DNA from: Phycisphaerae bacterium
GTDB taxonomy: Bacteria > Planctomycetota > Phycisphaerae > Phycisphaerales > UBA1924
Length of the DNA: 64,000 nucleotides
Assembly: GCA_030432255.1 (NCBI GenBank)
Contig: JAUIHS010000007.1
Span: 1-64,000, forward strand
Direction: 5' to 3'
Shown: piece after piece, positions 1 through 64,000 of the stretch
Layout: each line of letters opens with the position of its first letter
Numbering within the stretch: position 1 is the stretch's first letter
The notes under the pieces: model-generated
The model's database searches: none
Told to the model about the DNA's origin: nothing
What the model saw: the letters and a program-made list of their open reading frames with translations, nothing else
Position numbers and translations under genes: made by a program

Positions 1-2
1 TC

Positions 3-746
3 GAGCGAATCTCGGATGTCGATGCCAAGGTCTTCGCGCTGCCGAAGCGTCCCGTGAAGTTCGTCTGCAGTTCCTCGGATGTCATTCACAGCATCTTCAT
101 TCCGGCGTTCCGCATGAAGATCGACGTCTTCCCCAACCGCAACACCATCGCGTGGGCGGAGCCGACGAAGATCACGCATCGCATGGTTGAGTCGAAGGAT
201 GACGGCTGGGTGGCCGTTCCGGTCGAGGAGGGCGAGGACGGTTTCTACCTCTTCTGCACCGAGTATTGCGGCGACCAGCATTCCCAGATGCCCGCCCGCG
301 TGATCGTGCTCAGCGATGAGGACTACGGCAGATGGCTCGCTCGTCAGTCAGACACCTCCGGTATCCCGCTGAAGGACCTCGGTGAGATCCTCCATGTGCA
401 GAAGGGCTGCGTTTCCTGCCACACCGTTGACGGTTCAGCCGGCACCGGCCCCACCTGGAAGGGCCTCTTCGGCAAGAACCGTGAGTTTGAGGATGGTGGT
501 TCGGCAGTCGCCGACGAGGATTACATCCGCGAGTCCATCATTGAGCCGCAGGTGCACATCGTGAAGGGGTTCACCTCCCAGAAGATGAACAGCTACCAGG
601 GGCAGGTCACGGACCGGGATATTCGTGCCATCCAGAACTTCATCATGTCCCTCTCTGATAAGGCTGAAGATCAGCAGCGGGCGGATGAGTGGAGTGCAGA
701 GGAACTTGAGAACCAGACGTCCGGATCGGAAGAGACCCAGGACTGA
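3..746 (+). CDS. coxB: Cytochrome c oxidase subunit II with fused cytochrome c domain (5' partial)
   Basis: The gene enters from the left edge; its reading frame is open from base 3, so the transmembrane anchor lies outside the window. The visible part starts in the cupredoxin (CuA) domain: the His of SSDVIHSIF and the [12 protein letters not shown] block (bases about 255-290) supply the CuA ligands. A cytochrome c domain follows, with the haem-binding CVSCH at about base 408 and a likely axial Met in FTSQKMNSY. This subunit-II/cytochrome c fusion defines caa3-type oxidases, which take electrons through the fused haem and pass them via CuA to subunit I. The C-terminus is an acidic tail. coxA follows 59 bp downstream. 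High confidence. Confidence 0.95.
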
Positions 747-805
747 GCAAGGTATGGAGCCCGCCAACGCCGCGGCGTCCTGCCGGGGTACGGGAGAATG
801 AAGCG

Positions 806-2531
<1,726 letters not shown>

Positions 2532-2533
<2 letters not shown>

Positions 2534-2546
2534 CGGCCCGGCCGTC
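2532..2546 (+). other. Small intercistronic hairpin between coxA and coxC
   Basis: GACGGC-CCG-GCCGTC forms a perfect 6-bp stem with a 3-base loop directly at the coxA stop codon. There is no T tract, so it is unlikely to terminate. It could stabilise the upstream mRNA or be chance in GC-rich DNA. Confidence 0.3.
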
Positions 2547-2594
2547 GGATCCTGATTCCCCAGCCCGCCTGAGATCGGGAGAGGAAACGCCCTG

Positions 2595-3296
2595 ATGACA
2601 CACGTTTCGACAAGCACCGAGGACCTGAAGCCCCACGAGCGGTACGTACCCGCCTCGCACTGGCGCAACGCCTACGACGAGGCGGACGGCGCCAAGCTCG
2701 GCATGTGGCTCTTCCTCTCGACGGAAATCCTGCTCTTCGCCGGTTTCTTCTGTGCCTACGCCGTCTTCCGCATGCTGTATCCCGGCGTGTGGGCGGACGC
2801 CAGTCACTACTACCTCGACTGGCGTATCGGCGGCTTCAACACGCTGGTGCTCCTGCTCTCGTCCTTCACGGTCGTACTGGCCATCCGCGGCGCGCAGACC
2901 AATCGCCCGGCGATGACCAACATCAACCTGATCATCACGATCATCTGCGCTCTTGTCTTCCTGGTGCTGAAACTGGGCTGGGAGTATTACCCCAAGTGGG
3001 TGCACGATGAACTCCCGGGCGGCAACTTCGCCTACCACTCCCATTCGATCCTCGAGGCGGGCGGGTATGTCCCCGGATCCCATGACAACATCTTCCTCTC
3101 CATCTACTGGATCGCGACGGGCACACATGGTGTGCACGTGCTGATCGGAGCATTCCTGCTCACATGGTGCCTGTGGTTGAACATGAAGGGCTTCTACGGT
3201 CCCAAGCACTACACAAGCCTGGAGAACGTCGGCCTCTACTGGCACATCGTCGACATCATCTGGATCTTCCTCTTCCCGCTGCTGTACCTCGTCTGA
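2595..3296 (+). CDS. coxC: Cytochrome c oxidase subunit III
   Basis: 233 residues with about five membrane helices, the short form common in caa3 oxidases. Family hallmarks include GMWLFLSTEILLFAGFF near residue 35, and GTHGVHVLIGAF followed by GLYWHIVDIIWIFLFPLLYL near the C-terminus. Subunit III has no redox centre; it stabilises subunit I and proton uptake. A purine-rich stretch (GGGAGAGGAAA) precedes the ATG. The gene lies 61 bp after coxA and 28 bp before coxD in one transcription unit. High confidence. Confidence 0.95.
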   Translation: MTHVSTSTEDLKPHERYVPASHWRNAYDEADGAKLGMWLFLSTEILLFAGFFCAYAVFRMLYPGVWADASHYYLDWRIGGFNTLVLLLSSFTVVLAIRGAQTNRPAMTNINLIITIICALVFLVLKLGWEYYPKWVHDELPGGNFAYHSHSILEAGGYVPGSHDNIFLSIYWIATGTHGVHVLIGAFLLTWCLWLNMKGFYGPKHYTSLENVGLYWHIVDIIWIFLFPLLYLV

Positions 3297-3324
3297 TCAG
3301 CCCGCTTCTCTGAGAGTCATACCC

Positions 3325-3900
3325 ATGAGTCACTACCATCCCACGCGTGAAGAAGAGAAGGCCATCCACGAGGAACTCGCCTCGCAGGAGCTGGGGCACG
3401 AGCATCATGTCCACGTGACACCCTACTGGCCCATGCTTGCCGTCTTCGTCACTCTCGTGATCATGACCGTCGTGACGGTGCTCACGGCCAAGTTCATTGA
3501 CCTCCCGGGCACCGGCAACCTGCTCCTGGCGATGGTCATTGCCTGTTTCAAGGGAACGCTCGTCTTCGCGTACTTCATGCACCTCCGCTACGACAAACTG
3601 CTCAATACCGTTGTCGTCGCGGCCTCGGTATTCGCTGTCGTCCTCTTCATTGGATTCTCGATGCTCGACCTCAAGGCACGGGCCGCGTTCAACCACGAGT
3701 ATGAGGCCGGTGAGATCACCACCGGTGGCATGAACCGGGTCGTCGCCAATGCCAATGAGATCGCCCGCGAGAAGGCCCTTGAGCATGGTCATCACGGTGA
3801 TGAGCACGGCGAGCACGGTGACCACGCCGATGAGCATGGGGATGACGCCCACACCGACGGGGACCACGGCGCCGATCACGGTCAAGACGACGACCACTGA
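3325..3900 (+). CDS. coxD: Cytochrome c oxidase subunit IV with a His/Asp/Glu-rich tail
   Basis: 191 residues. The core matches the prokaryotic subunit IV family: an N-terminal His-containing segment, three hydrophobic segments (about residues 34-52, 62-83, 94-113) and the KGTLVFAYFMHLRYD signature in the second. Subunit IV helps assemble the CuB/haem site in related oxidases. Unusual is a 38-residue low-complexity tail (residues 154-191, bases about 3784-3897) with 11 histidines among Asp, Glu and Gly, which looks metal-binding. By topology it should lie on one face of the membrane; which face is not clear from sequence. Family assignment is firm, the tail's role is inference. Confidence 0.88.
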   Translation: MSHYHPTREEEKAIHEELASQELGHEHHVHVTPYWPMLAVFVTLVIMTVVTVLTAKFIDLPGTGNLLLAMVIACFKGTLVFAYFMHLRYDKLLNTVVVAASVFAVVLFIGFSMLDLKARAAFNHEYEAGEITTGGMNRVVANANEIAREKALEHGHHGDEHGEHGDHADEHGDDAHTDGDHGADHGQDDDH

Positions 3901-3923
3901 CACCCTCACGGCCGGATACTGCC

Positions 3924-4829
3924 ATGCGCTCTTCAAGTCGGACACTGTGGCTCGGCCTGATCCTGCTGGTCGGCGGCGCTGCAGCTTTTGCTTTCGCCGC
4001 GTACCAGATGAAGGATCGACTCGGCGGGCGGCGCGTGCCCATCGTCTGGTTCCCCGGCGAACGCATCATCCGCAACGAGTTCGACTTCCGGCAGGACCAT
4101 CGCGTCATCATCCGGGCGGTCGACCCGGAGGCCGCTGCCGGACAGAAAGAGGCTGAGACGCTGCGCATCACGTTCCGCGGCCAGACCTTCGACCTGCCCG
4201 TGAAGGGACATGATGACATTCGTCTTCCGGGTCTTGAGCGTTTCAGCGACTGGCTGCTCGTCACCCCAGTGGTTGATGGCCTGACGAATGATGACGATGT
4301 CTCGGAGGCGGTGCGCGAAGGGCGCGTCACGCCGCGCCTCATCGTCGTGGCCCGCTACCCCGCACCGGACTTTGACCCGGACACATGGGGCACCGTCCGC
4401 CGCTCGGAGTGGGAGTATTGGTTCGTGGAACTTCGGACTGACGGGCCGGACGAGCAGGCCATAGCGGTTACGAAGCGAAGCTACCGGGCGCTCCAGGGGA
4501 TTGCCGAGCAGCTGCTCGGGCAACTCGACGAAGTCGATGACATCCGCGACATCCGGCAGGTCACCTCGTTCGAACGCCTCTACAACAAGTACGGCGACGA
4601 CGATCCGACGGACAATGCCTCGTTCCCCGATACGCCGCTGGTCGACCTGTACTGGCAATACCAGGCCATGCTGCACGTGACCCCGCCCCTCCAGTACCCC
4701 CGTACGCAGGTCACCGACTACGGGATGAGGGCGATGGGGTGGACGTGGCCCACCGCTGGCATCTCGGCTCTCGCCATGCTGCTTGGCGCGGGACTCATCG
4801 CTGCGTCCCGTGTGAGTCGCTCCGACTGA
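3924..4829 (+). CDS. Uncharacterised membrane-anchored protein at the end of the cox operon
   Basis: 301 residues, not recognised. A helix near residues 9-27 (LGLILLVGGAAAFAFAAYQM) and another near 277-295 (ISALAMLLGAGLIAAS) flank one large soluble domain of about 245 residues, probably periplasmic. That domain is mixed alpha/beta, rich in charged residues, and has no cysteine or His cluster that would suggest a metal chaperone. It starts 23 bp after coxD and is followed by a separate carrier gene, so it probably belongs to the oxidase operon and may be an assembly or accessory protein. The function is unknown. Confidence 0.75.
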   Translation: MRSSSRTLWLGLILLVGGAAAFAFAAYQMKDRLGGRRVPIVWFPGERIIRNEFDFRQDHRVIIRAVDPEAAAGQKEAETLRITFRGQTFDLPVKGHDDIRLPGLERFSDWLLVTPVVDGLTNDDDVSEAVREGRVTPRLIVVARYPAPDFDPDTWGTVRRSEWEYWFVELRTDGPDEQAIAVTKRSYRALQGIAEQLLGQLDEVDDIRDIRQVTSFERLYNKYGDDDPTDNASFPDTPLVDLYWQYQAMLHVTPPLQYPRTQVTDYGMRAMGWTWPTAGISALAMLLGAGLIAASRVSRSD

Positions 4830-4895
4830 GGCTGGCGGGCCCACGTTCCCGCGCCTATCCTTTCCGCTTACGCCCGACCCCACACGGACAAGCCA

Positions 4896-6266
4896 TTGAG
4901 CACGATCGACTGCGAACCTCGCAGCGTCTCACCCGCCCCCGACACCGGAGCGGGACCCGACGCCACCCTGCCGAAGCCGCTCCCGCCCGAGCAGGCCAGG
5001 CGGTCGTACTGGGTGCTCAACGCTTCCCACACGGTCATCGACGTCTTTCCGATCTTCCTCACCTCGCTCATGATCGTGTTCGAGGGGCATCTCAACCTCG
5101 TTGAGTGGCAGGTGACTGTGCTTTACATGAGCACACCGATCTTCAGTGGTCTGTTTCAGCCCTTCTTTGCATGGTGGGCCGACCGACACGATACGCGCAT
5201 CTGCGGCTGGCTCGGACTCGTGATGGGCGGCGTCTGCATCTCATCGATCGGACTCGCGCAGAACTTCTGGCAGTTGTTCGCGCTGCAGGCCATCGGTGTC
5301 ATTGGAACCGGGATGTACCATCCCATCGGCGCAGCGCTCGCCGGCCAGTTGGGGCACCGCACCATGAAGGGCGGGCGCGCCATGGCCGTCTCCGTCTTCA
5401 TCGCGGCCGGAATGCTGGGTCAGACGGTCGGACCCCTGATTTGCACGAGGATCAACGCGGCCTTCGGACTTGGCCACCTCGTGTGGCTGATTGCCCCCGC
5501 TCTGCTGATGGCGTGGATCCTGCACCGCACGACCAGCCATGTGCCACATCGACACGACAACCACAGGGAGATCAACGCATCCGTTTCGCCGCATGAGCGA
5601 CGCATCCGCGTCCTCGCGGTCGGTCTGCTGACAGTCTCGAACGCGTTCCGATTCACCTGCAACATCGGGTTGTTCGTCTTATTCAATCACTGGGCGAAGG
5701 CCCACCTACCGGCTCAGGCGGATCAGGATGCAGCGACCAATCTGAACGGCAACTTCACGTCGGCCATGACGCTCGGCATGTGTCTGAGTGTGCTCGTCGC
5801 CGGGCGCTTCATTCGGCCGGGACGGGAAAAGGGGGCCTTCATCCTGCTCTCGATCATCGGTGCGGGGTGTGTGGCGAGTTTCGGGTTTGTGGGTGAAGTG
5901 TGCTGGGCGTGGCGTGAGTCCATGGGGTGGGTGGCGTTGATCCCGCTGTACGCCGTGGCTTCCGCGACGGCGATCGGGTTTTTCTCGATGATCCCGACCA
6001 GCATCGGCCTCGCTCAGCGAATCCTGCCAGGACATACAGGCATGGCCTCCGCCCTCATGATGGGGGTCGGATGGGCGATCAGTTCGCTCTCCAAGCCGCT
6101 CGCCAGCGTCTTCCTCGGCGGCGTCGCCCTCGAGGATTCCGCGGAGATTCCGACACTCCAGTTGCAGATGGCCTTCGTGGGCTTTGCCGCCTGTATCCTC
6201 ATCGCGGCGGTACTGGTCGCGATGCTCCCGGGACGCCTGATCCGGGATGTTGCCCGCTTTAACTGA
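4896..6266 (+). CDS. MFS transporter, FSR (fosmidomycin resistance)-like family
   Basis: 456 residues, about 12 membrane helices, starting at TTG. After a polar N-terminus of about 40 residues, VLNASHTVIDVFPIFLTSL (helix 1) and GTGMYHPIGAALAGQL (helix 4) match the FSR subfamily of the major facilitator superfamily, whose E. coli member exports fosmidomycin. The substrate cannot be told from sequence. It sits 66 bp after the cox operon in the same direction. A start further downstream is possible since no strong ribosome binding site precedes the TTG. Sure of MFS, moderately sure of the FSR branch. Confidence 0.85.
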   Translation: MSTIDCEPRSVSPAPDTGAGPDATLPKPLPPEQARRSYWVLNASHTVIDVFPIFLTSLMIVFEGHLNLVEWQVTVLYMSTPIFSGLFQPFFAWWADRHDTRICGWLGLVMGGVCISSIGLAQNFWQLFALQAIGVIGTGMYHPIGAALAGQLGHRTMKGGRAMAVSVFIAAGMLGQTVGPLICTRINAAFGLGHLVWLIAPALLMAWILHRTTSHVPHRHDNHREINASVSPHERRIRVLAVGLLTVSNAFRFTCNIGLFVLFNHWAKAHLPAQADQDAATNLNGNFTSAMTLGMCLSVLVAGRFIRPGREKGAFILLSIIGAGCVASFGFVGEVCWAWRESMGWVALIPLYAVASATAIGFFSMIPTSIGLAQRILPGHTGMASALMMGVGWAISSLSKPLASVFLGGVALEDSAEIPTLQLQMAFVGFAACILIAAVLVAMLPGRLIRDVARFN

Positions 6267-6364
6267 ATTACGGTGTGGACTGTGGAGAAGCTGGCGAGAG
6301 GTCGCGTCTGCGGTCGTTTTGGGCGACACTACGGCCATTCTTCAGGACACGGAGGTGTTGAGGT

Positions 6365-7288
6365 ATGTCGGATCGCATTGTTGAAGCCAAGCCGGACCAC
6401 CAGATCCAGGACGTGATGCCGGAGGGACGGCTGGTTGACGTCATGGGCGGTGCGCTTCGCCGCGAGATCCGCCTCCACGAACACAGCCTTGTCGCCCTCG
6501 TCGACGTGATGCCCCGCATGATTCCGGAGGGGCAGACCGCTGATCAGGCGATTGTCCAGGCTGCCCGCGTCAGCTACGGAGCGGGGACCAAGCGCATCAA
6601 CGAGGATCGCGGTCTCATCCGCTACCTGCTGCGTCATCGGCACACGACGCCATTCGAGATGGTGGAGTTCAAGTTCCATTGCGCGATGCCGATCTTCATT
6701 GCCCGTCAGTGGATCCGCCATCGCACGGCCAACGTGAACGAGTACTCGGGCCGTTACTCGATCATGCCTGATCGCTTCTATCGTCCGACGATCGAGAACG
6801 TGCGCAAGCAGTCGCTCTCCAATCGGCAGGGGGGTGATGAACCGATCGACGTCGAGACCGCAGAGGCGTTCCTGAAGTATCTCGATCGTGCCGAGGCCCT
6901 CTATGAAGAGTACACGCGGCTGAATGACCAGGGTGTCGCCCGCGAACTGGCGCGCACCGGGCTCCCGGTCAACCTCTATACCGAGTGGTACTGGAAGTGC
7001 GATCTGCACAACATCCTGCACTTCCTGTCGCTGCGCATGGACTCGCACGCGCAGCAGGAGATCCAGGACTTCGCGAACGCCATGTACAACCTCATCGAAC
7101 CGATCGTGCCCATCACGATGGAGGCATTCCGCGACTATCGCCTCGGGGCCATGCACCTGACGAGGTTGGAGGTCGAGGCGATCCGGAAAGGGTCGATGGA
7201 CATTGACTCGACCAACAAGCGAGAGAGTGCCGAATGGGCCGCCAAGCGCAGTGCGCTGGGGCTTGATGGTGTACGCACCGAGTCATGA
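6365..7288 (+). CDS. thyX: Flavin-dependent thymidylate synthase
   Basis: Makes dTMP from dUMP using FAD, NADPH and methylene-tetrahydrofolate. 307 residues, slightly longer than typical ThyX. The signature RHRTANVNEYSGRYS (about residues 119-133) corresponds to the RHRxxSxNExSxRY motif, with Asn at the first Ser position, a common variant. The region RQWIRHRT and the C-terminal substrate-binding segment LHNILHFLSLRMDSHAQQEI are also typical. A GGAGGT box lies about 9 bases before the ATG. No thyA is visible here. The next gene overlaps by 4 bp (ATGA). High confidence. Confidence 0.97.
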   Translation: MSDRIVEAKPDHQIQDVMPEGRLVDVMGGALRREIRLHEHSLVALVDVMPRMIPEGQTADQAIVQAARVSYGAGTKRINEDRGLIRYLLRHRHTTPFEMVEFKFHCAMPIFIARQWIRHRTANVNEYSGRYSIMPDRFYRPTIENVRKQSLSNRQGGDEPIDVETAEAFLKYLDRAEALYEEYTRLNDQGVARELARTGLPVNLYTEWYWKCDLHNILHFLSLRMDSHAQQEIQDFANAMYNLIEPIVPITMEAFRDYRLGAMHLTRLEVEAIRKGSMDIDSTNKRESAEWAAKRSALGLDGVRTES

Positions 7289-7743
7289 TGAACACGGTCG
7301 TCGCGGTTGCGTTCGTGTGCGTGGCCGGGGTGGTTTCCGTCTGGGTGGTGATGCGCCTGCTCCCCGGATTGACCGGGTGGCGGCAGCTGGCGACGGCGTA
7401 CCCGGCTCGTGAGCCGGCCGAGGTCATCGACAAGGGCGGGCCGGTCAGCATCGGCACGATGAAGATCGGCGGGTACAACAACTGCATCATGTGGCAGGTG
7501 GATGCGGATCATCTGCACCTTCGCATGATGAAACTGTTCAGCGCCGGTCACGCCCCGATGTCGATACCGTTTGCCGCGATGTCCTTCCCGCCGAACAAGG
7601 GCGGCCGGTACGTGCCCGTCGACCTGGAGATCGGGCGCCGGCTGACGCTTCCTCTTCGGATGGTGTCCCGGGAGATCGAGCTTCGTGAGCAGATTGCGGA
7701 ATCCGAACTGGAGTCGGGCTCGCCAAATCACGAGGAAGCATGA
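7285..7743 (+). CDS. Small hypothetical membrane-anchored protein
   Basis: 152 residues, not recognised. One N-terminal helix (about residues 4-27) is followed by a soluble domain with a run of short beta-like segments and the pattern GGYNNCIMWQVDADHLHLR. This resembles small PH-like or SHOCT-less membrane proteins that read out as all-beta, but I cannot name a family. The start ATG overlaps the thyX stop (ATGA); an ATG one codon later is an alternative. The overlap implies co-translation with thyX. Confidence 0.7.
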   Translation: MMNTVVAVAFVCVAGVVSVWVVMRLLPGLTGWRQLATAYPAREPAEVIDKGGPVSIGTMKIGGYNNCIMWQVDADHLHLRMMKLFSAGHAPMSIPFAAMSFPPNKGGRYVPVDLEIGRRLTLPLRMVSREIELREQIAESELESGSPNHEEA

Positions 7744-7844
7744 AGACATCGGGCATTCCGGAGTACAATTGAGGTGGTGCCCGACCGCCAACTCCCGACT
7801 CAGGATGCCGGTCGCGAGAGCGTTGAGATGTGCAGGGAGGCCTC

Positions 7845-9497
7845 ATGACGGATTCGCAGGACCACACCAGCAACGGCCAGCAGGCTCGCATTGCTGCGGT
7901 TGATGTCGGAACCAACAGCATGCGCCTGATCGTCGCTGAGCCGCAGGCTCGCGGCGGCTATCGTGTCATCGATGACGAGAAGGTCGTGACACGCCTCGGC
8001 ACCGGCCTCGCTGAGACCGGCGCCATTGATGAAGGCGTGATGGAGAATGCGATCGAGGCATTGGGGCGGCTCAAGGCGATCGCCGATGGCTACAACGTCT
8101 CCTGCCTGCGAGTGATCGCGACCTGCGCGGTCCGGGAAGCCGCCAACGGTCCGGCGATGGTGCAGCGCGTCCATGATGAATTCGGCATTGACATCGAAGT
8201 TGTTTCCGCTGAAGACGAGGCACGATTTGCATACCGAAGCGTTGCGAGTGCCTTTGACCTGCGCGAGATGAATGCTGCGATCGTCGATGTCGGCGGCGGC
8301 AGCACGGAGATCGTGCTGTGCTATGACGGCGTGATCGAGCAGGTGTACTCGCTTCCGCTCGGCGCCGTGCGTCTGACTGAACTCTTCGGTCCCTGCGATT
8401 CGCCGGAGGATCCAAACTACCTCGCCATGCGGCGGCACATTCGACGGACGCTCAAGGTGATCCCGAAGCCCGAACTGCCTCCGCAGATGATCTTCGGCAC
8501 GGGTGGCACATTCACGAACATGGCCTCGATGTCCATGCATCGCGGATCGGAGTCTTCGCAGAGCGATGTGCTTCCGTTTGCAGTGCGCGGCTATGAACTC
8601 CAGCGGGACGAAATCAAACACCTGCTGCACCAGCTTCGCTCTCACAACGTCCGGGATCGCGGCGCGATGCCGGGACTGAACCCCGATCGCGCGGAGATCA
8701 TTGTGGCCGGCATGGCCATCGTGGACCGTGTGATGAAGCGTCTCGGTGTCAATCGGGTGCGTGTACATGATCGCGGTATCAGGGATGGCCTGCTCTCTCA
8801 GATGGTCAACGACATCCGGACCGATGAGGCATCGGCGCGTCCGATCGAGAGGGTCGAGTCCGCACGGCGTTTTGCCCAGGCCTGCCGGTACGAACGTGAG
8901 CACAGCGAGCATGTCGCTGTGCTCGCGCTGGAGGTCTACGACCAGTTGGCCCAGACGCGCCTGGCTGAGACGTTTGAGTTCAACGAACTTCGGCGCGAGT
9001 TGCTGGAAGCTGCCGGCCTGCTGCACGACATCGGGTACCTGATCAACTACTCAAAGCACCACAAGCACAGTTATCACCTGATCGTGCACAGCGATATGCC
9101 GGGGTTCACGAATCGGGAACTGGAGATCGTGGCCAATGTCGCGCGCTACCATCGACGCGCTGAGCCGCGCCCTGCTCATCCCAACTTCATGAAACTCGCC
9201 GAGGATGACCGGGAAGTCGTGCGAATGCTCGCGGCGATCCTTCGGATCGCTGATGGTCTGGACCGTTCTCATACACAGACAGTCTGCCTGCTCGGCGTTG
9301 ACCTGAATGGCGATCAGGCGGAATTTCGCCTGGGTTCCCTCGGCGACGCGTCGGTCAACGTCTGGGGAGCGGAGCGGAAAAGTGGTTTGCTGAAACGAGT
9401 GGCAGGCATACATGGCCAGTTCATGGCTCAGCCGATCACGCGGGCCGAACTGAATCGCCGCATCGCTGAGAGCCATGCGATCAGCACTGTGAAGTAA
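7845..9497 (+). CDS. ppx: Exopolyphosphatase / guanosine pentaphosphatase family with C-terminal HD domain
   Basis: 550 residues. The N-terminal half is an ASKHA-fold Ppx/GppA phosphatase: AAVDVGTNSMRLIVA (phosphate-binding loop), VIATCAVREAAN, VDVGGGSTEIVL and FGTGGTFTNMA. The C-terminal third is an HD-type domain with LLHDIGYLINYSKHHKHS and IVANVARYHRR. The family hydrolyses inorganic polyphosphate and/or pppGpp; which substrate is used cannot be told. The ATG at 7845 is preserved with GGGAGG six bases upstream; an upstream in-frame GTG at 7830 lacks this spacing. It is 101 bp beyond the preceding small membrane gene and ends before a strong hairpin. High confidence in family. Confidence 0.93.
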   Translation: MTDSQDHTSNGQQARIAAVDVGTNSMRLIVAEPQARGGYRVIDDEKVVTRLGTGLAETGAIDEGVMENAIEALGRLKAIADGYNVSCLRVIATCAVREAANGPAMVQRVHDEFGIDIEVVSAEDEARFAYRSVASAFDLREMNAAIVDVGGGSTEIVLCYDGVIEQVYSLPLGAVRLTELFGPCDSPEDPNYLAMRRHIRRTLKVIPKPELPPQMIFGTGGTFTNMASMSMHRGSESSQSDVLPFAVRGYELQRDEIKHLLHQLRSHNVRDRGAMPGLNPDRAEIIVAGMAIVDRVMKRLGVNRVRVHDRGIRDGLLSQMVNDIRTDEASARPIERVESARRFAQACRYEREHSEHVAVLALEVYDQLAQTRLAETFEFNELRRELLEAAGLLHDIGYLINYSKHHKHSYHLIVHSDMPGFTNRELEIVANVARYHRRAEPRPAHPNFMKLAEDDREVVRMLAAILRIADGLDRSHTQTVCLLGVDLNGDQAEFRLGSLGDASVNVWGAERKSGLLKRVAGIHGQFMAQPITRAELNRRIAESHAISTVK

Positions 9498-9531
9498 CGG
9501 GCAGCGGAAGTCATCACCGGCTAAACGCGAA

Positions 9532-9585
9532 TGCGGCTCAAGTGCCGGAACACTTGAGCCGCAGATCTTTGTCTCGTGGACAAAG
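9532..9585. terminator. Strong hairpin, probable transcription terminator after ppx
   Basis: A perfect 13-bp stem (9532-9544 with 9551-9563, arms TGCGGCTCAAGTG / CACTTGAGCCGCA, 6-base loop) starts 34 bp after the ppx stop and is followed by TCTTTGTC. A second 7-bp stem (CTTTGTC / GACAAAG, 9567-9573 with 9579-9585) follows at once. The T tract is short, so termination may be weak or Rho-assisted. The site lies between convergent genes (ppx + and hpf -) and could act on both strands. The stretch 9586-9739 shows nothing recognisable. Confidence 0.6.
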
Positions 9586-9739
9586 CGGAGGAGAGAGAGA
9601 GTCTGAAGGAACGATTCGTGTGGCAGAGTCTGAGAGTCGCAAGGGAGCGAGGGGTGAATTGTTGAGGATGTGCGGGGTTCTGGCTCGCCTTGATAAGTCC
9701 TGGCGAGTCACAAGGATTTCACTCAGGTCAGCCCTCGCT

Positions 9740-9759
9740 CCGTCGCGACTCCGCGACGG
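9740..9759 (-). terminator. Hairpin just downstream of hpf
   Basis: CCGTCGCG-ACTC-CGCGACGG is a perfect 8-bp stem with a 4-base loop starting 10 bases past the hpf stop codon on the minus strand. No T run follows, so it may be an mRNA 3' end stabiliser or a Rho-assisted terminator rather than an intrinsic one. Confidence 0.45.
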
Positions 9760-9769
9760 GTGATGTTGA

Positions 9770-10084
9770 TCAGTGCCGGCGACGCCCGATGCGTCGCTTG
9801 ACAGCGCGGCGGACGACTTCACGCGCTCGCGAAGCCGCCTGGTCAATAGCGGTGTAGAGGTCACGGTCGCGGGCCTCGACGAGGAGGGGGTCTCCGCTGT
9901 GCAGGTGAATCCTCATCTGGCAGGCTCTTGCGGCGGGACCGGTGTGCGGTTCTTCATTGGAGATGCGAATTGCCACATCGCTCACCCGGTGGGCCAGACG
10001 GTCGAGTGCGAAACTGAGTCGACGCTCGACATGCTCCCGAATGGCGTTGGTCGTCCTGATGTTGCCGCGAATGCTCAACTGCAT
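9770..10084 (-). CDS. hpf: Ribosome hibernation promoting factor, short form
   Basis: 104 residues covering just the HPF/RaiA N-terminal domain (beta-alpha-beta-beta-beta-alpha): begins MQLSIRGNIRTTNAIREHVERRL and ends with an Arg/Lys-rich helix typical of members that bind the decoding centre of the 30S subunit. Short HPF proteins help dimerise or silence ribosomes in stationary phase; the dimerising C-terminal domain of long HPF is absent. The start is well supported by AAAGGAG about 8 bases before the ATG. It diverges from nhaR across an AT-rich gap. High confidence in family, moderate on mode of action. Confidence 0.9.
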   Translation of the reverse strand: MQLSIRGNIRTTNAIREHVERRLSFALDRLAHRVSDVAIRISNEEPHTGPAARACQMRIHLHSGDPLLVEARDRDLYTAIDQAASRAREVVRRAVKRRIGRRRH

Positions 10085-10108
10085 GGTTTCGTTCTCCTTT
10101 CTGATGGC

Positions 10109-10136
10109 ATCCTAGCCGTGGGTGATACATAGACAA
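10109..10136 (-). promoter_or_regulatory. Putative sigma-70-like promoter for hpf in an AT-rich divergent region
   Basis: On the minus strand TTGTCT (10136-10131) and TAGGAT (10114-10109) stand 16 bases apart, close to -35/-10 consensus and 25 bp before the hpf start. The whole gap 10085-10183 is strikingly AT-rich for this GC-rich segment. It contains near-symmetrical ATATAAGCTATAG close to the nhaR start, a plausible LysR-type operator or the nhaR -10 region. Confidence 0.4.
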
Positions 10137-10183
10137 TTAGAAAATAGAATTGTAAATCATGCATATAAGCTATAGTGGTCCTC

Positions 10184-11083
10184 GTGGAGCACCTGAACTT
10201 CAATCACCTGCGGAGCTTCTGGGCGGTGGCGCGGGAGGGGAGCGTCACCCGGGCTGCGCAAGTCCTTGATCTGACGCAACCTACGATCAGCAAACAGGTC
10301 GCCGAACTCGAAGACGCCATCGGGACGGACCTCTTCCATCGCATCGGCCGCGGCCTGCAACTCACCGAAAGCGGGCGTTTGGTCTTTGGATATGCGGACG
10401 AGATTTTTGCCACCAGCCAGGCCCTCCTCGACGCGGTTCGGACACGGGCCGGTGTCGCGCGGCCGGTGAAGCTCGTGGTGGGCATCACCGATGCGGTCCC
10501 GACCCTGCTCTCTCGACTCGTCCTGGAGCCGGGGATGGCACTGGAGCGCGTGCGGATGATCTGCCGCCTCGACAAGACGGAGAAACTGCTCGCCGACCTA
10601 TCGATCGGCGCCCTCGATGTCGTCCTGGCCGATGCACCGCTTCCCTCATCTGCGCGTGTGAAGGCATACAACCATCTGCTGGGTGAGTGCCGCATCGCGG
10701 CGTTTGGTTCTGAGGAACTTCAGCAGGAGTTCCAGGAAGACTTTCCCGCGTCGCTGGACGGCGCTCCGATCCTGCTGCCGACGGAGAACGTGGCATTGCG
10801 TTACGCGCTGGAGCAGTGGTTCACCGACCATCGCATCCGGCCGGTGGTGGTCGCGGAGATTGAGGATGCGGCGCTGCTCAAGATCTTCGCGCAGGCGCGA
10901 CACGGCTTGTTCTTCGCGCCGGCAGTGCTGCGTCCCCAGTTGCGTCGGGAGCACGACGTGCATCAGGTCGGGGTGCTGGAAGATGCGACGGAACAATTCT
11001 TCGCGATCTCCGTGGAGCGGAAGATCCGTCATCCGGCGGTGGCCACGATCGTGGAGAACGCGCGCGCGCGGTTGTTCATCTGA
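10184..11083 (+). CDS. nhaR: LysR-family transcriptional regulator, NhaR-like
   Basis: About 299 residues. The winged HTH (LNFNHLRSFWAVAREGSVTR, then LTQPTISKQVAELE) and the following LFHRIGRGLQLTESG...YADEIF closely follow NhaR, the Na+-responsive LysR-type activator of the nhaA antiporter in enterobacteria. The C-terminal effector domain (KLVVGITDAVPTLLSRLVLEP onward) is complete. No antiporter gene lies in this window; the gene diverges from hpf, so it may act there. Start uncertain: GTG at 10184 gives MEHLNFNHL; GTG at 10175 adds three residues. Neither has a clear Shine-Dalgarno, and the mRNA may be nearly leaderless. Confidence 0.85.
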   Translation: MEHLNFNHLRSFWAVAREGSVTRAAQVLDLTQPTISKQVAELEDAIGTDLFHRIGRGLQLTESGRLVFGYADEIFATSQALLDAVRTRAGVARPVKLVVGITDAVPTLLSRLVLEPGMALERVRMICRLDKTEKLLADLSIGALDVVLADAPLPSSARVKAYNHLLGECRIAAFGSEELQQEFQEDFPASLDGAPILLPTENVALRYALEQWFTDHRIRPVVVAEIEDAALLKIFAQARHGLFFAPAVLRPQLRREHDVHQVGVLEDATEQFFAISVERKIRHPAVATIVENARARLFI

Positions 11084-11137
11084 ACGGGGAAGGGACGAGG
11101 AAGCAGTGATAGAGGGACCAGGCATTGCCTGTTCCGC

Positions 11138-11177
11138 AAAAACAAAGAGACCCCCGACGTCAATACGCCGGGGGTCT
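11138..11177 (-). terminator. Intrinsic terminator of the secreted repeat-protein gene
   Basis: Read on the minus strand, AGACCCCCG and CGGGGGTCT (11177-11169 and 11156-11148) form a perfect 9-bp GC-rich stem followed by CTTTGTTTTT (11147-11138). This is a textbook Rho-independent terminator, 45 bp past the stop of the minus-strand gene ending at 11222. Confidence 0.85.
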
Positions 11178-11186
11178 GGATGGTGG

Positions 11187-11209
11187 CCAGTTCAGTCAGA
11201 CTGAACTGG
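11187..11209. other. Perfect 10-bp palindrome upstream of the terminator
   Basis: CCAGTTCAGT-CAG-ACTGAACTGG is a perfect inverted repeat between the stop codon at 11222 and the intrinsic terminator. It may be a second 3' hairpin protecting the transcript, or a protein-binding operator. No T tract. Confidence 0.5.
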
Positions 11210-11221
11210 TGATGAGCGAAC

Positions 11222-14185
11222 TCATGGGCAGGTCATGCCCCAGTTGGCGAGGACGATGTTGAGATCGTTGAAGTCGACCACACCGTCGCCGTTGGCATCG
11301 CCGTTGGTACCGGGCACAACGATCATGCCCCAGTTGGCGAGGACAATGTTGAGGTCGTTGAAGTCGACCGCGGCATCGCCGTTCACGTCACCCGGGCAGG
11401 GCGGCGCGGCCTGGTACTGGGCACACCAGGCGGTGATGGCGTCCACGTCATCCTCAAGCGGATCCACGAGCATCGGGAAGTTGGTCCCGTTCAGGTAGGA
11501 GCCGTAGAGCTGACGGGGATCGAGTCCGCCGGACTCATCGCCGGGGGTCAGCGGGTCATCGTCGTCGACGCTGAACACGATGCCGAATACGAAGGTGCCC
11601 GTGAAGTTCGGGTCGGGCAGCCAGGTGAACTCGAACGCATCGACGTCAGTGGACTCGAGCAGGCCGAGGTGGGCGACGTCGTCGATCACCTGAACCGGGC
11701 CGGCGGCAGTCACCAGATAGATCGAACCGGGATCGAGCGGCAAACCAAGCACCGGATCGATGGAACGACCTTCGTGGTCGGCCGTGAAGTACCAGAAGGG
11801 GCACATGTCGGGGTTCAGGACGGAGTCGAGGGAGTCGACATCGTCGTCGTCAGCCTCACTCAGATCCGGGTCGGGACGCATGTTCGGGTGGAACTGGCGC
11901 TCCGACGCAATGCCGTACTGGTTGATCACCGGGACCGGGAAGAGGCCGCCGCCACCGAGCACGAGGCCGACAACCTCATCCTGGATCGGGGTGGTGCCGT
12001 GACGGAGACCGGCGGGAGAAAGCGAGGTCACGGGGACATCGCAGCCGACCCAGCCGACGCCGCGGTCATCGTCGAAGGAGATGGCGAGGAACTCCGGAGC
12101 GAAGATGCATCCCGAGGGGAACTGCGGCGTGAAGTCCGCGGTGCCCTGCGGAACGAGGTCGGTGATATCCCGATCAAGCTGGTCGTGACCGTCCAGGTCG
12201 AAGTACTCGACGTAGTTCTGGATGGACTGACCCGGGAGGCAGATCGGTGCGACTGGCCCGAAGGGCGTGGGCGCGATGTCGGAGCCGAGGAAGATCATGG
12301 CGTCGTCCTTGAAGCCGTTGGCGGGACCTGCCAGGACACCGCCCTGGAGATACACGTCACCGGGATCAAACACTTCGTCACCGTCCATGTTGGGATCGGA
12401 AAGCTCTGAGTCGCTTCCGAGGTCCACCGAGAATTCGAAGCGCGGGTTGTCCGGGCAGGTGCAGGTGACGGTGGCACACGTGGTGCCGGCGCCCTGCGGG
12501 GTGCCGCCCGTTGCGATGCAGTCGGCCGGGGTGATGTCGGCACAGGAGCCGTCGGGATAGCAGCAGGCTTCGGTGGGCTGCGGGCAGGACGTGGTGGCAC
12601 AGTTGGTGCCGGCGCCCTGCGGAGCACCGCCGGAAGCGACGCAGTCCGCCGCCGTCAGGTCAGCACAGGAACCATCGGGGAAGCAGCAGGCTTCGGTGGG
12701 TTGCGGGCAGGACGTGGTGGCACAGTTGGTGCCGGCGCCCTGCGGAGCACCGCCGGAAGCAACGCAGTCCGCAGCGGTCAGGTCAGCACAGGAGCCGTCG
12801 GGGAAGCAGCAGGCCTCTGTGGGCTGCGGGCAGGTGGTCGTGGCACAGATGGTGCCGACGCCCTGGGGGGTTCCGCCGAAGAGCACACACGCCGCCGGGG
12901 TGATGTCGGCGCACGAACCATCGGGGAAGCAGCAGGCTTCAGTGGGCTGCGGGCAGATGGTCGTGGCACAGTTGGTGCCGGCGCCCTGAGGGGCACCACC
13001 GGCTGCCAGGCAGTCAGCCACGGTCAGGTCGGCGCATGAGCCGTCGGGGAAGCAGCACGCTTCGGTCTGGCCGAAGGGTTCGCGCCAGGCGCTGAGGGCG
13101 TCGATGTCGTCCTCGAGCGGGTCGGCGAGGGCCGCGAAGCTGAAGCCGGTCAGGTAGGAGGCGTAGATCATGCGTGGGTTGAGTCCACCGGACTCGTCAC
13201 CGAGCGTGAGCGGGTCATCGTCGTCGACGCTGTAGATGAGCGTCAGGACCTGACCGAACTGCGAGTGCTCGGTCCAGACGAACTCGAAGGCATCGATGTC
13301 GGTTTCCTCGGGGATGCCAAGGTGAGTGACCTCATCGATGATCTGAGCGAAGCCACCCGGGATGCGCTCGTAGATTCCACCCGGATCGAGCGGGCCGCCA
13401 GCGAAGGGGTCGATCGCGCGGCCTTCGTGGTCGGGTGACCACGCCCAGGTCGGGCACTGACCCGGCTCGAAGACGGCGTCGAGGGAGTCGACATCATCGT
13501 CGTCCTCGTCACCGGCATCAGGGTTGGGGGCCATTGCCGGGTGGACGCCGGCTTCGTCGAGGATCGGATACGTCGCGGCGACGCCCATCGGGAAACCGCC
13601 ACCAGCCAAGTCGATGCCGATGATCTCATCGCGAGCGGTGGTGGTGCCGTAGGAGCTGACACCGGCAGGCGACGGGGCATTGACCGGAACGTCACAAGCG
13701 ACCCAGCCGGGTCGCATGTCGTCATCAAAGGAGAGTTGGAGGAACTTCATCTCGTGAATGCAGTTCGACGGCATGATCCCGATCGGCTGCGGAAGCGGCT
13801 GATCGAGGTTGAGGAACTGAACGAGCTGGAAGTCGTACTGGTCATGGGCATCCAGGTCGAAGAACTCGACGTAGTTCTGAATGGTCTGTCCCGGCAGGCA
13901 GACGGGAGCGCCGCCGCCGAAGGGGGGATCCGGCTGGGGGTCGATGCCGAAGAGGAACTCATCATCCTTGAATCCGTCGTACGGGCCGGTTCCAACAGGG
14001 CCCGTGACATAAACGTCACCAGGATCAAAGATCTCGTCGCCATCCATGTTCGGATCCGAGAGTTCGGTATCCGACCCGATGTCGAGCGAGAACTCGAAGG
14101 TGACCTGCGCTGACGCGTGTTGGATCGGGAAGATCGTCCCGCACGCAGCAAGCGCAGCGGTGATACAGATACGCTGCATTTTCAT
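11222..14185 (-). CDS. Secreted duplicated-domain protein with five Cys-rich repeats and a dockerin-like C-terminus
   Basis: 987 residues. A signal peptide (MKMQRICITAALAACGTIF, cleavage probably after HASAQ) precedes module A (about residues 25-375), then five 41-residue EACCFPDGSC repeats, then module B (about residues 590-925), which closely repeats module A (both contain a D.GSD.ELSDPNMDGDE.FDPGDVY start, SFDDD..GWV.CDVPV and SVDDDDPLT.GDESGGL.PR). Two Asp/Asn-rich dockerin-like calcium repeats end it (GDVNGDAAVDFNDLNIVLANWG and a near copy). Such endings are common in secreted planctomycete proteins. Function unknown; no catalytic motif seen. ATG at 14185 is chosen because GGAGAG lies 5 bases upstream; a TTG at 14197 is less likely. 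Followed by an intrinsic terminator. Confidence 0.88.
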   Translation of the reverse strand: MKMQRICITAALAACGTIFPIQHASAQVTFEFSLDIGSDTELSDPNMDGDEIFDPGDVYVTGPVGTGPYDGFKDDEFLFGIDPQPDPPFGGGAPVCLPGQTIQNYVEFFDLDAHDQYDFQLVQFLNLDQPLPQPIGIMPSNCIHEMKFLQLSFDDDMRPGWVACDVPVNAPSPAGVSSYGTTTARDEIIGIDLAGGGFPMGVAATYPILDEAGVHPAMAPNPDAGDEDDDDVDSLDAVFEPGQCPTWAWSPDHEGRAIDPFAGGPLDPGGIYERIPGGFAQIIDEVTHLGIPEETDIDAFEFVWTEHSQFGQVLTLIYSVDDDDPLTLGDESGGLNPRMIYASYLTGFSFAALADPLEDDIDALSAWREPFGQTEACCFPDGSCADLTVADCLAAGGAPQGAGTNCATTICPQPTEACCFPDGSCADITPAACVLFGGTPQGVGTICATTTCPQPTEACCFPDGSCADLTAADCVASGGAPQGAGTNCATTSCPQPTEACCFPDGSCADLTAADCVASGGAPQGAGTNCATTSCPQPTEACCYPDGSCADITPADCIATGGTPQGAGTTCATVTCTCPDNPRFEFSVDLGSDSELSDPNMDGDEVFDPGDVYLQGGVLAGPANGFKDDAMIFLGSDIAPTPFGPVAPICLPGQSIQNYVEYFDLDGHDQLDRDITDLVPQGTADFTPQFPSGCIFAPEFLAISFDDDRGVGWVGCDVPVTSLSPAGLRHGTTPIQDEVVGLVLGGGGLFPVPVINQYGIASERQFHPNMRPDPDLSEADDDDVDSLDSVLNPDMCPFWYFTADHEGRSIDPVLGLPLDPGSIYLVTAAGPVQVIDDVAHLGLLESTDVDAFEFTWLPDPNFTGTFVFGIVFSVDDDDPLTPGDESGGLDPRQLYGSYLNGTNFPMLVDPLEDDVDAITAWCAQYQAAPPCPGDVNGDAAVDFNDLNIVLANWGMIVVPGTNGDANGDGVVDFNDLNIVLANWGMTCP
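12452..13066 (-). repeat. Five tandem 123-bp repeats inside the secreted protein gene
   Basis: Unit boundaries on the minus strand fall at 13066, 12943, 12820, 12697 and 12574, exactly 123 bp apart, each encoding 41 residues with six or so cysteines (TEACCFPDGSCADLT..DC, GG.PQG.GT.CAT..CPQP). Units 3 and 4 encode identical peptides and differ by a few silent changes, so they are recent copies. Units 1, 2 and 5 have diverged (for example VADCLAAGGA, PAACVLFGGT, PADCIATGGT). Confidence 0.95.
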
Positions 14186-14200
14186 GGTTCTCTCCAATTA

Positions 14201-14231
14201 GGCCGGTTGAGCCGGCCGCCTCACAGTTGTA
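14201..14231 (-). promoter_or_regulatory. Possible promoter and leader hairpin of the secreted protein gene
   Basis: On the minus strand TTTTCA and TACAAC (14231-14226) are spaced like -35/-10 boxes. The leader then contains GGCCGG-CTCAA-CCGGCC (14217-14201), a 6-bp GC stem ending just before the GGAGAG ribosome binding site, which could affect translation. Promoter assignment is weak; the hairpin is plain. Confidence 0.3.
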
Positions 14232-14332
14232 GACCTCACGAGACGCCTGAAAACAGGCCCCTCATCTGGTCACGCGAGGAGTGGAGGCACAGGGGGCAAC
14301 GGACCCGGGCAAAGTTGGAGAGATTTCAGGAA

Positions 14333-14352
14333 TCACCTGATAGGTCAGGTGA
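14333..14352 (-). terminator. Hairpin downstream of the acylase gene
   Basis: TCACCTGA-TAGG-TCAGGTGA is a perfect 8-bp stem, 10 bases past the stop of the minus-strand acylase gene. It lacks a strong T tract. It lies in the 177-base gap before the next minus-strand gene and may mark the end of the scpA-acylase transcript. Confidence 0.4.
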
Positions 14353-14362
14353 ATCGGACCCG

Positions 14363-16681
14363 TCATGGCGTGAGAATGAGCGTTGCGGCGACGCGGCGGG
14401 AGATCAGGGGCGTTGGACGACCGTGGATCCAGTCGGCATGGCCGGCCCGGTACCAGGGTGACAGCGGGTGTCCGGACTGGCCGGTCGGCATGTGCAGAAT
14501 CCCGTCGATTTCCCGCCCCGGACTCACGACGAGGCGCTCGCTCGCTCCGAATCCGCTTGCCTGGACCCTGACAGTCGACACGTGGCCGGGCATCGGCATG
14601 TCCGGCATGTCGAGCAACTGTCCGAGTCCCGGCATCACGCGCGAGAAAGGGTGTTGGATACCGGGTCTGTTAACGTCTCCCCAGGGGACACCGAACTCAC
14701 CGCTTGCCTGGAGCTGGGCAACCGTATCAAGGAGGATGTCCCGCAGGTAAGCGTGCCAATCGGATCCGGCCCGCGGCAGGAAGTGCTGGGGTCGCTCTTC
14801 GAGGATCCGGAGGATGCACTCATCCGCCAACGGCCAGTTGTACCGAAAGTCGGGGTCAGCCTCGAGGCATGGTGCAAGCAGCGGTGTGAGCAGGCGGGCG
14901 CGGAGTCTCGACTGGAAACGAACCAGGAGCAGGAAGGCTCGCTGGTCCACATCAGCGTGGCCGTTCCATCCCGCTGCAACTTGATGTGCGCGGGCGAGTT
15001 CAGGGACGGGGTCCTCCGGGGTCGTCAGTTTGAGGATGAGATCGCGGTAGGGGTCGAAGCGCTGCGCCCGGGTATCGAGGATCACGCTGAGGACATCAGT
15101 CTCCGTGGCGTCGCTCAATTGCTCGAGTTGCTCAATGATGCGGCGGGCCCGGTCCGGTGGCATGAAGTGATCGCTGACGATGGTGCTGCGATCGAAGGGA
15201 AGGGTGCGGTTGTTCGCCGTGAAGATGTACCCGGAAGGAGGGTCGATGATCGACGGATGCTGCTCGGAAGGGAGTGGTGATCGCCAGGAACGCGCCCCGT
15301 CGGCCCATGACGTTGCGATGCTGCCATCGAAACCCCGGCGCCGCGGGATGTAGCCGGAGATCGTCCAGCCCACGCGGCCTGTGTTGTCGGCGACCGTGAC
15401 ATTCTGGGGCGGACCGTGCCAGCGTTGTGCCGTGCTGATCGCTTCCTCAATCGTGTCGGCGACCATCATGTCCAGAATCTCGAAGTTGAATCCGCCGGGC
15501 TCGGTTGCGGACCACTTCATCACGAGTGGACGTCCGCTCGCATCATGCTCCGTAACCGGACCCCACCGTGTGGTGCGCAGAGTGAGGGTCACCGGGTCGC
15601 CGCCGCGAACGCCCAACGTATGGGTCACCTCACCGAATGGCTCGGTGCCCTCGGGAACGAGATATCGAGTCGGGTCGCTCGGATCGACGTCGACGGCGAT
15701 GAAGTCCTGTTCGTCACCGGTGACGTTCGTGAATCCCCAGGCGATCCGGGTGTTGGTTCCGACAATCATGCCCGGAGCGCCGGGAAGCGTGACGCCGCGA
15801 ACGATGTGACCGGGCCACGCGAGCGCGGCCCGGTACCAGATGTTCGGCACCGTCAGTCCGAGGTGCATGTCATTGGAGAGGATGGCACCGCCGTGTGTTG
15901 TGAGTTGCCCGGCGATGGCCAGATTGTTGGATCCGAGTGCAACGGGGTCCTCAAAGACCGGCTGATTCCAGGAGGTCGTCTCCGAGTCGCGCAGGTCCAA
16001 GACATCGGGGCCGGGCACATCGACCGGGATGTGCGTTGTCTTCAAGCCCTCCGTGAGCGTGGCATCGCTCCGGGAGGACCGCGGCGTCAGGAAGGCATAG
16101 ACATCGGGGTGGAGCGTGAGCGCCATGGTCGTGCGCTGACGCTCAAACGTCCGGCCGAAGGCGAGCATGTCGAACATCGTGAGCCCGACGAGTACCGAGT
16201 CGCGGGCGCGCCAGGGCTCGGGTTCGACGCCGAGCACGGCGTACTCGAAGGGCGGCGCTTCCAGTTCTGCAAGCCCGGCGTTGACGCCGGCGGCGTAGGC
16301 CTCCAGCAGCCTGACATGGCGATCCGGCAGGGACGGGAGCAGTTGCTCCGCTCGACGCTGGAAGTCGGAGGGGCGCTGGTTCTGATCGAGTGCGAGCACC
16401 GCGGGGCCCATGACTTCCGCAAGTCGTCCGGCGCTGTAGCGTCGCAGCAGGTCCATCTGGAAGAACCGGTCCTGGGCGTGGACAAACCCCTGCGCTCGCG
16501 CGACATCCTCAAGGGATTCGCCGCGGACAGTCGGGACGCCCTCATCGGAGCGTGAGACGACGACGGTGTGCTCAAGTCCGTGGAGGGCAATGCGACCGTT
16601 GACATCCGGCAGGTTGCCGGTGAGCGCGGTTCGCGCGACCTCGGTACCGGCGAGTGCGAGTGTCAGCATCACCTTGAGCAC
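14363..16681 (-). CDS. Penicillin acylase family (Ntn-hydrolase) protein
   Basis: 772 residues, the usual size for the penicillin amidase / acyl-homoserine lactone acylase superfamily, which self-cleaves into alpha and beta chains. Alpha-chain hallmarks: SRSDEGVPTVRGESLEDVARAQ and FVHAQDRFFQMDLLRRYSAGRLAEVMG. The beta chain should begin at Ser251 in ALGSNNLAIAG, the nucleophile of the mature enzyme, followed by LSNDMHLGL and the GFTNVTGDEQDF segment. The substrate is unknown; penicillins, lactone signals or other N-acyl compounds are all possible. A short hydrophobic N-terminus (MLKVMLTLALAG) may be a weak export signal. GTG start with AAAGGA upstream; 21 bp after the scpA reading frame, so likely co-transcribed with it. 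Confidence 0.9.
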   Translation of the reverse strand: MLKVMLTLALAGTEVARTALTGNLPDVNGRIALHGLEHTVVVSRSDEGVPTVRGESLEDVARAQGFVHAQDRFFQMDLLRRYSAGRLAEVMGPAVLALDQNQRPSDFQRRAEQLLPSLPDRHVRLLEAYAAGVNAGLAELEAPPFEYAVLGVEPEPWRARDSVLVGLTMFDMLAFGRTFERQRTTMALTLHPDVYAFLTPRSSRSDATLTEGLKTTHIPVDVPGPDVLDLRDSETTSWNQPVFEDPVALGSNNLAIAGQLTTHGGAILSNDMHLGLTVPNIWYRAALAWPGHIVRGVTLPGAPGMIVGTNTRIAWGFTNVTGDEQDFIAVDVDPSDPTRYLVPEGTEPFGEVTHTLGVRGGDPVTLTLRTTRWGPVTEHDASGRPLVMKWSATEPGGFNFEILDMMVADTIEEAISTAQRWHGPPQNVTVADNTGRVGWTISGYIPRRRGFDGSIATSWADGARSWRSPLPSEQHPSIIDPPSGYIFTANNRTLPFDRSTIVSDHFMPPDRARRIIEQLEQLSDATETDVLSVILDTRAQRFDPYRDLILKLTTPEDPVPELARAHQVAAGWNGHADVDQRAFLLLVRFQSRLRARLLTPLLAPCLEADPDFRYNWPLADECILRILEERPQHFLPRAGSDWHAYLRDILLDTVAQLQASGEFGVPWGDVNRPGIQHPFSRVMPGLGQLLDMPDMPMPGHVSTVRVQASGFGASERLVVSPGREIDGILHMPTGQSGHPLSPWYRAGHADWIHGRPTPLISRRVAATLILTP

Positions 16682-16702
16682 GGAACATCCTTTCGGTCGG
16701 GA

Positions 16703-17635
16703 TCAGCTCAACGTCCGGGAGGACTCGAACTCATCGTCATCCTCGTCTTCATCGTCGAAGATGTGATCGTCATCCCAGTTCCGCTGCTCGGCCAACGGTT
16801 CACCATCAATGGTGCCATCGGCATCGATCTCAGGGTCCGGCTCCGGGTCGGCCGGTGGAAGGAGTTCCAGGTGGATATCGGTCACACTGTCATCGGCCGA
16901 GGCTCGGACACGGCGCTGGCGGATCAGTTCGAGGACTGCCAGGAAGAGGCCGATCATCTCGGAGCGTCGGCGTCCCGAGAAGATGCTGCGCATCGAGAGC
17001 GTGGCGGTGCCTGCCCGTTCTCCCTCGCGTTCGAGTCGATCAATGACGTCTGCCTGATGAAGCTCGATCGGCGTGTCGTCGAATTGCACTTCGTGTTCGC
17101 CGAGGCGATCGAACTACACGGTCTCGACGATCCGCTGAAAGGCTTCAACGAGGTCAATGATCTCGATGTCTTCGAGCTGGAGGTCAGCGTACTCCCCGGC
17201 GAGGTCGTCGAGGCGCTCTTCGGAGATGCCGGCGCGACCATTGGGGTATCGTTGGAGCCACTCCTCGCGCCGGCCTTCGAGTGCATCCGAGGCGTCCCGG
17301 TAGTTGCGGTACTGCAGGAGGCTCTGGATGAGTTCCATGCCGGGAGAGAGTTGTGAGGTGGGAGATGCGATGTCCGCCGCATCCTCTTCAGTGTCATTGC
17401 CTTCAGGTGTGAGCATCCTGGACTTCAGTTCGACGAGCGTCGCGGCGGTGACGAGGAATTCCCCGGCAAGGTCGACGTTCACACGGTCGATGTCATCGAG
17501 GAAATCGATGTACTGATCGGCGATGCTCGCGATCGAGATCCTCGTGATGTCCACCTCCGCCTTCCGGGTGAGGTAGAGGAGCAGGTCGAGTGGACCTTCG
17601 AAGTTCTCGAGACGTACTGTGTATTCATCCTGCAT
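16703..17635 (-). pseudogene. scpA: Segregation and condensation protein A, interrupted by an in-frame TAG
   Basis: ScpA is the kleisin that bridges the SMC heads of the bacterial condensin. Starting at ATG 17635, EYTVRLENFEGPLDLLLYL and GEFLVTAATLVELKSRML are classic ScpA N-terminal motifs. The frame then meets TAG at 17114-17116 after 173 residues (FQRIVETV-stop) and continues, in the same frame, as FDRLGEHEVQFDDTPIELHQ through the C-terminal winged helix (SMRSIFSGRRRSEMIGLFLAVLELIRQRRV) for 136 more residues, ending in a very acidic tail. One base (CAG to TAG) would restore a 310-residue protein. Other genes here end in TAG, so the codon is not reassigned. It could be a real nonsense mutation, a strain variant or a sequencing error. 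No scpB is visible in the window. Confidence 0.85.
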
Positions 17636-17686
17636 GGTCACGAGCTGCCCTCCGTTGCAGCAGACTGATTCACCTGAGTGTACCGT

Positions 17687-18703
17687 ATGGTTGTTGTGAA
17701 CACGGAAACCCGGCACATCGAGGAAATGGCCTTTCTCCGCGAGGTCCTCGCGGCGGAAGCGGACGCGGTTCGAAGCGTGATCGATCGCCTTGACGACTCG
17801 GTCCACGAAGCGGTCCGCCTGTTCGTTGAATGTGCGGATCACCATGGTTCGGTCATCGTCTCAGGTCTGGGCAAGTCCGGGCTGATTGGGCGCAAGATCT
17901 CCGCCAGCCTGGCAAGCCTGGGAATCCCATCCCACGAACTTCATCCGTCGGAAGCGATGCACGGGGACCTCGGTCGGATTGGTCGAAATGACTGCCTGCT
18001 CGCACTCAGCCACTCCGGGGAGACGGATGAAGTGGTGGGGTTGGCCGAGATCCTGCGCCAGGATGGCATTCCCATCGTCGCGATGACGGGTGGCTTTGGC
18101 GGGTCGACGCTCGCGAACCTGGCAACCGTCGCGCTGACGCTCGGCCAGATCTCGGAAGCGAGCGACCTTGGACTCGCCCCGACCTGCTCGACGACCGCGT
18201 CTCTTGCCCTCGGAGATGCGCTGGCGCTCGCCGCGGCACGCCGGCGCAGTTTCACGGCCGAGGATTTTGCCCGTTATCACCCCGGGGGAACGCTCGGTGG
18301 ACTGCTCCGTCCGGTGGTGGATGTTCTGCGGTTCCGCGTGGGCGATGGTCTGCCGGTGATTGAGTCGACCTTGAGCGTCCGTGAGGCGCTTGAGGCGGCG
18401 GATGCATTGGGGCGTCGCCCGGGTGCTCTCCTTGCTGTGGATGGCGGGCGACTTGTCGGGATTTTCACTGACGGCGATCTGCGTCGATTGATCGTGCAGC
18501 GTCCTGAGGCACTGGAGCGTCCACTGGCGGATGTGATGACTGCGTCACCGAAGGCGTTGTCAAGTGATGCATTGGTTCGTGATGCGGTGCGCCTGGTGCG
18601 CGAGTCGCGTCAGGATGAGATTCCTGTAGTCGATGAAGAGGGGCGTCCCGTTGGTCTGCTGGACGTCCAGGATCTGATGGCCATGAAGGTCGTGACGGAT
18701 TGA
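17687..18703 (+). CDS. kdsD: Arabinose-5-phosphate isomerase (KpsF/KdsD family)
   Basis: About 338 residues. An N-terminal SIS domain (VIVSGLGKSGLIGRKISASL, LALSHSGETDEVV, APTCSTTASLALGDALA) is followed by two CBS domains (from about residue 205: VVDVLRFRVGDGLPVIESTL and TDGDLRRLI, ADVMTASPKAL, DEIPVVDEEGRPVGLLD). This enzyme converts ribulose 5-phosphate to arabinose 5-phosphate, the precursor of Kdo in lipopolysaccharide. The GRYHPGG-type loop is present as FARYHPGGTLG. It diverges from scpA by 51 bp. The start may be GTG 17678, ATG 17687 or GTG 17696; none has a strong ribosome binding site. The next gene follows after 12 bp, tying it to LPS export. Confidence 0.93.
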   Translation: MVVVNTETRHIEEMAFLREVLAAEADAVRSVIDRLDDSVHEAVRLFVECADHHGSVIVSGLGKSGLIGRKISASLASLGIPSHELHPSEAMHGDLGRIGRNDCLLALSHSGETDEVVGLAEILRQDGIPIVAMTGGFGGSTLANLATVALTLGQISEASDLGLAPTCSTTASLALGDALALAAARRRSFTAEDFARYHPGGTLGGLLRPVVDVLRFRVGDGLPVIESTLSVREALEAADALGRRPGALLAVDGGRLVGIFTDGDLRRLIVQRPEALERPLADVMTASPKALSSDALVRDAVRLVRESRQDEIPVVDEEGRPVGLLDVQDLMAMKVVTD

Positions 18704-18715
18704 GATTGGGGCCGT

Positions 18716-21700
18716 ATGGCGATGCGACGGTTCGGTCAGATTGTTGCCGTGCTGGTGGGGGCCGGGGTCGCTGTGCTGATTCTCATCGGCATCCAGCGGA
18801 GTGGCCAGAACACAGCGCCGCCACCGACGCTGCCCGAGGACATGTCGAATTCGTTGCCGACGCCACCGGACGGTCGCGTGACGGACAGCCCGATGCAGGA
18901 CTCGGCCATTCAGCGGATTGAGAATCTGGCGCTTACGCGCGTGAACCCGGAGACGGGGCGGCTGGAGGCGCGGCTGGCGTGGGAGGCCCTGGAGCCGGAG
19001 GCGAATGGGCTGGTCTCACTGACGAAGCCGGAGGCGTGGATCTACGATCGGGCCAGCGTGCTGCATATTCGCGCCGATGCAGGTCGCCTGGTGTGGCTCT
19101 CGCGTGAAGAGGAGGAACTCCCCGAGTCCGGTGACCTGACGGGTAATGTGCGCATCCGCGTGTATGAACTCGAGCCGGAGTGGTCCGATGATCCCTCTCA
19201 GCGGCGGGACGAGTCGGGCGCGCTGATGTTGCCGCTGGTTGCATCCGTCGACACCGAGGCGTTGCACTTCGAGTCTGCCCTCGGCGAGGTGACCACCCAG
19301 GATGACCTCGTTGTGGAGGCCTCCGGTGCGACGTTTGAGGGCACGGGGCTTGTCCTCCGCATCAGCGAAGTCGCCCAGTTCTCCGGTGTGGAACGCCGCC
19401 TTCAGTACCTGCGCATTGATGAGGGCAGACGACTGATCATCCGGAATGAGGCGGAGAAGGCTTCCAGTCTCGCGGGCGCAGAATCCGGCACCTCGAAGGG
19501 CTCTACAGGGCCGAAGTCGCCGCCGGTCGTCGACAGTGAGGTGCTCTATCACATGACGGTGGACGACTCGGTGGTGCTTCAGCAGGCGGAGCGCCGCATC
19601 GAATCCGAGCACGTCGACGCCTGGGTGCGCATCGTGAATCGGCAACTGCCTGAGGACGCCATTGCCTCGTTGCCCTCCCGGCTTGATTCGAATGAGTCGG
19701 GCAGGACCGGGTCGAAGAGTGGCGATCGGCAGCAACCGGATCCGACCGCCGAAGCTGATGGTCCGGTTGAACTGCTGTGGAACGGACCGCTTGAGATTCG
19801 CACATTGCGGCAGGTGCCCGAGCAGCTCCGACTGGACGATGTTGCGGTCGCGTTCTCTTCCCCTCGCGCCAACGAAGTGCGCTTTGCGGATGCAGGGATG
19901 TCGCTGAACGGGCGTGTCGTATCGATGTCGTACGGTTTGACATCCCAGCGTCTCGCACTGCTGGGGGTCGGCGGACGCGGCGTCGAGTTGAATGTGCCGG
20001 ATGGGACACTGCTCACCGGACGCGTCGATGTGGATCTCGCGCAGGGATTGGGCTCATTCACCGGGCCGGGTGAGTTGCGGTCGAGCGAGATGACCGTGCC
20101 GGCCGCGGGCCAGATACTCCAGCGGGCGCGGCCTCGACAGTCGGCGGTGTGGTCGGACGGCGCGGAGTTTTCGTTCGGATTTGACGAGGTTTCGGGCGAC
20201 CTGGTTCCGACAGATGCGCGGCTGAACGGTGCGGTTGAGTTGCGCGATGCGGACCGGCTGATGTCCGGTAACGCGGTGTTTGCGACCTTCCAGCGCGTGG
20301 ATGGTGATGAACCGTGGGTTGCACTAACGGGGGTTGAAGTCGACGGTGAAGCGCTGGTCGCATCGGGTGATCGTGATGGTGTGCGGGCGAGTCGGATTGA
20401 TGCAGCGTTCGAGATTCCGACTGAGGCGGGCCGGTTGGGCAACATGCGGGCCCTCGCTGAAGGTGATGTGCGAGCCCGTTCCGGCGACCAGGAGATCCTG
20501 GCGGAGATCGTTGAAGTGGATGCGGAGTCGATGGACGATGGCAGCATGGCTCCACGACGGGTTCAGGCCCGCCACTCCGTGCGCGTTGCGATGCGCCCCG
20601 AGGCGGACCCGGACGCGTCTCGCGAAGAACTGGTGGTCGATGCGGATCAACTCGATGCGACGTTCGGTGATCCGGTCGACGGAGAACGCGGCCCGGCGAT
20701 GATTGACATTCAAGGGGCTCCTGCGACGCTGACGCGCCGGCGCGAGGGGGAACAGGGGGTTCTCGAGGCGCGGTCGCTCCGCATTGATGAGGCGGCGGAG
20801 CGCGTGACGGTCTTCGGAGAGGGACGTGCCGATCAGACACTGGCTCGCGGCACCACCAACTACGACGCCCTCGGTGTGCAGTGGACGGACGGTCTGGTGT
20901 ACGAGGGCGATGACGTCACTGGCCAGGTGGAAGTCATGGGCGACATCGTGGGACGTGGCGAACTGGATGACGTCCAGCGTCATCTCGTGCAGGGCGAGCG
21001 ACTCGTGCTCCATTTCAATCGCTCAACGGACAGTGCGTCCGATGAGCAGGGCACGTGGCGCCTGTCGGGTGCGACCATTGAGGGAGATCCGCTCGCGGAG
21101 GGCGAGGATCGGCTGGCCCAGGTGGAATCCCGCCGCTACTTCCCGGCGACCGACGGGGCGCCGATGACAACCCTCGAGGGACTCGGCATGCTCGCGGGTC
21201 CGGAGATCCACGCCACGAACATCGAGGACGTCGAGACGGGGCAGGTTGATGTGCCCGGGGCCGGCATCCTGATGATCGAGGATCGACGCCATCGGGAGGC
21301 CAACGCCGAGCCGCGCGAGGTCTTCACGGAAGATGAGAGCATCTTCGGCGAGTCGTTCCGCGATCTTCGCGGCACGACCGTCTTTGACTGGACCGGCAGC
21401 TTTCATCTGACGGGCGAGACCGGAGAGATGGAGATGCGTCGGCAGGTGCGCCTGCGCCATCGCCACCCGGACGCCCAGGCATTCATGGAACTGGAATGCG
21501 AGCACCTGAAGGCGTGGGCGGAGCGCCGCACCGACGAGTCCGGGCGCCCGATTGAGCCGGAGCTGACCCGCGTCATTGCGGAGGATGGCGTGTTCGCGCG
21601 TCACGGCCACGTGGAACTGGTCTGCGATCGGCTTGAGTATGACACCTCGACGGCGGAGGTGGTGGCGACGGCCTCTCCCGGGAGCACCGTCACCCTCTTC

Positions 21701-21805
21701 GATGCCGATCGTGGCGTGCACTACCGGAGTGAGTCGGTCACCCTCGATGTCCGGACGGGCGAGTGGAAGAGCAGCGGGGCGGAGACGGTGCGATTCCCAG
21801 GTTAG
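18716..21805 (+). CDS. Giant LptC/LptA (OstA)-like periplasmic protein
   Basis: 1029 residues. One membrane helix near residues 9-27 anchors a long all-beta region with no cysteines of note. The segment from about residue 60 (IENLALTRVNPETGRLEARL, then KPEAWIYDRASVLHIRADAGRLVWL) resembles LptC, and later blocks with repeating VRVRSGDQEILAEI, LVVDADQLDATF and VELVCDRLEYDTSTAEVVAT patterns resemble LptA/OstA beta-jellyroll repeats. LptC and LptA (about 190 residues each) carry LPS from the inner membrane to LptD; here one chain could replace several. Its position 12 bp after kdsD supports an LPS role. Family call is from pattern only; length is far beyond the usual. Ends in TAG. Confidence 0.7.
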   Translation: MAMRRFGQIVAVLVGAGVAVLILIGIQRSGQNTAPPPTLPEDMSNSLPTPPDGRVTDSPMQDSAIQRIENLALTRVNPETGRLEARLAWEALEPEANGLVSLTKPEAWIYDRASVLHIRADAGRLVWLSREEEELPESGDLTGNVRIRVYELEPEWSDDPSQRRDESGALMLPLVASVDTEALHFESALGEVTTQDDLVVEASGATFEGTGLVLRISEVAQFSGVERRLQYLRIDEGRRLIIRNEAEKASSLAGAESGTSKGSTGPKSPPVVDSEVLYHMTVDDSVVLQQAERRIESEHVDAWVRIVNRQLPEDAIASLPSRLDSNESGRTGSKSGDRQQPDPTAEADGPVELLWNGPLEIRTLRQVPEQLRLDDVAVAFSSPRANEVRFADAGMSLNGRVVSMSYGLTSQRLALLGVGGRGVELNVPDGTLLTGRVDVDLAQGLGSFTGPGELRSSEMTVPAAGQILQRARPRQSAVWSDGAEFSFGFDEVSGDLVPTDARLNGAVELRDADRLMSGNAVFATFQRVDGDEPWVALTGVEVDGEALVASGDRDGVRASRIDAAFEIPTEAGRLGNMRALAEGDVRARSGDQEILAEIVEVDAESMDDGSMAPRRVQARHSVRVAMRPEADPDASREELVVDADQLDATFGDPVDGERGPAMIDIQGAPATLTRRREGEQGVLEARSLRIDEAAERVTVFGEGRADQTLARGTTNYDALGVQWTDGLVYEGDDVTGQVEVMGDIVGRGELDDVQRHLVQGERLVLHFNRSTDSASDEQGTWRLSGATIEGDPLAEGEDRLAQVESRRYFPATDGAPMTTLEGLGMLAGPEIHATNIEDVETGQVDVPGAGILMIEDRRHREANAEPREVFTEDESIFGESFRDLRGTTVFDWTGSFHLTGETGEMEMRRQVRLRHRHPDAQAFMELECEHLKAWAERRTDESGRPIEPELTRVIAEDGVFARHGHVELVCDRLEYDTSTAEVVATASPGSTVTLFDADRGVHYRSESVTLDVRTGEWKSSGAETVRFPG

Positions 21806-21888
21806 GATCCGGTGAAGTCCAGGTAGACAGATTGGTCCATTGCGCCTAGGCTGAGTCGGGTCCGTGTCGGACCGGAGGTGTGCTGACC

Positions 21889-22635
21889 ATGCGAGTCCTG
21901 GTTGCGATCCCTGTGTACAACGAGCAGGAATACGTGATGCGCGTGCTGGGGCGCGTACTTGAGTTTGCTTCCGATGTTCTGGTGATCGACGACGGTTCCA
22001 CGGATGGAACGCCGTGCCTGCTGCCGCGGCATCCGGTGGAAGTGATCCGGCATGCGCAGAATCGAGGCTATGGTCGTTCATTGCAGGACGCCTTTCGCTG
22101 GGCGGTCGTCGATGACTACGACTGGGTCATCACGATGGACTGCGACGAGCAGCATGAACCGGAAGCGATCCCTTCATTTGTCGCCAAAGCGGAGGAGGGT
22201 GGCTTCGATGTGATCAGTGGGTCACGCTACCTGTCAGCGCACGCGGCCGACCATGATCCACCTGCCAACCGAAGGGCGATCAACGGTGTTGTGACTGAAG
22301 AACTCAACGAGCGCCTCGGGCTTTCAATCACCGATGCATTCTGCGGTTTCAAGGCGTATCGCGTCGATGCCCTGCGGCGTCTTCAGCTTGACGTCGACGG
22401 GTATGCCTTTCCGCTCCAGTTCTGGGTGCAGGCGGTGGCGCATGGACTGAGGACGACGGAGATCCCCGTCAAGCTGATCTACAACGACCCGAACCGCACG
22501 TTCGGCGGCCCGCTGAATCAGGATGACACCCGACTCGCGCACTACCGCGAGGTGCTCTATCGTGAGATCGAGCGATGTCGCGGTCTTCTTCGGCCGGGGG
22601 CAGGTGCGGGGCTCAGCGCGGAGTGTCGGGGGTGA
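21889..22635 (+). CDS. Glycosyltransferase family 2
   Basis: 248 residues. GT-A fold: VLVAIPVYNEQEYVMRVLGR, the nucleotide site VLVIDDGSTDGTP, HAQNRGYGRSLQDAF, and the metal-binding DCDEQHEPE in place of a classical DxD. This pattern is like dolichyl/polyprenyl-phosphate sugar transferases of family 2, and the protein lacks a C-terminal membrane domain. Donor and acceptor unknown; given kdsD and the Lpt-like gene upstream, an envelope glycan is likely. ATG 21889 has GGAGG 11 bases upstream; a GTG at 21880 is too close to it. The stop overlaps the next gene's start. Confidence 0.88.
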   Translation: MRVLVAIPVYNEQEYVMRVLGRVLEFASDVLVIDDGSTDGTPCLLPRHPVEVIRHAQNRGYGRSLQDAFRWAVVDDYDWVITMDCDEQHEPEAIPSFVAKAEEGGFDVISGSRYLSAHAADHDPPANRRAINGVVTEELNERLGLSITDAFCGFKAYRVDALRRLQLDVDGYAFPLQFWVQAVAHGLRTTEIPVKLIYNDPNRTFGGPLNQDDTRLAHYREVLYREIERCRGLLRPGAGAGLSAECRG

Positions 22636-23996
22636 CACCGGCCGCTTACCTTGATCCGCCGATGCATGCCTGGCGCGTCAGGGCGCCGGCAGCGTGCTTC
22701 GATCTTCGTTCAGAACTCGGCCTGCCGACAGATCGTTCCATCGTGATGACGGGTCATCAGGCGTACTTCTGGCACGCCGGTGTGTTGGCGAAGTTCCTGG
22801 CCGCCGATGTCTATGCGAAACACCACGGTTTCGAAGTGGCGTGGGTTGTCCCGGATCAGGATGCGGTTGACCCGTTTGCATTGCGCATACCAGTGCGCCG
22901 TCCGGATGGACGCCTCGCGGACCGTGTGGTGCGACTCGATGAGCAGCCGGGATGGCGGGAAGGCATGGCGGCGTGTGCGGTACCGACATCTTCGGTTCTG
23001 AGAGATGCGCCGTCCTCCGTATGGCCGTCACCTCTGGCACGGCGCGTGGACCGGATGCTGAGCGCCCTGCGATTGCACGAAGGTGAGTCGAATGGTGCGA
23101 TGCAGGTCAGTCGCGCTGCCGAGGACCTCATGTCGGCGTGGATCGAACCCGGCCGGACGTGCTACGGCACGGAACTCGCGGGCACCGAGGCATTCCAGGC
23201 CATTGTTGAACGCATGATGCAGGATCCGGACGCGTGCATCGTGGCCTACAACGCCGCGGTACAGGCCCATCCTGATGCCCGGGTGTCTCAGTTGCAGCGG
23301 GATGATGTTCAATACCGTTACGAACTGCCGCTGTGGTGGATCGAAGCCGATGGTCGTCGGCGTCGGGTGTACGTGGAGGATCTTGAGTCCGGTGCGTTTG
23401 CGATGGCCAGTTCCCGATCACCGATCGGGTTGGCGCCGCGAGCGCTGCTGATGACCGGCATGCTGCGCGCTGGTGCCTGCGATCTCTTCATTCACGGAAC
23501 CGGCGGCGCGAACTACGACAGGATCACGGAGGCGTGGTTCCGCAGGTGGCTCGGCGTGGAACTGGCCCCGATGGTCGTGGTGTCGGCTGATGCATATGTT
23601 GATTTCGGAGTCGCAGCGCCATCGAAGGATGATGTGGACCGCGCGGTCTGGAAGGCACACAGTGCGCGGCACAATCCGGATCTGCTCGGCGATGCTGAAG
23701 CGGCCTCGACAAAGTCGTCGCTGATCGATGCCATCAGGCGTGCCGGGTGGGGAAGCGACGAACGGCGCCGAAGTTTCCGGGAGTTGCATCAGGCGCTCGC
23801 GGCATATCGGCAGGCGCACAGTGCATCATTGCAGGAACTGGATGCCGAGCGGCAGTCTGCTCTGGCAGGGCTGGCGGATCAGCAGTTGATCTGCGATCGA
23901 ACCTGGGCGTTTCCGCTTCTGGACCCCGACGACCTGGCACAACTTCGCGCTGAGTTGATGCGCGGGCTGGCGGCAGATGTTGTCAGCCCTGGCTGA
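22632..23996 (+). CDS. Uncharacterised protein coupled to the glycosyltransferase
   Basis: 454 residues, not recognised with certainty. Notable segments: VMTGHQAYFWHAGVLAKFLAA near the N-terminus, WVVPDQDAVDPF, and LFIHGTGGANYDRITEAWF in the middle. The early motif faintly recalls BshC (bacillithiol synthase), but the rest does not convince me. No signal peptide or membrane helix; a charged, probably helical C-terminal third. The GTG start overlaps the GT2 stop (GTGA), with GGAG 9 bases upstream, indicating translational coupling and a shared pathway. Its 3' end overlaps a convergent gene by 14 bp. Confidence 0.75.
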   Translation: MTPAAYLDPPMHAWRVRAPAACFDLRSELGLPTDRSIVMTGHQAYFWHAGVLAKFLAADVYAKHHGFEVAWVVPDQDAVDPFALRIPVRRPDGRLADRVVRLDEQPGWREGMAACAVPTSSVLRDAPSSVWPSPLARRVDRMLSALRLHEGESNGAMQVSRAAEDLMSAWIEPGRTCYGTELAGTEAFQAIVERMMQDPDACIVAYNAAVQAHPDARVSQLQRDDVQYRYELPLWWIEADGRRRRVYVEDLESGAFAMASSRSPIGLAPRALLMTGMLRAGACDLFIHGTGGANYDRITEAWFRRWLGVELAPMVVVSADAYVDFGVAAPSKDDVDRAVWKAHSARHNPDLLGDAEAASTKSSLIDAIRRAGWGSDERRRSFRELHQALAAYRQAHSASLQELDAERQSALAGLADQQLICDRTWAFPLLDPDDLAQLRAELMRGLAADVVSPG

Positions 23997-24786
23997 GCAG
24001 CAGATAGAGCGCTGTTCCGAGGGCTCCCAGGCCGAGTGTTGTGGATGTGATGAAGATCAAGAGGTTCCAGCGAAAGCTGGATCGGATCACTGAAGCCAGG
24101 GCTTCGTCACGATCTCGTGACGCGTCACGCAGGGACTCAAGGACGTGCCCGGCATGCTGATTGGATGCGGCGATCTCATTCATGGACTGCCGGAAGTGAG
24201 CCATGGTGGTGACGAGTTGTCCCTGGGCATTGGCGGTGACGCTCATCTGTTCACCGATGTTTTCAACGGCCTGAATGAGCTGGTGATGTCCCTGGCGGCC
24301 GGCATCGAGATGACGCTGGATGGTCTGGACGATTTCGGCAGACATCTCCCGGTGGGCGGCGAGCGCATCTTCACCGTGTGTCCGGAATTCATCTGCGATG
24401 CGATCGAGCGCGGGTTCGAGCCGATCCGCGATATCCATCAGCCGGGTCGACCGGGTCTCGACCCGGTCGAGATGCGTGTTGACCTTCCGGACCAGTGAAA
24501 CGACCTCCCGGTAGTTCTTCTGGAGTTCCTCCATCAACTCCCGGCGGTTCTGCGGTGCGGGCGGGAGTGGGTCATCGTCGTCCTCTTCGCCGTTCCGGAT
24601 CCCGCCGGAGGTCTTCGGAGGATCGAAGGAGGACTCCCCGGCCTTGTGATGGGTGAATGGCTTGCTCTCCCTGAGCGCTGCCGCATCCAGTACTGCGACC
24701 GCGGCACCGTTCGGGGAGGGTGTGTCATGTGAAGTTGATTCCTGGCGAGCGCCGAAAGCGCTCAGCCATTTCCGCATCAGGCCCAT
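23983..24786 (-). CDS. Coiled-coil protein with a C-terminal membrane anchor
   Basis: 267 residues, not recognised. Residues 1-85 are polar and low-complexity with an acidic patch (GEEDDDDPLPP). Residues about 85-235 are a long amphipathic helix region (RRELMEELQKNYREVVSLVR onward) of coiled-coil character with many Gln, Asn and His, recalling the helical parts of methyl-accepting proteins but without their signalling hairpin. A single helix at about 243-264 (WNLLIFITSTTLGLGALGTALYLLL) anchors the C-terminus. Probably a tail-anchored structural or scaffolding protein. Its 3' end overlaps the plus-strand gene above by 14 bp. Confidence 0.75.
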   Translation of the reverse strand: MGLMRKWLSAFGARQESTSHDTPSPNGAAVAVLDAAALRESKPFTHHKAGESSFDPPKTSGGIRNGEEDDDDPLPPAPQNRRELMEELQKNYREVVSLVRKVNTHLDRVETRSTRLMDIADRLEPALDRIADEFRTHGEDALAAHREMSAEIVQTIQRHLDAGRQGHHQLIQAVENIGEQMSVTANAQGQLVTTMAHFRQSMNEIAASNQHAGHVLESLRDASRDRDEALASVIRSSFRWNLLIFITSTTLGLGALGTALYLLLSQG

Positions 24787-24882
24787 CCCTGGCCTCCTTT
24801 CGTGCGGTTCTTGTGCGAGTCCATTCGCTCGCCGCCGCGCAGCACGGAAATCGCGACGACGTCAGAGTGTATCATCGGGGAC

Positions 24883-25782
24883 GTGTCGTCCGTCACTCCT
24901 GTTTTTGGATTTCGCCGTTTCCTCACGTCCCTGTTGGTGTTGGGGGTCGCCTGCCTGTGGACTTCGGCGTGTCGCGAACGCGGGTCGACGCCTGCCAGGT
25001 CCGGGAGCGAGCCGCGGTTGGTCATCCTGAACCCGGCCCTGGCTCACATGGCGATCGAACTCGGGGGCGAGTCGTTCATTGTCGGTCGCCATGGGGCGGA
25101 CGCACTCCTGGATCCATCGCTCCCGGTGGCTGGAACGCATGGTGAGATTGACTACGAAGTTCTGGTTCGGCTCGATCCGACCGACGTGTTCCTGCAGCAG
25201 GGCGCTGATGGGGAGGTGCCGGAGTCGCTTGTAACGGCGGCTGCCGAATTCGGATTCCGCATCCACGCGTTTCCGCTGCTGACGCTGGCGGACATCCGAG
25301 CGTCGGTGACACGGATCGACGATGTCATTGACCCCGCCGAGGGACTCAGCACGGCGGCTGAGGAACAGTTGGCGGCCATGGACAGCGCCTGGCGTGCGCG
25401 TCCGGCCCTGGCGGAGGTCGCGGGGCGGACACTGATCCTGGCCTGGACGGATCCGCCCGGGGTCATGGGGCCGGGGTCGTTTCACTACCAGGTTCTGGAG
25501 TCGATGGGGTTCACGCTCGTGCCGGCTGCCGGTGCACCGTACATCGAGTGGTCGGCTGAACGCGTCGTCCGGGAGGCACCCGAGACGCTGCTTCTGCTGC
25601 TCCCGGGGGCTGATGCATCGGATCGGGGAGCACTGCTCGGGCCGCTGGCCGGCGGGGGCATGCCTGCTGAAATGAACGATCAGATCGTGATCGTCACGGA
25701 TCCACGCTGCCACCTGCCGGGGCCATACATGGTCGAACTCGCGGGGAGGATCGCGGCGGCGATCGAAAAGTGGGCGCCCTGA
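24883..25782 (+). CDS. Periplasmic-binding lipoprotein, BtuF/FhuD-like
   Basis: About 299 residues. A lipoprotein signal with lipobox WTSAC (Cys at about residue 30) precedes a class III substrate-binding fold: PRLVILNPALAHMAIELGGE, VGRHGADALLD, YEVLVRLDPTDVFLQQ, and a C-terminal lobe with DQIVIVTDPRCHLPGPYMVELA. Such proteins bring vitamin B12, haem, siderophores or molybdate to ABC importers. No permease or ATPase gene lies nearby, so it is an orphan and its ligand is unknown. GTG 24883 is the proposed start, since the longer frame from 24802 adds a stretch with no signal-peptide character. Good confidence in fold. Confidence 0.82.
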   Translation: MSSVTPVFGFRRFLTSLLVLGVACLWTSACRERGSTPARSGSEPRLVILNPALAHMAIELGGESFIVGRHGADALLDPSLPVAGTHGEIDYEVLVRLDPTDVFLQQGADGEVPESLVTAAAEFGFRIHAFPLLTLADIRASVTRIDDVIDPAEGLSTAAEEQLAAMDSAWRARPALAEVAGRTLILAWTDPPGVMGPGSFHYQVLESMGFTLVPAAGAPYIEWSAERVVREAPETLLLLLPGADASDRGALLGPLAGGGMPAEMNDQIVIVTDPRCHLPGPYMVELAGRIAAAIEKWAP

Positions 25783-25788
25783 GTCGGG

Positions 25789-26772
25789 TCATTTTCCGGT
25801 TGCCGCGACGATATCTTCCATCATGGCGGTCTCGCAGAAGCCGGCGATCTCAGCGATATCAAAGGAACCGGGTGTGCGACTGACGGCCTTGGCCGTTGCC
25901 GTCGCCAGGCCGTAACGGAGGGCATCGCGCCAGCGGCCGCTTCTGCACCATTCGTGGAGTACGCCGGCGAGGAGTGCGTCGCCACAGCCAACGGTGTTGG
26001 CGATCAGGCCCGGGTGTACGAAGATGCGTGCGAGGACGGCGATGTCCGGGCCGATGAAGCAGGCGCCCTCGGCGCCGCGTGTTGCGATGACATGGGTCAC
26101 GGCACCGCCTCCCGAACTGCTCACGGAGCGAGCCGCCTCGATGGTCTGTTCTTCTGAGTCCGTGGGCAGGCCGGACATCGCGGCGAGTTCCTCCGCATTG
26201 AGTTTGACCATCCAGACGGGTTCATCCCTGAGGGCTTCGATCAGGCCGGTGCCGGCATCCACCACGATCTGGGCGCCATGATCCTGACATCGATGCAGCA
26301 TGGAACGGAAGTCACCCGGGGTCACGCCCTCCGGCATGGAACCGGCGAAGACGACGATGGTGTCCTCGCGCGCGAGCATGCCGATCTTGGAGGTGATGCG
26401 GCGAACATCGTCTCGATGCACCTTGAATCCGCGCTCACGAATATGAGTTTCGGTGTCCATGACCGGATCGACGATCGTGATGTTCTCGCGCGTCTGGCCT
26501 CGGACGACAAGGAGTTGCGTGGTGATGCGTCGGTCACCCACCCGCTCAAGGTATTCTTCGAAGCGTGACAGTTCATCACGCCCGATGAGTCCCGTGGCGA
26601 CGCAGCGGGAACCGAGCATGGCAAGGAATTTTGCGACGTTGATTCCCTTGCCTGCCGGGTGCAGCCCGATCCGGCGCGCGGGGAGGTGTTTGCCGACATT
26701 GAATCGTGGCGCCTCCACGATCTTGTCGATCGCGGGGTTGAGTGTGACGGTGACGATCCGGGTCATGCCCAT
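25789..26772 (-). CDS. 1-phosphofructokinase-like PfkB family sugar kinase
   Basis: 327 residues. Begins VTVTLNPAIDKIVEAPRFNVG, contains GGKG-type HPAGKGINVAKFLAMLG (sugar binding), VVFAGSMPEGV, VKLNAEELA and the PfkB signature VGCGDALLAGVL with catalytic Asp. These match the FruK/LacC/PfkB branch that phosphorylates fructose 1-phosphate, tagatose 6-phosphate or fructose 6-phosphate. The normal VNTVGAGD signature reads ANTVGCGD. No PTS genes are nearby, so the substrate cannot be set. Either ATG (26772 or 26766) may start it. It converges with the binding lipoprotein gene. Confidence 0.88.
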   Translation of the reverse strand: MGMTRIVTVTLNPAIDKIVEAPRFNVGKHLPARRIGLHPAGKGINVAKFLAMLGSRCVATGLIGRDELSRFEEYLERVGDRRITTQLLVVRGQTRENITIVDPVMDTETHIRERGFKVHRDDVRRITSKIGMLAREDTIVVFAGSMPEGVTPGDFRSMLHRCQDHGAQIVVDAGTGLIEALRDEPVWMVKLNAEELAAMSGLPTDSEEQTIEAARSVSSSGGGAVTHVIATRGAEGACFIGPDIAVLARIFVHPGLIANTVGCGDALLAGVLHEWCRSGRWRDALRYGLATATAKAVSRTPGSFDIAEIAGFCETAMMEDIVAATGK

Positions 26773-26851
26773 GGGTACATCATTTCCGCAATGCGTCGCC
26801 GGAGCAAGCGAACGGGGCGGATGACGCTGTTACCATCTGCCCGGCGCGACC

Positions 26852-27664
26852 ATGTTGATCAATACCGTGGAGATCCTGATCCTGCTTGGCCTCGGACTTC
26901 TGGCCGGGAGCCTGGGGGGCCTGCTGGGCATCGGCGGGTCGATCATCATGATCCCGGCGCTGGTGATCATTTTCGGGGAACGTGACTGGGGGACGCAGCA
27001 CCTGTTTCAGGCCTCTGCGATGCTTGTGAATGTTGCGGTGGCGTTACCAGCCTCGATCCGGCATCGCCAGGCGGGTGCGCTGGATAAGCGTCTCTTCCGC
27101 ATCATGCTCCCGATCACGATGTTCTTCATCATCATGGGCGTTCTGGTTTCGGATCAGCTTGAGGGTGACATGCTGCGGCAGCTGTTCGCCGTGTTCCTGG
27201 TGTACGTGGCGATCGTGAATATCCGGCGGCTGATTCGACCGGTGTCCCGCCCGGATGGTCCCGATCACCCGGTGCAGTTGGGCAAGGTGACGTGGCTCCG
27301 GGGCAGCTTCTGCGGCGGGGTGATGGGCACGATGGCGGGGCTCCTGGGCATCGGCGGCGGTGGCGTGGCAGTGCCCCTGATCCAGACCGTGTGTCATCTG
27401 CGCCTGCGGACCTGTATTGCGGTCAGCGCGAACGTGATGTGCATCACGGCCGGTGTGGGTGCCGTGACCAAGATGAGTTCGTTGCACAGACACGACGGCG
27501 ACTGGCGCTCTGCGTTGATCCTGGCCCTCCTGCTGGCTCCGACGGCGGTGCTGGGGGCGTTCATCGGCGCGGGACTGACGCACCGCCTGCCGATTCGGAC
27601 GGTGCGTGCGGTATTCGTGGTCGTCGTCCTGATGACCGCGGCGAAGATGGGTGGCGTGGTCTGA
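26852..27664 (+). CDS. TauE/SafE (TSUP) family membrane exporter
   Basis: 270 residues with about eight membrane helices. Two homologous halves each begin with a glycine-rich motif: GSLGGLLGIGGSIIMIPALV and CGGVMGTMAGLLGIGGGGVA. TSUP proteins export sulfite, sulfoacetate or other small organosulfur anions. Here the substrate is not evident, and no sulfur-metabolism genes surround it. The gene diverges from the PfkB kinase and is followed by an intrinsic terminator, so it forms its own unit. Confidence 0.9.
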   Translation: MLINTVEILILLGLGLLAGSLGGLLGIGGSIIMIPALVIIFGERDWGTQHLFQASAMLVNVAVALPASIRHRQAGALDKRLFRIMLPITMFFIIMGVLVSDQLEGDMLRQLFAVFLVYVAIVNIRRLIRPVSRPDGPDHPVQLGKVTWLRGSFCGGVMGTMAGLLGIGGGGVAVPLIQTVCHLRLRTCIAVSANVMCITAGVGAVTKMSSLHRHDGDWRSALILALLLAPTAVLGAFIGAGLTHRLPIRTVRAVFVVVVLMTAAKMGGVV

Positions 27665-27720
27665 GGGCCCGCAGCGGGTCGCAGAGGGACGGAATATCGG
27701 ACGATGTTGGCGGATGTCCA

Positions 27721-27763
27721 CATCGCTTGATCGCGGCATCGAGCGATGTTGTTGCTTTTTTTC
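27721..27763 (+). terminator. Intrinsic terminator after the TauE gene
   Basis: CATCGCTTGAT / ATCGAGCGATG (27721-27731 with 27738-27748) forms an 11-bp stem with one T-G wobble and a 6-base loop. It is followed by TTGTTGCTTTTTTTC. This is a clear Rho-independent terminator, and it supports the downstream start of the sensor kinase at 27866. Confidence 0.85.
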
Positions 27764-27865
27764 AACTCACGCTTCAGTGGCCTTCTCGGACGGACGACAG
27801 AGACTGCGTCCCCCGGTTTCAGTGTGGCGGGGGCACCACAAGAGTTGTCTCAGGGAAACACCGCC

Positions 27866-28645
27866 ATGGACCCAATCATTCGAAGCAGCGAACAGCGCCG
27901 AGGCGTCGAGGTGTCGGCACCACATGGCGTTGAAGACGCCGAGCAGCGGCTGCGACTCCTGATTCACGAGATGTCCAACCTGATTGACGGTTCGATGCGA
28001 TCGCTCAACCACGTGCGGTCACAGATCGATGAACCGGACACCGAGGGTGGTGCGGAAGTGCGCATGCCCGATGTTTCTCTGGCACAACTGGGAAGGGTGG
28101 CGGCGACGCTGGAACAGATGGCGGACCTGCTGCGCAGCGCGACCGGGTCCCCGACCGTACCCCGGATTCGATCAGCGGCCCGAACGACCCAGGAACTGCT
28201 GGAGCAGGTCGTGGGATTCACGGGGCCGATCGCCGAGGATCGCGGGATCCGCATCGTGATGAGCGTGTCATCAGAGGCGAGCGGCGTGAGTGCACCACCG
28301 ATTGAGTCTGTTCTTCTGAACGTGATGCGCAACTCCGTGGATGCAATCGGACGTGGTGGGCGTATTGACGTTATTGCTTCGGTTGAAGGGACGTCAGAGG
28401 GAGATGAGGTTCTGCAACTGACGGTGCTGGACGACGGGTGCGGTCCGCCGGATGAGCCGGAGCGCCTGTTCGAGGCGGGTGTGACGACGCGCGTGGAAGG
28501 AACGGGACTCGGCTTATCGCTGTCCCGTCGGATCGTGGAGGAGCTTGGCGGCCGGATCACGTTGTCTTCCCGGTGGCCGGAGGCGTCCCTGGGTAGTGAT
28601 GCGTCCCGGCGTGGAGCCCGGGTTGAGATTCGCCTGCCGCTGTGA
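27866..28645 (+). CDS. Sensor histidine kinase (soluble, no membrane segment)
   Basis: 259 residues. An unusual phospho-acceptor helix LRLLIHEMSNLIDGSMRSL (HE-x-SN instead of HELRTP) is followed by a complete HATPase domain: N box LLNVMRNSVDAIGR, G1 DDGCGPPD and G2 GTGLGLSLSRRIVEELGG. There is no sensing domain or membrane helix, so the stimulus is probably cytosolic or relayed by a partner. ATG 27866 with AGGGA upstream is preferred over an upstream TTG in the terminator region. It lies 30 bp before an NtrC-type regulator, its likely partner. Confidence 0.87.
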   Translation: MDPIIRSSEQRRGVEVSAPHGVEDAEQRLRLLIHEMSNLIDGSMRSLNHVRSQIDEPDTEGGAEVRMPDVSLAQLGRVAATLEQMADLLRSATGSPTVPRIRSAARTTQELLEQVVGFTGPIAEDRGIRIVMSVSSEASGVSAPPIESVLLNVMRNSVDAIGRGGRIDVIASVEGTSEGDEVLQLTVLDDGCGPPDEPERLFEAGVTTRVEGTGLGLSLSRRIVEELGGRITLSSRWPEASLGSDASRRGARVEIRLPL

Positions 28646-28675
28646 GGCATTGACCCCTGAGAGGGGACCCCGGAT

Positions 28676-30145
28676 ATGTTGAAACTGAATCGAAGTGACG
28701 AAGTCCAGACGGCGTGCGAGCGCATCCTCGTGGTGGACGATGATCCGATCGTCGGTGAGTCTCTGCGCGATTTCCTGATCGCAGAGGGGTACGACGTATC
28801 GACGTGTCTCAATGGTGAAGAGGCGCTGGAGGCGCTCGCGGAAGCGGAGCGTACGGGTACCGAGGCGACGTCCCGGGTCCGGCCCTTCAACCTGGTGATC
28901 ACGGACTCGACCATGCCGGGCATGACTGGGCATGACCTGTTGTGCCGCGTTCGAGAGACGTACCCGGCCATCGTCTGCCTCATGCTCACTGGCTACGGGA
29001 CCATCGAGGCGGCCGTGGAGGCGATTCGCGACGGGGCCTTTGACTACCTGTCGAAGCCGATCGTGGATTCCGAACTGCGTATGGCTGTTCAGAAGGCGCT
29101 GAGGCAGCAGGCGCTGGTTGCAGAGAACACCCGCCTGCACTCCCAGTTGAGCCAGCGGTTCGGTCTTCGGAACCTCGTGGGTGGTGACTATCGCCTGGTC
29201 AAGGCTTTCGAACTCGTCGAAGCCGTTGCGCCGTCCAAGGCCACGGTCCTGATTACGGGTGAGTCGGGAACCGGCAAGTCCATGCTGGCGCGCACGATCC
29301 ACGCGCAGAGCAACCGACGCAACCAGCCCTTCGTCGAGATCCACTGCGGCAGTATTCCCGAGACGCTTCTTGAGTCCGAGCTCTTCGGTCATGTCAAGGG
29401 TGCGTTCACCGGGGCGCAGGCTGACAAGCAGGGACGCTTCCTGGCCGCTGACGGCGGGACGATCTTCATTGATGAGATCAATTCAGCATCACCTGCCATG
29501 CAGATGAAGCTGCTGCGTGTCCTGCAGGAGAGACGCTTCGAGCCGGTGGGTTCAACCGAGACGATCGAGGTCGATGTGCGCGTCGTGCTTGCGACCAACC
29601 AGTCCCTGGAGAAGCTGGTCGCACAGGGGCGGTTCCGTATGGACCTCTTCTACCGCATCAACGTTGTGCAGTTCGAACTTCCTCCGCTGCGCGATCGACT
29701 CAATGACATTCCGCTGCTGGCGGAACACTTCATCGAGAAGTACTGCCGCGAGCATGAAAAGCTCGTCACCGGCATTTCAACGGAGGCGATGCAGTCGCTC
29801 CAGCGCTATCCCTACCCGGGCAACGTGCGGGAACTTGAGAACGCGATTGAACGGGCGGTGGTGCTCTCCCGGCGTCCGACGATCGAACTGGCGGACCTGC
29901 CTCCGAACATCCAGGATCAGTCCGCCCCGATGATCCGCCCCGGGGATCAGGAGGGCCCGATTGAGGACGGGCCCTGGGAACCGATTCCGCTCAGCGAGGC
30001 GCTCAAGGAACCGGAGAAACGCATCATCGTCAAGGCGCTGGAAGCCAATGGCTGGAACCGCCAGGCAACCGCCGACCAGTTGCAGATCAACCGGACCACC
30101 CTCTACAAGAAGATGAAGCAGTACGGCCTCGGGGAAACCGGTTGA
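28676..30145 (+). CDS. Sigma-54-dependent response regulator, NtrC family
   Basis: 489 residues in three parts. Receiver (about 14-140): ILVVDDDPIVGES, phospho-acceptor Asp in LVITDSTMPGMTG, LTGYGT and YLSKPI. AAA+ domain (about 165-395): Walker A GESGTGKS, the sigma-54 contact loop GAFTGA, Walker B IFIDEINSASPAMQ, and RMDLFYRINVVQFELPPLRDR. Fis-type HTH at the C-terminus: NRQATADQLQINRTTLYKKM. Activates RNA polymerase with sigma-54 when phosphorylated, probably by the kinase 30 bp upstream. A long 30-residue acidic/proline linker joins the AAA+ and HTH parts. Target genes unknown; I saw no clear -24/-12 site in nearby gaps. Confidence 0.95.
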   Translation: MLKLNRSDEVQTACERILVVDDDPIVGESLRDFLIAEGYDVSTCLNGEEALEALAEAERTGTEATSRVRPFNLVITDSTMPGMTGHDLLCRVRETYPAIVCLMLTGYGTIEAAVEAIRDGAFDYLSKPIVDSELRMAVQKALRQQALVAENTRLHSQLSQRFGLRNLVGGDYRLVKAFELVEAVAPSKATVLITGESGTGKSMLARTIHAQSNRRNQPFVEIHCGSIPETLLESELFGHVKGAFTGAQADKQGRFLAADGGTIFIDEINSASPAMQMKLLRVLQERRFEPVGSTETIEVDVRVVLATNQSLEKLVAQGRFRMDLFYRINVVQFELPPLRDRLNDIPLLAEHFIEKYCREHEKLVTGISTEAMQSLQRYPYPGNVRELENAIERAVVLSRRPTIELADLPPNIQDQSAPMIRPGDQEGPIEDGPWEPIPLSEALKEPEKRIIVKALEANGWNRQATADQLQINRTTLYKKMKQYGLGETG

Positions 30146-30187
30146 ACCATTCGGCGAGCACACGCAACAGTGCTGTAGAATGATGCC

Positions 30188-32425
30188 ATGAAGAGCGTCA
30201 AGGCAGGCGGTGGTTTCCCGGCGATCTGGTACACGGTGCGCAAGGCGCGGGATGCCGGGCGCGGACCCTTCGGACTTCGGACGGTTCGCGGCGTCATCAG
30301 CATGTACTCGGCGCTTCGGTCGCGGAATGCCTGCAAGACCTGCGCTCTTGGTATGGGTGGGCGGCAGGGGGGGATGGTCAACGAGCGCGGTCGCTTTCCC
30401 GAGGTCTGCAAGAAGTCGGTGCAGGCGATGGCGGCGGATCTCCAGGGCGGCCTGCCGCCGCACTTCTTTGATCCTCGGCATGGCGGCTTTGACTTCGAGC
30501 ATCTCAAACGCCTGACGCCGCGGGAACTGGAGTTGTCCGGCCGCCTGACGCGGCCGCTGTACGCCGGCCCGGGCGATGCGAGTTACCGGGAGATTCCGTG
30601 GGACGACGCCATCGAACTGGTAGCGGAGCGGATGGTGGCTGCGGATCCCGATCGATCATTCTTCTACTTCAGCGGTCGCAGTTCCAACGAGGCGGGCTTC
30701 CTGCTGCAACTGGTGGCTCGGCTGTACGGCACCAACAACGTCAACAACTGCTCGTACTACTGTCATCAGGCCTCGGGCGTCGGCCTGAGTTCGGTGACGG
30801 GATCCGGCACTGCGACAGTCGTGCTGGAAGATCTGGATCATGCCGACCTGGTCTTCCTGGTGGGAGGCAATCCGGCATCGAACCATCCCCGTCTGATGCG
30901 TACGCTCGTCGATCTGAGGCGTCGCGGCGGACGCGTGATCGTGATCAACCCGCTGCACGAGACTGGCCTCGTTCGGTTCAAGGTCCCCTCGGATCCGGTG
31001 AGCCTGCTCTTCGGATCACAGATCGCGGATCAGTACATCAAGCCGCATATCGGCGGCGACATTGCTCTGTTGACAGGCATCGCCAAGCGGGTGCTGGAGC
31101 GAGACGGTGCCGATCTGGACTTCCTGTCACAGGCATGTGATGGCTGGCCCGAACTCCGGGAGCGCCTGGAAGCCCTGGCGTGGTCCGAGATCGTCGAGGG
31201 ATGCGGCGTGTCGCAGGCAGAGATCGACGAAATCACGACGATGTATCTTGAGTCGAAGCGCACGATCTTTGCGTGGGCGATGGGCATCACTCACCATGAG
31301 CATGGCGTGCAGAACGTTCAGGCGATCGCCAACCTCGCAATGATGCGCGGCATGCTCGGGAAGCCGGGCGTGGGACTGTTGCCGCTTCGCGGCCACTCCA
31401 ATGTCCAGGGCATCGGTTCGATGGGCGTGGTACCGCAGCTCAAGGAGGCTGTGCTTGAGCGACTGGAGTCCGAGTTTGACGTCACGATGCCGCGGACGCC
31501 GGGCCTCGACACCATGGCATGCATGGAACGTGCGAACGAGGGCGGGATCGACTTTTCGTGGCTGCTGGGTGGTAACCTCTACGGCTCCAATCCTGATGCT
31601 GCGTTTGCAAGCAGCGCTCTGGGGCGTATCGGATTCTCAGTGCAGTTGAGCACGACGCTCAACACGGGTCACATGCATGGCCGCGCCCGTGAGCAGTTGA
31701 TTCTCCCGGTACTGGCTCGTGACGAAGAATCTCAATCGACAACGCAGGAGTCCATGTTCAATTTCGTTCGACTGAGCGAGGGCGGGAAGGCGCGGCACTC
31801 AGGCCCGCGGAGCGAGGTCAGCGTCATCTCGTCGATTGCGAAGCGTGTGCTCGGAACTGACCCGGTGGATTTCTCGCTGATGGAAGATCACGGCACGATT
31901 CGCGAGGCGATTGGTCGGATCATCCCGGGCTATCAAGCGATCGGGACGATCAGCAAGGGTGGCAGAGAATTCCAGATCGATGGTCGGACGTTTCATGAAC
32001 CGAGATTCGCAACCTCGTCCGGACGGGCGCAGTTGCATGTGGTCGACCTGCCGCGGCTCGATCTGGCGCCTGATGAGCTTCGACTGATGACTGTTCGAAG
32101 TGAGGGACAGTTCAATACGGTGGTCTACGAGGAGCACGATCTCTATCGCGGCCAGGAACGGCGCGATGTGATCCTGATGAACGAACTGGACATGCAGCGT
32201 TTCGGACTTGCACTCAATGATCGCGTGACGGTTTCCAGTGCGACTGGCGAGATGCACAGCATTCTCGTCCGTTCATATGACATTCGGGAGGGCAACGCCT
32301 GCATGTACTTCCCGGAGTCGAATGTGCTGGTGCCGCGGGCGGTGGATCCGAAGAGTGCCACCCCGAGTTTCAAGTCGGTGCGCATCCGTGTGCGAAGGGA
32401 ACGGAAACTGCCGGTCATGGGTTGA
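30188..32425 (+). CDS. FdhF/YdeP family molybdopterin oxidoreductase
   Basis: 745 residues. A member of the bis-MGD oxidoreductase superfamily, closest in pattern to E. coli YdeP: the segment NNCSYYCHQASGVGLSSVTG, then VLEDLDHADLVFLVGGNPASNHPRLM and HGVQNVQAIANLAMMRGMLG, GLLPLRGHSNVQGIGSMGV. N-terminal cysteines C49-x2-C52 and C74 could hold an iron-sulfur centre, fewer than the four of formate dehydrogenase. Cytoplasmic, no Tat signal seen. The substrate is unknown; YdeP was tied to acid resistance in E. coli, but the formate dehydrogenase label often given is unproven. It follows the NtrC-type regulator by 42 bp and could be its target. Confidence 0.88.
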   Translation: MKSVKAGGGFPAIWYTVRKARDAGRGPFGLRTVRGVISMYSALRSRNACKTCALGMGGRQGGMVNERGRFPEVCKKSVQAMAADLQGGLPPHFFDPRHGGFDFEHLKRLTPRELELSGRLTRPLYAGPGDASYREIPWDDAIELVAERMVAADPDRSFFYFSGRSSNEAGFLLQLVARLYGTNNVNNCSYYCHQASGVGLSSVTGSGTATVVLEDLDHADLVFLVGGNPASNHPRLMRTLVDLRRRGGRVIVINPLHETGLVRFKVPSDPVSLLFGSQIADQYIKPHIGGDIALLTGIAKRVLERDGADLDFLSQACDGWPELRERLEALAWSEIVEGCGVSQAEIDEITTMYLESKRTIFAWAMGITHHEHGVQNVQAIANLAMMRGMLGKPGVGLLPLRGHSNVQGIGSMGVVPQLKEAVLERLESEFDVTMPRTPGLDTMACMERANEGGIDFSWLLGGNLYGSNPDAAFASSALGRIGFSVQLSTTLNTGHMHGRAREQLILPVLARDEESQSTTQESMFNFVRLSEGGKARHSGPRSEVSVISSIAKRVLGTDPVDFSLMEDHGTIREAIGRIIPGYQAIGTISKGGREFQIDGRTFHEPRFATSSGRAQLHVVDLPRLDLAPDELRLMTVRSEGQFNTVVYEEHDLYRGQERRDVILMNELDMQRFGLALNDRVTVSSATGEMHSILVRSYDIREGNACMYFPESNVLVPRAVDPKSATPSFKSVRIRVRRERKLPVMG

Positions 32426-32428
32426 CGG

Positions 32429-33025
32429 TCAGTTGGATCGCCCGCGCCAGTCCTCCACGGTCATCGCCCACCGTTCGTGGTCGCACCAGCATCCATCGAT
32501 CTTGAGATACCGGGGCGAGAATCCTTCCTTGCGGAATCCGCAGCGCCGGATCAGGCTGATGGACGCCCGGTTGTGCGGCTGGATGTTCGCCTCGATCCGA
32601 TGGAGGCCGAGTTCGTCGAAAGCGAAGTGCAGCGCGAGCGGTATGGCCTCGGTCATGTAGCCGTTGCCCTGACTGTGAACATCGACCCAGTAGCCGCAGA
32701 ACGCCTGCTGCAGGACCCCCCGGATGATCTCGCCGAAGTTGACGGCACCGACAATCTCGCCGGTTGTCGTGAGGCACACCAGGAAGCGGGCACGATTCTC
32801 GGTTCTGGCTGTTGCGATGAGCCGATCGAAGGCATCGTCAGCATAGGCATCGACGCCCGCGGGCGGACGCGGGTTCCAGGGCTCATGGAATGCTCGGCTG
32901 CGGCGAAGCACGTGCAGGAACTCGTCCCGATCCCGCGGGAGCGGGTGACGGATGAACACGCGCTCACCTGTGCCGGTCGCATGCTCCAGTCCTCGGAGTC
33001 CGACGCGGTCAGTCGCCTCCGACAT
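32429..33025 (-). CDS. GNAT family N-acetyltransferase, RimJ/RimL type
   Basis: 198 residues. Contains the acetyl-CoA-binding region (CGYWVDVHSQGNGYMTEAIP) followed by FDELGLHRIEANIQPHNRAS and LIRRCGFRKEG, typical of ribosomal-protein acetyltransferases RimJ/RimL. Substrate unknown. ATG 33025 gives MSEATDRVGLRGLEH; upstream extension would run into the yjbQ coding region with non-protein-like composition. It overlaps yjbQ by 17 bp, implying one transcript, and converges with the oxidoreductase gene (3 bp between stops). Confidence 0.88.
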   Translation of the reverse strand: MSEATDRVGLRGLEHATGTGERVFIRHPLPRDRDEFLHVLRRSRAFHEPWNPRPPAGVDAYADDAFDRLIATARTENRARFLVCLTTTGEIVGAVNFGEIIRGVLQQAFCGYWVDVHSQGNGYMTEAIPLALHFAFDELGLHRIEANIQPHNRASISLIRRCGFRKEGFSPRYLKIDGCWCDHERWAMTVEDWRGRSN

Positions 33026-33419
33026 GGATAACCACCTGTCGAGAATGTGGTCGCACACGGTGCTCCCAGAGGTAGATGCCCTGCCATGTTCCAAGTGCCA
33101 GTTGAGATGCCACGACCGGGATCCCGAGGCTGGTTGCCGTCAGGGCGGCCTTGATGTGGGACGGCATGTCATCCGGTCCTTCCATCGTGTGCGTGAAGTG
33201 CGGATCTTCCTCCGGGACCAGGCGGCGGATCCACTGCTCAAGGTCGTACCGCGCCGACGGATCGGCATTTTCCTGGATCGTCAGGCTCGCAGAGGTATGC
33301 CGAACGAAGAGCGTGCACAACCCGGTTTCAATGCGGGACTCGCGCACGCATCCACGAACCGCATCGGTGAACTCGTGCAGGCCCTGTCCCCGGGTCTGGA
33401 TGGTGAGTGTCTGAATCAT
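33009..33419 (-). CDS. yjbQ: YjbQ/UPF0047 family protein
   Basis: 136 residues covering the whole family. LFVRHTSASLTIQENADPS and GTWQGIYLWEHRV are the conserved motifs; the His and Glu residues in them line a presumed active site. E. coli YjbQ has weak thiamin-phosphate synthase activity, and the family is widely conserved, but its real role is unclear. It lies upstream of and overlaps the GNAT gene on the minus strand. Confidence 0.92.
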   Translation of the reverse strand: MIQTLTIQTRGQGLHEFTDAVRGCVRESRIETGLCTLFVRHTSASLTIQENADPSARYDLEQWIRRLVPEEDPHFTHTMEGPDDMPSHIKAALTATSLGIPVVASQLALGTWQGIYLWEHRVRPHSRQVVIHVGGD

Positions 33420-33446
33420 GCGCCGGCTGTTCCCGGCCTCATCGTA

Positions 33447-33827
33447 TCACGCGGCGCTTGTATGAGTCGAGTGATGCAGGAGCAGAGACAGGCTGGACGC
33501 AATGTGCACCGCGTTAAACGTCAGCATCTCGATGTGCCGTGCTCCCAGGCTGTCGAGTTCGCGCCGCTCCGGGGCGGGGAGATCGATGCACGTGACCATG
33601 ACGGGAAGGCTCCAGCCGTCGCATCGCAGGGTGCGGACAATCTCGATGGCGCTCATGCCGGGAAGCGACAGGTTCAGCACGATGGCGTCAGCCGGTTCGG
33701 CCTGGATGGCACGGAAGACATCGGCCGCGTGAAGCACGTCAATCACCCGATGGCCGGAGGCCTCCAGTGCGGTGCGGAGTGTCGTCCGTGCGTGTCGGGA
33801 GTCGTTTGCAATCAGAACGGTCGCCAT
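33447..33827 (-). CDS. Stand-alone pseudo-receiver domain lacking the phospho-acceptor Asp
   Basis: 126 residues, one CheY-like domain with nothing attached. The fold follows receivers (TVLIANDSRHARTTLRTAL, AIVLNLSLPGMSAIEIVRTL, PVMVTC, LGARHIEML). But the phospho-acceptor position reads VLN-LSLPG (Asn for Asp), the acidic pair is ND instead of DD, and the conserved Lys before the last strand is missing (Leu). It is unlikely to be phosphorylated by the usual route and may act as a scaffold or ligand-binding module. ATG 33827 is placed by GAGGT upstream; an ATG-like start 27 bp earlier lacks one. Confidence 0.85.
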   Translation of the reverse strand: MATVLIANDSRHARTTLRTALEASGHRVIDVLHAADVFRAIQAEPADAIVLNLSLPGMSAIEIVRTLRCDGWSLPVMVTCIDLPAPERRELDSLGARHIEMLTFNAVHIASSLSLLLHHSTHTSAA

Positions 33828-33921
33828 GCTCACCTCAGTTCCAGATTGGAGCATCGGGCCGAGGCGATGGTCGACTTGCGTGGTTCGAGCCGGAGCGTCG
33901 AAGCTGCGGAGTTATCGGTGC

Positions 33922-34884
33922 TCAGGCATAGACTTCCATCATGACGCGCCGTGTCGGCTTCACCTGTTTGTGGATCATCCGGCGCGTCCACTCGTCGATT
34001 CCGGCCCTGGTGTCGTCATCGATGTGCAGGTACTGCGCCAGGACATCCGGTGGCAGGCAGCGTGTGAGTTCCTGGAAGATGCCGATTTCCATGCCGGCGA
34101 TACCGCAGATGTAGATGAGCGTCCGCTCGCTCGCGAGGAGCGGTCCGAGCTGGTCGATGTCAGCGGGAATCCGACCCTGGACGTACATGCGGTCCTTCCC
34201 GTCTTCCTGCCCCTGACGACTGAGCGCCGTGTGGTACGAGAAGTTCTCGTGCGTGGTCGCAAGGGCTCGGAACTGGTCGTCGTAGATCAGGTCGGTCGCG
34301 TAGGGTGCGCCCATCATCAGCGCAATGCGACTTTGAGCGTCGGCTTGCAGCAGTTCGAGCGCCATACCCCGGAACGGGGCGATCCCTGTGCCGGTTGCAA
34401 TGAAGACGTAATCGTGATCCGCCGGGTTTTCCGGGAGGACGAAGCGCTTGCCGGCCGGACCCGTGACGGTGATTTCGTCTCCGGGTCGGGCGTCGCAGAG
34501 GAAATTGGACGCCACCCCGAGAAACAGGCTGTGATCGTCCCAGTGTTCGTCGATGGTCCGCTTGACCGTGGTGGAGACGATATGGCCCTGACCATCCTCG
34601 CCGGCAGCGGGGGAGGCGAGGGAATAGAGGCGCACCTTGTGAGTCTTGCCGTTGGCATCGACACCCGGGGGGATGACACCGATGGACTGCCCCGGCACGC
34701 ACTTCCCGACGAGGTCCGTACCGCTGATGTCGATCTCAAGGTGCCTCACGAATCCGGCTGCCTTGCGGCTGGCCGTACACACTTCGTTCTTCGTGATCAC
34801 AGCCTTGCCGGGATTGGTCGGCTTGTAGACATGCATCACGACTTCCTGCAAGGTCGGTTCGTTCGGTACGCTGGTGTCACTCAT
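33922..34884 (-). CDS. Plant-type ferredoxin-NADP+ reductase
   Basis: 320 residues. FAD domain: VRLYSLASP (FAD/flavin ring), GHIVSTTVKR, SNFLCDARPGDEITVTGPAG; NADP domain: FIATGTGIAPFRGMALELL, MMGAPYATDLIYDDQF, YICGIAGMEIGI. It ends RRVMMEVYA, with the near-C-terminal Tyr typical of chloroplast/cyanobacterial FNR. It transfers electrons between NADPH and ferredoxin or flavodoxin. The ALDH gene lies 42 bp upstream on the same strand, so they may be co-transcribed. No ferredoxin gene is seen nearby. Confident of the family. Confidence 0.92.
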   Translation of the reverse strand: MSDTSVPNEPTLQEVVMHVYKPTNPGKAVITKNEVCTASRKAAGFVRHLEIDISGTDLVGKCVPGQSIGVIPPGVDANGKTHKVRLYSLASPAAGEDGQGHIVSTTVKRTIDEHWDDHSLFLGVASNFLCDARPGDEITVTGPAGKRFVLPENPADHDYVFIATGTGIAPFRGMALELLQADAQSRIALMMGAPYATDLIYDDQFRALATTHENFSYHTALSRQGQEDGKDRMYVQGRIPADIDQLGPLLASERTLIYICGIAGMEIGIFQELTRCLPPDVLAQYLHIDDDTRAGIDEWTRRMIHKQVKPTRRVMMEVYA

Positions 34885-34909
34885 GACAGAGAATGTAGCC
34901 GCTTCCGGC

Positions 34910-34928
34910 GATCACCGCACGGGTGATC
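34910..34928 (-). other. Hairpin overlapping the ALDH stop codon
   Basis: GATCACC-CGTGC-GGTGATC on the minus strand is a perfect 7-bp stem overlapping the aldehyde dehydrogenase stop, 25 bp before the FNR start. It may lower FNR readthrough or stabilise the upstream mRNA; no T tract. Confidence 0.35.
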
Positions 34929-36279
34929 AGCCGGGTTCGCTGATGACACGCACCTGGCAGAACTGCCGATGCCCTTCCGTGGAGTGATGGAACCCGTATC
35001 CGCTCTCCCCGGCGCCCACCCAGGGTGTGTTGGGTGCGCCGCCCAGGCCGCGATTGACTCCGATCATGCCTGCCGTGAGCGACCGGGCGACCCGATGGGC
35101 ATGGGCCTCCTCACCGAAGACGACTGCACCCAGCCCGAAGGGTGTGTCGTTCGCCAGCCGGATAGTCTCGTCATCGTTCGCGACGGGGAGGATGCACGCC
35201 ACAGGGCCGAAGGTCTCTTCGCGGGCGATGTCCATGGCGTGCGTGACTCCGGTGAGAATCGTCGGGGCAATCCAGTGGTCGTCCTTCACTTGTCCACCAC
35301 AGAGCACTCCGGCACCCGCTTCGGTGGCGTCACTGATCTGACGCATGACGTGATCACGCTGGCCGTGGTTGATCATGGGGCCGATCTGGGTCGCTTCCGA
35401 CAGGCCATCGCCGATCAGCAGCGCCTGGGTCTCGCGGAGCATCGCATCAAGGAACGGCTCCATGACACGCTCGTTCACGTAGATGCGCTCAGTGCTGACG
35501 CAAACCTGTCCGGCGTTGCGGAAGGCATTGCGCGCTGCGAAGGCCGCGGCGGCCGGGATATCCGCTCCCTCAAGCACGATCAGCGGGTCCTTCCCACCCA
35601 GTTCGAGGATGACGCGCTTCAGCCCGGCTGAAGCCGCGGCGAGAATGTGCTTCCCCGCTTCGCGCGATCCGGTGAACGTGATGAGGTCGACGTCGGCGGC
35701 GACGAGAGCGCGTCCCTGGGCCTCATCGCCATGCACGACATTGAGAAGGTCCTTCGGGAGTCGTTCGTTGAGCGTATCGACGTACGCCTGTGCGATGAGT
35801 GGTGTTTCCTCGGAGGGTTTCAGCACCACGGCATTCCCCGCCATCAACGCCGGGATGACATGCCAGTGCGGCATCATCATGGGGAAGTTCCACGGTGTGA
35901 TCGCGGCGCAGACTCCGAGCGGGTCATAGTGGATCGTCGAACGAACGTTGTTCCCCTCGCGGCGTACCGGCCGGATGGCGTCGCTGATCTCGGCGACGGT
36001 CTCTCGCACATCGCTGCACGCCTGGACTTCGCCGATGCCTTCCCGAAGCGGTTTCCCCATTTCCTTCGTCAGCAGTGTGCCAAGTTCGTCAGCCCGGTCC
36101 GCGAGGCCCGATGCCGCCTCGATGATGATGCGTGCCCGCTCCTCGGGCGTCGTACGGGCCCAGGGCGCCTGAGCCGCCCTGGCATCTCTGACGATGCCAG
36201 CGATGGCGTCCACCGGGGTGACGGGAACATCGCCGATGGGCAGGCCTGTGGCGGGATTGCGTGATTCGAGTCGAGACAT
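34927..36279 (-). CDS. NAD(P)-dependent aldehyde dehydrogenase, succinate-semialdehyde-like
   Basis: 450 residues. Starts SRNPATGLPIGDVPVTP, then PWNFPMMMPHWHVIPALMAGN, LELGGKDPLIV (general base Glu), FRNAGQVCVSTERIYV (catalytic Cys) and EETFGPVACI, with the C-terminal PNTPWVGAGESGYGF. The N-terminal beginning and size (450 rather than about 480) place it near the short succinate-semialdehyde/GabD2 group, but substrate is not certain. ATG 36279 has AGGAG about 10 bases upstream and aligns with family starts; the longer frame overlaps the divergent hrpA. It diverges from hrpA by 56 bp. Confidence 0.9.
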   Translation of the reverse strand: MSRLESRNPATGLPIGDVPVTPVDAIAGIVRDARAAQAPWARTTPEERARIIIEAASGLADRADELGTLLTKEMGKPLREGIGEVQACSDVRETVAEISDAIRPVRREGNNVRSTIHYDPLGVCAAITPWNFPMMMPHWHVIPALMAGNAVVLKPSEETPLIAQAYVDTLNERLPKDLLNVVHGDEAQGRALVAADVDLITFTGSREAGKHILAAASAGLKRVILELGGKDPLIVLEGADIPAAAAFAARNAFRNAGQVCVSTERIYVNERVMEPFLDAMLRETQALLIGDGLSEATQIGPMINHGQRDHVMRQISDATEAGAGVLCGGQVKDDHWIAPTILTGVTHAMDIAREETFGPVACILPVANDDETIRLANDTPFGLGAVVFGEEAHAHRVARSLTAGMIGVNRGLGGAPNTPWVGAGESGYGFHHSTEGHRQFCQVRVISEPG

Positions 36280-36335
36280 GGCTTCCGGCTCCTGACTGCG
36301 GAATGAGTTCGGAGACGTACAATACGCGGCTCGCG

Positions 36336-39300
36336 ATGATGAGCAAACCGGACAGCCTGGAGAGCCGCGTCGACGCCGCCATGCTGAGCGACAGTGCTGC
36401 ATTGCGCAAGCGTCTGCGCGGGATCCGGAAGCGAGCGAAGGCCGGCAAGCCGACTGACCGCTCGCTCGCGGAACTGCTGGGCCAGTTGGAACGCTCCGAG
36501 GCCCGGGTTCGCGAGCGTCAGGGCAGGGTTCCGGCGGTGCGATACCCGGAAGACCTGCCTATCGCCGCCCGGCGTGAGGAGATTCGTGCGGCACTGGAGG
36601 CGCACCAGGTCGTCGTCGTCTGCGGCGAGACAGGCTCAGGCAAGACGACGCAACTTCCCAAGATCTGCCTCGAAATGGGGCGCGGCGTTCGCGGCCGGAT
36701 CGGTCACACGCAGCCCAGACGAATCGCGGCCCGGAGCCTGGCGCGTCGGATCTCGGAGGAACTGTCAGTTCCCCTCGGGGGTGACTTCGGTGTCGGCTAC
36801 AAGATGCGCTTCACCGACGGTACGCGCGAGTCCACATTCATCAAGGTGATGACAGACGGCATCCTTCTCGCGGAGACGCAGGGTGACCGCGAGTTGCGCG
36901 AGTATGACACGTTGATCATCGACGAGGCGCACGAGCGCAGCCTCAACATTGACTTTCTCCTCGGATACATCCGGCAACTGCTGCCGCGACGGCCCGACCT
37001 GAAAGTCATCGTGACCAGTGCCACGATCGATCCGGACCGCTTCAGTCGGCACTTCAACGATGCCCCGGTGATCGAGGTCTCCGGGCGCACCTATCCGGTC
37101 GAGGTGCGCTATCGGCCCGTGCAGGAGGACGATGATCGAGACGAGGAACGCACCGAAGCTGATGCCATTGTTGATGCGGTTGATGAACTCGGCACTGAGG
37201 CACCGGGGGACGTGCTGGTCTTCCTGCCCGGTGAGCGTGAAATTCGCGAGACGGCTGAGGCACTTAGAAAGCACCACGTGCGGACACGGGCCTCACAGGT
37301 CGAGGTCCTCCCGCTGTACGCGCGGTTGTCCGCAGATGACCAGGCACGGATCTTCAAGCCGCACGCCGGGCAGCGGATCATTCTGGCAACCAACGTCGCA
37401 GAGACATCGCTGACGGTGCCGGGCATTCGCTATGTCGTTGATACGGGATTGGCCAGAATCAGCCGATACCAGGCGCGGACGCGGGTGCAGGGACTTCCGA
37501 TTGAGAAGGTGTCGCAGGCATCGGCGAACCAGAGGGCCGGTCGGTGCGGCCGCGTGTCGGCGGGCATATGCATCAGGCTGTATGCACGGGATGACTTCGA
37601 GTCGCGCCCGATGTACACGGATCCCGAGATCCTGCGGACCAACCTCGCGAGCGTGATCCTGCGGATGAAGGCGCTGGGGCTCGGCGATCTCGATCGCTTC
37701 CCCTTCATCGAGCCGCCCGATCCCCGCATGATTCGGGATGGCTACGAGACTCTGCGTGAGATCGGTGCGGTCGACATGGAGGATCAGTTGACCGAGCGGG
37801 GGCGGACGCTGGCACGCATTCCGGTCGACCCGCGCATCGGGCGAATCCTGCTTGCGGGCGCTGAAGAGGATTGCCTGCGGGAGATCCTCATCATCGCCTC
37901 CGCGATGTCCGTGCAGGACCCGCGTGATCGTCCCCACGAGAAACGCGACGCGGCAGATGAGGCTCATGCGCGGTTTGCAGATCCGACCTCGGACTTCATG
38001 TCGTGGCTGAACCTCTGGGAGTTCTATCACGTCCAGGCAAAGAAGCTCTCGCGGCGGAAGCTCTTCCATGCATGCCGGGACAACTTCATTTCGTTTGTCC
38101 GAATGCGTGAGTGGCACGATACGCACCGCCAGTTGCGAACGATTGTGCGCGACCTGGGATATTCCCTGCGGTCAGAGCAGAACGACCCGGATCCGGACGC
38201 CATTCATCGGGCGCTGCTGGCGGGTCTGCTGACACAGGTGGGCCAGAAGCAGGAGAAGCATGAGTACGCGGGCCCGAATGGTGTGCGCTTCTCGATCTTT
38301 CCCGGATCGGTGCTCTTCCGTGGGGCGCCGCGATGGGTCATGGCATCGGAACTCGTGCGCACGACACGCCTGTACGCGCGATCGGTCGGGCCGGTGCAGC
38401 CGCAGTGGATCGAGCGACAGGGCGCGCACCTTGTCAAGCGGACGTACAGCGAACCCTCGTGGGATGCGGCTCGGCAGCAGGTGACGGCGGTCGAGCGCGT
38501 GACCCTCTTCGGGATGCCGCTGATCCAGGGGCGGACGGTGCACTACGGTCCGATCGACCCGGAAGCGGCTCGTCACATCTTCATCCATCATGCGCTTGTC
38601 GAGGGAGAGTTGAGTTCGAGAGCACCGTTCCTCGCACACAACGCACGGCTGACCGAGGATGTGCGGCGACTGGAGTCCAAGCAGCGCAAGGCGGACATCC
38701 TCGTGGAGACAGAGCTTCGCCATGCCTTCTATGAGCAGCGGATCCCCGCGGGAATCTATGACCGCTCGCGCTTTGACAAGTGGTATCGCAACGAGTTGCG
38801 GAAGTCGCCCCGTGTGTTGTTCATGTCACTCGACGACCTCATGGAACACGAGGCCAGCGATGTCACGCATGAGCGATTCCCGGACACCCTTGCGGTCGAT
38901 GGCGTTCAGCTTCCCCTCGAGTACCGCAACGAGCCGGGAACGGAGGATGATGGCGTGACGGTCACCGTGCCGCTCGAAGCACTCAACCGCGTCTCCGGCG
39001 AAGACCTGGCCGCACTGGTCCCCGGAATGCTGGAGGACAAGATCGTTGCGCTCATTCGCAGCCTTCCAAAGCACATCCGGACCAACCTTGTTCCAGCGCC
39101 GGACTACGCACGCCGTGCGGCGGAGGACGTCGACTCCGGGTCGGGAAGTTTCCTGGAACGGCTTGCAGGGTGTCTTGGGCGCTATGCCGGCATGGAGATT
39201 CCCGTAACGGCGTTTGATCCCGCGTCTCTGCCCCGACACCTGCGCATGAATGTGCGCATCGTTGATGACAAGGGACGTCACGTCGCCGAGGGCCGCGATG

Positions 39301-40268
39301 TCAACGCGCTGCGTCAGGAACTTCGCGAGCAGGTGCGCGAGCACTTCGCGGCCGTATCCCGCGACGCCCATCGTCGAACCGGCATGCGGAAGTGGGACTT
39401 CGACGAATTGCCCGATTCAATCGAGATCGAGGAGGGTGGAGCGGCGATCAAGGCCTACCCCGCGATTGTGGATCGGGGTGCGCACGTCGACCTGGAGATG
39501 CTGGATTCACGCGGTGCCGCCACACGAGCGACACGCGTCGGCCTACGACGACTGTGCATGATCGAGTGCGCAGCGGAACTGCAGCATCGCGCGCGTCATC
39601 TACCCGGATTTGATCGGATGGCCACGCGATTCGCGCCGATGGGCAGTCGCGAGTTGCTGCGCGAGCAGGTGGTGGAAGCAATCGCCGATCGTGCCTTCAT
39701 CGCGGACCTGCCCCGGGTCCGGACGGCGAGTGAGTTTGAGGCTCGTCTCGACCTCGGCTGGAATCGGCTGACTGATGCGACCGATGCGGTCGCATCGCTG
39801 ATCGACCGGATCCTTGACGCGAGACACCAGGTCGAACTGCGCCTGTCACGGGACACGGTGCCGGCCTGGGCGGGTGCGGAGCGAGATGTCCGCAACCAGT
39901 TGACGCTGCTCATGCCTGCGATGTTCATTCGGCTGACGCCGTGGGGCTGGCTGCAGCACATGCCACGTTACCTGAACGGGATACTGCGCCGCTTCGATCG
40001 GCTGAAGCACTCGGGGCCGCAGCGCGACGCCGAGTTGCTCCATGAGGTCATGCCCTTCTGGCGCGACTATATCGGACTGCTTCAGTCTCCTCCGAGCGAG
40101 CGACCGGATCTGCTGGAGGATCCGGAGTTCGAGATGTATCGATGGATGATTGAAGAGCTTCGGGTCTCTCTCTTCGCGCAGGACCTCGGAACCGCTGTCA
40201 AGGTCAGTCCTCAGCGGCTCGCGAAGCAGCGCGAGAAGCTCCTTGTGCGGCGCCCGGTCGGGCCCTGA
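36336..40268 (+). CDS. hrpA: ATP-dependent RNA helicase HrpA
   Basis: About 1310 residues, full family length. DEAH-box core: GETGSGKTTQLPKICLEMG (Walker A), TQPRRIAARSLARR, DEAHERSLNIDFLLGYI, VTSATIDPDRFS, LVFLPGEREIRETAEAL, ATNVAETSLTVPGIRYVVDTG and QRAGRCGRVSAG. The long C-terminal part (from about residue 600) is the HrpA-specific helical and DUF3418 region. HrpA resolves stalled or collided ribosomes on mRNA and was linked to mRNA processing. ATG 36336 (MMSKPDSLESRVDAAM) is proposed; ATG 36303 is possible. Divergent from the aldehyde dehydrogenase. Very confident. Confidence 0.96.
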   Translation: MMSKPDSLESRVDAAMLSDSAALRKRLRGIRKRAKAGKPTDRSLAELLGQLERSEARVRERQGRVPAVRYPEDLPIAARREEIRAALEAHQVVVVCGETGSGKTTQLPKICLEMGRGVRGRIGHTQPRRIAARSLARRISEELSVPLGGDFGVGYKMRFTDGTRESTFIKVMTDGILLAETQGDRELREYDTLIIDEAHERSLNIDFLLGYIRQLLPRRPDLKVIVTSATIDPDRFSRHFNDAPVIEVSGRTYPVEVRYRPVQEDDDRDEERTEADAIVDAVDELGTEAPGDVLVFLPGEREIRETAEALRKHHVRTRASQVEVLPLYARLSADDQARIFKPHAGQRIILATNVAETSLTVPGIRYVVDTGLARISRYQARTRVQGLPIEKVSQASANQRAGRCGRVSAGICIRLYARDDFESRPMYTDPEILRTNLASVILRMKALGLGDLDRFPFIEPPDPRMIRDGYETLREIGAVDMEDQLTERGRTLARIPVDPRIGRILLAGAEEDCLREILIIASAMSVQDPRDRPHEKRDAADEAHARFADPTSDFMSWLNLWEFYHVQAKKLSRRKLFHACRDNFISFVRMREWHDTHRQLRTIVRDLGYSLRSEQNDPDPDAIHRALLAGLLTQVGQKQEKHEYAGPNGVRFSIFPGSVLFRGAPRWVMASELVRTTRLYARSVGPVQPQWIERQGAHLVKRTYSEPSWDAARQQVTAVERVTLFGMPLIQGRTVHYGPIDPEAARHIFIHHALVEGELSSRAPFLAHNARLTEDVRRLESKQRKADILVETELRHAFYEQRIPAGIYDRSRFDKWYRNELRKSPRVLFMSLDDLMEHEASDVTHERFPDTLAVDGVQLPLEYRNEPGTEDDGVTVTVPLEALNRVSGEDLAALVPGMLEDKIVALIRSLPKHIRTNLVPAPDYARRAAEDVDSGSGSFLERLAGCLGRYAGMEIPVTAFDPASLPRHLRMNVRIVDDKGRHVAEGRDVNALRQELREQVREHFAAVSRDAHRRTGMRKWDFDELPDSIEIEEGGAAIKAYPAIVDRGAHVDLEMLDSRGAATRATRVGLRRLCMIECAAELQHRARHLPGFDRMATRFAPMGSRELLREQVVEAIADRAFIADLPRVRTASEFEARLDLGWNRLTDATDAVASLIDRILDARHQVELRLSRDTVPAWAGAERDVRNQLTLLMPAMFIRLTPWGWLQHMPRYLNGILRRFDRLKHSGPQRDAELLHEVMPFWRDYIGLLQSPPSERPDLLEDPEFEMYRWMIEELRVSLFAQDLGTAVKVSPQRLAKQREKLLVRRPVGP

Positions 40269-40394
40269 GTCCGTTTCATCCGGCCGTCATCGTGCGTTCG
40301 GCATCCGGTCGTTGCGCCTGTGTTACAAACCCGGACCCGTTCCGGGCGATACTACATAACACACAAGCACGCAGTAACGCCCGGAGGCGATGGC

Positions 40395-42635
40395 ATGAAG
40401 CTCCTACGACGTATCGGTCTGACACTCGCAGCGACACTGGTCACGACGGGATCTGTTCTCGCTCAGTCGGTCACGACGCCAACACCTGTAGAGCCGCAGA
40501 TCATCGTGCCCCATTGCCGGCCGATGCTGGTTCCCCAGGACATCGTGATCCAGGGCGTGGATGCGGACGTTCGACTGCTGGACCAGTCTGCCAGCACACG
40601 CATCGAGATTCGCCTGCACAATCACACGTCGCGGATGCGCGAAGCGCAGGTCCTCATTCCGGTTCCGAATGGTGCCGTGATTCATCGTTATCACTACGAT
40701 GGTCTTCCCGACGGCGGTGAAGCAAAGATTCTTCCCCGCGAAGATGCACGCCGTATCTATGACCAGATCGTTCGACGCCTCAAGGACCCTGCGCTCCTCG
40801 AGTTCGTGGGACTCAATATCGTCCGGTCTTCGGTCTTCCCGGTGCAGCCCGGCGCGACCCAGAGAGTTGTTCTTGAGTACGAGCACCTCTGCCCGATGGA
40901 GAATGGCAGATTTGACTATGAACTGCCGCGCTCCGAGTCTGTTTCGTACGCCATTCCGTGGGATATCGATGTTGATGTCCGGGCGACGCGTCCCCTCTCG
41001 ACCGTCTATTCACCGAGCCATCTCATCGAGGCTCGACGCGAGAGCGGCAGACAGTTCGAGGTTCGCCTTGCCGATTCCGCCAGCCTGGAGCCCGGGCCAT
41101 TTCGCCTTTCGTGCCTGATGGAAATGGGCGAGGTGACTGCTTCGCTCTTCGCATACCCCACGGAGAACGGCGGCTATTTCATGCTCCTTGCAGGACTCCC
41201 GGCCGATGCCGCGACCGACGCTCGACTCGAGTCGGTCCGCCGTGAAGTCACGCTGGTGATTGATCGTTCCGGCAGCATGCAGGGTGAGAAGCTCGACCAG
41301 GTCCGTGAAGCGGCACTGCAGGTGCTCGCGGGGCTGGATGACGGAGAAATGTTCAACATCATCGTGTACAACGAAGCCGTCGATCGGTTTGCAGAAGGAC
41401 CGGTCCGCAAATCGAAGACCACCATGCAGCGGGCGAGGAACTACCTTGACGGCGTCAAGGCTCGCGGCGGCACCAACATCCACGATGCTCTGACCGCCGC
41501 ACTTGACCAGGATCCCACAGAGGGATCACTCCCCATCGTCCTCTTTCTTACCGACGGTCTCCCCACGGTAGGGCAGACTTCGGAAAGCGTGATTCGCACC
41601 GCCGCGATCGACGGCAATCACTTTGACCGGCGCGTCTTCACGTTCGGTGTCGGTGTGGATGTCAATACGCCGCTGCTTGAAGACATCGCGTGGGAGACTC
41701 GCGGCACAACAACATTCGTGCTCCCCGGCGAGGACGTCGAGGTGAAGGTCGCGGGCGTCTTTCGCAAACTCTCCGGTCCGGTTCTTGCCGAGCCCATCGT
41801 GACCAGCCGGGATGCTCAGGGCAACCCTGAGCCCGGCCGCGTCCGAGACGTGCTTCCCCGCCGGATCCCGGACCTGTTCCGGGGCGACCAGATCGTGTTG
41901 CTGGGTGAGTACGTCGGTGATCAGCCCCTCCAATTCCAGTTGGACGGGCGCTTCATGGGCAAGGCGAAGACGTTCCGCTTCTCCTTCGATCTGGATGAGG
42001 CCACGACGCGTCATGCATTCGTTCCGCGCCTGTGGGCAAGCCGCAAGATCGGGGTGCTCATCGATGCGATCCGCGAGATGGGCGCTGCGAGCGGCTTCAC
42101 GCCGGGTGGGCCGATCGAGGATCCACGTCTCCAGGAACTCGTGGACGAGGTCGTGCGCCTCTCGACGGAGTTCGGCATCCTGACCGAATACACGGCGTTC
42201 CTCGCGCAGGAGGGTACGAGTCTCGCTCGCCGCGACCTCGTACTGGAAGAGACAGCCGACAACCTGATGGAACGTGCGATCCGCACACGTTCCGGTCTGA
42301 GTTCCGTGAATCAGGACTACAACTCCCAGATCCTGAAGTCGCAGACCTGCGTCAATCTCGGCAACCGCTACTGGAACGCCGAAATGGAGAGTGTCACGCT
42401 CTCGAATGTCCAGCAGATTGTCGACCGCGCCTTCTACCAGAGGGGGCAACGCTGGATCGACAGCCGTGCCGCGGCACGCGAAGCGGATCAACCCGATCGC
42501 ACCGTCGCCATCGGGAGTTCGGATTACACACGCCTGGTCGAGCAACTCGGCACTGATGGACGAGCAGCCTGCCTCTCGCTGAATGGTGAGATTCTGCTGA
42601 TCGTCGAAGGCGAACTGATTCTTGTCACTGAATGA
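40395..42635 (+). CDS. Secreted VIT / von Willebrand factor A protein
   Basis: 746 residues. A signal peptide (RIGLTLAATLVTTGSVLAQ) precedes a VIT domain (about 50-190; RIEIRLHNHTSRMREAQVLIPVPNGA, EDARRIYDQIVRRLKDPALLEFVG), then a vWA domain (about 285-450) with an intact MIDAS: VIDRSGSMQGEKL, a GGTNIHDAL Thr and LTDGLPT. The layout resembles inter-alpha-trypsin inhibitor heavy chains and bacterial VIT/vWA proteins, where vWA binds metal and a partner protein. GGAGG lies 7 bases before the ATG. It is the first gene of an apparent operon with another vWA protein, a two-component pair and a peroxidase. Partner unknown. Confidence 0.88.
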   Translation: MKLLRRIGLTLAATLVTTGSVLAQSVTTPTPVEPQIIVPHCRPMLVPQDIVIQGVDADVRLLDQSASTRIEIRLHNHTSRMREAQVLIPVPNGAVIHRYHYDGLPDGGEAKILPREDARRIYDQIVRRLKDPALLEFVGLNIVRSSVFPVQPGATQRVVLEYEHLCPMENGRFDYELPRSESVSYAIPWDIDVDVRATRPLSTVYSPSHLIEARRESGRQFEVRLADSASLEPGPFRLSCLMEMGEVTASLFAYPTENGGYFMLLAGLPADAATDARLESVRREVTLVIDRSGSMQGEKLDQVREAALQVLAGLDDGEMFNIIVYNEAVDRFAEGPVRKSKTTMQRARNYLDGVKARGGTNIHDALTAALDQDPTEGSLPIVLFLTDGLPTVGQTSESVIRTAAIDGNHFDRRVFTFGVGVDVNTPLLEDIAWETRGTTTFVLPGEDVEVKVAGVFRKLSGPVLAEPIVTSRDAQGNPEPGRVRDVLPRRIPDLFRGDQIVLLGEYVGDQPLQFQLDGRFMGKAKTFRFSFDLDEATTRHAFVPRLWASRKIGVLIDAIREMGAASGFTPGGPIEDPRLQELVDEVVRLSTEFGILTEYTAFLAQEGTSLARRDLVLEETADNLMERAIRTRSGLSSVNQDYNSQILKSQTCVNLGNRYWNAEMESVTLSNVQQIVDRAFYQRGQRWIDSRAAAREADQPDRTVAIGSSDYTRLVEQLGTDGRAACLSLNGEILLIVEGELILVTE

Positions 42636-42671
42636 AAACCACCCGCATCCCCCCCTCTGAGGAGCCTCATC

Positions 42672-43832
42672 ATGACACTTGCACTCATGCTTGCCGCCGG
42701 GACGATTCTCGCCGCTTCCCCAGCCATTGCGGAAGATGTGGAGACCACCCGCATCGAAGTCGTCGTCCCGGAGCCCGCCGCGGCTGCGGAGCAGGCGACG
42801 GTTCAGATCGCGATCCTGCTGGACACATCCAACTCCATGGACGGCCTCATTGATCAGGCCAAGCGAGAGTTGTGGTCGATCGTCAATGAACTGGCGTTGG
42901 CGCGGCACGATGGCCAGCGACCGCTGCTTCAGATTGCGCTGTACGAGTACGGCAACAACGGACTGAGCGTGGAGAACGGCTACGTTCGCCAGGTCCAGCC
43001 CCTGACTGACAACCTGGACCAGATCTCGCAGGACCTCTTCGCGCTGACAACAAATGGCGGAGACGAGTACTGTGGGCAGGTCATCGGTGCTGCTGTGAAT
43101 CAGTTGGAATGGTCGGATGCAACGGACGACCTGAAGGCCATCTTCATCGCCGGCAACGAGCCTTTCACCCAGGGGTCCGTGAACTGGGAAGAAGCGTGTT
43201 CCGCGGCCATCGAGCGCGGCATTGTCGTCAACACCATCTTCTGCGGCCCGGAGGCGCAGGGGATCAGCACGGGGTGGCAGGGCGGCGCCCTTCGCTCGGA
43301 CGGCATGTTCACCCACATCGATCAGAACCAGGAGGTGATCCATGTCGCAGCGCCGCAGGATGAAGAGATCACGCGACTCGGTGTCGAACTCAACTCCACC
43401 TACATCCCATATGGCCACGAGGGCGCCGAGAACTGGGCGCGGCAGTCCGCGATGGATGCGACCGCTGCCGAGGAGTCCGAGAGCGTGAACGTCCAGCGCC
43501 AGGCCTGCAAGGCTTCCGGCATGTACCTGAACAGCGGTTGGGACCTTGTCGATGCCTGTGCGAACGGTGTGGAACTCGCCGAGGTGAAGGAAGAGGACCT
43601 GCCCGAAGAGATGCAGGCCATGAGCGAAGAGGAACGAGCGGCGCACGTACAGGAGCACGCAACGCGCCGCGCCGAGTTGCAGACCCGGATCCAGGAACTG
43701 ACGGCTGAGCGGCGGGTCTTCGTCGAGGCCGAGAGGCAGCGGATCCGAGATGAGGAGGGCGATTCGCTCGACAGCGCGATCGTCTCTATCATTCGGCGAC
43801 TCGCCGAACGCATGAACTACGAATTCGAGTGA
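42672..43832 (+). CDS. Secreted von Willebrand factor A domain protein
   Basis: 386 residues. A short signal (LALMLAAGTILAASPAIAE) precedes a vWA domain: IAILLDTSNSMDGLIDQAK has the DxSxS MIDAS, and ELWSIVNELALARHDGQ and YGNNGLSVENGYV follow. No VIT domain. Residues about 300-386 form a Glu/Arg-rich amphipathic helix (EEMQAMSEEERAAHVQEHATRR) that looks coiled-coil, perhaps for oligomerising with the preceding vWA protein. AGGAG precedes the ATG. It starts 36 bp after the VIT/vWA gene and ends 3 bp before the response-regulator ATG, implying translational coupling. Confidence 0.87.
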   Translation: MTLALMLAAGTILAASPAIAEDVETTRIEVVVPEPAAAAEQATVQIAILLDTSNSMDGLIDQAKRELWSIVNELALARHDGQRPLLQIALYEYGNNGLSVENGYVRQVQPLTDNLDQISQDLFALTTNGGDEYCGQVIGAAVNQLEWSDATDDLKAIFIAGNEPFTQGSVNWEEACSAAIERGIVVNTIFCGPEAQGISTGWQGGALRSDGMFTHIDQNQEVIHVAAPQDEEITRLGVELNSTYIPYGHEGAENWARQSAMDATAAEESESVNVQRQACKASGMYLNSGWDLVDACANGVELAEVKEEDLPEEMQAMSEEERAAHVQEHATRRAELQTRIQELTAERRVFVEAERQRIRDEEGDSLDSAIVSIIRRLAERMNYEFE

Positions 43833-43835
43833 TAC

Positions 43836-44549
43836 ATGGCTGATCGCGCCATCCTGATCATCGAAGATGACAACGCCATCCGGCAGGGCCTTGTGGACGT
43901 TCTCGATCTCGAGGGATTCGACACGATCGAGGCGCCCGATGGTGAGGTCGGGCTGGAACGGGCGATCGGTGCGGAGTGTGATCTCATCCTCCTCGACCTC
44001 ATGCTGCCGAAGCTCCCCGGGATGGACATCCTGAGGGAGCTTCGACGCGTGCGACCCACCATGCCGGTCATCATCCTGACCGCGCGTGGGGAAGAGCAGG
44101 ATCGGGTCACGGGCCTTCGTGAAGGTGCCGACGACTATGTCGTCAAGCCCTTCAGTCGTGCGGAACTGATGGCGCGGATCGAGGCGGTGTTAAGGCGCAG
44201 TCCCGAGCGGCCCACGGACCTCCATGAGTTTCGCCTCAGGGACATGACCGTCCATCTCGACCGAAGCGAGTTGTGTTTCGACGACGGTGAACGCGTCAGC
44301 CTGTCCGAACGGGAGACCGAACTGCTCCGTTACTTCGCCATCAACTCGGGACGCGTCATTTCACGCGAGGAGATCCTCGCCCGGGTCTGGCGGCTGGAAC
44401 CGTCGGGACTCACCGAGACCCGTACCATCGATATGCATGTCGCACGCTTGCGCGAGAAACTCCGTGACAACGGGGGTAAGCAGCATCTGCTGCGGACCGT
44501 TCGAGGGCGCGGGTACACTCTTGAGGTTGATCAGGGTGGTGCGACGTGA
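43836..44549 (+). CDS. OmpR/PhoB-family response regulator
   Basis: 237 residues. Receiver with intact residues: LIIEDDNAIRQG, phospho-acceptor Asp in LILLDLMLPKLPGMDIL, LTARGE and DDYVVKPF. The C-terminal winged helix is an OmpR type: SREEILARVWRLEPSGLTET, TIDMHVARLREKLRDNGG and RGRGYTLEV. It controls transcription under the histidine kinase that overlaps it by 4 bp (GTGA). It follows the vWA gene by only 3 bp, so the operon links two secreted vWA proteins to a phosphorelay. Confidence 0.94.
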   Translation: MADRAILIIEDDNAIRQGLVDVLDLEGFDTIEAPDGEVGLERAIGAECDLILLDLMLPKLPGMDILRELRRVRPTMPVIILTARGEEQDRVTGLREGADDYVVKPFSRAELMARIEAVLRRSPERPTDLHEFRLRDMTVHLDRSELCFDDGERVSLSERETELLRYFAINSGRVISREEILARVWRLEPSGLTETRTIDMHVARLREKLRDNGGKQHLLRTVRGRGYTLEVDQGGAT

Positions 44550-46360
44550 TTCGGCGCCCGGTCTGGGTCTGGCTCTGGTTTGCGGTTGTGGTCGCGGTCC
44601 TCACGGGCGTGATGGCCTGGATGTCAGCCGCCATGCTGTCGATGGAGCAGCGTGAGATTGATCGTGAAGCGATGGAGACCAGCGTCCGCCGTTCGCTCTG
44701 GCGCATGGACTCTTATGTCGGCCCGATCATCGCGACGGAGAGTGCGCGCCCGTACTACATCTATGAGTCCTTCTTCAACTCGCCCGAGGCGTACACGAAG
44801 CTGTACGAGCCGATCGACTGGGGCGAGGTGCGTGAGCCATCTCCTCTGCTCACGGAAGTCTCGGAGTTCGTGCGGCTGCATTTCCAGGTGCACGGCGACA
44901 GTCGCATCGAGTCACCTCAGGTTCCGACCGGCAACATGCGGGACGTCGCGGAAGTCGACTACGTCTCTTTCGAGAGAATCGAGAGTTACGACCAGCGCCT
45001 GAAGGAGATCGAGCCGGTCCTCGTGCAGTGCGACTTCGATGCACTGCTGGTCGACGCCCCTCCGGTCCAATGGGCTGTCGAGGTTGCCCCGGAACTGGAA
45101 GAATCACTCGCCGACAGCGCCTTCGAGGGTGCGCCGCTTCCGCAGCAGTCGCGTGCATCGCCCACCATGGATGCCCAGTCGCGCGATCAGATGCTCAACC
45201 GGACCAACGCTCAGATGAGCAATGTCATGCGGCAGCAGGCGGCAAAGTCACGCGCAGGACAGGCGCTCGATGCCGGAGCCGCGCCGGCCCACGTGCATGA
45301 GGGTGCGATGACCCCGCTCTGGGTGGACGGACGACTCCTGCTGGTCCGCAAGGTCTCCGTCGACGGAAACTCGGTCTTCCAGGGTTGCTGGCTCGACTGG
45401 GAGGTCCTCGAAGGACGGCTGACAGAAGAAGTGAGCGACCTGCTCCCCGAGGCTCGCCTGGTTCCCGCAACAGATCGAGTGGCCGAAGATGATCCCTTCA
45501 TGCTCCGTTCGATTCCCGCTGTCCTGAAGCCCGGTGCCATTCCCGCCGTCGCCGCTGGAAGCCTCACCCAGGTCGAACTCTCGCTGCTGCTTGCCTGGAT
45601 CGGAATGGTCGTCGCCGCGCTGGCCGCCGCTACGTTGCTCCACGGCGTTCTTCGACTGAGTGAGCGACGGGCCTCGTTCGTATCGGTGGTGACACATGAG
45701 CTGCGAACGCCCCTGACCACCTTCCGTCTGTACACCGACCTGCTGCGTGATCGCGGCAATGAACCGGACAAGCGTGAGCGGTACGTCGATACGCTCTCCT
45801 CCGAGTCCGGGCGGCTGGCCCAACTCGTCGAGAACGTCCTCGCATACTCGCGCATCGAGCGCGGCAAGACCGCGGTCGAACCGGCGCCGGTTCAACTGGG
45901 GACGATGCTCGACCGCCTTCGGCCATGTCTCGATGAACGGGCAGTCCGTGCCGGTATGGAGATCGAATGGTCCGAGGATCCGGGGCACCTGGGTCGCGTA
46001 GTGATTGCTCAGGAGGCGGTCGTCGGACAGGTTCTTACCAACCTCGTCGACAACGCCTGCAAGTACGCGCACAACGCCGAGCATCCAGCCGTCCAGGTGA
46101 CGACGCAGGTGAGCGGTCGGCGATTGGGGATTCGGGTCCGGGACTTCGGGCCGGGAATCGCCGCGAGGGAACGCGGGCTCCTGTTCGAGCCATTCCGGAA
46201 ACTGGCACGCGACGCGGCGGGGACCAAGCCCGGAATCGGCCTCGGGCTCGCGTTGAGTCGGCGGCTGGCACGCGAACTCGGCGGCGATCTGGTGGTCGAG
46301 AGCTGCGATGATGGGTCGGGGGCCTGTTTTGTCCTCTGGCTGCGGGCCCCGTCGAGCTGA
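44546..46360 (+). CDS. Membrane sensor histidine kinase
   Basis: 604 residues. A membrane helix near residues 6-28 (VWLWFAVVVAVLTGVMAWMS) and another near 345-365 (LLLAWIGMVVAALAAATLL) flank a sensing domain of about 315 residues, probably periplasmic, with no family I recognise. The kinase core then follows: SVVTHELRTPLTTFRLYTDLL (H box), VLTNLVDNACKYAHNAEH (N box), VRDFGPGIAA, and GIGLGLALSRRLARELGGD. It is not HAMP-bearing. GTG start, overlapping the regulator stop by 4 bp. It probably reads an envelope cue and phosphorylates the cognate OmpR-type regulator. Confidence 0.93.
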   Translation: MIRRPVWVWLWFAVVVAVLTGVMAWMSAAMLSMEQREIDREAMETSVRRSLWRMDSYVGPIIATESARPYYIYESFFNSPEAYTKLYEPIDWGEVREPSPLLTEVSEFVRLHFQVHGDSRIESPQVPTGNMRDVAEVDYVSFERIESYDQRLKEIEPVLVQCDFDALLVDAPPVQWAVEVAPELEESLADSAFEGAPLPQQSRASPTMDAQSRDQMLNRTNAQMSNVMRQQAAKSRAGQALDAGAAPAHVHEGAMTPLWVDGRLLLVRKVSVDGNSVFQGCWLDWEVLEGRLTEEVSDLLPEARLVPATDRVAEDDPFMLRSIPAVLKPGAIPAVAAGSLTQVELSLLLAWIGMVVAALAAATLLHGVLRLSERRASFVSVVTHELRTPLTTFRLYTDLLRDRGNEPDKRERYVDTLSSESGRLAQLVENVLAYSRIERGKTAVEPAPVQLGTMLDRLRPCLDERAVRAGMEIEWSEDPGHLGRVVIAQEAVVGQVLTNLVDNACKYAHNAEHPAVQVTTQVSGRRLGIRVRDFGPGIAARERGLLFEPFRKLARDAAGTKPGIGLGLALSRRLARELGGDLVVESCDDGSGACFVLWLRAPSS

Positions 46361-46402
46361 GTGGCTGTGGACGTGCAGCGGTACGGTGCGTACAACTCCC
46401 GC

Positions 46403-47044
46403 ATGAAGATACGTCACATGATCGTTGCGATCGGCTGCTCATCCGTGTTTGCAGCGCTGCTCGCTGGTTGCACGCCTCAATCTGAATCGGACTCGAGCGA
46501 GCCCGTCGAGACGACCACGGCGGAAGAAGCCTCGGATACCGGTGATCGTCCGTCGAACCTGCTGGACTTCACGATGAAGACGATCGATGGAGAGGATCAG
46601 TCACTGGGTGTCTATCAGGGCGACGTCATTCTCGTGGTCAACGTCGCGAGTCGCTGCGGCCTGACCCCGCAGTACCAGGCGCTCGAGGCGCTGTACCGCG
46701 AGCATCAGGATGCCGGGTTCACGGTACTTGCCTTTCCCGCCAACGACTTCAACGGGCAGGAGCCCGGAAGCAACGAGGAGATTCGCGAATTCTGCACGTC
46801 GAAGTACCAGGTGACGTTCCCGATGTTCGCCAAGATCAGCGTCCTGGGCGATGACCAGGATCCACTCTACGCGTGGCTGTCGACGCAGCCGGATCCGATC
46901 GGCGGAGAGCCGCGATGGAACTTCACGAAGTTCCTGGTGAATCGAGAAGGGGAAGTGGTTCAGAGATTCGAGCCGCGTACCGCACCGGATGATCCCGCCG
47001 TCGTCGAGGCGGTCAACCGTCTCTTGGAAGCACCCCGGAGTTAG
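46403..47044 (+). CDS. Glutathione-peroxidase-family lipoprotein
   Basis: 213 residues. Lipoprotein signal with lipobox LLAGC (Cys about residue 23), then an acidic linker, then a thioredoxin-fold GPx domain: VNVASRCGLTPQYQALE (redox Cys encoded by TGC, so not a selenoprotein), FPANDFNGQEPGSNEEI and PRWNFTKFLVNREG (Gln and Trp of the tetrad). It reduces peroxides, probably with thioredoxin rather than glutathione, and here faces the periplasm. It starts 42 bp after the kinase stop and could be an effector of that operon. Its TAG stop shares bases with the lpxK stop (TTAG at 47041-47044). Confidence 0.88.
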   Translation: MKIRHMIVAIGCSSVFAALLAGCTPQSESDSSEPVETTTAEEASDTGDRPSNLLDFTMKTIDGEDQSLGVYQGDVILVVNVASRCGLTPQYQALEALYREHQDAGFTVLAFPANDFNGQEPGSNEEIREFCTSKYQVTFPMFAKISVLGDDQDPLYAWLSTQPDPIGGEPRWNFTKFLVNREGEVVQRFEPRTAPDDPAVVEAVNRLLEAPRS

Positions 47045-48066
47045 TGGGCAGAGCCCACCATCGCGGCATCAAGCAATTCGGCCAGGTGGTTGCCACCAGA
47101 GCAGAGCGTGAAGTCGATGCAGGGTCGTACGAAGGGCGCGGACACCGGCGCGAGATCCAGTCGGCGCCACTTCACCCAGTCCTTCTCTGTCGTCAGGATC
47201 CAGGTGTCGAGGCTCAGCGTGTTGAGTCTGGATCGGATCTCAGCGAGGTCCGCCGCACTCCACGCGTGATGATCCCGGCGGAGGAGCGTGGATACGACTT
47301 CGGCTCCATGTTGCTGCGCCTGATCGATGAACGCTTCAGGATTCCCGATTGCTGTCGCGATCATCACCGGCTGCCGGTGCAGGCGCTCCGTCGGTTGTTG
47401 CTCATCATCGACCTGGAGTCGGCTCCATGTGTGCATGGCCTCGGCGACGGGTGCATCCGTCAACTCACGAAGACGGCGGGACTGCTCGACGCACGTGCGC
47501 TCCGCAACCTGATCAGCGCGCGTGAGCACGACGAAGTCGGCACGCGCCAGCGACGCGACAGGCTCCCGTAGCCAGCCTGCAGGCAGGCACCGGTCTGCGA
47601 GCGTGTCGCGCGTCGCGTCGACCAGCACGATGTCGAGGTCCCGATGGACCCGTCGGTGCTGGAAGGCATCGTCAAGCACGATGCAGTCGGGAGGTGATTC
47701 GGACGCCAGCAGCGTCCGAATCGCCGCACACCGATCCGGGTTGGCGACGATGGAGATTCCGGGAAACGCATCCCGGTATTCTGCCTCTTCATCGGACGGG
47801 GATCCCGGCGTGGCGCGGTAGCCGCGGAGGACGAGGGCGGGTCGTCGTTCCCGTTCAAGGAGCATGCCGAGGAGCTTCCGACACATCGGCGTCTTGCCGG
47901 AGCCGCCGACGCTGATGTTCCCGACGGCCACCACCGGCACGTCAAACTGCGTGACACCATCTCCCTGGTCAAACCTCGCATTCCGCCGTGCCACCGTACA
48001 GCGGTACATGGGTTCGATGAGGTGGGTCAGCGGCGCGAGGAACCTGGGCAGTGGGCCGTCACTCAT
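47041..48066 (-). CDS. lpxK: Tetraacyldisaccharide 4'-kinase
   Basis: 341 residues. LpxK phosphorylates the 4' position of the lipid A disaccharide at the inner membrane. Markers: an N-terminal membrane-near segment, VGNISVGGSGKTPMCRKLL (P-loop), VLRGYRATPG, DDAFQHRRVHRDLDIVLVDA and TDAPVAEA with C-terminal TTEKDWVKWR. It is the last gene of an overlapping minus-strand run (GT9, maf, 130-residue membrane protein, lpxK). Its stop overlaps that of the convergent peroxidase gene. Very sure; it implies lipid A of the standard kind. Confidence 0.95.
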   Translation of the reverse strand: MSDGPLPRFLAPLTHLIEPMYRCTVARRNARFDQGDGVTQFDVPVVAVGNISVGGSGKTPMCRKLLGMLLERERRPALVLRGYRATPGSPSDEEAEYRDAFPGISIVANPDRCAAIRTLLASESPPDCIVLDDAFQHRRVHRDLDIVLVDATRDTLADRCLPAGWLREPVASLARADFVVLTRADQVAERTCVEQSRRLRELTDAPVAEAMHTWSRLQVDDEQQPTERLHRQPVMIATAIGNPEAFIDQAQQHGAEVVSTLLRRDHHAWSAADLAEIRSRLNTLSLDTWILTTEKDWVKWRRLDLAPVSAPFVRPCIDFTLCSGGNHLAELLDAAMVGSAH

Positions 48067-48451
48067 GGGCGGCCTCCTGGCCTACTGTCGAGTCTTCCTG
48101 CAGGGCACGGAGGTGCCGGCGAAGGCGGGAGCGTCGCCGATGGAAGATGCGGACCGTATTGAGGATGTCGAGGCAGGCGAGTCCGATGGACATGCCCAGC
48201 AGCGCAATCGTGGTTGTCCAGACGAATGCCATCCGGCGGGGCTGTTCGTCCGGGTTGATGAGTGAGAGGCCGATCGCGAGCAGAGGAACGATCGCGAGCA
48301 GCAGCATCGTGTTGGCGATGCGAATGCGTCGGCGACTGGGCGGAGTGCCGGGTTTCTGCGCGACTCTCATCAGATGGAATGCCACCAGGAGCATCAGCAG
48401 GGCGCACGCCGGGACGACGAGCCAGGCGGGAAGCAGTGTGCCTTCCATCAT
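48059..48451 (-). CDS. Small membrane protein inside the lpxK operon
   Basis: 130 residues with three predicted helices: about 8-28, 45-64 and 76-96. The C-terminal 30 residues are strongly basic (RIFHRRRSRLRRHLRALQ), likely cytosolic. I do not recognise the family. It overlaps maf by 4 bp upstream and lpxK by 8 bp downstream, so it is translated in step with LPS genes and may act in envelope assembly, but this is only context. Confidence 0.75.
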   Translation of the reverse strand: MMEGTLLPAWLVVPACALLMLLVAFHLMRVAQKPGTPPSRRRIRIANTMLLLAIVPLLAIGLSLINPDEQPRRMAFVWTTTIALLGMSIGLACLDILNTVRIFHRRRSRLRRHLRALQEDSTVGQEAAHE

Positions 48452-49056
48452 CCGGCTGCTCCCTCAACAAAATGGAAGCCGAGACTCGCCAGCGTGCCGG
48501 GAAGGCGCCGCATCGGCAGGCCCATCACGGTCGCCGGGTCGCCCGTGCAGTGCAGGGGCCAGCCGTCTGCCATGCGCTCTGCGAGGTTGTACGCACCTGC
48601 TTTGCCCTGCCACGTTCCTGATGCAAGGTACGCATCGATCATCGCATCGGTGATGTCTCCCACGCGGACGTCGGCTGCATCGACCAGCAGGAATCGAGAA
48701 GTGCGCGTTACGAGGGCAATGCCGGTGACCACACGGTGCTCACCGCACCGCAGAAGCCGGATGATGTCACCGGCATCCTCCACGTCCCGCGGCTGCCCGA
48801 CCAGCGCATCACCCTTCACGACCACCGTGTCCGCGCCGAGGAAGACCGCGCCTTCGTCCTCATCGGACTGCTCGAGTCCGGAGCGTGCCTTCAGGTATGC
48901 CAGTGCGCTCACCCACTGGTCGGGCGTGACCCGTCCCGAGTGCAACGGGCCGTCATCAATGCCCGGACTCCGCGCATCGTGGGGTATCCCCGCTTCCGCC
49001 AGCATCTGCCGGCGGCGGGGTGATGTGCTCGCCAGGATGAGTCGATGGGCAGTCAT
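48448..49056 (-). CDS. maf: Maf-family nucleotide pyrophosphatase
   Basis: 202 residues. LILASTSPRRRQMLAEAGI, VFLGADTVVVKGDALVGQPRD and GKAGAYNLAERMADGWPLH, with GDPATVMGLPM near the end, are the Maf signatures. The family removes pyrophosphate from noncanonical or modified nucleoside triphosphates such as m7GTP, dTTP or UTP; which is unknown here. It overlaps the GT9 gene by 4 bp at one end and the membrane protein by 4 bp at the other. Confidence 0.92.
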   Translation of the reverse strand: MTAHRLILASTSPRRRQMLAEAGIPHDARSPGIDDGPLHSGRVTPDQWVSALAYLKARSGLEQSDEDEGAVFLGADTVVVKGDALVGQPRDVEDAGDIIRLLRCGEHRVVTGIALVTRTSRFLLVDAADVRVGDITDAMIDAYLASGTWQGKAGAYNLAERMADGWPLHCTGDPATVMGLPMRRLPGTLASLGFHFVEGAAG

Positions 49057-50138
49057 GCACTCGGCGACACAATAGCGTCGTCCGCGATCGGGAGCACAAG
49101 TCGTTGCTCAACCGCTTCAATGACCATGCGCGGCGTGATCAGTTCCATCGCCTCGCGGCCCTCAGCCTCATTCTTGTGGGAGAGGTTGTGATCGGATGGG
49201 CACGCCTGAATCACGTCAGACTCGCGCCGCCACGGGCCGACGCGATCAACCCTCGTCGGGCCGTACAGCGCCACCATCGGACGCTCGAAACCCACCGCCA
49301 TGTGAATCGCGGCGGAGTCGCCGGCAATGACGAGGCTGGATCCCTCGATCAGCGCCATCAGTTGGCCGATGCTCGTCTCGCCGAGTCCGTTGACCACGCG
49401 TGTTTCGTTCGCGGCGAACGCCAGGAGTTCCGGTACCTGCGAGGTCTCATGATCGGCACCAACCAGGACAATGCGCATGTCGGGGAAGTGATCGAGTATC
49501 CAGCGGCTCACGTCGATGTACCTGGCATCAGGCCAGAGTTTGCCGGGCCACCGGGTGGTCGGTCCAACGACCACGTACGGCGCACCTGTGATGGGCGCGA
49601 AGACGGGACTGTCAAAGACATCTCGCGATTCGGTTGGTGTGTAGAGCCGCACATCCGGAACGACCGGGATCTCACCGGTTGCCGAGTTGTTGAGCAGCGA
49701 GAGCATTCGATCGACGGTGTGCTGCGCCTCTGAGCGCACGCGCACGTTGCATCCCAGCCAGCCGAGTTCTGAGGCATCCCGGTGTCCGATGCGCTTGGGC
49801 GACCCGGTCAGCCGTGCGAAAAGGCCGCTTCGGGACAGGCCCTGGCAGTCGAAGACGAGGTCGTAGTGGGGCTCTCGAAGTGACCGGATGAATCCCCTCA
49901 AACACGGGATATAATGCCTTGAGCGCATGCCGCGAAGGCCGAGTGCTCGTCTCGGGAACGCGATCGCCCGGTTCAGGGCAGGGTGGGCTCGGATTGCGTC
50001 GATGAACGTGTCCTGGACCAGCCAGTCGATCTGCGAGTCGGGCCAGTGCCGGGCCAGGCTCGCCAATACGGGTGTTGTACGGCACACGTCTCCGAGTGCG
50101 GAGGGCCGGATGAGCAAAATTCTGCCGGGTGGATTCAC
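49053..50138 (-). CDS. Glycosyltransferase family 9, heptosyltransferase-like
   Basis: About 361 residues. ILLIRPSALGDVCRTTPVLASL (N-lobe), YDLVFDCQGLSRSGLFARL, VVVGPTTRWPGKLWP and GDSAAIHMAVGFERPMVALYG are the GT9 features; the last is the nucleotide-sugar site of lipopolysaccharide heptosyltransferases such as WaaC/WaaF/WaaQ. It transfers a heptose, or another sugar from an ADP/UDP donor, to LPS core. GTG 50138 gives MNPPGRILLI; the frame extends 414 bp further upstream but that part does not read like protein. First gene of the minus-strand overlapping operon; diverges from the secreted-protein gene by 138 bp. Confidence 0.88.
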   Translation of the reverse strand: MNPPGRILLIRPSALGDVCRTTPVLASLARHWPDSQIDWLVQDTFIDAIRAHPALNRAIAFPRRALGLRGMRSRHYIPCLRGFIRSLREPHYDLVFDCQGLSRSGLFARLTGSPKRIGHRDASELGWLGCNVRVRSEAQHTVDRMLSLLNNSATGEIPVVPDVRLYTPTESRDVFDSPVFAPITGAPYVVVGPTTRWPGKLWPDARYIDVSRWILDHFPDMRIVLVGADHETSQVPELLAFAANETRVVNGLGETSIGQLMALIEGSSLVIAGDSAAIHMAVGFERPMVALYGPTRVDRVGPWRRESDVIQACPSDHNLSHKNEAEGREAMELITPRMVIEAVEQRLVLPIADDAIVSPSA

Positions 50139-50276
50139 AGAAAGTACTTTAACCGTTCGCGATGCTCTCGGCCCCTCGCGGATGGCTGGCAGTGGGCCGG
50201 GGTGTGTCACGCATGAACTCAGGACCGGGTCGCGAGGACAAACCGGTTCCGAACCTGAACCTGGAGAAAGACCAGA

Positions 50277-52163
50277 ATGAGACAGCATGGATGGTATGAA
50301 CGGGCGACGGTGACCGTCGCGGTGGCAGCAGGTCTGGGGACCACTCTCCTGACCGCGCCTCTGCAGGCCGCACCGGAGACCCGGACGATTGTTGCGTTTG
50401 AATGGAGTGGACTCGAGAACCTTCTGCCATCGGAGAAGGACGCGGGGGTGAATCGCGCCTTCGGCATGATTCCGGCCCGCCTTCACGAACTGCGCATGCA
50501 GATTCCGGATGCGCGGGAGATGCCCGAAGAGATGCTCGACCTCGGTCTGCACCTGATCTCACGCCCGATGCGCTTTGCCGTGACCAGTGCGCCGGCGCCC
50601 GGCTTTGACGGTCTGGGTGCGACGTTCAGCGTCCACATGGGCAACAAGGACTCGGCCGCCCAACTCGATGAGCACATGATGATGTTCGGTGCGATGGCCG
50701 GCATGCCGGAACCCGACCGAAGCCGCAAGTATGAGCACATGCATGCCGTCCCGATGCCGGGAGCGGGTGTGCTCAACTTCGGGCCCCGACAGGCGAATGA
50801 CGGCTGGCGCTACGAGTTCCAGTACGGCGCTGTCGATGATCCCGATCATACGTTCAAGGCGTTGCCCGAGATGGAGGGCGGGGGCCGCATCGTTTCCCGC
50901 GGCAGTTTCGATCTCTCCGCCGTCACGCCTTTCGCCAACATGTTCCTGCCGATGGTCGAACCCATGATGCCCCCCGGCACGATGGATGAGATCCGCAACC
51001 AGGGGCTTCTGGGTGACGAGGCCATGGCATTCGAGTACGTCGAGGGCTACGTGGGTGACACGGCAGTCAGCCGGATGACGTCCCGCCGCCTCGGTCGGTA
51101 CGCGGAGGCGATGGGTGTTTCCACGACCCCGCTGACCGCTCGTGATCTGTCGATGGTCCCCGCGGACGCTTACGCGGCGCAGATCACCAAGGTCGACATG
51201 TCCGCGTACTCACATCAACTTGACGGCATGATCGTGATGGCCAGTGAGGGCCAGGCGGACATGCAGATGATCGACGAGATGATGCAGGAGCAGTTGGGCG
51301 TATCAGCGACGGATCTGATCGATGGATTCGGCGAAACCATGATCGCCTACCTCTCCGACCAGACCGGGGGCAACACGCTGCTCTCTGGTGTTGTGATCAT
51401 GGAGCTTTCCGATGCCGGCCCGATGCGCACGTTCATGGAGCGTGGTTCCGACATGGTGAACCAACTCATCGCTCATGAGATGGAGCGTGAAGAGGTGCCC
51501 GGTCGAGTCAAGTTCCAGCGCCGGACGGTGGATGGGACAGAGTACATGCAACTGCGTTTCCCGGGCCTGCCCATCCCCTTCGAGCCCACCGTCGCAATGA
51601 TGGACAACTGGATGGTCATGGGGCTCACGCCGCAGGCGTGCTACGGAGCCGTACAGCAGGCGAAGTCTCGTTCCGGTGGGCTCGCCGACAATGCGGCCTT
51701 CAAGGAGTACCTCTGGAACGTGCCACAGCGTCCCACGGGCGTCACGTTCGTCGACACATCGCGCACCATGGCCGACGGATATGGCACCGTGTGCCTGCTC
51801 TGCTCGACCCTCGCCAACTTCGTGCGTTCGGAGGATGGCAACCGTGATCCCGGTATGGTCGTGCCCATGCTGAGCGAACTGAAGCGAGCCGCCCAGCCCA
51901 TGATCTCCGTTACGTACTTCGAAGGCGAAGACCTGATCACGGAGACTCACACCGATCCTTCGCTGCTCGTCAACCTCGCCGGCATCCTCGGCGTGGGAGA
52001 TGTCATGCCCATGATCGCCGGTGGCTTCATCGGCGGTGGCGTGGCCGCCCAGGTCGCGCAGGAAGTCGATGCTTCCGATTGGGAGGAAGACTGGGATGAC
52101 TGGGACGACGATGAGTGGGAGGACGAGGACATGCACGAGGCCGAGGATGACGATTCCTACTGA
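50277..52163 (+). CDS. Uncharacterised secreted protein with an acidic C-terminal tail
   Basis: 628 residues, not recognised. A signal peptide (VTVAVAAGLGTTLLTAPLQAA, cleavage about residue 32) precedes a large methionine-rich domain (many PM, MM and GM pairs) with segments like WSGLENLLPSEKDAG and FKEYLWNVPQRPTGVTFVDTS. It ends in a run of Asp, Glu and Trp (DWEEDWDDWDDDEWEDEDMH). It may be a DUF3352-like family, but I would not assert this. GGAGAAAG precedes the ATG. It is monocistronic, closed by an intrinsic terminator. Confidence 0.8.
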   Translation: MRQHGWYERATVTVAVAAGLGTTLLTAPLQAAPETRTIVAFEWSGLENLLPSEKDAGVNRAFGMIPARLHELRMQIPDAREMPEEMLDLGLHLISRPMRFAVTSAPAPGFDGLGATFSVHMGNKDSAAQLDEHMMMFGAMAGMPEPDRSRKYEHMHAVPMPGAGVLNFGPRQANDGWRYEFQYGAVDDPDHTFKALPEMEGGGRIVSRGSFDLSAVTPFANMFLPMVEPMMPPGTMDEIRNQGLLGDEAMAFEYVEGYVGDTAVSRMTSRRLGRYAEAMGVSTTPLTARDLSMVPADAYAAQITKVDMSAYSHQLDGMIVMASEGQADMQMIDEMMQEQLGVSATDLIDGFGETMIAYLSDQTGGNTLLSGVVIMELSDAGPMRTFMERGSDMVNQLIAHEMEREEVPGRVKFQRRTVDGTEYMQLRFPGLPIPFEPTVAMMDNWMVMGLTPQACYGAVQQAKSRSGGLADNAAFKEYLWNVPQRPTGVTFVDTSRTMADGYGTVCLLCSTLANFVRSEDGNRDPGMVVPMLSELKRAAQPMISVTYFEGEDLITETHTDPSLLVNLAGILGVGDVMPMIAGGFIGGGVAAQVAQEVDASDWEEDWDDWDDDEWEDEDMHEAEDDDSY

Positions 52164-52197
52164 TTTCGTCATCAGTTGAGCCCCGAGAGGATTTTCG

Positions 52198-52233
52198 CAC
52201 GCCGCGTGATCATTCACGCGGCGTGTTTCATTT
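52198..52233 (+). terminator. Intrinsic terminator after the secreted-protein gene
   Basis: CACGCCGCGTG / CACGCGGCGTG (52198-52208 with 52215-52225) is a perfect 11-bp stem with a 6-base loop followed by TTTCATTT. It lies 35 bp past the stop at 52163. Confidence 0.85.
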
Positions 52234-52279
52234 GGTACCCACCCCAATGGTGCGGGCATCAACGTGATAGGATTCCTCC

Positions 52280-53470
52280 ATGGACAAACTGATCCTGATG
52301 CTGTTGATCTGCCTGTGCGGGCCTGGACTCGGGGTTGCAGAAGCGGGTCCGAAGGATGGGCCGCTGACTGCACAGGCGGTCCTTGATGGGGCGGCGCAGT
52401 TCTACCATCGTCGGCCGGTCGCCGAGACGGTTCTCGTACGAGTCACGTCGGCTGACGGGCGTCGTACGGAGCAGGTGGGTTTCCGTTCCAGGCCGGAGCG
52501 TCGGCAACGTGATTGGAAAGAGACGCATGTCAACGTCGAACTTGACCTCGGGGATACGGTGGTCTGGACGGATCGCGATCAGTTCCTCGGTATCCATCGA
52601 CTCAATGCCACGACGTACTTCGAGACCAGGACAACGGATGCTCAGTCGCACCTTGATGTGCTTCGCGAGACACTTCCTCCGCTCCCCGTCCCGCAACTGG
52701 ATCTGATCGACGGGCATGGTTCCGGCTATACGCAACTGACCCCGTATGCGAAGGGGATCCGATGGTCTGACCGGGTCGAGGAGGTGGATGCCGGGCGCGT
52801 TCGATTGCGCGGCCGTGCCGAATCGAGCGTGGTCGAACTGGAGGTTCATCCTCGATCTTTCCGCCTGCAGTACCTGATGATCGACGTCGAACGCGGCTCG
52901 GCAGTGATCGAGGTGGTCTTCCGGACGCCCGATGCCGGGAGCCGCCGCGGTGTCCTCGGCGAGTCCATCGAGGGGCGTGCCCGGGTCGACGCGTTGACGG
53001 ACCTTCGCGAGCGGGCGGGTGACATATCACCGGGATTTCGTCTGCCGGATCTGCTCATGACCCCCGTCGGAGATGTACCACCGGGTGCAGGCGTCATTGC
53101 AGGTCCCGGGGCAATCCTGGTCTTCAAGTCGGATGCCAAGGGGATAGACGATGCCGTCCTGGGTGTGCGTGAGGCTCTGGACGAGAGCCTGATTTCCGGC
53201 GTCTGGGCGCTCGTTGTTCATGACCTCGGTTCGGGTGACTTTGATGCAGCGATGGCGCGCGTACAGCAGCAGGTTGAACCGACTCCGTTGCACTTTTCGC
53301 TCTCGGCACGGACAACGCTCCGGCGCTTTGCTGAGACGGCTGATGGCGTGGTTGTGATCATCGACGACAAGAACGTCGTGCGCGGGGTGGCTGAGATCGA
53401 TCCGCAACAGGATGCGGCGGAGTATGTCGAACAGATCCGGCGGGTCGCCGGCGAGCCGGCAATTGAGTGA
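52280..53470 (+). CDS. Secreted protein with outer-membrane-lipoprotein-like N-domain and thioredoxin-like C-domain
   Basis: 396 residues, not firmly recognised. After a short signal (LMLLICLCGPGLGVAEA), residues about 30-215 look like a DUF2092/LolA-like beta sheet half barrel (AAQFYHRRPVAETVLVRVTS). Residues about 245-390 resemble a peroxiredoxin/AhpC-like fold by order (GDISPGFRLPDLLMTP, ILVFKSDAKG, VWALVVHDLGSG) but no catalytic CxxC or peroxidatic Cys is present. Both assignments are pattern-based. It starts 47 bp after the terminator and precedes the M24 peptidase gene by 12 bp, so the two may be co-transcribed. Confidence 0.72.
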   Translation: MDKLILMLLICLCGPGLGVAEAGPKDGPLTAQAVLDGAAQFYHRRPVAETVLVRVTSADGRRTEQVGFRSRPERRQRDWKETHVNVELDLGDTVVWTDRDQFLGIHRLNATTYFETRTTDAQSHLDVLRETLPPLPVPQLDLIDGHGSGYTQLTPYAKGIRWSDRVEEVDAGRVRLRGRAESSVVELEVHPRSFRLQYLMIDVERGSAVIEVVFRTPDAGSRRGVLGESIEGRARVDALTDLRERAGDISPGFRLPDLLMTPVGDVPPGAGVIAGPGAILVFKSDAKGIDDAVLGVREALDESLISGVWALVVHDLGSGDFDAAMARVQQQVEPTPLHFSLSARTTLRRFAETADGVVVIIDDKNVVRGVAEIDPQQDAAEYVEQIRRVAGEPAIE

Positions 53471-53482
53471 GAGGAGTCGAGG

Positions 53483-54637
53483 ATGGACAATCAAAGACGT
53501 GTGACAGTGATGGGCGGAATTCCCGCCCACAACCTCTCGCTCTACCGCAAGATCCGCTTCAAGGTGGGCGACCCGGCGTCGGTCATTGAGATTCCCGGTC
53601 GGGGGACGGTGCTGGTGATTCGCGACATCGAGATGGAACGCGCGCGCCAGCATGCACGGGCTGACGAGATCTTCTGTCCCGCGGACTTTCCTCCGAAGGG
53701 CGAGCCACTCTCGGGTGACCGGGAGATTGCGACCGCCCAGGCGACAGCCGTGTGTCTTGAGCGTGCCGGTATCGGCGAAGTCTGGACAGACCGGTCGCTT
53801 CCGATGATCTTCGCCCACGAGATGACGCGACTGGGCATCACGGTTCGCTGCGATCCCGACATGGGCGTGGTCGATCGCCGCTCGAAGGATGCCCAGGAGA
53901 TTGAACTGCTGCGCGATGCTCAGCGTGTCACTGAAGAGGCCATGGAGATGGCATGTCGCCTGGTTGCCCGCGCGACTGCGGGGGCCGATGGGGCGCTGAA
54001 GTCGGATGGCGAGACGCTCACGAGCGAAGGCGTGCGTCGGCGGATCGATACGTTCCTGCTGGAGCGTGGCTATGTGAATCCTCCATCGATCGTGGCCGGA
54101 GGTCCGAACGGTGCCGACTGTCACAACCTCGGTTCCGGGACCCTCTACACTGGGCAGCCGATCATCATCGACATCTTTCCGCAGAACAGGGAAACGCTCT
54201 ACAACGGGGACTGCACGCGAACGGTTGTTCACGGTGAAGTTCCGGAGGTTCTCCAGGAGTGGCATCGAGCAGTTGCGGAAGCCAAGGCGGCCGCCATCGG
54301 CGCGACGCGGGCGGGCGTGACGGGAGAGGCGGTTCATGCGGCGACGGCGGAAGTGATCCGGGCCCACGGTTATGACATGGGATTGCCGGGTCCGGATGCG
54401 CCGCCGACCTATACCGGCATGGTGCATGGAACGGGGCACGGCGTCGGCCTCGAAGTGCATGAGCCTCCATTGCTGGATCGCAGGGGTCCGGCGCTTGTTG
54501 TCGGGGATGCGCTGACGATCGAACCCGGGTTGTATTGTCATGCCACTGGCGGGATGCGCATCGAGGACATGGTCATCGTCACCGATGACGGCTGCATCAA
54601 CCTCAACGAACTCCACGAAGGGCTGGACTGGTCGTGA
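53483..54637 (+). CDS. M24 family metallopeptidase (Xaa-Pro aminopeptidase-like)
   Basis: 384 residues. The pita-bread domain shows all five ligands: Asp in PIIIDIFPQN, Asp in NGDCTRTVVHG, His in GTGHGVGLEVHEPP, Glu in ALTIEPGLY and Glu in GMRIEDMVIVTDDG. The N-terminal 130 residues form a creatinase-like lobe. Family members remove N-terminal residues preceding proline (PepQ/PepP) or act on other small peptides. Cytosolic. A strong ribosome binding site, GAGAGGAG, sits just before the ATG. Close to the preceding gene, convergent with comM. Confidence 0.92.
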   Translation: MDNQRRVTVMGGIPAHNLSLYRKIRFKVGDPASVIEIPGRGTVLVIRDIEMERARQHARADEIFCPADFPPKGEPLSGDREIATAQATAVCLERAGIGEVWTDRSLPMIFAHEMTRLGITVRCDPDMGVVDRRSKDAQEIELLRDAQRVTEEAMEMACRLVARATAGADGALKSDGETLTSEGVRRRIDTFLLERGYVNPPSIVAGGPNGADCHNLGSGTLYTGQPIIIDIFPQNRETLYNGDCTRTVVHGEVPEVLQEWHRAVAEAKAAAIGATRAGVTGEAVHAATAEVIRAHGYDMGLPGPDAPPTYTGMVHGTGHGVGLEVHEPPLLDRRGPALVVGDALTIEPGLYCHATGGMRIEDMVIVTDDGCINLNELHEGLDWS

Positions 54638-54644
54638 TCCGAAG

Positions 54645-56192
54645 TCAGATGCGACGGTCGAGCAGCCGGTACTGGATTGCTTCGGCGATGTGACCGGCGG
54701 AGATATCGTCGTCTCCCGCGAGGTCGGCGATCGTCCGGGAAACGCGCCGTAACTTGTCATAGGCACGCGCCGACAAGCCAAGTTCGGACATCGCACGACC
54801 GAGCAGTTGTGATGCGTCATCGCGAAGCGGCGCCAGTTCATCGAGATCCCGGCCCGGGAGTCGGGCGTTCAATCGGGCGCCCTGGCGTGCGTGTTGACGC
54901 CGACGGGCCTCAAGGACGCGTTCGCGCATGCTCGCTGTGCAGGTGCCGTTCGGGCGCGATCGCAACTGCTCCCACGGAATCGCCGGAACTTCGACGTGGA
55001 TGTCGAGACGATCGATCAGGGGGCCGGAGACCCGCGCCAGGTAGCGGTCCATGGATCGCTGAGAGCCCTCGTTCTCTGGCATGTATCCAGAGGGCGTCGG
55101 GTTCATGGCCGCGATCAGCATGAAGTCGGCCGGGAACTGGAGGGCGGCCTGGGCACGACAGATCGTGACGTTCGAGTCTTCGAGTGGTTGACGCAGCGTA
55201 TCGAGCACGTTGCGCGGGAACTCAGGAAGTTCGTCCAGGAACAACACGCCGCGGTGCGCCAGCGAGATTTCGCCCGGCCGGGGTATCATGCCGCCGCCGA
55301 TGATCGCTGCCGCGGATGCAGTATGATGCGGTGCGCGGACCGGTCTCGACGAGACCAGTCCTCTGTCATCCGGGAGTTTGCCCACCGCCGAGTAGATCCC
55401 CGTGACTTCGATGGCTTCATCGGGTGACATCGGAGGCAGGATCCCGGGGAGCGCCTTGGCCATCATCGATTTGCCCGTGCCCGGCGGGCCGAGCATGAGC
55501 AGGTTGTGGCCGCCGGCCGCCGCGACCGTCATCGCGCGTTTGACGGCCTCCTGGCCGCGCACCTCCCGGAAGTCGATCTCGGCGGTCGTCGACTGGATCA
55601 ACTCCGCGACGTCCACCGGTGCATGCGGTTCGCCTTCAACGCTGCCGTTGATCAGGCCGACAACATGGGCCAGGGTTCCGGCGGGGTGCACGTCGATGCC
55701 ACGCACAATCGCCGCTTCTGCCGCGTTCTCTACGGGAACGACGATGCCCGACGCTCCGGCGGCACGGGCGAGGCGCGCCAGGGCGATGGCGCCGCGAATG
55801 GGGCGCAGGCGCCCATCCAGCGCCAGTTCGCCAGCGAAGACCAGATCACGGAAATCGAGGCCTGCGAAGTCCGCGCGCTGGGCAGGGTGATCAGGGGCCG
55901 CCCGGATGGCTCCGGTGGCCACCAGGATCCCGACCGCCATCGGCAGGTCGTAGACCGGGCCTTCCTTTCGCACGTGAGCCGGCGCGAGATTGACCAGCGT
56001 CCTGCTCTTGTGCAACTGGTAGCCGCTGTTCCCGATTGCCGCCCGGACGCGATCCACGGACTCCTTGACCGCCGCATCCGGCAGGCCCACGACCGCGTAT
56101 CGCTCGTCATCGGAGTCCACGAGGTCCACCTCGATCTCGCATCGGGTGGCATCCACGCCCTGTAGAATGAAACTCTGTACCCTCGAAAGCAT
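54645..56192 (-). CDS. comM: ComM/YifB family AAA+ (Mg-chelatase-like) protein
   Basis: 515 residues. Starts MLSRVQSFILQGVDATRCEIEVDL, contains VGLPDAAVKESVDRVRAAIGNSGY, the AAA+ core GPPGTGKSMMAKALPGILPP (Walker A), VLFLDELPEFPRNVLDTLRQPLEDS and the C-terminal SARAYDKLRRVSRTIADLAG. ComM drives branch migration during natural transformation; in other bacteria the role is less clear. Start ATG 56192 fits family alignments; ATG 56201 adds three residues. No Shine-Dalgarno is obvious, but a minus-strand TATATT near 56225-56230 may be a -10 box. Diverges from the methyltransferase by 65 bp. Confidence 0.92.
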   Translation of the reverse strand: MLSRVQSFILQGVDATRCEIEVDLVDSDDERYAVVGLPDAAVKESVDRVRAAIGNSGYQLHKSRTLVNLAPAHVRKEGPVYDLPMAVGILVATGAIRAAPDHPAQRADFAGLDFRDLVFAGELALDGRLRPIRGAIALARLARAAGASGIVVPVENAAEAAIVRGIDVHPAGTLAHVVGLINGSVEGEPHAPVDVAELIQSTTAEIDFREVRGQEAVKRAMTVAAAGGHNLLMLGPPGTGKSMMAKALPGILPPMSPDEAIEVTGIYSAVGKLPDDRGLVSSRPVRAPHHTASAAAIIGGGMIPRPGEISLAHRGVLFLDELPEFPRNVLDTLRQPLEDSNVTICRAQAALQFPADFMLIAAMNPTPSGYMPENEGSQRSMDRYLARVSGPLIDRLDIHVEVPAIPWEQLRSRPNGTCTASMRERVLEARRRQHARQGARLNARLPGRDLDELAPLRDDASQLLGRAMSELGLSARAYDKLRRVSRTIADLAGDDDISAGHIAEAIQYRLLDRRI

Positions 56193-56257
56193 GCGAGGCA
56201 TGTTACCGGGATCATTGACGGTGTTCAATATATGTTTGCACAACAAAATGGGATTAA

Positions 56258-57019
56258 ATGGAATCTGATGTAATAAGGTCAGGTCGGTTTTCAGATCGCG
56301 CCGATGTCTACGCAGCCTCCCGGCCGTCGTATCCCTCCGAGGCGATCGATCGAATTCTTGCCGGTGCACCGAGGAATCCCGTAGTCGCCGACATCGGCGC
56401 AGGGACAGGAATCGCGTCACGCCTGTTCGCCTCAAGAGGCTGCCGAGTACTCGCGGTGGAACCGGATGCGGCCATGCGCCGGAGGGGATCCGAGGCGGCA
56501 GATGGTGGTGACATCACATGGTGCGACGGGACCGGAGAGGCGACCGGACTTCCCGACAGAGCCGCCGACATCGTGGTTGTGGCGCAGGCTTTCCACTGGA
56601 TGGATGGGGCACGGGCCGTTGACGAGTTCTGCCGCGTGCTTCGTCGTCCCGGCCGCGTTGCGCTGATGTGGAATGTTCACGATGTGACCGTACCGGTCAT
56701 GGCGCGCTATCGTGACATCATGCTGCAGCACGCCACCGATCCTCCTCGCTCGCCCTGGTACTCCGGGTTCAACGACGCGCTGGCGTCGACATCCGATCGA
56801 CTCACGTTCAGCGTCGAGCGCTTTCCCTGTGAACAGCGCGTCTCGAGGCCGGGCCTTCATGGTCGGGCGATGAGTTCATCCTACATTCCGCTTGAGGGAA
56901 ATCCGGGGCATGATGAACTGGTCGTCGCCCTCGATGCCCTGTTCGATGACGAGGCGTCAGATGACGTCCTGACGCTGCACTATGAGACGAGCGTGTACAT
57001 CGCGGCGGTGGAGGCATGA
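56258..57019 (+). CDS. SAM-dependent class I methyltransferase
   Basis: 253 residues. Rossmann methyltransferase: VADIGAGTGIASRLFASRG (motif I), VLAVEPDAAMRRRG, VVVAQAFHWMDGARAVDEFCRVLRRPGRVALMWN. The YAASRPSYP start and FHWMD core recall the UbiE/Coq5 and related families often annotated as methyltransferases of unknown substrate. It has no Shine-Dalgarno, and the AT-rich upstream region (56215-56257) may give a nearly leaderless mRNA. It overlaps the truncated haemoglobin gene by 4 bp, so the two are probably co-expressed. Confidence 0.85.
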   Translation: MESDVIRSGRFSDRADVYAASRPSYPSEAIDRILAGAPRNPVVADIGAGTGIASRLFASRGCRVLAVEPDAAMRRRGSEAADGGDITWCDGTGEATGLPDRAADIVVVAQAFHWMDGARAVDEFCRVLRRPGRVALMWNVHDVTVPVMARYRDIMLQHATDPPRSPWYSGFNDALASTSDRLTFSVERFPCEQRVSRPGLHGRAMSSSYIPLEGNPGHDELVVALDALFDDEASDDVLTLHYETSVYIAAVEA

Positions 57020-57420
57020 TGGGCGTGTTACCCGGTGGATTTGGTCCGGAGCGCACGCCCTACGATGCGATCGGGGGCGACACCGAAGTGCGTGCGCTCG
57101 TGGATGCCTTTTACGACCATGTGCAGAGTGACTCGCCGCACGTTCGCGGCATGCATCCGGAGGACGACACGACCTCCCGCCAGAAACTGTACGAGTTCCT
57201 GAGCGGTTGGCTGGGTGGTCCTCCGCTGTACATCGAGCGCCACGGGCACCCGAGGCTTCGGATGCGTCATGCGCCTTTCCCGATCGACGGGAAGGCTGTC
57301 GAGGAATGGTTGATGTGCATGTCAGCGGCCATGGATGATCGCGGCATCGAGGGTGAACTGCGTGCATTCCTGGACGAGCGCTTCTCGCACGTAGCTCATT
57401 TCATGAAGAACACCGGATGA
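57016..57420 (+). CDS. glbO: Group II truncated haemoglobin
   Basis: 134 residues, typical for trHbO. TPYDAIGGDTEVRALVDAFYDHVQSD, HGHPRLRMRHAPFPIDGKAVEEWLMCMSAAMD hold the proximal His (RMRHAPFPI), and FYDHV and the WLMCM Trp at position G8 match group II. It binds O2 and may scavenge NO or peroxides; the partner reductase is unknown. Start at ATG 57016 (ATGA overlap with the methyltransferase stop) or at the next codon. Follows the methyltransferase; the transglutaminase-like gene follows after 109 bp. Confidence 0.94.
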   Translation: MMGVLPGGFGPERTPYDAIGGDTEVRALVDAFYDHVQSDSPHVRGMHPEDDTTSRQKLYEFLSGWLGGPPLYIERHGHPRLRMRHAPFPIDGKAVEEWLMCMSAAMDDRGIEGELRAFLDERFSHVAHFMKNTG

Positions 57421-57529
57421 CCATTCCACACTTCAGTCGATATCGGTGGGAACCGGGCATCCTGGCTCGCGTCAGACTGCAGTGGGGGACAGGGTGTCCC
57501 TTCGGACTCACCAGACGAGGAGAAGAGTC

Positions 57530-58744
57530 ATGATCTCACGGTTGATCAGGAACGGGCGTCGCCATCTGAGCGGAGTGCTGGTGGCTGGTGCGTGCGTCGG
57601 ATCGCCGGTATCTGCTGGCGACAATTCCGTCCTCCAGCGTGATGAGTCCAATTGTCAGGAGTGGACTGTGCACATCGAGGTGCGCCTCCACCCGTGGCAG
57701 CCGAGGGTCCGCCAGGATGAGCACATCCAGTCCACTCGATACCTCACCTTCCGCGAGGGCGCCATCGTCTTTCCGCTCCTCAATGGGAGTGCGTCTCATG
57801 ACACTGAGGCAGCCAAGGCGAAGAGCAAGTTGAACATCGACAACCGGGTCGCATCGGACGAGCCACGACTGATCAGCGGGCGTCAGGCAGGAACGCAGAT
57901 CGGCGTCTGGGAGATGCATGATGTCAACACACGGGATCTGAACCTGCAGCTTGACATCCCGATGAAGTGCTATGAGACGAAGATCGACGAGCGCCGCGCA
58001 TTCGAGATTCCCTGGCCGGTCGACACGGAGTGGAACGACGAGATCGCGTCCGCTCTGAAGCCCCAGCTCTACGTCGAGTCGGATGATCCTGCGGTGCGCG
58101 CACTCGTTGAGAAGTGGACCAACGGCAAGCCGAAGAAGGTCAAGCCGTACTTCCTGGCCAAGTACCTCGCGGCGAAGACGCTCGAGCATGTTCAGCCCTC
58201 CGGTAACAAGTACGCCACGGACTCGCGCGGACCCAAGGTCGGCACTTTCACGTCGATTTTCTTCAGCGGTTTCGAGATGGAGGGAGCGGCGGTGGCCGCG
58301 AAGACGGGTCGCGGTCGACCGTACGACACGGCGAACCTGCTTGCCGCGGTGTACCGAGCGGCAGGCATTCCGGCGCGCCTGGTGATCGGTTACGACACCG
58401 AGTTATCGAAGAAGAACGAGCGTCCCGAGTTCCGGCCCTGGGTTGAGTTCTACCTCTTCGATGAAGCACGTGACGAGGGCGAGTGGATCCCGGTCGACAT
58501 CATCAAGCAGCGCGAGTTCAGTTCACGTGCCCCGCAGATCGAGCGTCCGTGGGAGTTCTTCGGCACCAACCGCGAACTCGACACCATCTGCCCCGTGGCC
58601 TATCACTGGCATCCGCCGACGACCGTGCAGAGCGCCGGTGCACCCGCGCTCTGGGGCTGGATTGCAGTGCCCGGCAACCCGCGCGCCGATCAGGAACTCC
58701 GCATCTGGGCGCAGCACACCGTCAAGCGCGGCGGTCAGCGCTGA
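57530..58744 (+). CDS. Secreted transglutaminase-like protein without catalytic residues
   Basis: 404 residues. Signal peptide (LSGVLVAGACVGSPVSAG) followed by a beta-rich N-domain and a transglutaminase-core-like segment: GRGRPYDTANLLAAVYRAAG then IPARLVIGYDTEL and RPWVEFYLFDEARDEGEW...PVDI. The order matches transglutaminase-like domains, but the catalytic Cys position holds Pro (RPYDTA), and the His of HAWVE is replaced (RPWVE). The Asp region is kept. So the protein probably lacks the usual activity and may bind peptides or act structurally. GAGGAG lies 8 bases before the ATG, which fixes the start. It converges with astD. Confidence 0.82.
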   Translation: MISRLIRNGRRHLSGVLVAGACVGSPVSAGDNSVLQRDESNCQEWTVHIEVRLHPWQPRVRQDEHIQSTRYLTFREGAIVFPLLNGSASHDTEAAKAKSKLNIDNRVASDEPRLISGRQAGTQIGVWEMHDVNTRDLNLQLDIPMKCYETKIDERRAFEIPWPVDTEWNDEIASALKPQLYVESDDPAVRALVEKWTNGKPKKVKPYFLAKYLAAKTLEHVQPSGNKYATDSRGPKVGTFTSIFFSGFEMEGAAVAAKTGRGRPYDTANLLAAVYRAAGIPARLVIGYDTELSKKNERPEFRPWVEFYLFDEARDEGEWIPVDIIKQREFSSRAPQIERPWEFFGTNRELDTICPVAYHWHPPTTVQSAGAPALWGWIAVPGNPRADQELRIWAQHTVKRGGQR

Positions 58745-58750
58745 GCGACG

Positions 58751-60286
58751 TCAGAGCCAGGTGTCATCCCATGTCATTCCGGGCGGCGTCGGGGCGGCAT
58801 CACCGGTCTCGATCATGCTGGCGACCGGGTACGCGCAGTAATCGAGCGCATAGGCCCCGGCAGGGCGATGGTTGCCGGAACGCCCGATTCCACCGAAGGG
58901 CAGCTTGCCCGATGCGCCCGCGGTGCCGGTGTTGACGTTGATGCAGCCGGCGCGGCACTCGGTCATGAAGCGTCGCTGCGCTTCCGCGTCCTGGGTGAAG
59001 ATGGATGCCGCGAGGCCATAGCGGGTGCAGTTCACGTTGGCCATGGCGTGATCCCACTCGCTCGTGCGTGCGACACGGACCAAGGGACCGAAGATCTCGA
59101 CATCGCGACCGGCGTGGTTGGAGTGGCCGGAATCCTCCCAACTGAAGTGATCAACGGCCATGATACCGGGAGTGAGGTAGTGGCCCTCGCCATCGAGGTC
59201 CAGCGCGCGGGACTCGACAATTGCATCCCCATCGGCAGACCCCTGGAACTCAAGGACGGCATCACGCGCTTCTGCTGTGATGATGGGGCCCATGAAAACC
59301 GGTGGATCAGAAAGGGGGTTGCCGACGGTGATTGTCCTGGTGATGTTCGTGAGCAGGTTGATGAAGCGGTCGGCAACATCGTCGTGCACGATGATGCGGC
59401 GCGTGCACGTGCAGCGTTGGCCCGTGGTGACGAAGGCCGCGCGGGCGCACTCGATGGCAGCCTGCTTCAGGTCGGCATCAGGCATGACGAGTGCCGCGTT
59501 GTTGCCGCCCAGTTCCAGGGCGACCATCCGCTCCGGCCGGTCGAGATTGGCTTCGAGGATCTTGCGTCCGACCGGCCAGGAACCCGTGAAGAGTATGCCT
59601 CCAACGTCTCCGGCCATCAGAGCCTGTGCGATCTGGGCTCCACCCTGCACAAGGCTGAAGGTGCCGGGCGGCGCGCCGGCGGCACTGAGTGCATCGATGT
59701 ACATCTCCGCAAGGAGCTGGCCGCAGGCGGGTGTCTTGTCGGACGGCTTGAAGATCACCGTGTTGCCCATGAGAAGTGCAGGCGCGATATGTCCGTTCGG
59801 CAGGTGCATCGGGAAGTTGAATGGTCCGAGTACCACCAGGGGTCCGTGCGGTCGGAAGTGACAGGCGCCCCGGCGTGTCTCGGTGAGAGGAACCTCAAAG
59901 GGTTCCACGCGCGATCGTCCGGTGTGCGCGCCCTCTGCCAGCGTGATGTCGATCTTCCCGGCAAGCAACCCCGCCTCGGCGCGGGCGTCCCAGTGTGCCT
60001 TGCCGGTCTCGCGGCAGATCAGGTCCGCTGCTTCTTCGACGCGTTCCTTGGCAATGCTCTGAAACGCGCGGAGCGCTTCAATGCGCTTTTCGATCGGAAA
60101 CGACCCCCATATTCCCTGTGCCCGGCTCGCACAGTTCACCGCATCTTCAGCGGACGATGTGCTTGAGGCGCCATGCCAGACGATCTCGTCGGGTCGGGCC
60201 GGGTTGCGCGACACGATGTCGCCTTCGTCGAGTGGCAACCAGTCCCGCACGAAGTTGGCGGGCGGATGTCGAAGAGGAGCGGTCAT
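58751..60286 (-). CDS. astD: Succinylglutamate-semialdehyde dehydrogenase
   Basis: 511 residues, about 20 longer than typical AstD. GACHFRPHGPLVVLGPFNFPMHLPNGHIAPALL, FKPSDKTPACGQLLAEMY, LELGGNNAALVMPDADL and TTGQRCTCTRRIIV (nucleophile Cys) are typical, and FGPLVRVARTSEWDHAMANVN follows. The N-terminal RDWLPLDEG and WFLASP-like segment differ from ordinary aldehyde dehydrogenases and match AstD. It oxidises N-succinylglutamate semialdehyde to N-succinylglutamate in arginine breakdown. Starts 4 bp after the astA stop; AGGA precedes the ATG. Last gene of the operon in the direction of reading. Confidence 0.92.
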   Translation of the reverse strand: MTAPLRHPPANFVRDWLPLDEGDIVSRNPARPDEIVWHGASSTSSAEDAVNCASRAQGIWGSFPIEKRIEALRAFQSIAKERVEEAADLICRETGKAHWDARAEAGLLAGKIDITLAEGAHTGRSRVEPFEVPLTETRRGACHFRPHGPLVVLGPFNFPMHLPNGHIAPALLMGNTVIFKPSDKTPACGQLLAEMYIDALSAAGAPPGTFSLVQGGAQIAQALMAGDVGGILFTGSWPVGRKILEANLDRPERMVALELGGNNAALVMPDADLKQAAIECARAAFVTTGQRCTCTRRIIVHDDVADRFINLLTNITRTITVGNPLSDPPVFMGPIITAEARDAVLEFQGSADGDAIVESRALDLDGEGHYLTPGIMAVDHFSWEDSGHSNHAGRDVEIFGPLVRVARTSEWDHAMANVNCTRYGLAASIFTQDAEAQRRFMTECRAGCINVNTGTAGASGKLPFGGIGRSGNHRPAGAYALDYCAYPVASMIETGDAAPTPPGMTWDDTWL

Positions 60287-60290
60287 GGAG

Positions 60291-61442
60291 TCATCCTGTC
60301 TTGCGTGACTTGCGGGAGCGCGCGGCGGGCTTCTTCTCAGACGAAGCGCTCGCCTCGTCCTCCGGGGCGGTCTGGGCCTTCATCGCCGCCTGTGTGATGC
60401 CCAGATCCACCGGTGTTGCTGCGACGATTGCCGCGTCTTCGATCCGCAGCATCCGCGCGAATCGATCGGGGAGGCGCAGGCGGCCTCGGTTCACGGCGTA
60501 GCTCGTGTAGCAGGCCCGGAAATCACCATTCTCACCAGACGCCGAGACGAAGCCCTTGAGGCGAGTCTCCGATGCTCGACATGTACCGCCGTAGCGAACC
60601 CTCGCCGTGTCCCGGACCAGCGGCACCTCATCCGTGGGCGCTTCGAGGTGCGGCCCGCCATCGAAGGGATCGATGCGATGAACGTACTCGAAGCCGAGGT
60701 CCTCCAGCATTCGTCGCGCAGGCATGGTCTCGTGGCCGACCTGTGCGACGTGCTTGCGCGCGAGTGGGGGAAGGAAACTCAGGTAGATCTCCTCGCGCGG
60801 CAGGAGCGATGTCATGAATTCGCGCGAGTGCGTGCAGAACCGATCGGCCTGCTGGTAGGGGAGATTGATGAAGCGACGCCCGAAGTTCTCCCAGAAGACG
60901 CTCCGGCCGTCGGGTGCTGTTGCCGCGAGCATCTCGGCGAGCAGGTGATCGGAGAAAATCTCACGATGCAGGCCGATGAAGTGGAATCGAATGAGCGAGA
61001 GTTGCTTGCCAAGCTTGGCCGGATGGCGCCGGAAACTCGGGCCGAGCATGAGGCCGCCGAGTTCTGTCGGGCTGGACTCATCAAGATAGAGCTGTGCCGT
61101 GATGTGGGAGGTACCGGTCTGGAGGTCGGTGCTGAAGAACTCGCGGCGCCGGAGTGTGAATGAAAGGTTCGGATTACCCGGTCCCCCCATTCGCGCGATG
61201 ACGCCGGATGTGCCGAGAGGCGCATTTCGGCGGGTATCCTCGATGACAAAGAAAAAGTAGGGACTGGGCTTGATGGTTGCCAGCGCCGCCTTGTCTGAAG
61301 TGGAGCGGAATGACTTGCGACTCTGCGAGATGCGTTCGGAGAGGATGGTCTTGTCTGCGGGGAGGTTCATGAAGTGAACCATCCGCGCCAGCTTCAGCAC
61401 GAGGTCAAGGTCATCCTGTCGGGCCTGTCGAATCAGGAACAT
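60291..61442 (-). CDS. astA: Arginine N-succinyltransferase
   Basis: 383 residues. AstA transfers succinyl from succinyl-CoA to arginine, the first step of the AST pathway. MFLIRQARQDDLDLVLKLARM, FFVIEDTRRNAPLGTSGVIARMGGPG, SPTELGGLMLGPSFRRHPAKLGKQLS and PYQQADRFCTHSREFMTSLLPREEIY follow the family. The C-terminus carries a basic tail of about 30 residues (KKPAARSRKSRKTG) beyond the usual end near 345. Sits between astD (4 bp) and the aminotransferase (7 bp). High confidence. Confidence 0.95.
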   Translation of the reverse strand: MFLIRQARQDDLDLVLKLARMVHFMNLPADKTILSERISQSRKSFRSTSDKAALATIKPSPYFFFVIEDTRRNAPLGTSGVIARMGGPGNPNLSFTLRRREFFSTDLQTGTSHITAQLYLDESSPTELGGLMLGPSFRRHPAKLGKQLSLIRFHFIGLHREIFSDHLLAEMLAATAPDGRSVFWENFGRRFINLPYQQADRFCTHSREFMTSLLPREEIYLSFLPPLARKHVAQVGHETMPARRMLEDLGFEYVHRIDPFDGGPHLEAPTDEVPLVRDTARVRYGGTCRASETRLKGFVSASGENGDFRACYTSYAVNRGRLRLPDRFARMLRIEDAAIVAATPVDLGITQAAMKAQTAPEDEASASSEKKPAARSRKSRKTG

Positions 61443-61449
61443 GGGATCC

Positions 61450-62916
61450 TCACACGCTCACCTGGGAGGCGGTGGTGCTCATGGCGCTGGTCACCACATC
61501 AAAGACGTCCTTCCACTGTTCCACCGGCATCGCGCCGAGCGGAGGCAGGAAGCGAACATGATAGGGTCCATGACCGCAGTAGAATGCGATGACGCCCGCT
61601 TTGAAGAGTTCGTGGCAGAGATGCAGGATCGGCTCCTTCTCACCGCCGAAAGGCGTGAACCGCATCATCCCTCCGAAGCCCGCCACGACATCGTGATAGT
61701 CATCGCCGTGAGGGAACCACTCGGGATGAGCGGCGGCCAGCGCCCTCACGCGGGACTCAAACTCACGATAGTGCGCAACGATACTGCCATCAGGGCCGTA
61801 GTACCCGCCGTCGCGCAGCCGCTCGATGATCCGGCGTCCGACCTTCAGTCCGACGGCTGAGCCCAGGAACGTGCCGGAGAGCAGCCCGGGGCGTGGGTTG
61901 TAGTTGTCGGTGTAGAGTGCGGCGCAGACCTGTGACATCTTTCCGACGCAGGCCACGTCGACCATGTCGCCGAGACCAAGCGCATCGAAGCAGAACATGC
62001 GCTCCGTGCGACCGAAGGTCTGCACCTCGTCCGCCCACACTGCGATCTCGTTGGCCCGGCAGACATCCATGAGCGCCCGGTGGAACTCGGGAAGAGCCGT
62101 ATTGAATCCGCCCTCGCCCTGCACCAGTTCGAAGATGAAGCATGCGTGCTGCTTCGGATAGCGCTCGATGTACTGTTCCAGGTGTTCGACGCAGATGTCG
62201 ATGTAGCGGGTGGAGCCGGAGACATCCCCGGCACTCATGCGGCGGGCCGCGACGTGACTGTAGAAGGGCATGTAGTCGACCAGCGTGCTCAATGGGACAC
62301 CACTGCGTCCGCCAGCCGAGTCTCCGATCTGCGCCATGGTCACGCTTCGTCCCATGAAGCAGTGCGCGAAGGCGATGACTCGACTTGCCGGTGCGTGCTT
62401 CTGGTAGCACACCTTGAGCGCATTCTCATTCGCCATCGCCCCCGAGTTGCACAGGAAGGCGTGCTTCAGATCGGATGACTTTCGAGCTTCGGCGACAAGC
62501 ACCTCCGCAAAGCGGATCGCTTCCTCGTTCATCATGAGATGACCCTGCATCACCGTGTCCGCGGTGGCCGCTTCCACGGCAGTTTCCACAAGGTCTGGAT
62601 CAGAGTGGCCAAAGAAGTGTGCGCCGATGCCCGTGATCATGTCAAACTTCACGGAGCCATCCAGCAGTTCGACCAACGCTCCGTTTCCGATCCCGGAGCC
62701 GAGGTACGGGTACAGGAGGCCTCGGCCGCGAACCTCGGTGGCATCCTTCATCACCTGGTCGAGGCACTGAGAGAGAGAGGGATCGGTTGCGGGTCGAACG
62801 CCGGTGATGTCGGCCTGGGCAGAACGCAGTTCGGCGCCGATCGTCTCAATGGCACTTCGAACGGCAGGACGGTGACGGAACTGGTCGGCGAGAGTCATGG
62901 AGTTGGTGGTCGTCAT
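61450..62916 (-). CDS. Class III PLP aminotransferase, unlike classical AstC
   Basis: 488 residues, longer than the roughly 400 of AstC. The fold type I core reads HAFLCNSGAMANENALKVCYQKH, YFIFELVQGEGGFN-type FIFELVQGEGGFN, WADEVQTFGRTERMFCFDAL and the PLP Lys in CVGKMSQVCAALYTDNY. The VGK-x-SQVC pattern is nearer to L-lysine 6-aminotransferase (Lat: GKKTQVC) than to ArgD/AstC, and there is a 60-residue N-terminal extension. In this operon the expected role is succinylornithine transamination to succinylglutamate semialdehyde, but that is by context. Starts at ATG 62916. An M20 hydrolase gene lies 69 bp upstream. Confidence 0.82.
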   Translation of the reverse strand: MTTTNSMTLADQFRHRPAVRSAIETIGAELRSAQADITGVRPATDPSLSQCLDQVMKDATEVRGRGLLYPYLGSGIGNGALVELLDGSVKFDMITGIGAHFFGHSDPDLVETAVEAATADTVMQGHLMMNEEAIRFAEVLVAEARKSSDLKHAFLCNSGAMANENALKVCYQKHAPASRVIAFAHCFMGRSVTMAQIGDSAGGRSGVPLSTLVDYMPFYSHVAARRMSAGDVSGSTRYIDICVEHLEQYIERYPKQHACFIFELVQGEGGFNTALPEFHRALMDVCRANEIAVWADEVQTFGRTERMFCFDALGLGDMVDVACVGKMSQVCAALYTDNYNPRPGLLSGTFLGSAVGLKVGRRIIERLRDGGYYGPDGSIVAHYREFESRVRALAAAHPEWFPHGDDYHDVVAGFGGMMRFTPFGGEKEPILHLCHELFKAGVIAFYCGHGPYHVRFLPPLGAMPVEQWKDVFDVVTSAMSTTASQVSV

Positions 62917-62985
62917 GATTCATTCCGGAGAAAATGGGGGGCGTCGTGGGGGATCCTTGATCGTCATCGGAGTGAAGTGCGGCTT

Positions 62986-64000
62986 CTACTCGTTCCACTC
63001 CTCAGTCAGTCGTACGATCAAGCAGGCCATGAGCTGGGCACGCTCCACCAGGCTCGCGAGTTCGATCCACTCGTCCGTTGTATGCAGCCCGCCGCCGCGG
63101 ACGCCGAGTGTATCGATCACAGGGAGTCCGGCGGCCTGCAGGATGTTGCCGTCGCAGACGCCGCCGGTCTTCTCGAAGGGAAGCGACTGTCCCAGCGCTT
63201 CGGCGGCACCCTTCGCCATTGATGCGAGGCGCTCGACCGCCGGAGTCGTCGGCTTGGCCGGACGATTGAAGGTGCGCTCCACGACGATTCGCGGCAGTTC
63301 GTCTCCCTGTGTGGCGAGTGCATCCATGGCCTTGCCAAGTTCATCGGCGGTTTGTTCGTCGGGAAATCGCACGTTCCCCCATGCCGCGGCGTGATCGGGC
63401 ACAACATTGGTGGCTCCTCCCCCGGATATCGGACCGACGTTGACGACGATGCCCCTCTCGGCATCCGAGAGGTGTGAGAGTTTCACCAGGACTTCCGCGA
63501 GCGCGTACACGGCGGAGACACCATCGGTGAACGCGCGCCCGGCGTGAGCGGAGCGCCCGTGTGCTTCGATCATGAACTGACCTGCACCGCGTCGCTGGAT
63601 CGCGAGCGCCCCACCGGGCAGGCAGGGTTCGGTCACGAGGCCGACGTCCGCGACTCGGGCTTCCGCTGCGAGTGTTCCTGCCGAGGCAAACGAGCCGGTC
63701 TCTTCATCTGAGTTCAGGACGAAGGTCCACGAGGCTTCGAAGCCGACGGCGTGCAGCGCTTCGAGCGCGGTGACCGCGATCAGCACCCCACCTTTCATAT
63801 CTACGACCCCGGGCCCCACAGCGACATCGCCATCAGGGGAGATGATCATCTCCGTGAAGTCGCCCTGCGGCTCGAAGACGGTATCGAGGTGCCCGACGAG
63901 GAGGATCCGGGGCTTGCCATGGACCGGCCTCCGGCAGATGACGGTGGGGGGGATCTCATCCGGGTGCTTCGGTCCCGGGAGCCAGTCCGGTCTTGTCTCA
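62986..64000 (-). CDS. M20-family peptidase/deacylase (5' partial, runs off the right edge)
   Basis: About 337 codons are visible; the frame stays open to the window edge, and the start lies outside. Zinc ligand motifs: LLVGHLDTVFEP (His), GPGVVDMKGGVLIAV (Asp), NSDEETGSFASAG (two Glu) and TEPCLPGG. The following dimerisation lobe contains GRSAHAGRAFTDGVSA and the C-terminal half ends in GVRGGGLHTTDEWIELASLVERAQ, with the last His ligand. It resembles carboxypeptidase G2 and ArgE/DapE-type deacylases. In this operon it might take the AstE role of removing succinate from succinylglutamate; inference only. Ends in TAG. Confidence 0.87.
   Translation of the reverse strand, partial: ETRPDWLPGPKHPDEIPPTVICRRPVHGKPRILLVGHLDTVFEPQGDFTEMIISPDGDVAVGPGVVDMKGGVLIAVTALEALHAVGFEASWTFVLNSDEETGSFASAGTLAAEARVADVGLVTEPCLPGGALAIQRRGAGQFMIEAHGRSAHAGRAFTDGVSAVYALAEVLVKLSHLSDAERGIVVNVGPISGGGATNVVPDHAAAWGNVRFPDEQTADELGKAMDALATQGDELPRIVVERTFNRPAKPTTPAVERLASMAKGAAEALGQSLPFEKTGGVCDGNILQAAGLPVIDTLGVRGGGLHTTDEWIELASLVERAQLMACLIVRLTEEWNE

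Follow-up and report, generated by a model that had tools for sequence, protein, structure and literature searches.

ScpA (PF02616) is the kleisin of the bacterial SMC-ScpAB condensin, in which one continuous polypeptide bridges two SMC heads. The consequences of interrupting this polypeptide have been described for Bacillus subtilis, where TEV cleavage of ScpA in the linker that precedes the C-terminal winged helix causes the ring to open and DNA entrapment to be lost (PMC4442127). Inactivation of B. subtilis Smc-ScpAB is lethal under nutrient-rich conditions, and SMC mutants of this species have been grown in minimal medium (PMC4442127). A different kind of comparison is offered by single-substitution pseudogenes and by the in-frame stops of draft genomes, which are a source of false inferences about the genetic code (PMC8629427). 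Here we describe a 64,000-nucleotide stretch of a Phycisphaerae draft genome (the window), in which the scpA frame contains a single TAG in the same linker that was cleaved in B. subtilis. We assign a probability of roughly 0.92 to the reading that the TAG is a premature and isolated amber codon of a single draft genome, at which translation terminates in the ordinary way, and that it came about by error or by recent mutation.

The scpA frame and its in-frame TAG

The scpA reading frame is located on the minus strand, from an ATG at 17635 to a terminal TGA at 16705-16703, and consists of 310 codons plus the TGA, with one TAG inside. The latter is codon 174, at 17116-17114 (CTA on the plus strand). 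The first-pass annotation, which gave no strand, had described the frame as open on both sides of the TAG and free of any shift. This is indeed the case: ScpA sequence flanks the stop on either side without a frameshift, and the PF02616 match is continuous across it. The read-through product is recognised as one ScpA (E = 2.8e-27, profile positions 4-227 of 232), with the N-terminal, middle and C-terminal parts of the profile all matched. The best named match is the ScpA of a Phycisphaerales MAG (class Phycisphaerae), with 48% identity. An antisense ORF over scpA (16568-17356, plus strand) was taken to be a shadow ORF.

If the TAG terminates, the predicted product (17117-17635, minus strand) would be 173 residues long, a count that the first-pass annotation had right, and would consist of the N-terminal SMC-neck-binding and ScpB-binding parts. 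This portion covers PF02616 positions 4-141 (E = 4e-19) and matches the solved ScpA chains 3w6j, 3zgx and 4i98, which we take to represent the SMC-neck-binding and ScpB-binding regions of ScpA. The portion after the stop (16703-17113, minus strand) comprises the C-terminal winged helix and an acidic tail, and gives weak matches (E 0.05-0.07) to the ScpA chains 5xg3_C and 5h66_C, presumably corresponding to the SMC-head-binding winged helix at the C-terminus. As the first set of chains covers the N-terminal regions and the second the winged helix, the TAG (17114-17116, minus strand) is placed in the linker that leads up to the latter. With the TAG ahead of the winged helix and a standard code, the frame does not provide one continuous polypeptide bridging two SMC heads. 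Should the base be real, a 173-residue ScpA would be made that would retain its binding to the SMC neck and to ScpB. It would be unable to bind the other SMC head, and the truncated protein is expected to fail to close the SMC-ScpA ring in this organism.

The partners SMC and ScpB, which the earlier annotation had suggested looking for elsewhere in the genome, are both encoded and intact. The smc gene (C118:177871-181569) has a 1311-aa frame without stops inside and is found on the same contig as scpA, while scpB (C12:446752-447258) is likewise free of inside stops.

The ScpA sequence after the stop is undecayed. When columns with at least 85% of one residue in relatives are considered, 21/22 are kept after the stop and 43/50 before it, and the identity of the post-stop part to relatives is not reduced. 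The lack of decay after the stop leaves two possibilities, an error or a very recent origin. For the coding status of the post-stop part we relied on homology, because antisense ORFs score similarly in codon usage; a codon-usage scan as proof of coding was dropped, as such ORFs score alike at 62-63% G+C. The acidic tail of ScpA (WDDDHIFDDEDEDDD) recurs as WEDDHILDDEDEDDD in the relative L005. An acidic C-terminal motif, W(D/E)DDHI(F/L)DDEDEDDD (window 16703-16800, minus strand), is common to the ScpA described here and that of L005, and is absent from the other aligned relatives.

Two further genes of the window deserve a brief description. At 18716-21805 (plus strand), a 1029-aa LptC-like protein without a Pfam match is encoded by a gene that adjoins that of a SIS-CBS (KdsD-like) isomerase, the latter being divergent from scpA. 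At 11222-14197 (minus strand), a secreted-looking protein of 991 aa contains about 5 tandem Cys-rich repeats of 123 bp (41 aa; ACCFPDGSCAD...) at 12470-13066 and closes with a dockerin-like GDVNGDAAVDFNDLN motif. The end of a similar protein was noted at C118:69219.

Reading of UAG in this genome

Stop codon use was scanned in 457 kb, made up of the complete contig C118 and 260 kb of C12 (about 10% of the genome). The 301 gene-like ORFs selected in this sequence end in TGA (245), TAG (37) or TAA (19), so that TAG ends about one in eight, with the proviso that codon use does not select ORFs perfectly at 62-63% G+C. Within the window, TAG is indeed the terminator of the three genes for which the first-pass annotation had claimed it, namely the LptC-like giant, with its end at 21805, the glutathione peroxidase at 46400-47044 and the M20 peptidase at 62986-63999. 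The scan sought stops followed in the same frame by a seemingly coding open stretch without an early ATG, and is blind to frameshifts. Besides scpA it returned 12 candidates, all of which proved to be normal gene ends: the 9 that were Pfam-scanned each mark the boundary between two different genes (e.g. nuoB/nuoA, rpsB/tsf), and 3 were judged by eye. The scpA stop is the only domain-splitting stop found by this same-frame scan in the 457 kb. The pattern of UAG reassignment, with TAG often inside conserved genes and rare as a terminator, was not seen in this sequence.

RF1 (on C119) is open, hence loss or change of this release factor was not found. It contains GGQ and the sequence VPATETQGR with its PAT motif, the known RF1 motif reading UAG/UAA. 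Its score of 351.8 is below the TIGR00019 cut-off of 423.25, with the tripeptide motif present. One TAA reported inside RF1 is merely its own terminal stop. RF2 is also open. A UAG-reading tRNA, which the first-pass annotation had proposed to look for, did not emerge: neither a CTA nor a TTA anticodon occurs among the 44 tRNA genes found in the genome, which is 94% complete. The same set of genes does not include a tRNA-His, which places a few tRNA genes in the missing part of the genome, where a suppressor tRNA might conceivably be located as well. Searches for pyrrolysyl-tRNA synthetase gave weak synthetase cross-matches only, far below the cut-off, and no CTA anticodon was found, i.e. the PylS and tRNA-Pyl pair for pyrrolysine insertion was not detected. 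The RNA fold around the scpA stop is slightly better than that of shuffled sequences and unremarkable (z = -1.2). Given open RF1 and RF2, no CTA or TTA tRNA, PylS matches below the cut-off and this fold, the TAG most likely terminates translation in scpA. In the cell, translation would end there through RF1 in the ordinary way. The earlier claim of a standard code thus agrees with the use of TAG as terminator, the intact release factors and the tRNA complement found.

In the same genome, the 3' half of tRNA-Lys(CTT) and a short stretch beyond it are repeated (C32:22104-22172, L085, and C32:34734-34806, L052). The repeated copy and the intact tRNA gene share one orientation and are separated by about 12.6 kb, resembling the attL/attR of an integrated mobile element.

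The TAG site among relatives

At the search sensitivity used, ScpA was detected in 75 of the 80 other family and order genomes, with 3 of the 75 matching in the N-terminal part only. None of the 75 has a stop inside the ScpA match, nor did the control protein ScpB show an inside stop in any relative where it was found. A TAG conserved across relatives, which according to the first-pass annotation would point to recoding, is therefore not seen (0/75), and neither is the conservation of the stop at one site that would accompany programmed readthrough.

A class-wide sample contains ScpA in 374/397 genomes, and among the best-scoring class-wide matches listed, the ScpA of one genome (G108) has an in-frame TAG (L110:2020-2022, on G108:C271). 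It is also situated in the linker, at a position other than that of the TAG studied here: it lies upstream of a 'VEIWDL' segment, and the equivalent of 17116-17114 follows roughly 40 codons later. On other contigs, G108 furthermore carries pieces of a second and divergent scpA, which lie at the contig ends (L112, L113). The different linker position together with these second scpA fragments indicates an independent event, and the conserved readthrough site that the G108 TAG might suggest was rejected on these grounds.

In 31 relatives, the residue aligned to the TAG is D (11), N (10), G (5), A (2), Q (1), I (1) or R (1), and as judged from these sequences the site is a variable linker position. 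The relatives' codons are mostly AAC, GAC and GAT, each two changes from TAG, and CAG occurs once. This does not bear out the ancestral glutamine that had been assumed in explaining the stop by a CAG to TAG change, as most relatives have D or N at the site. The variability of the linker position makes such a step possible, without demonstrating it. Searching the literature for scpA genes with truncations or nonsense mutations yielded nothing useful.

Origin of the stop and comparison with known systems

The first-pass annotation had listed a real mutation, a read error and programmed readthrough as options. The first two stand and together make up our preferred reading, while the third finds no support in the relatives, RF1 and RF2, the tRNAs, terminator use or RNA structure. 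The split between error and mutation, about 55%/45%, is a judgement and not a measurement. Roughly even odds are given to a consensus or strain-mixture error, whereby the organism's own allele would be a sense codon and the TAG would be present in the assembled sequence only. Consistent with this, the draft genome consists of 122 contigs, none of the relatives sampled shares the stop, everything downstream of it is undecayed, and smc and scpB are intact. However, the same-frame scan of about 10% of the genome revealed no other domain-splitting stop, suggesting that the consensus is not generally bad.

A real and recent nonsense mutation is somewhat less probable, at a little short of an even chance. 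In that case the truncated ScpA would leave the lineage living with an open or absent SMC ring. In favour of a mutation, loss of SMC-ScpAB is lethal to B. subtilis in rich conditions, while its SMC mutants are grown in minimal medium (PMC4442127). The TAG site is moreover not conserved in relatives, and G108 provides another ScpA of the class with an in-frame TAG. Against a mutation, the sequence after the stop has not decayed and nearly all relatives keep scpA. The occurrence of the G108 TAG in the same linker region, at a different position, could hint that the linker tolerates breaks, which counts against our preferred explanation. If the stop is real and fixed, this lineage would constitute a natural test of whether the bacterial condensin ring needs covalent closure by the kleisin.

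It is far less probable that the TAG is real and fixed in a lineage whose kleisin is naturally split or truncated at its C-terminus, with the winged helix either supplied from a restart or dispensed with. A possible restart ORF of 128 aa (16703-17089, minus strand) begins with a GTG at 17089, 8 codons past the stop, whereas the first ATG after the TAG is 40 codons downstream. The ORF contains nearly all of the ScpA C-terminal part and matches PF02616 positions 187-227, albeit weakly (E = 0.0093). A functional split kleisin, with the C-terminal winged helix made separately from this GTG, is equally improbable: the GTG lacks a clear Shine-Dalgarno sequence, the same kind of split is seen in 0/75 of the ScpA-bearing genomes from the family and order, and in B. 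subtilis an uncut ScpA linker is required for DNA to be entrapped (PMC4442127). Recoding or programmed readthrough, by which UAG would be read as an amino acid and with which a frame open and still conserved on both sides of the TAG would agree, is the least probable of all and was rejected, as RF1 is intact, a UAG-reading tRNA and PylS above the cut-off were not found, TAG serves as a terminator in this genome, the scpA stop is not conserved in relatives, and the fold around the stop reaches just z = -1.2.

Our preferred reading, an isolated premature amber codon, makes the scpA stop an everyday kind of event, and a reminder that recoding cannot be deduced from one in-frame stop in a draft genome. 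Compared with the ScpA kleisins of bacterial SMC-ScpAB condensin, the two halves correspond to the family in the right order and without a shift of frame, and smc and scpB are present elsewhere in the genome, with smc on the same contig; unlike these kleisins, the frame studied here is interrupted by a TAG in the linker ahead of the winged helix and has a long acidic tail, shared in part with L005. The TEV-cleavable ScpA of B. subtilis also has its break in the linker preceding the C-terminal winged helix (PMC4442127), but there the break was engineered into the protein, whereas here it is a stop codon, and no synthesis of the C-terminal part is expected. With single-substitution pseudogenes and the in-frame stops of draft genomes, the locus shares one isolated stop, the lack of a suppressor tRNA, intact release factors and the lack of conservation. 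It differs from such pseudogenes in that scpA is a usually retained chromosome-segregation gene, which here carries no other lesion.

Follow-up and report, generated by a model that had tools for sequence, protein, structure and literature searches.

The right-hand end of the 64,000-nucleotide stretch of Phycisphaerae DNA analysed here (the window) carries an operon that, together with a ureohydrolase encoded elsewhere in the same genome (URE), would form a catabolic AST pathway for arginine rebuilt with substitute enzymes. That these substitutes serve such a pathway, with succinylation and urea release in either order, is highly probable; the narrower reading, in which URE acts after succinylation, we regard as evenly balanced between right and wrong. 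In this narrower reading, AstA would convert arginine to N-succinylarginine, and URE, in the place of AstB, would take off the guanidino carbon as urea to give N2-succinylornithine. An aminotransferase (AT) would then transfer the delta-amino group to an oxo acid in the role of AstC, the AstD-type dehydrogenase would oxidise the semialdehyde to N-succinylglutamate, and an M20-family hydrolase would release glutamate and succinate in the role of AstE. All of these substrates, and the release of urea after succinylation, we infer. It is further proposed, tentatively and as a composite claim whose chances fall just short of even, that URE is an N-succinyl-L-arginine amidinohydrolase repeatedly swapped with AstB in Phycisphaerales, that AstC and AstE have been replaced as well, and that the M20 hydrolase is the missing AST desuccinylase in at least two phyla. 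To our knowledge, no urea-releasing N-succinyl-L-arginine amidinohydrolase has been known.

Table 1. Operon genes and the separately encoded ureohydrolase; positions are counted from the first letter of the window unless a contig is given.
Feature	Position	Strand	Description
Operon	64194 to 58751	(-)	order M20-AT-AstA-AstD
M20-family hydrolase	62986-64194	(-)	402 aa; first gene of operon; Peptidase_M20 (PF01546) 85.8 bits
Class-III PLP aminotransferase (AT)	61450-62916	(-)	488 aa; Aminotran_3 (PF00202) 142.4 bits
AstA	60291-61442	(-)	383 aa; PF04958 265 bits, cut-off 29.4
AstD-type aldehyde dehydrogenase	58751-60286	(-)	511 aa; Aldedh (PF00171) 347.6 bits
URE, guanidino-acid/agmatinase-type ureohydrolase	G000:C12:230739-231737		332 aa; alone on another contig; PF00491 249 bits, cut-off 22

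All four operon genes named in the preliminary description are confirmed by their coordinates and Pfam matches (Table 1). They are separated by gaps of only 69, 7, and 4 bases, AstD being the final operon gene in this genome, and the M20 reading frame runs 194 bases beyond the edge of the window, with 337 of its 402 codons inside. The grouping is not due to chance, since all four genes recur in identical order at 26 of the 42 loci encoding a relative of AT. AT is accompanied by AstA in 37 of the 38 genomes that have it. Loci with AT alone were considered as a separate system, an idea rejected because AstA lies elsewhere in 11 of 13 such genomes; several of these loci end early at contig ends. 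The astA call made earlier is upheld by a PF04958 score far above its cut-off, in what is the sole match to this family in the genome; the NCBIfam equivalog TIGR03244 gives the protein 175.6 of 391 bits, which is under the cut-off. The astD call stands as far as ranking goes, in that succinylglutamate-semialdehyde dehydrogenase models score best among NCBIfam families, but both remain below their cut-offs (PRK09457, 428 of 514 bits; TIGR03240, 412 of 579 bits).

AT and the M20 hydrolase appear to fill the slots of AstC and AstE, because homologues of both share an operon with AstA, AstD, and AstB. Three relatives (G057, G137, and G381) carry M20-AT-AstA-AstD-AstB, which supports the earlier suggestion of a mixed AST pathway with another aminotransferase and an M20 hydrolase in these two roles. 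Similar gene groups are present on plasmids of Legionella adelaidensis (M20-AstA-AstD-AstB) and Novosphingobium humi (AstA-AstB-AstA-AstD-M20). Around the M20 gene of a Variovorax plasmid, tblastn over 6 kb revealed no further AST gene, and plasmid searches with URE and AT as queries returned only distant relatives among the matches listed.

AT is proposed to be an N2-succinylornithine transaminase acting in place of AstC. It is 28% identical to E. coli AstC over 242 residues, and its K326 and R190, shared by all 71 rows, correspond in the alignment to AstC K252 and R141, the latter of which is reported to hold a carboxylate of succinylornithine (PMC3590144). The predicted fold of AT is best matched by AstC (4ade; Z 34.6, rmsd 2.2, 339 aligned), in a tie with ArgD (6w7x, Z 34.4), and racemases and GABA transaminases trail this pair by about 1 Z; lysine 6-aminotransferase is not among the best 50 fold matches, a result that excludes nothing. 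Among family models, all of which fall below their cut-offs, the GABA transaminase model gives 121.2 bits, the acetyl/succinylornithine family TIGR00707 (argD) 102.7 of 410 bits, and the L-lysine 6-transaminase model TIGR03251 78.6 of 520.8 bits. Thus, of the Lat-like character first attributed to this enzyme, what stands is the motif around the PLP lysine, and the family assignment does not.

The hydrolase, as initially stated, is of the M20 type and not of the AstE family. PF04952 (AstE) has no match in the window's genome, with an E. coli control giving one, and TIGR03242 (AstE) finds only a partial match there (38.6 bits against a cut-off of 305.65) and exceeds its cut-off in none of 53 AstA-bearing genomes. 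In addition to PF01546, the protein matches PF07687 (70.4 bits), both above cut-off, and is narrowly included in NF005602 (PRK07338; 357.7 bits against 357), a family whose name, "hydrolase", gives no substrate. Its nearest solved structure is carboxypeptidase G2 (E 8e-34, about 120 bits), an enzyme described as removing glutamate from acylated glutamates such as folate (PMC5082436). Residues H102, D104, D132, E164, E165, E189, H217, N263, R276, H371, and E375 are identical in all 42 rows of an alignment that includes the window's own protein twice. With a limit of E 1e-30, NF005602 has matches in 33 of the 53 AstA genomes, 15 of them above cut-off; all 33 have AT, and by coordinates the M20 gene lies within 1 kb of AT in 25 and apart from it in 8. 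The M20 gene is absent from 4 of 37 AT genomes. Caulobacter vibrioides, used as a control, has AstA, AstB, and an NF005602 match without AstE. NF005602 also extends beyond bacteria with an AST pathway, since the AstA-negative controls Thermus composti, Deinobacterium chartae, and Thermotoga maritima also match it; the cut-off is exceeded in one of the four matching control genomes. The M20 hydrolase is nonetheless put forward here as an N-succinylglutamate desuccinylase in place of AstE.

It had been suggested that AstB may lie past the right edge of the window, but PF04996 has no match across the entire genome (94.4% complete, 122 contigs), including the next 14 kb (to contig position 78000), and E. 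coli and Caulobacter controls do match. The candidate for its role is URE. Strong PF00491 matches were at one stage taken as arginase, an assignment dropped once motifs inspected by eye, family models, and solved relatives pointed to the guanidino-acid/agmatinase type. The protein (P0005) scores 167.4 of 174.3 bits with the agmatinase model TIGR01230, under the cut-off, and this model also matches the other 14 URE members scanned; the arginase (RocF) model TIGR01229 gives 50 of 227.6 bits. The nearest solved relatives are 3-guanidinopropionase, proclavaminate amidinohydrolase, and guanidinobutyrase. H134, D161, H163, D165, D251, D253, H177, and E301, which we take to be the ureohydrolase metal ligands and the catalytic His and Glu, are invariant in 21 of 21 sequences and the same in SpeB. 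K76, likewise invariant in all 21, aligns by hand counting with guanidinobutyrase R72, a residue reported to cap the active site of the neighbour, where it could hold the carboxylate of the substrate (PMC9772407). The structure model of URE (mean pLDDT 76.3) says nothing on this cap, because residues 73-79, K76 included, are below 50; its best fold matches are guanidinopropionase, proclavaminate amidinohydrolase, and agmatinase, tied at Z 34 to 35.

In the genomes searched for both, URE alternates with AstB. URE at 56-100% identity was found in 10 of 392 genomes of the phylum, all of which have AstA and AT and lack AstB. Among 37 fully searched genomes with AstA and AT, 25 have AstB only, 10 URE only, 2 neither, and none both, an exclusion with a Fisher p of 1.9e-7 when kinship is ignored; correction for kinship leaves only 4 independent pairs (3 opposite, 1 tie; p 0.25). 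All 13 of the 42 AT loci with URE in the flank belong to AstB-negative genomes, and 16 of the 42 genomes have neither AstB nor URE, the latter being sought in the flank only. AstB is lacking in 16 of the 53 AstA genomes, and both enzymes in 6 (G342, G004, G061, G221, G354, and G374). The two also occupy the same position: the URE match begins 23 to 114 bases after the AstD match in seven loci, and AstB begins 14 to 23 bases after AstD in three others (L096, L097, and L100). Inspection by eye of rough-script ORFs following AstD in eight loci with no AstB or URE nearby revealed no recognisable arginine enzyme. On the AT tree, a quick tree with SH-aLRT support only and 26 of 68 inner branches starred, the AstB and URE states require at least 8 changes, or 4 when the tree is limited to fully searched genomes; the URE tree is poorly rooted on a single far outgroup, SpeB.

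We interpret URE as standing in for AstB and releasing urea, probably from N-succinylarginine; otherwise it would be an arginase feeding ornithine to AstA. In the latter case, URE would split arginine into ornithine and urea, the AstA of URE lineages would take ornithine in the manner of Acinetobacter AstO, and the remaining steps would be unchanged. This order is possible, if somewhat doubtful. One study reports that E. coli and P. aeruginosa AstA use both arginine and ornithine and that A. baumannii AstO is required for ornithine use (PMC12375414). Plant arginases are described as nearer to bacterial agmatinases (PMC7370999), so that a sequence of agmatinase type is compatible with arginase activity. 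Against it are the poor arginase model score given above and the solved relatives, which hydrolyse other guanidino acids and reach 212 bits against URE, compared with 97 and 89 bits for plant arginases. Furthermore, AstA shows no fixed change where URE has replaced AstB: across 20 AstB and 21 URE rows the largest frequency difference is 0.71, and in the clearest column (83) 15 of the 20 AstB rows carry Ser and 15 of the 21 URE rows carry Ala. AstA columns were therefore dropped as an indicator that the substrate had changed, and the lack of a fixed column is what would be expected had the substrate of AstA stayed arginine.

It is unlikely that the operon serves ornithine only, with no guanidine removal and with URE as an unrelated agmatinase or guanidinobutyrase. 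The location of URE outside the operon in this genome would fit such a system, as would the two AstA- and AT-bearing genomes without either enzyme and the second ast locus, for ornithine, reported for A. baumannii (PMC12375414); the confinement of close URE relatives, among the 392 genomes searched, to AstA-positive, AstB-negative ones and their placement close behind AstD in several relatives argue otherwise. That a Lat-type aminotransferase here serves the use of lysine or a different diamino acid, an option entertained in the preliminary description, is very improbable and is not sustained by the results. The motif at the PLP lysine does presumably resemble that of lysine 6-aminotransferase, and the weak sequence matches to AT include LAT structures (61.8 bits), but the LAT model fails by a wide margin, AstA accompanies AT almost without exception, homologous ATs share operons with AstB, and the family names of AstA and AstD assign both to the succinyl-arginine/ornithine route. 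Finally, an incomplete and fragmented assembly could have lost astB and astE from a plain AST pathway, an account that is scarcely credible given that AstB is also missing from G368, which is 99% complete and assembled in one contig, and that AstE falls short of its cut-off in every one of the 53 AstA genomes.

If the proposed pathway is correct, three of the five AST steps depend on substitute enzymes and some of the nitrogen of arginine is released as urea and not as ammonia, so that a swap between AstB and URE would alter the nitrogen product of the pathway. The M20 hydrolase, annotated only as "hydrolase", would offer a testable enzyme for AstE-less AST operons in Planctomycetota, on the Legionella and Novosphingobium plasmids, and perhaps in Caulobacter, and URE would do the same for AstB-less AST cassettes whose ureohydrolase gets its best scores from agmatinase models. 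The repeated exchange of two unrelated enzymes in one operon slot would also be a clear-cut natural test case for non-orthologous replacement. No report of this AST variant was found among the matches listed in open-licence PMC literature, as judged by titles, abstract openings, and term counts.

Several known systems share parts of this arrangement. In A. baumannii, astNOP consists of AstC-like and AstA-like genes with a permease and exists in addition to a complete astCADBE; it likewise uses succinyl entry of ornithine with no need for AstB, which indicates that AstA-type enzymes can serve ornithine, and neither an M20 hydrolase nor a ureohydrolase is named in the available part of that study (PMC12375414). 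Carboxypeptidase G2 (1cg2, 6xj5) has catalytic residues in common with the M20 hydrolase in alignment, whereas its substrates are of the folate type. GbuA, GpuA, and proclavaminate amidinohydrolase (3nio, 3nip, and 1gq6), the solved proteins nearest to URE by sequence, have other substrates; at the cap position, where URE has K, GbuA and GpuA have R and proclavaminate amidinohydrolase has H. We know of none that operates in an AST pathway. A further parallel is E. coli astCADBE, from which the present system differs in its distant AstC counterpart, in the M20 hydrolase for AstE, and in URE for AstB, while AstA and, probably, an AstD-type dehydrogenase are common to both and the order C-A-D-B is matched in the relatives by aminotransferase-A-D followed by B or URE.

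The right end of the window falls inside a four-gene minus-strand operon encoding an M20-family hydrolase (M20), a class-III PLP aminotransferase (AT), AstA, and an AstD-type dehydrogenase, with intergenic gaps of 69, 7, and 4 bases; its genes were scored against Pfam and NCBIfam family models. By eye, window positions 53483-58744 hold M24 peptidase-like, ComM-type Mg-chelatase-like, methyltransferase-like, globin-like, and transglutaminase-like proteins, and three tandem TPR-sulfotransferase-like genes lie just outside the window (L001:7343-12088).

Coordinates of the operon genes and of the separately encoded ureohydrolase (URE, guanidino-acid/agmatinase type)
Feature	Coordinates	Strand	Remark
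M20 hydrolase	62986-64194	minus	402 codons, 337 within the window
AT, class-III aminotransferase	61450-62916	minus	
AstA	60291-61442	minus	
AstD-type dehydrogenase	58751-60286	minus	
URE	G000:C12:230739-231737 (L136:4740-5738)		in the window's genome (G000)

Conserved synteny, a point raised in the preliminary description, is borne out: searching the genome collection with AT yielded 42 related loci, 26 of which keep the complete M20-AT-AstA-AstD order within the fetched flank. The others comprise two with AT-AstA-AstD, one with M20, AT, and AstA scattered, four with M20-AT, and nine with AT only, several of them interrupted by contig ends. AstA is found elsewhere in 11 of the 13 genomes that lack it next to AT, and 36 of the 42 AT relatives bear a Phycisphaer- name. 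Across a 392-genome sample of the phylum, AstA is present in 53 genomes and AT (E ≤1e-30) in 38, of which 37 also have AstA (the exception is G274). Second AstA paralogues occur at G242:C38:231841-232764 (203 bits), adjoining AT and M20, and at G325:C14:31673-32740 (54 bits); the AT match at L059:8001-9446, read straight through, contains a stop.

The suggestion that astB might lie past the right edge did not hold, as AstB is absent from the window's genome (4.54 Mb in 122 contigs, 94.4% complete), one of 16 of the 53 AstA genomes in which it is missing. A PF00491 search located ureohydrolases, and six genomes without AstB (G270, G303, G319, G325, G372, and G376) have one a few kb at most from the cassette or from the AstA-AstD portion of it. 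URE relatives sharing 56 to 100% identity are present in 10 of the 392 genomes, each of which has AstA and AT and lacks AstB; the other matches, at most 45% identical, fall in 24 genomes, with AstA in two (G004 and G356). Among the 37 genomes with both AstA and AT, 25 have AstB only, 10 have URE only, two have neither (G342 and G004), and none has both (Fisher p 1.9e-7, uncorrected for kinship). The kinship-corrected test has four independent pairs, three opposite and one tied (p 0.25), so repeated exchange and position carry the case more than this test does.

A second set, the 42 genomes reached through the AT search (at least one shared with the phylum sample; locus L035, of the window's family, is the same record as G319), contains 13 with AstB, 13 with URE, none with both, and 16 with neither, URE being scored in the flank only. 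In seven loci (L035, L038, L051, L059, L062, L064, and L068), the URE match follows that of AstD at a distance of 23 to 114 bases and in the same orientation, and AstB matches take the equivalent place in L096, L097, and L100 (17, 14, and 23 bases), all distances being between ends of tblastn matches rather than gene ends. A quickly built AT tree implies at least eight AstB/URE changes over 55 rows, or four with phylum-sample rows only, and an AstB genome (G407) sits within the window's own AT subclade. These patterns suggest that the AstB role has been exchanged for a predicted urea-releasing enzyme in 10 AstA genomes, that of the window included. URE itself is a lone gene there, on contig C12, while the operon is on C118 (the window is G000:C118:1-64000), and the closest ORFs called around it run in the opposite direction. 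The AstB matches of G333:C1, G205:C73, G327:C6, and G040:C22 each contain a single in-frame TAA.

Among solved structures, URE is most closely related to 3-guanidinopropionase, proclavaminate amidinohydrolase, and guanidinobutyrase. These enzymes act on compounds that have an acid group but lack a free alpha-amino group. In guanidinobutyrase, R72 is reported to extend into the neighbour's active site, where it could bind the substrate carboxylate (PMC9772407); the corresponding loop is described as having Asn in plant arginases and Glu in a Burkholderia agmatinase (PMC7370999). URE K76 aligns with R72 (column counted by hand) and is invariant (21/21), while E. coli SpeB has Ala there. A lysine at this position is compatible with acidic substrates, for example N-succinylarginine or arginine, and makes agmatine less likely.

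Two orders of reaction are considered. AstA would succinylate arginine and URE would then free urea from N-succinylarginine; alternatively, URE would act first as an arginase and AstA would succinylate ornithine. Ornithine is also described as a substrate of the AstA enzymes from E. coli and P. aeruginosa (PMC12375414), so the arginase-first order needs no visible change in AstA. Against it, URE reaches 50 bits with the bacterial arginase model, whose cut-off is 227.6, leaving that assignment unsupported, and no AstA alignment column is fixed between 20 AstB and 21 URE lineages. The latter favours an unchanged AstA substrate, and with it a URE that works downstream of AstA. Arginase acting first is less likely than not, and the chances that URE acts on N-succinylarginine in AstB's place are evenly balanced; that the same substitute enzymes operate in one order or the other is highly probable.

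The AT retains the AstC PLP lysine, D223, Q226, T281, F138, and R141 in 71/71 rows, and its best fold match is AstC, tied with ArgD (Z 34.6, rmsd 2.2, 339 aligned). In the AstC crystal, R141 is described as forming a salt bridge to succinylornithine (PMC3590144). Three genomes (G057, G137, and G381) have an M20-AT-AstA-AstD-AstB operon whose AstA, AstD, and AstB are 40 to 49% identical to those of E. coli, and whose AT and M20 share 34 to 43% identity with their counterparts in the window. AT probably takes the AstC role in 37 of the 53 AstA genomes.

The AstE model TIGR03242 scores above cut-off in none of the 53 AstA genomes (weak matches in 10). NF005602, the family of M20, matches 33 of them at E 1e-30 or better, 15 above cut-off; all 33 have AT, and by coordinates the match lies <1 kb from AT in 25 and away from it in G002, G034, G095, G172, G325, G356, G360, and G368. 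M20 is predicted to fill the AstE role in these 33 genomes. NF005602 alone is no marker of the arginine succinyltransferase (AST) pathway, as three control genomes without an AstA match also match it; the control Caulobacter vibrioides matches AstA, AstB, and NF005602 and has no AstE match. On the Legionella adelaidensis plasmid NZ_LR134438.1 (L191, 6944-12338), a 'hydrolase'-AstA-AstD-AstB operon has an M20 'hydrolase' 36% identical to the window's, and no annotated AstE was seen in that interval. A Novosphingobium humi plasmid (L192, 4079-9924) carries AstA-AstB-AstA-AstD-M20 on a single strand, with two AstA-type subunits and M20 after AstD.

The nearest solved structure to M20 is carboxypeptidase G2, and the residues that we take to be catalytic and metal-binding are identical in 42/42 aligned rows, with R311 in 37/42, the window's own protein being counted twice. 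Carboxypeptidase G2 is reported to split glutamate off folate-type compounds (PMC5082436), and N-succinylglutamate, the proposed M20 substrate, is likewise an acylated glutamate.

Among the matches listed in a search of the open-licence PMC literature, no description of an AST variant with AT, M20, and URE was found. That URE is an N-succinyl-L-arginine amidinohydrolase repeatedly swapped with AstB, with AstC and AstE replaced as well, is a tentative proposal that falls just short of an even chance. The operon is best read as encoding a modified version of the known AST pathway, with predicted enzyme roles.
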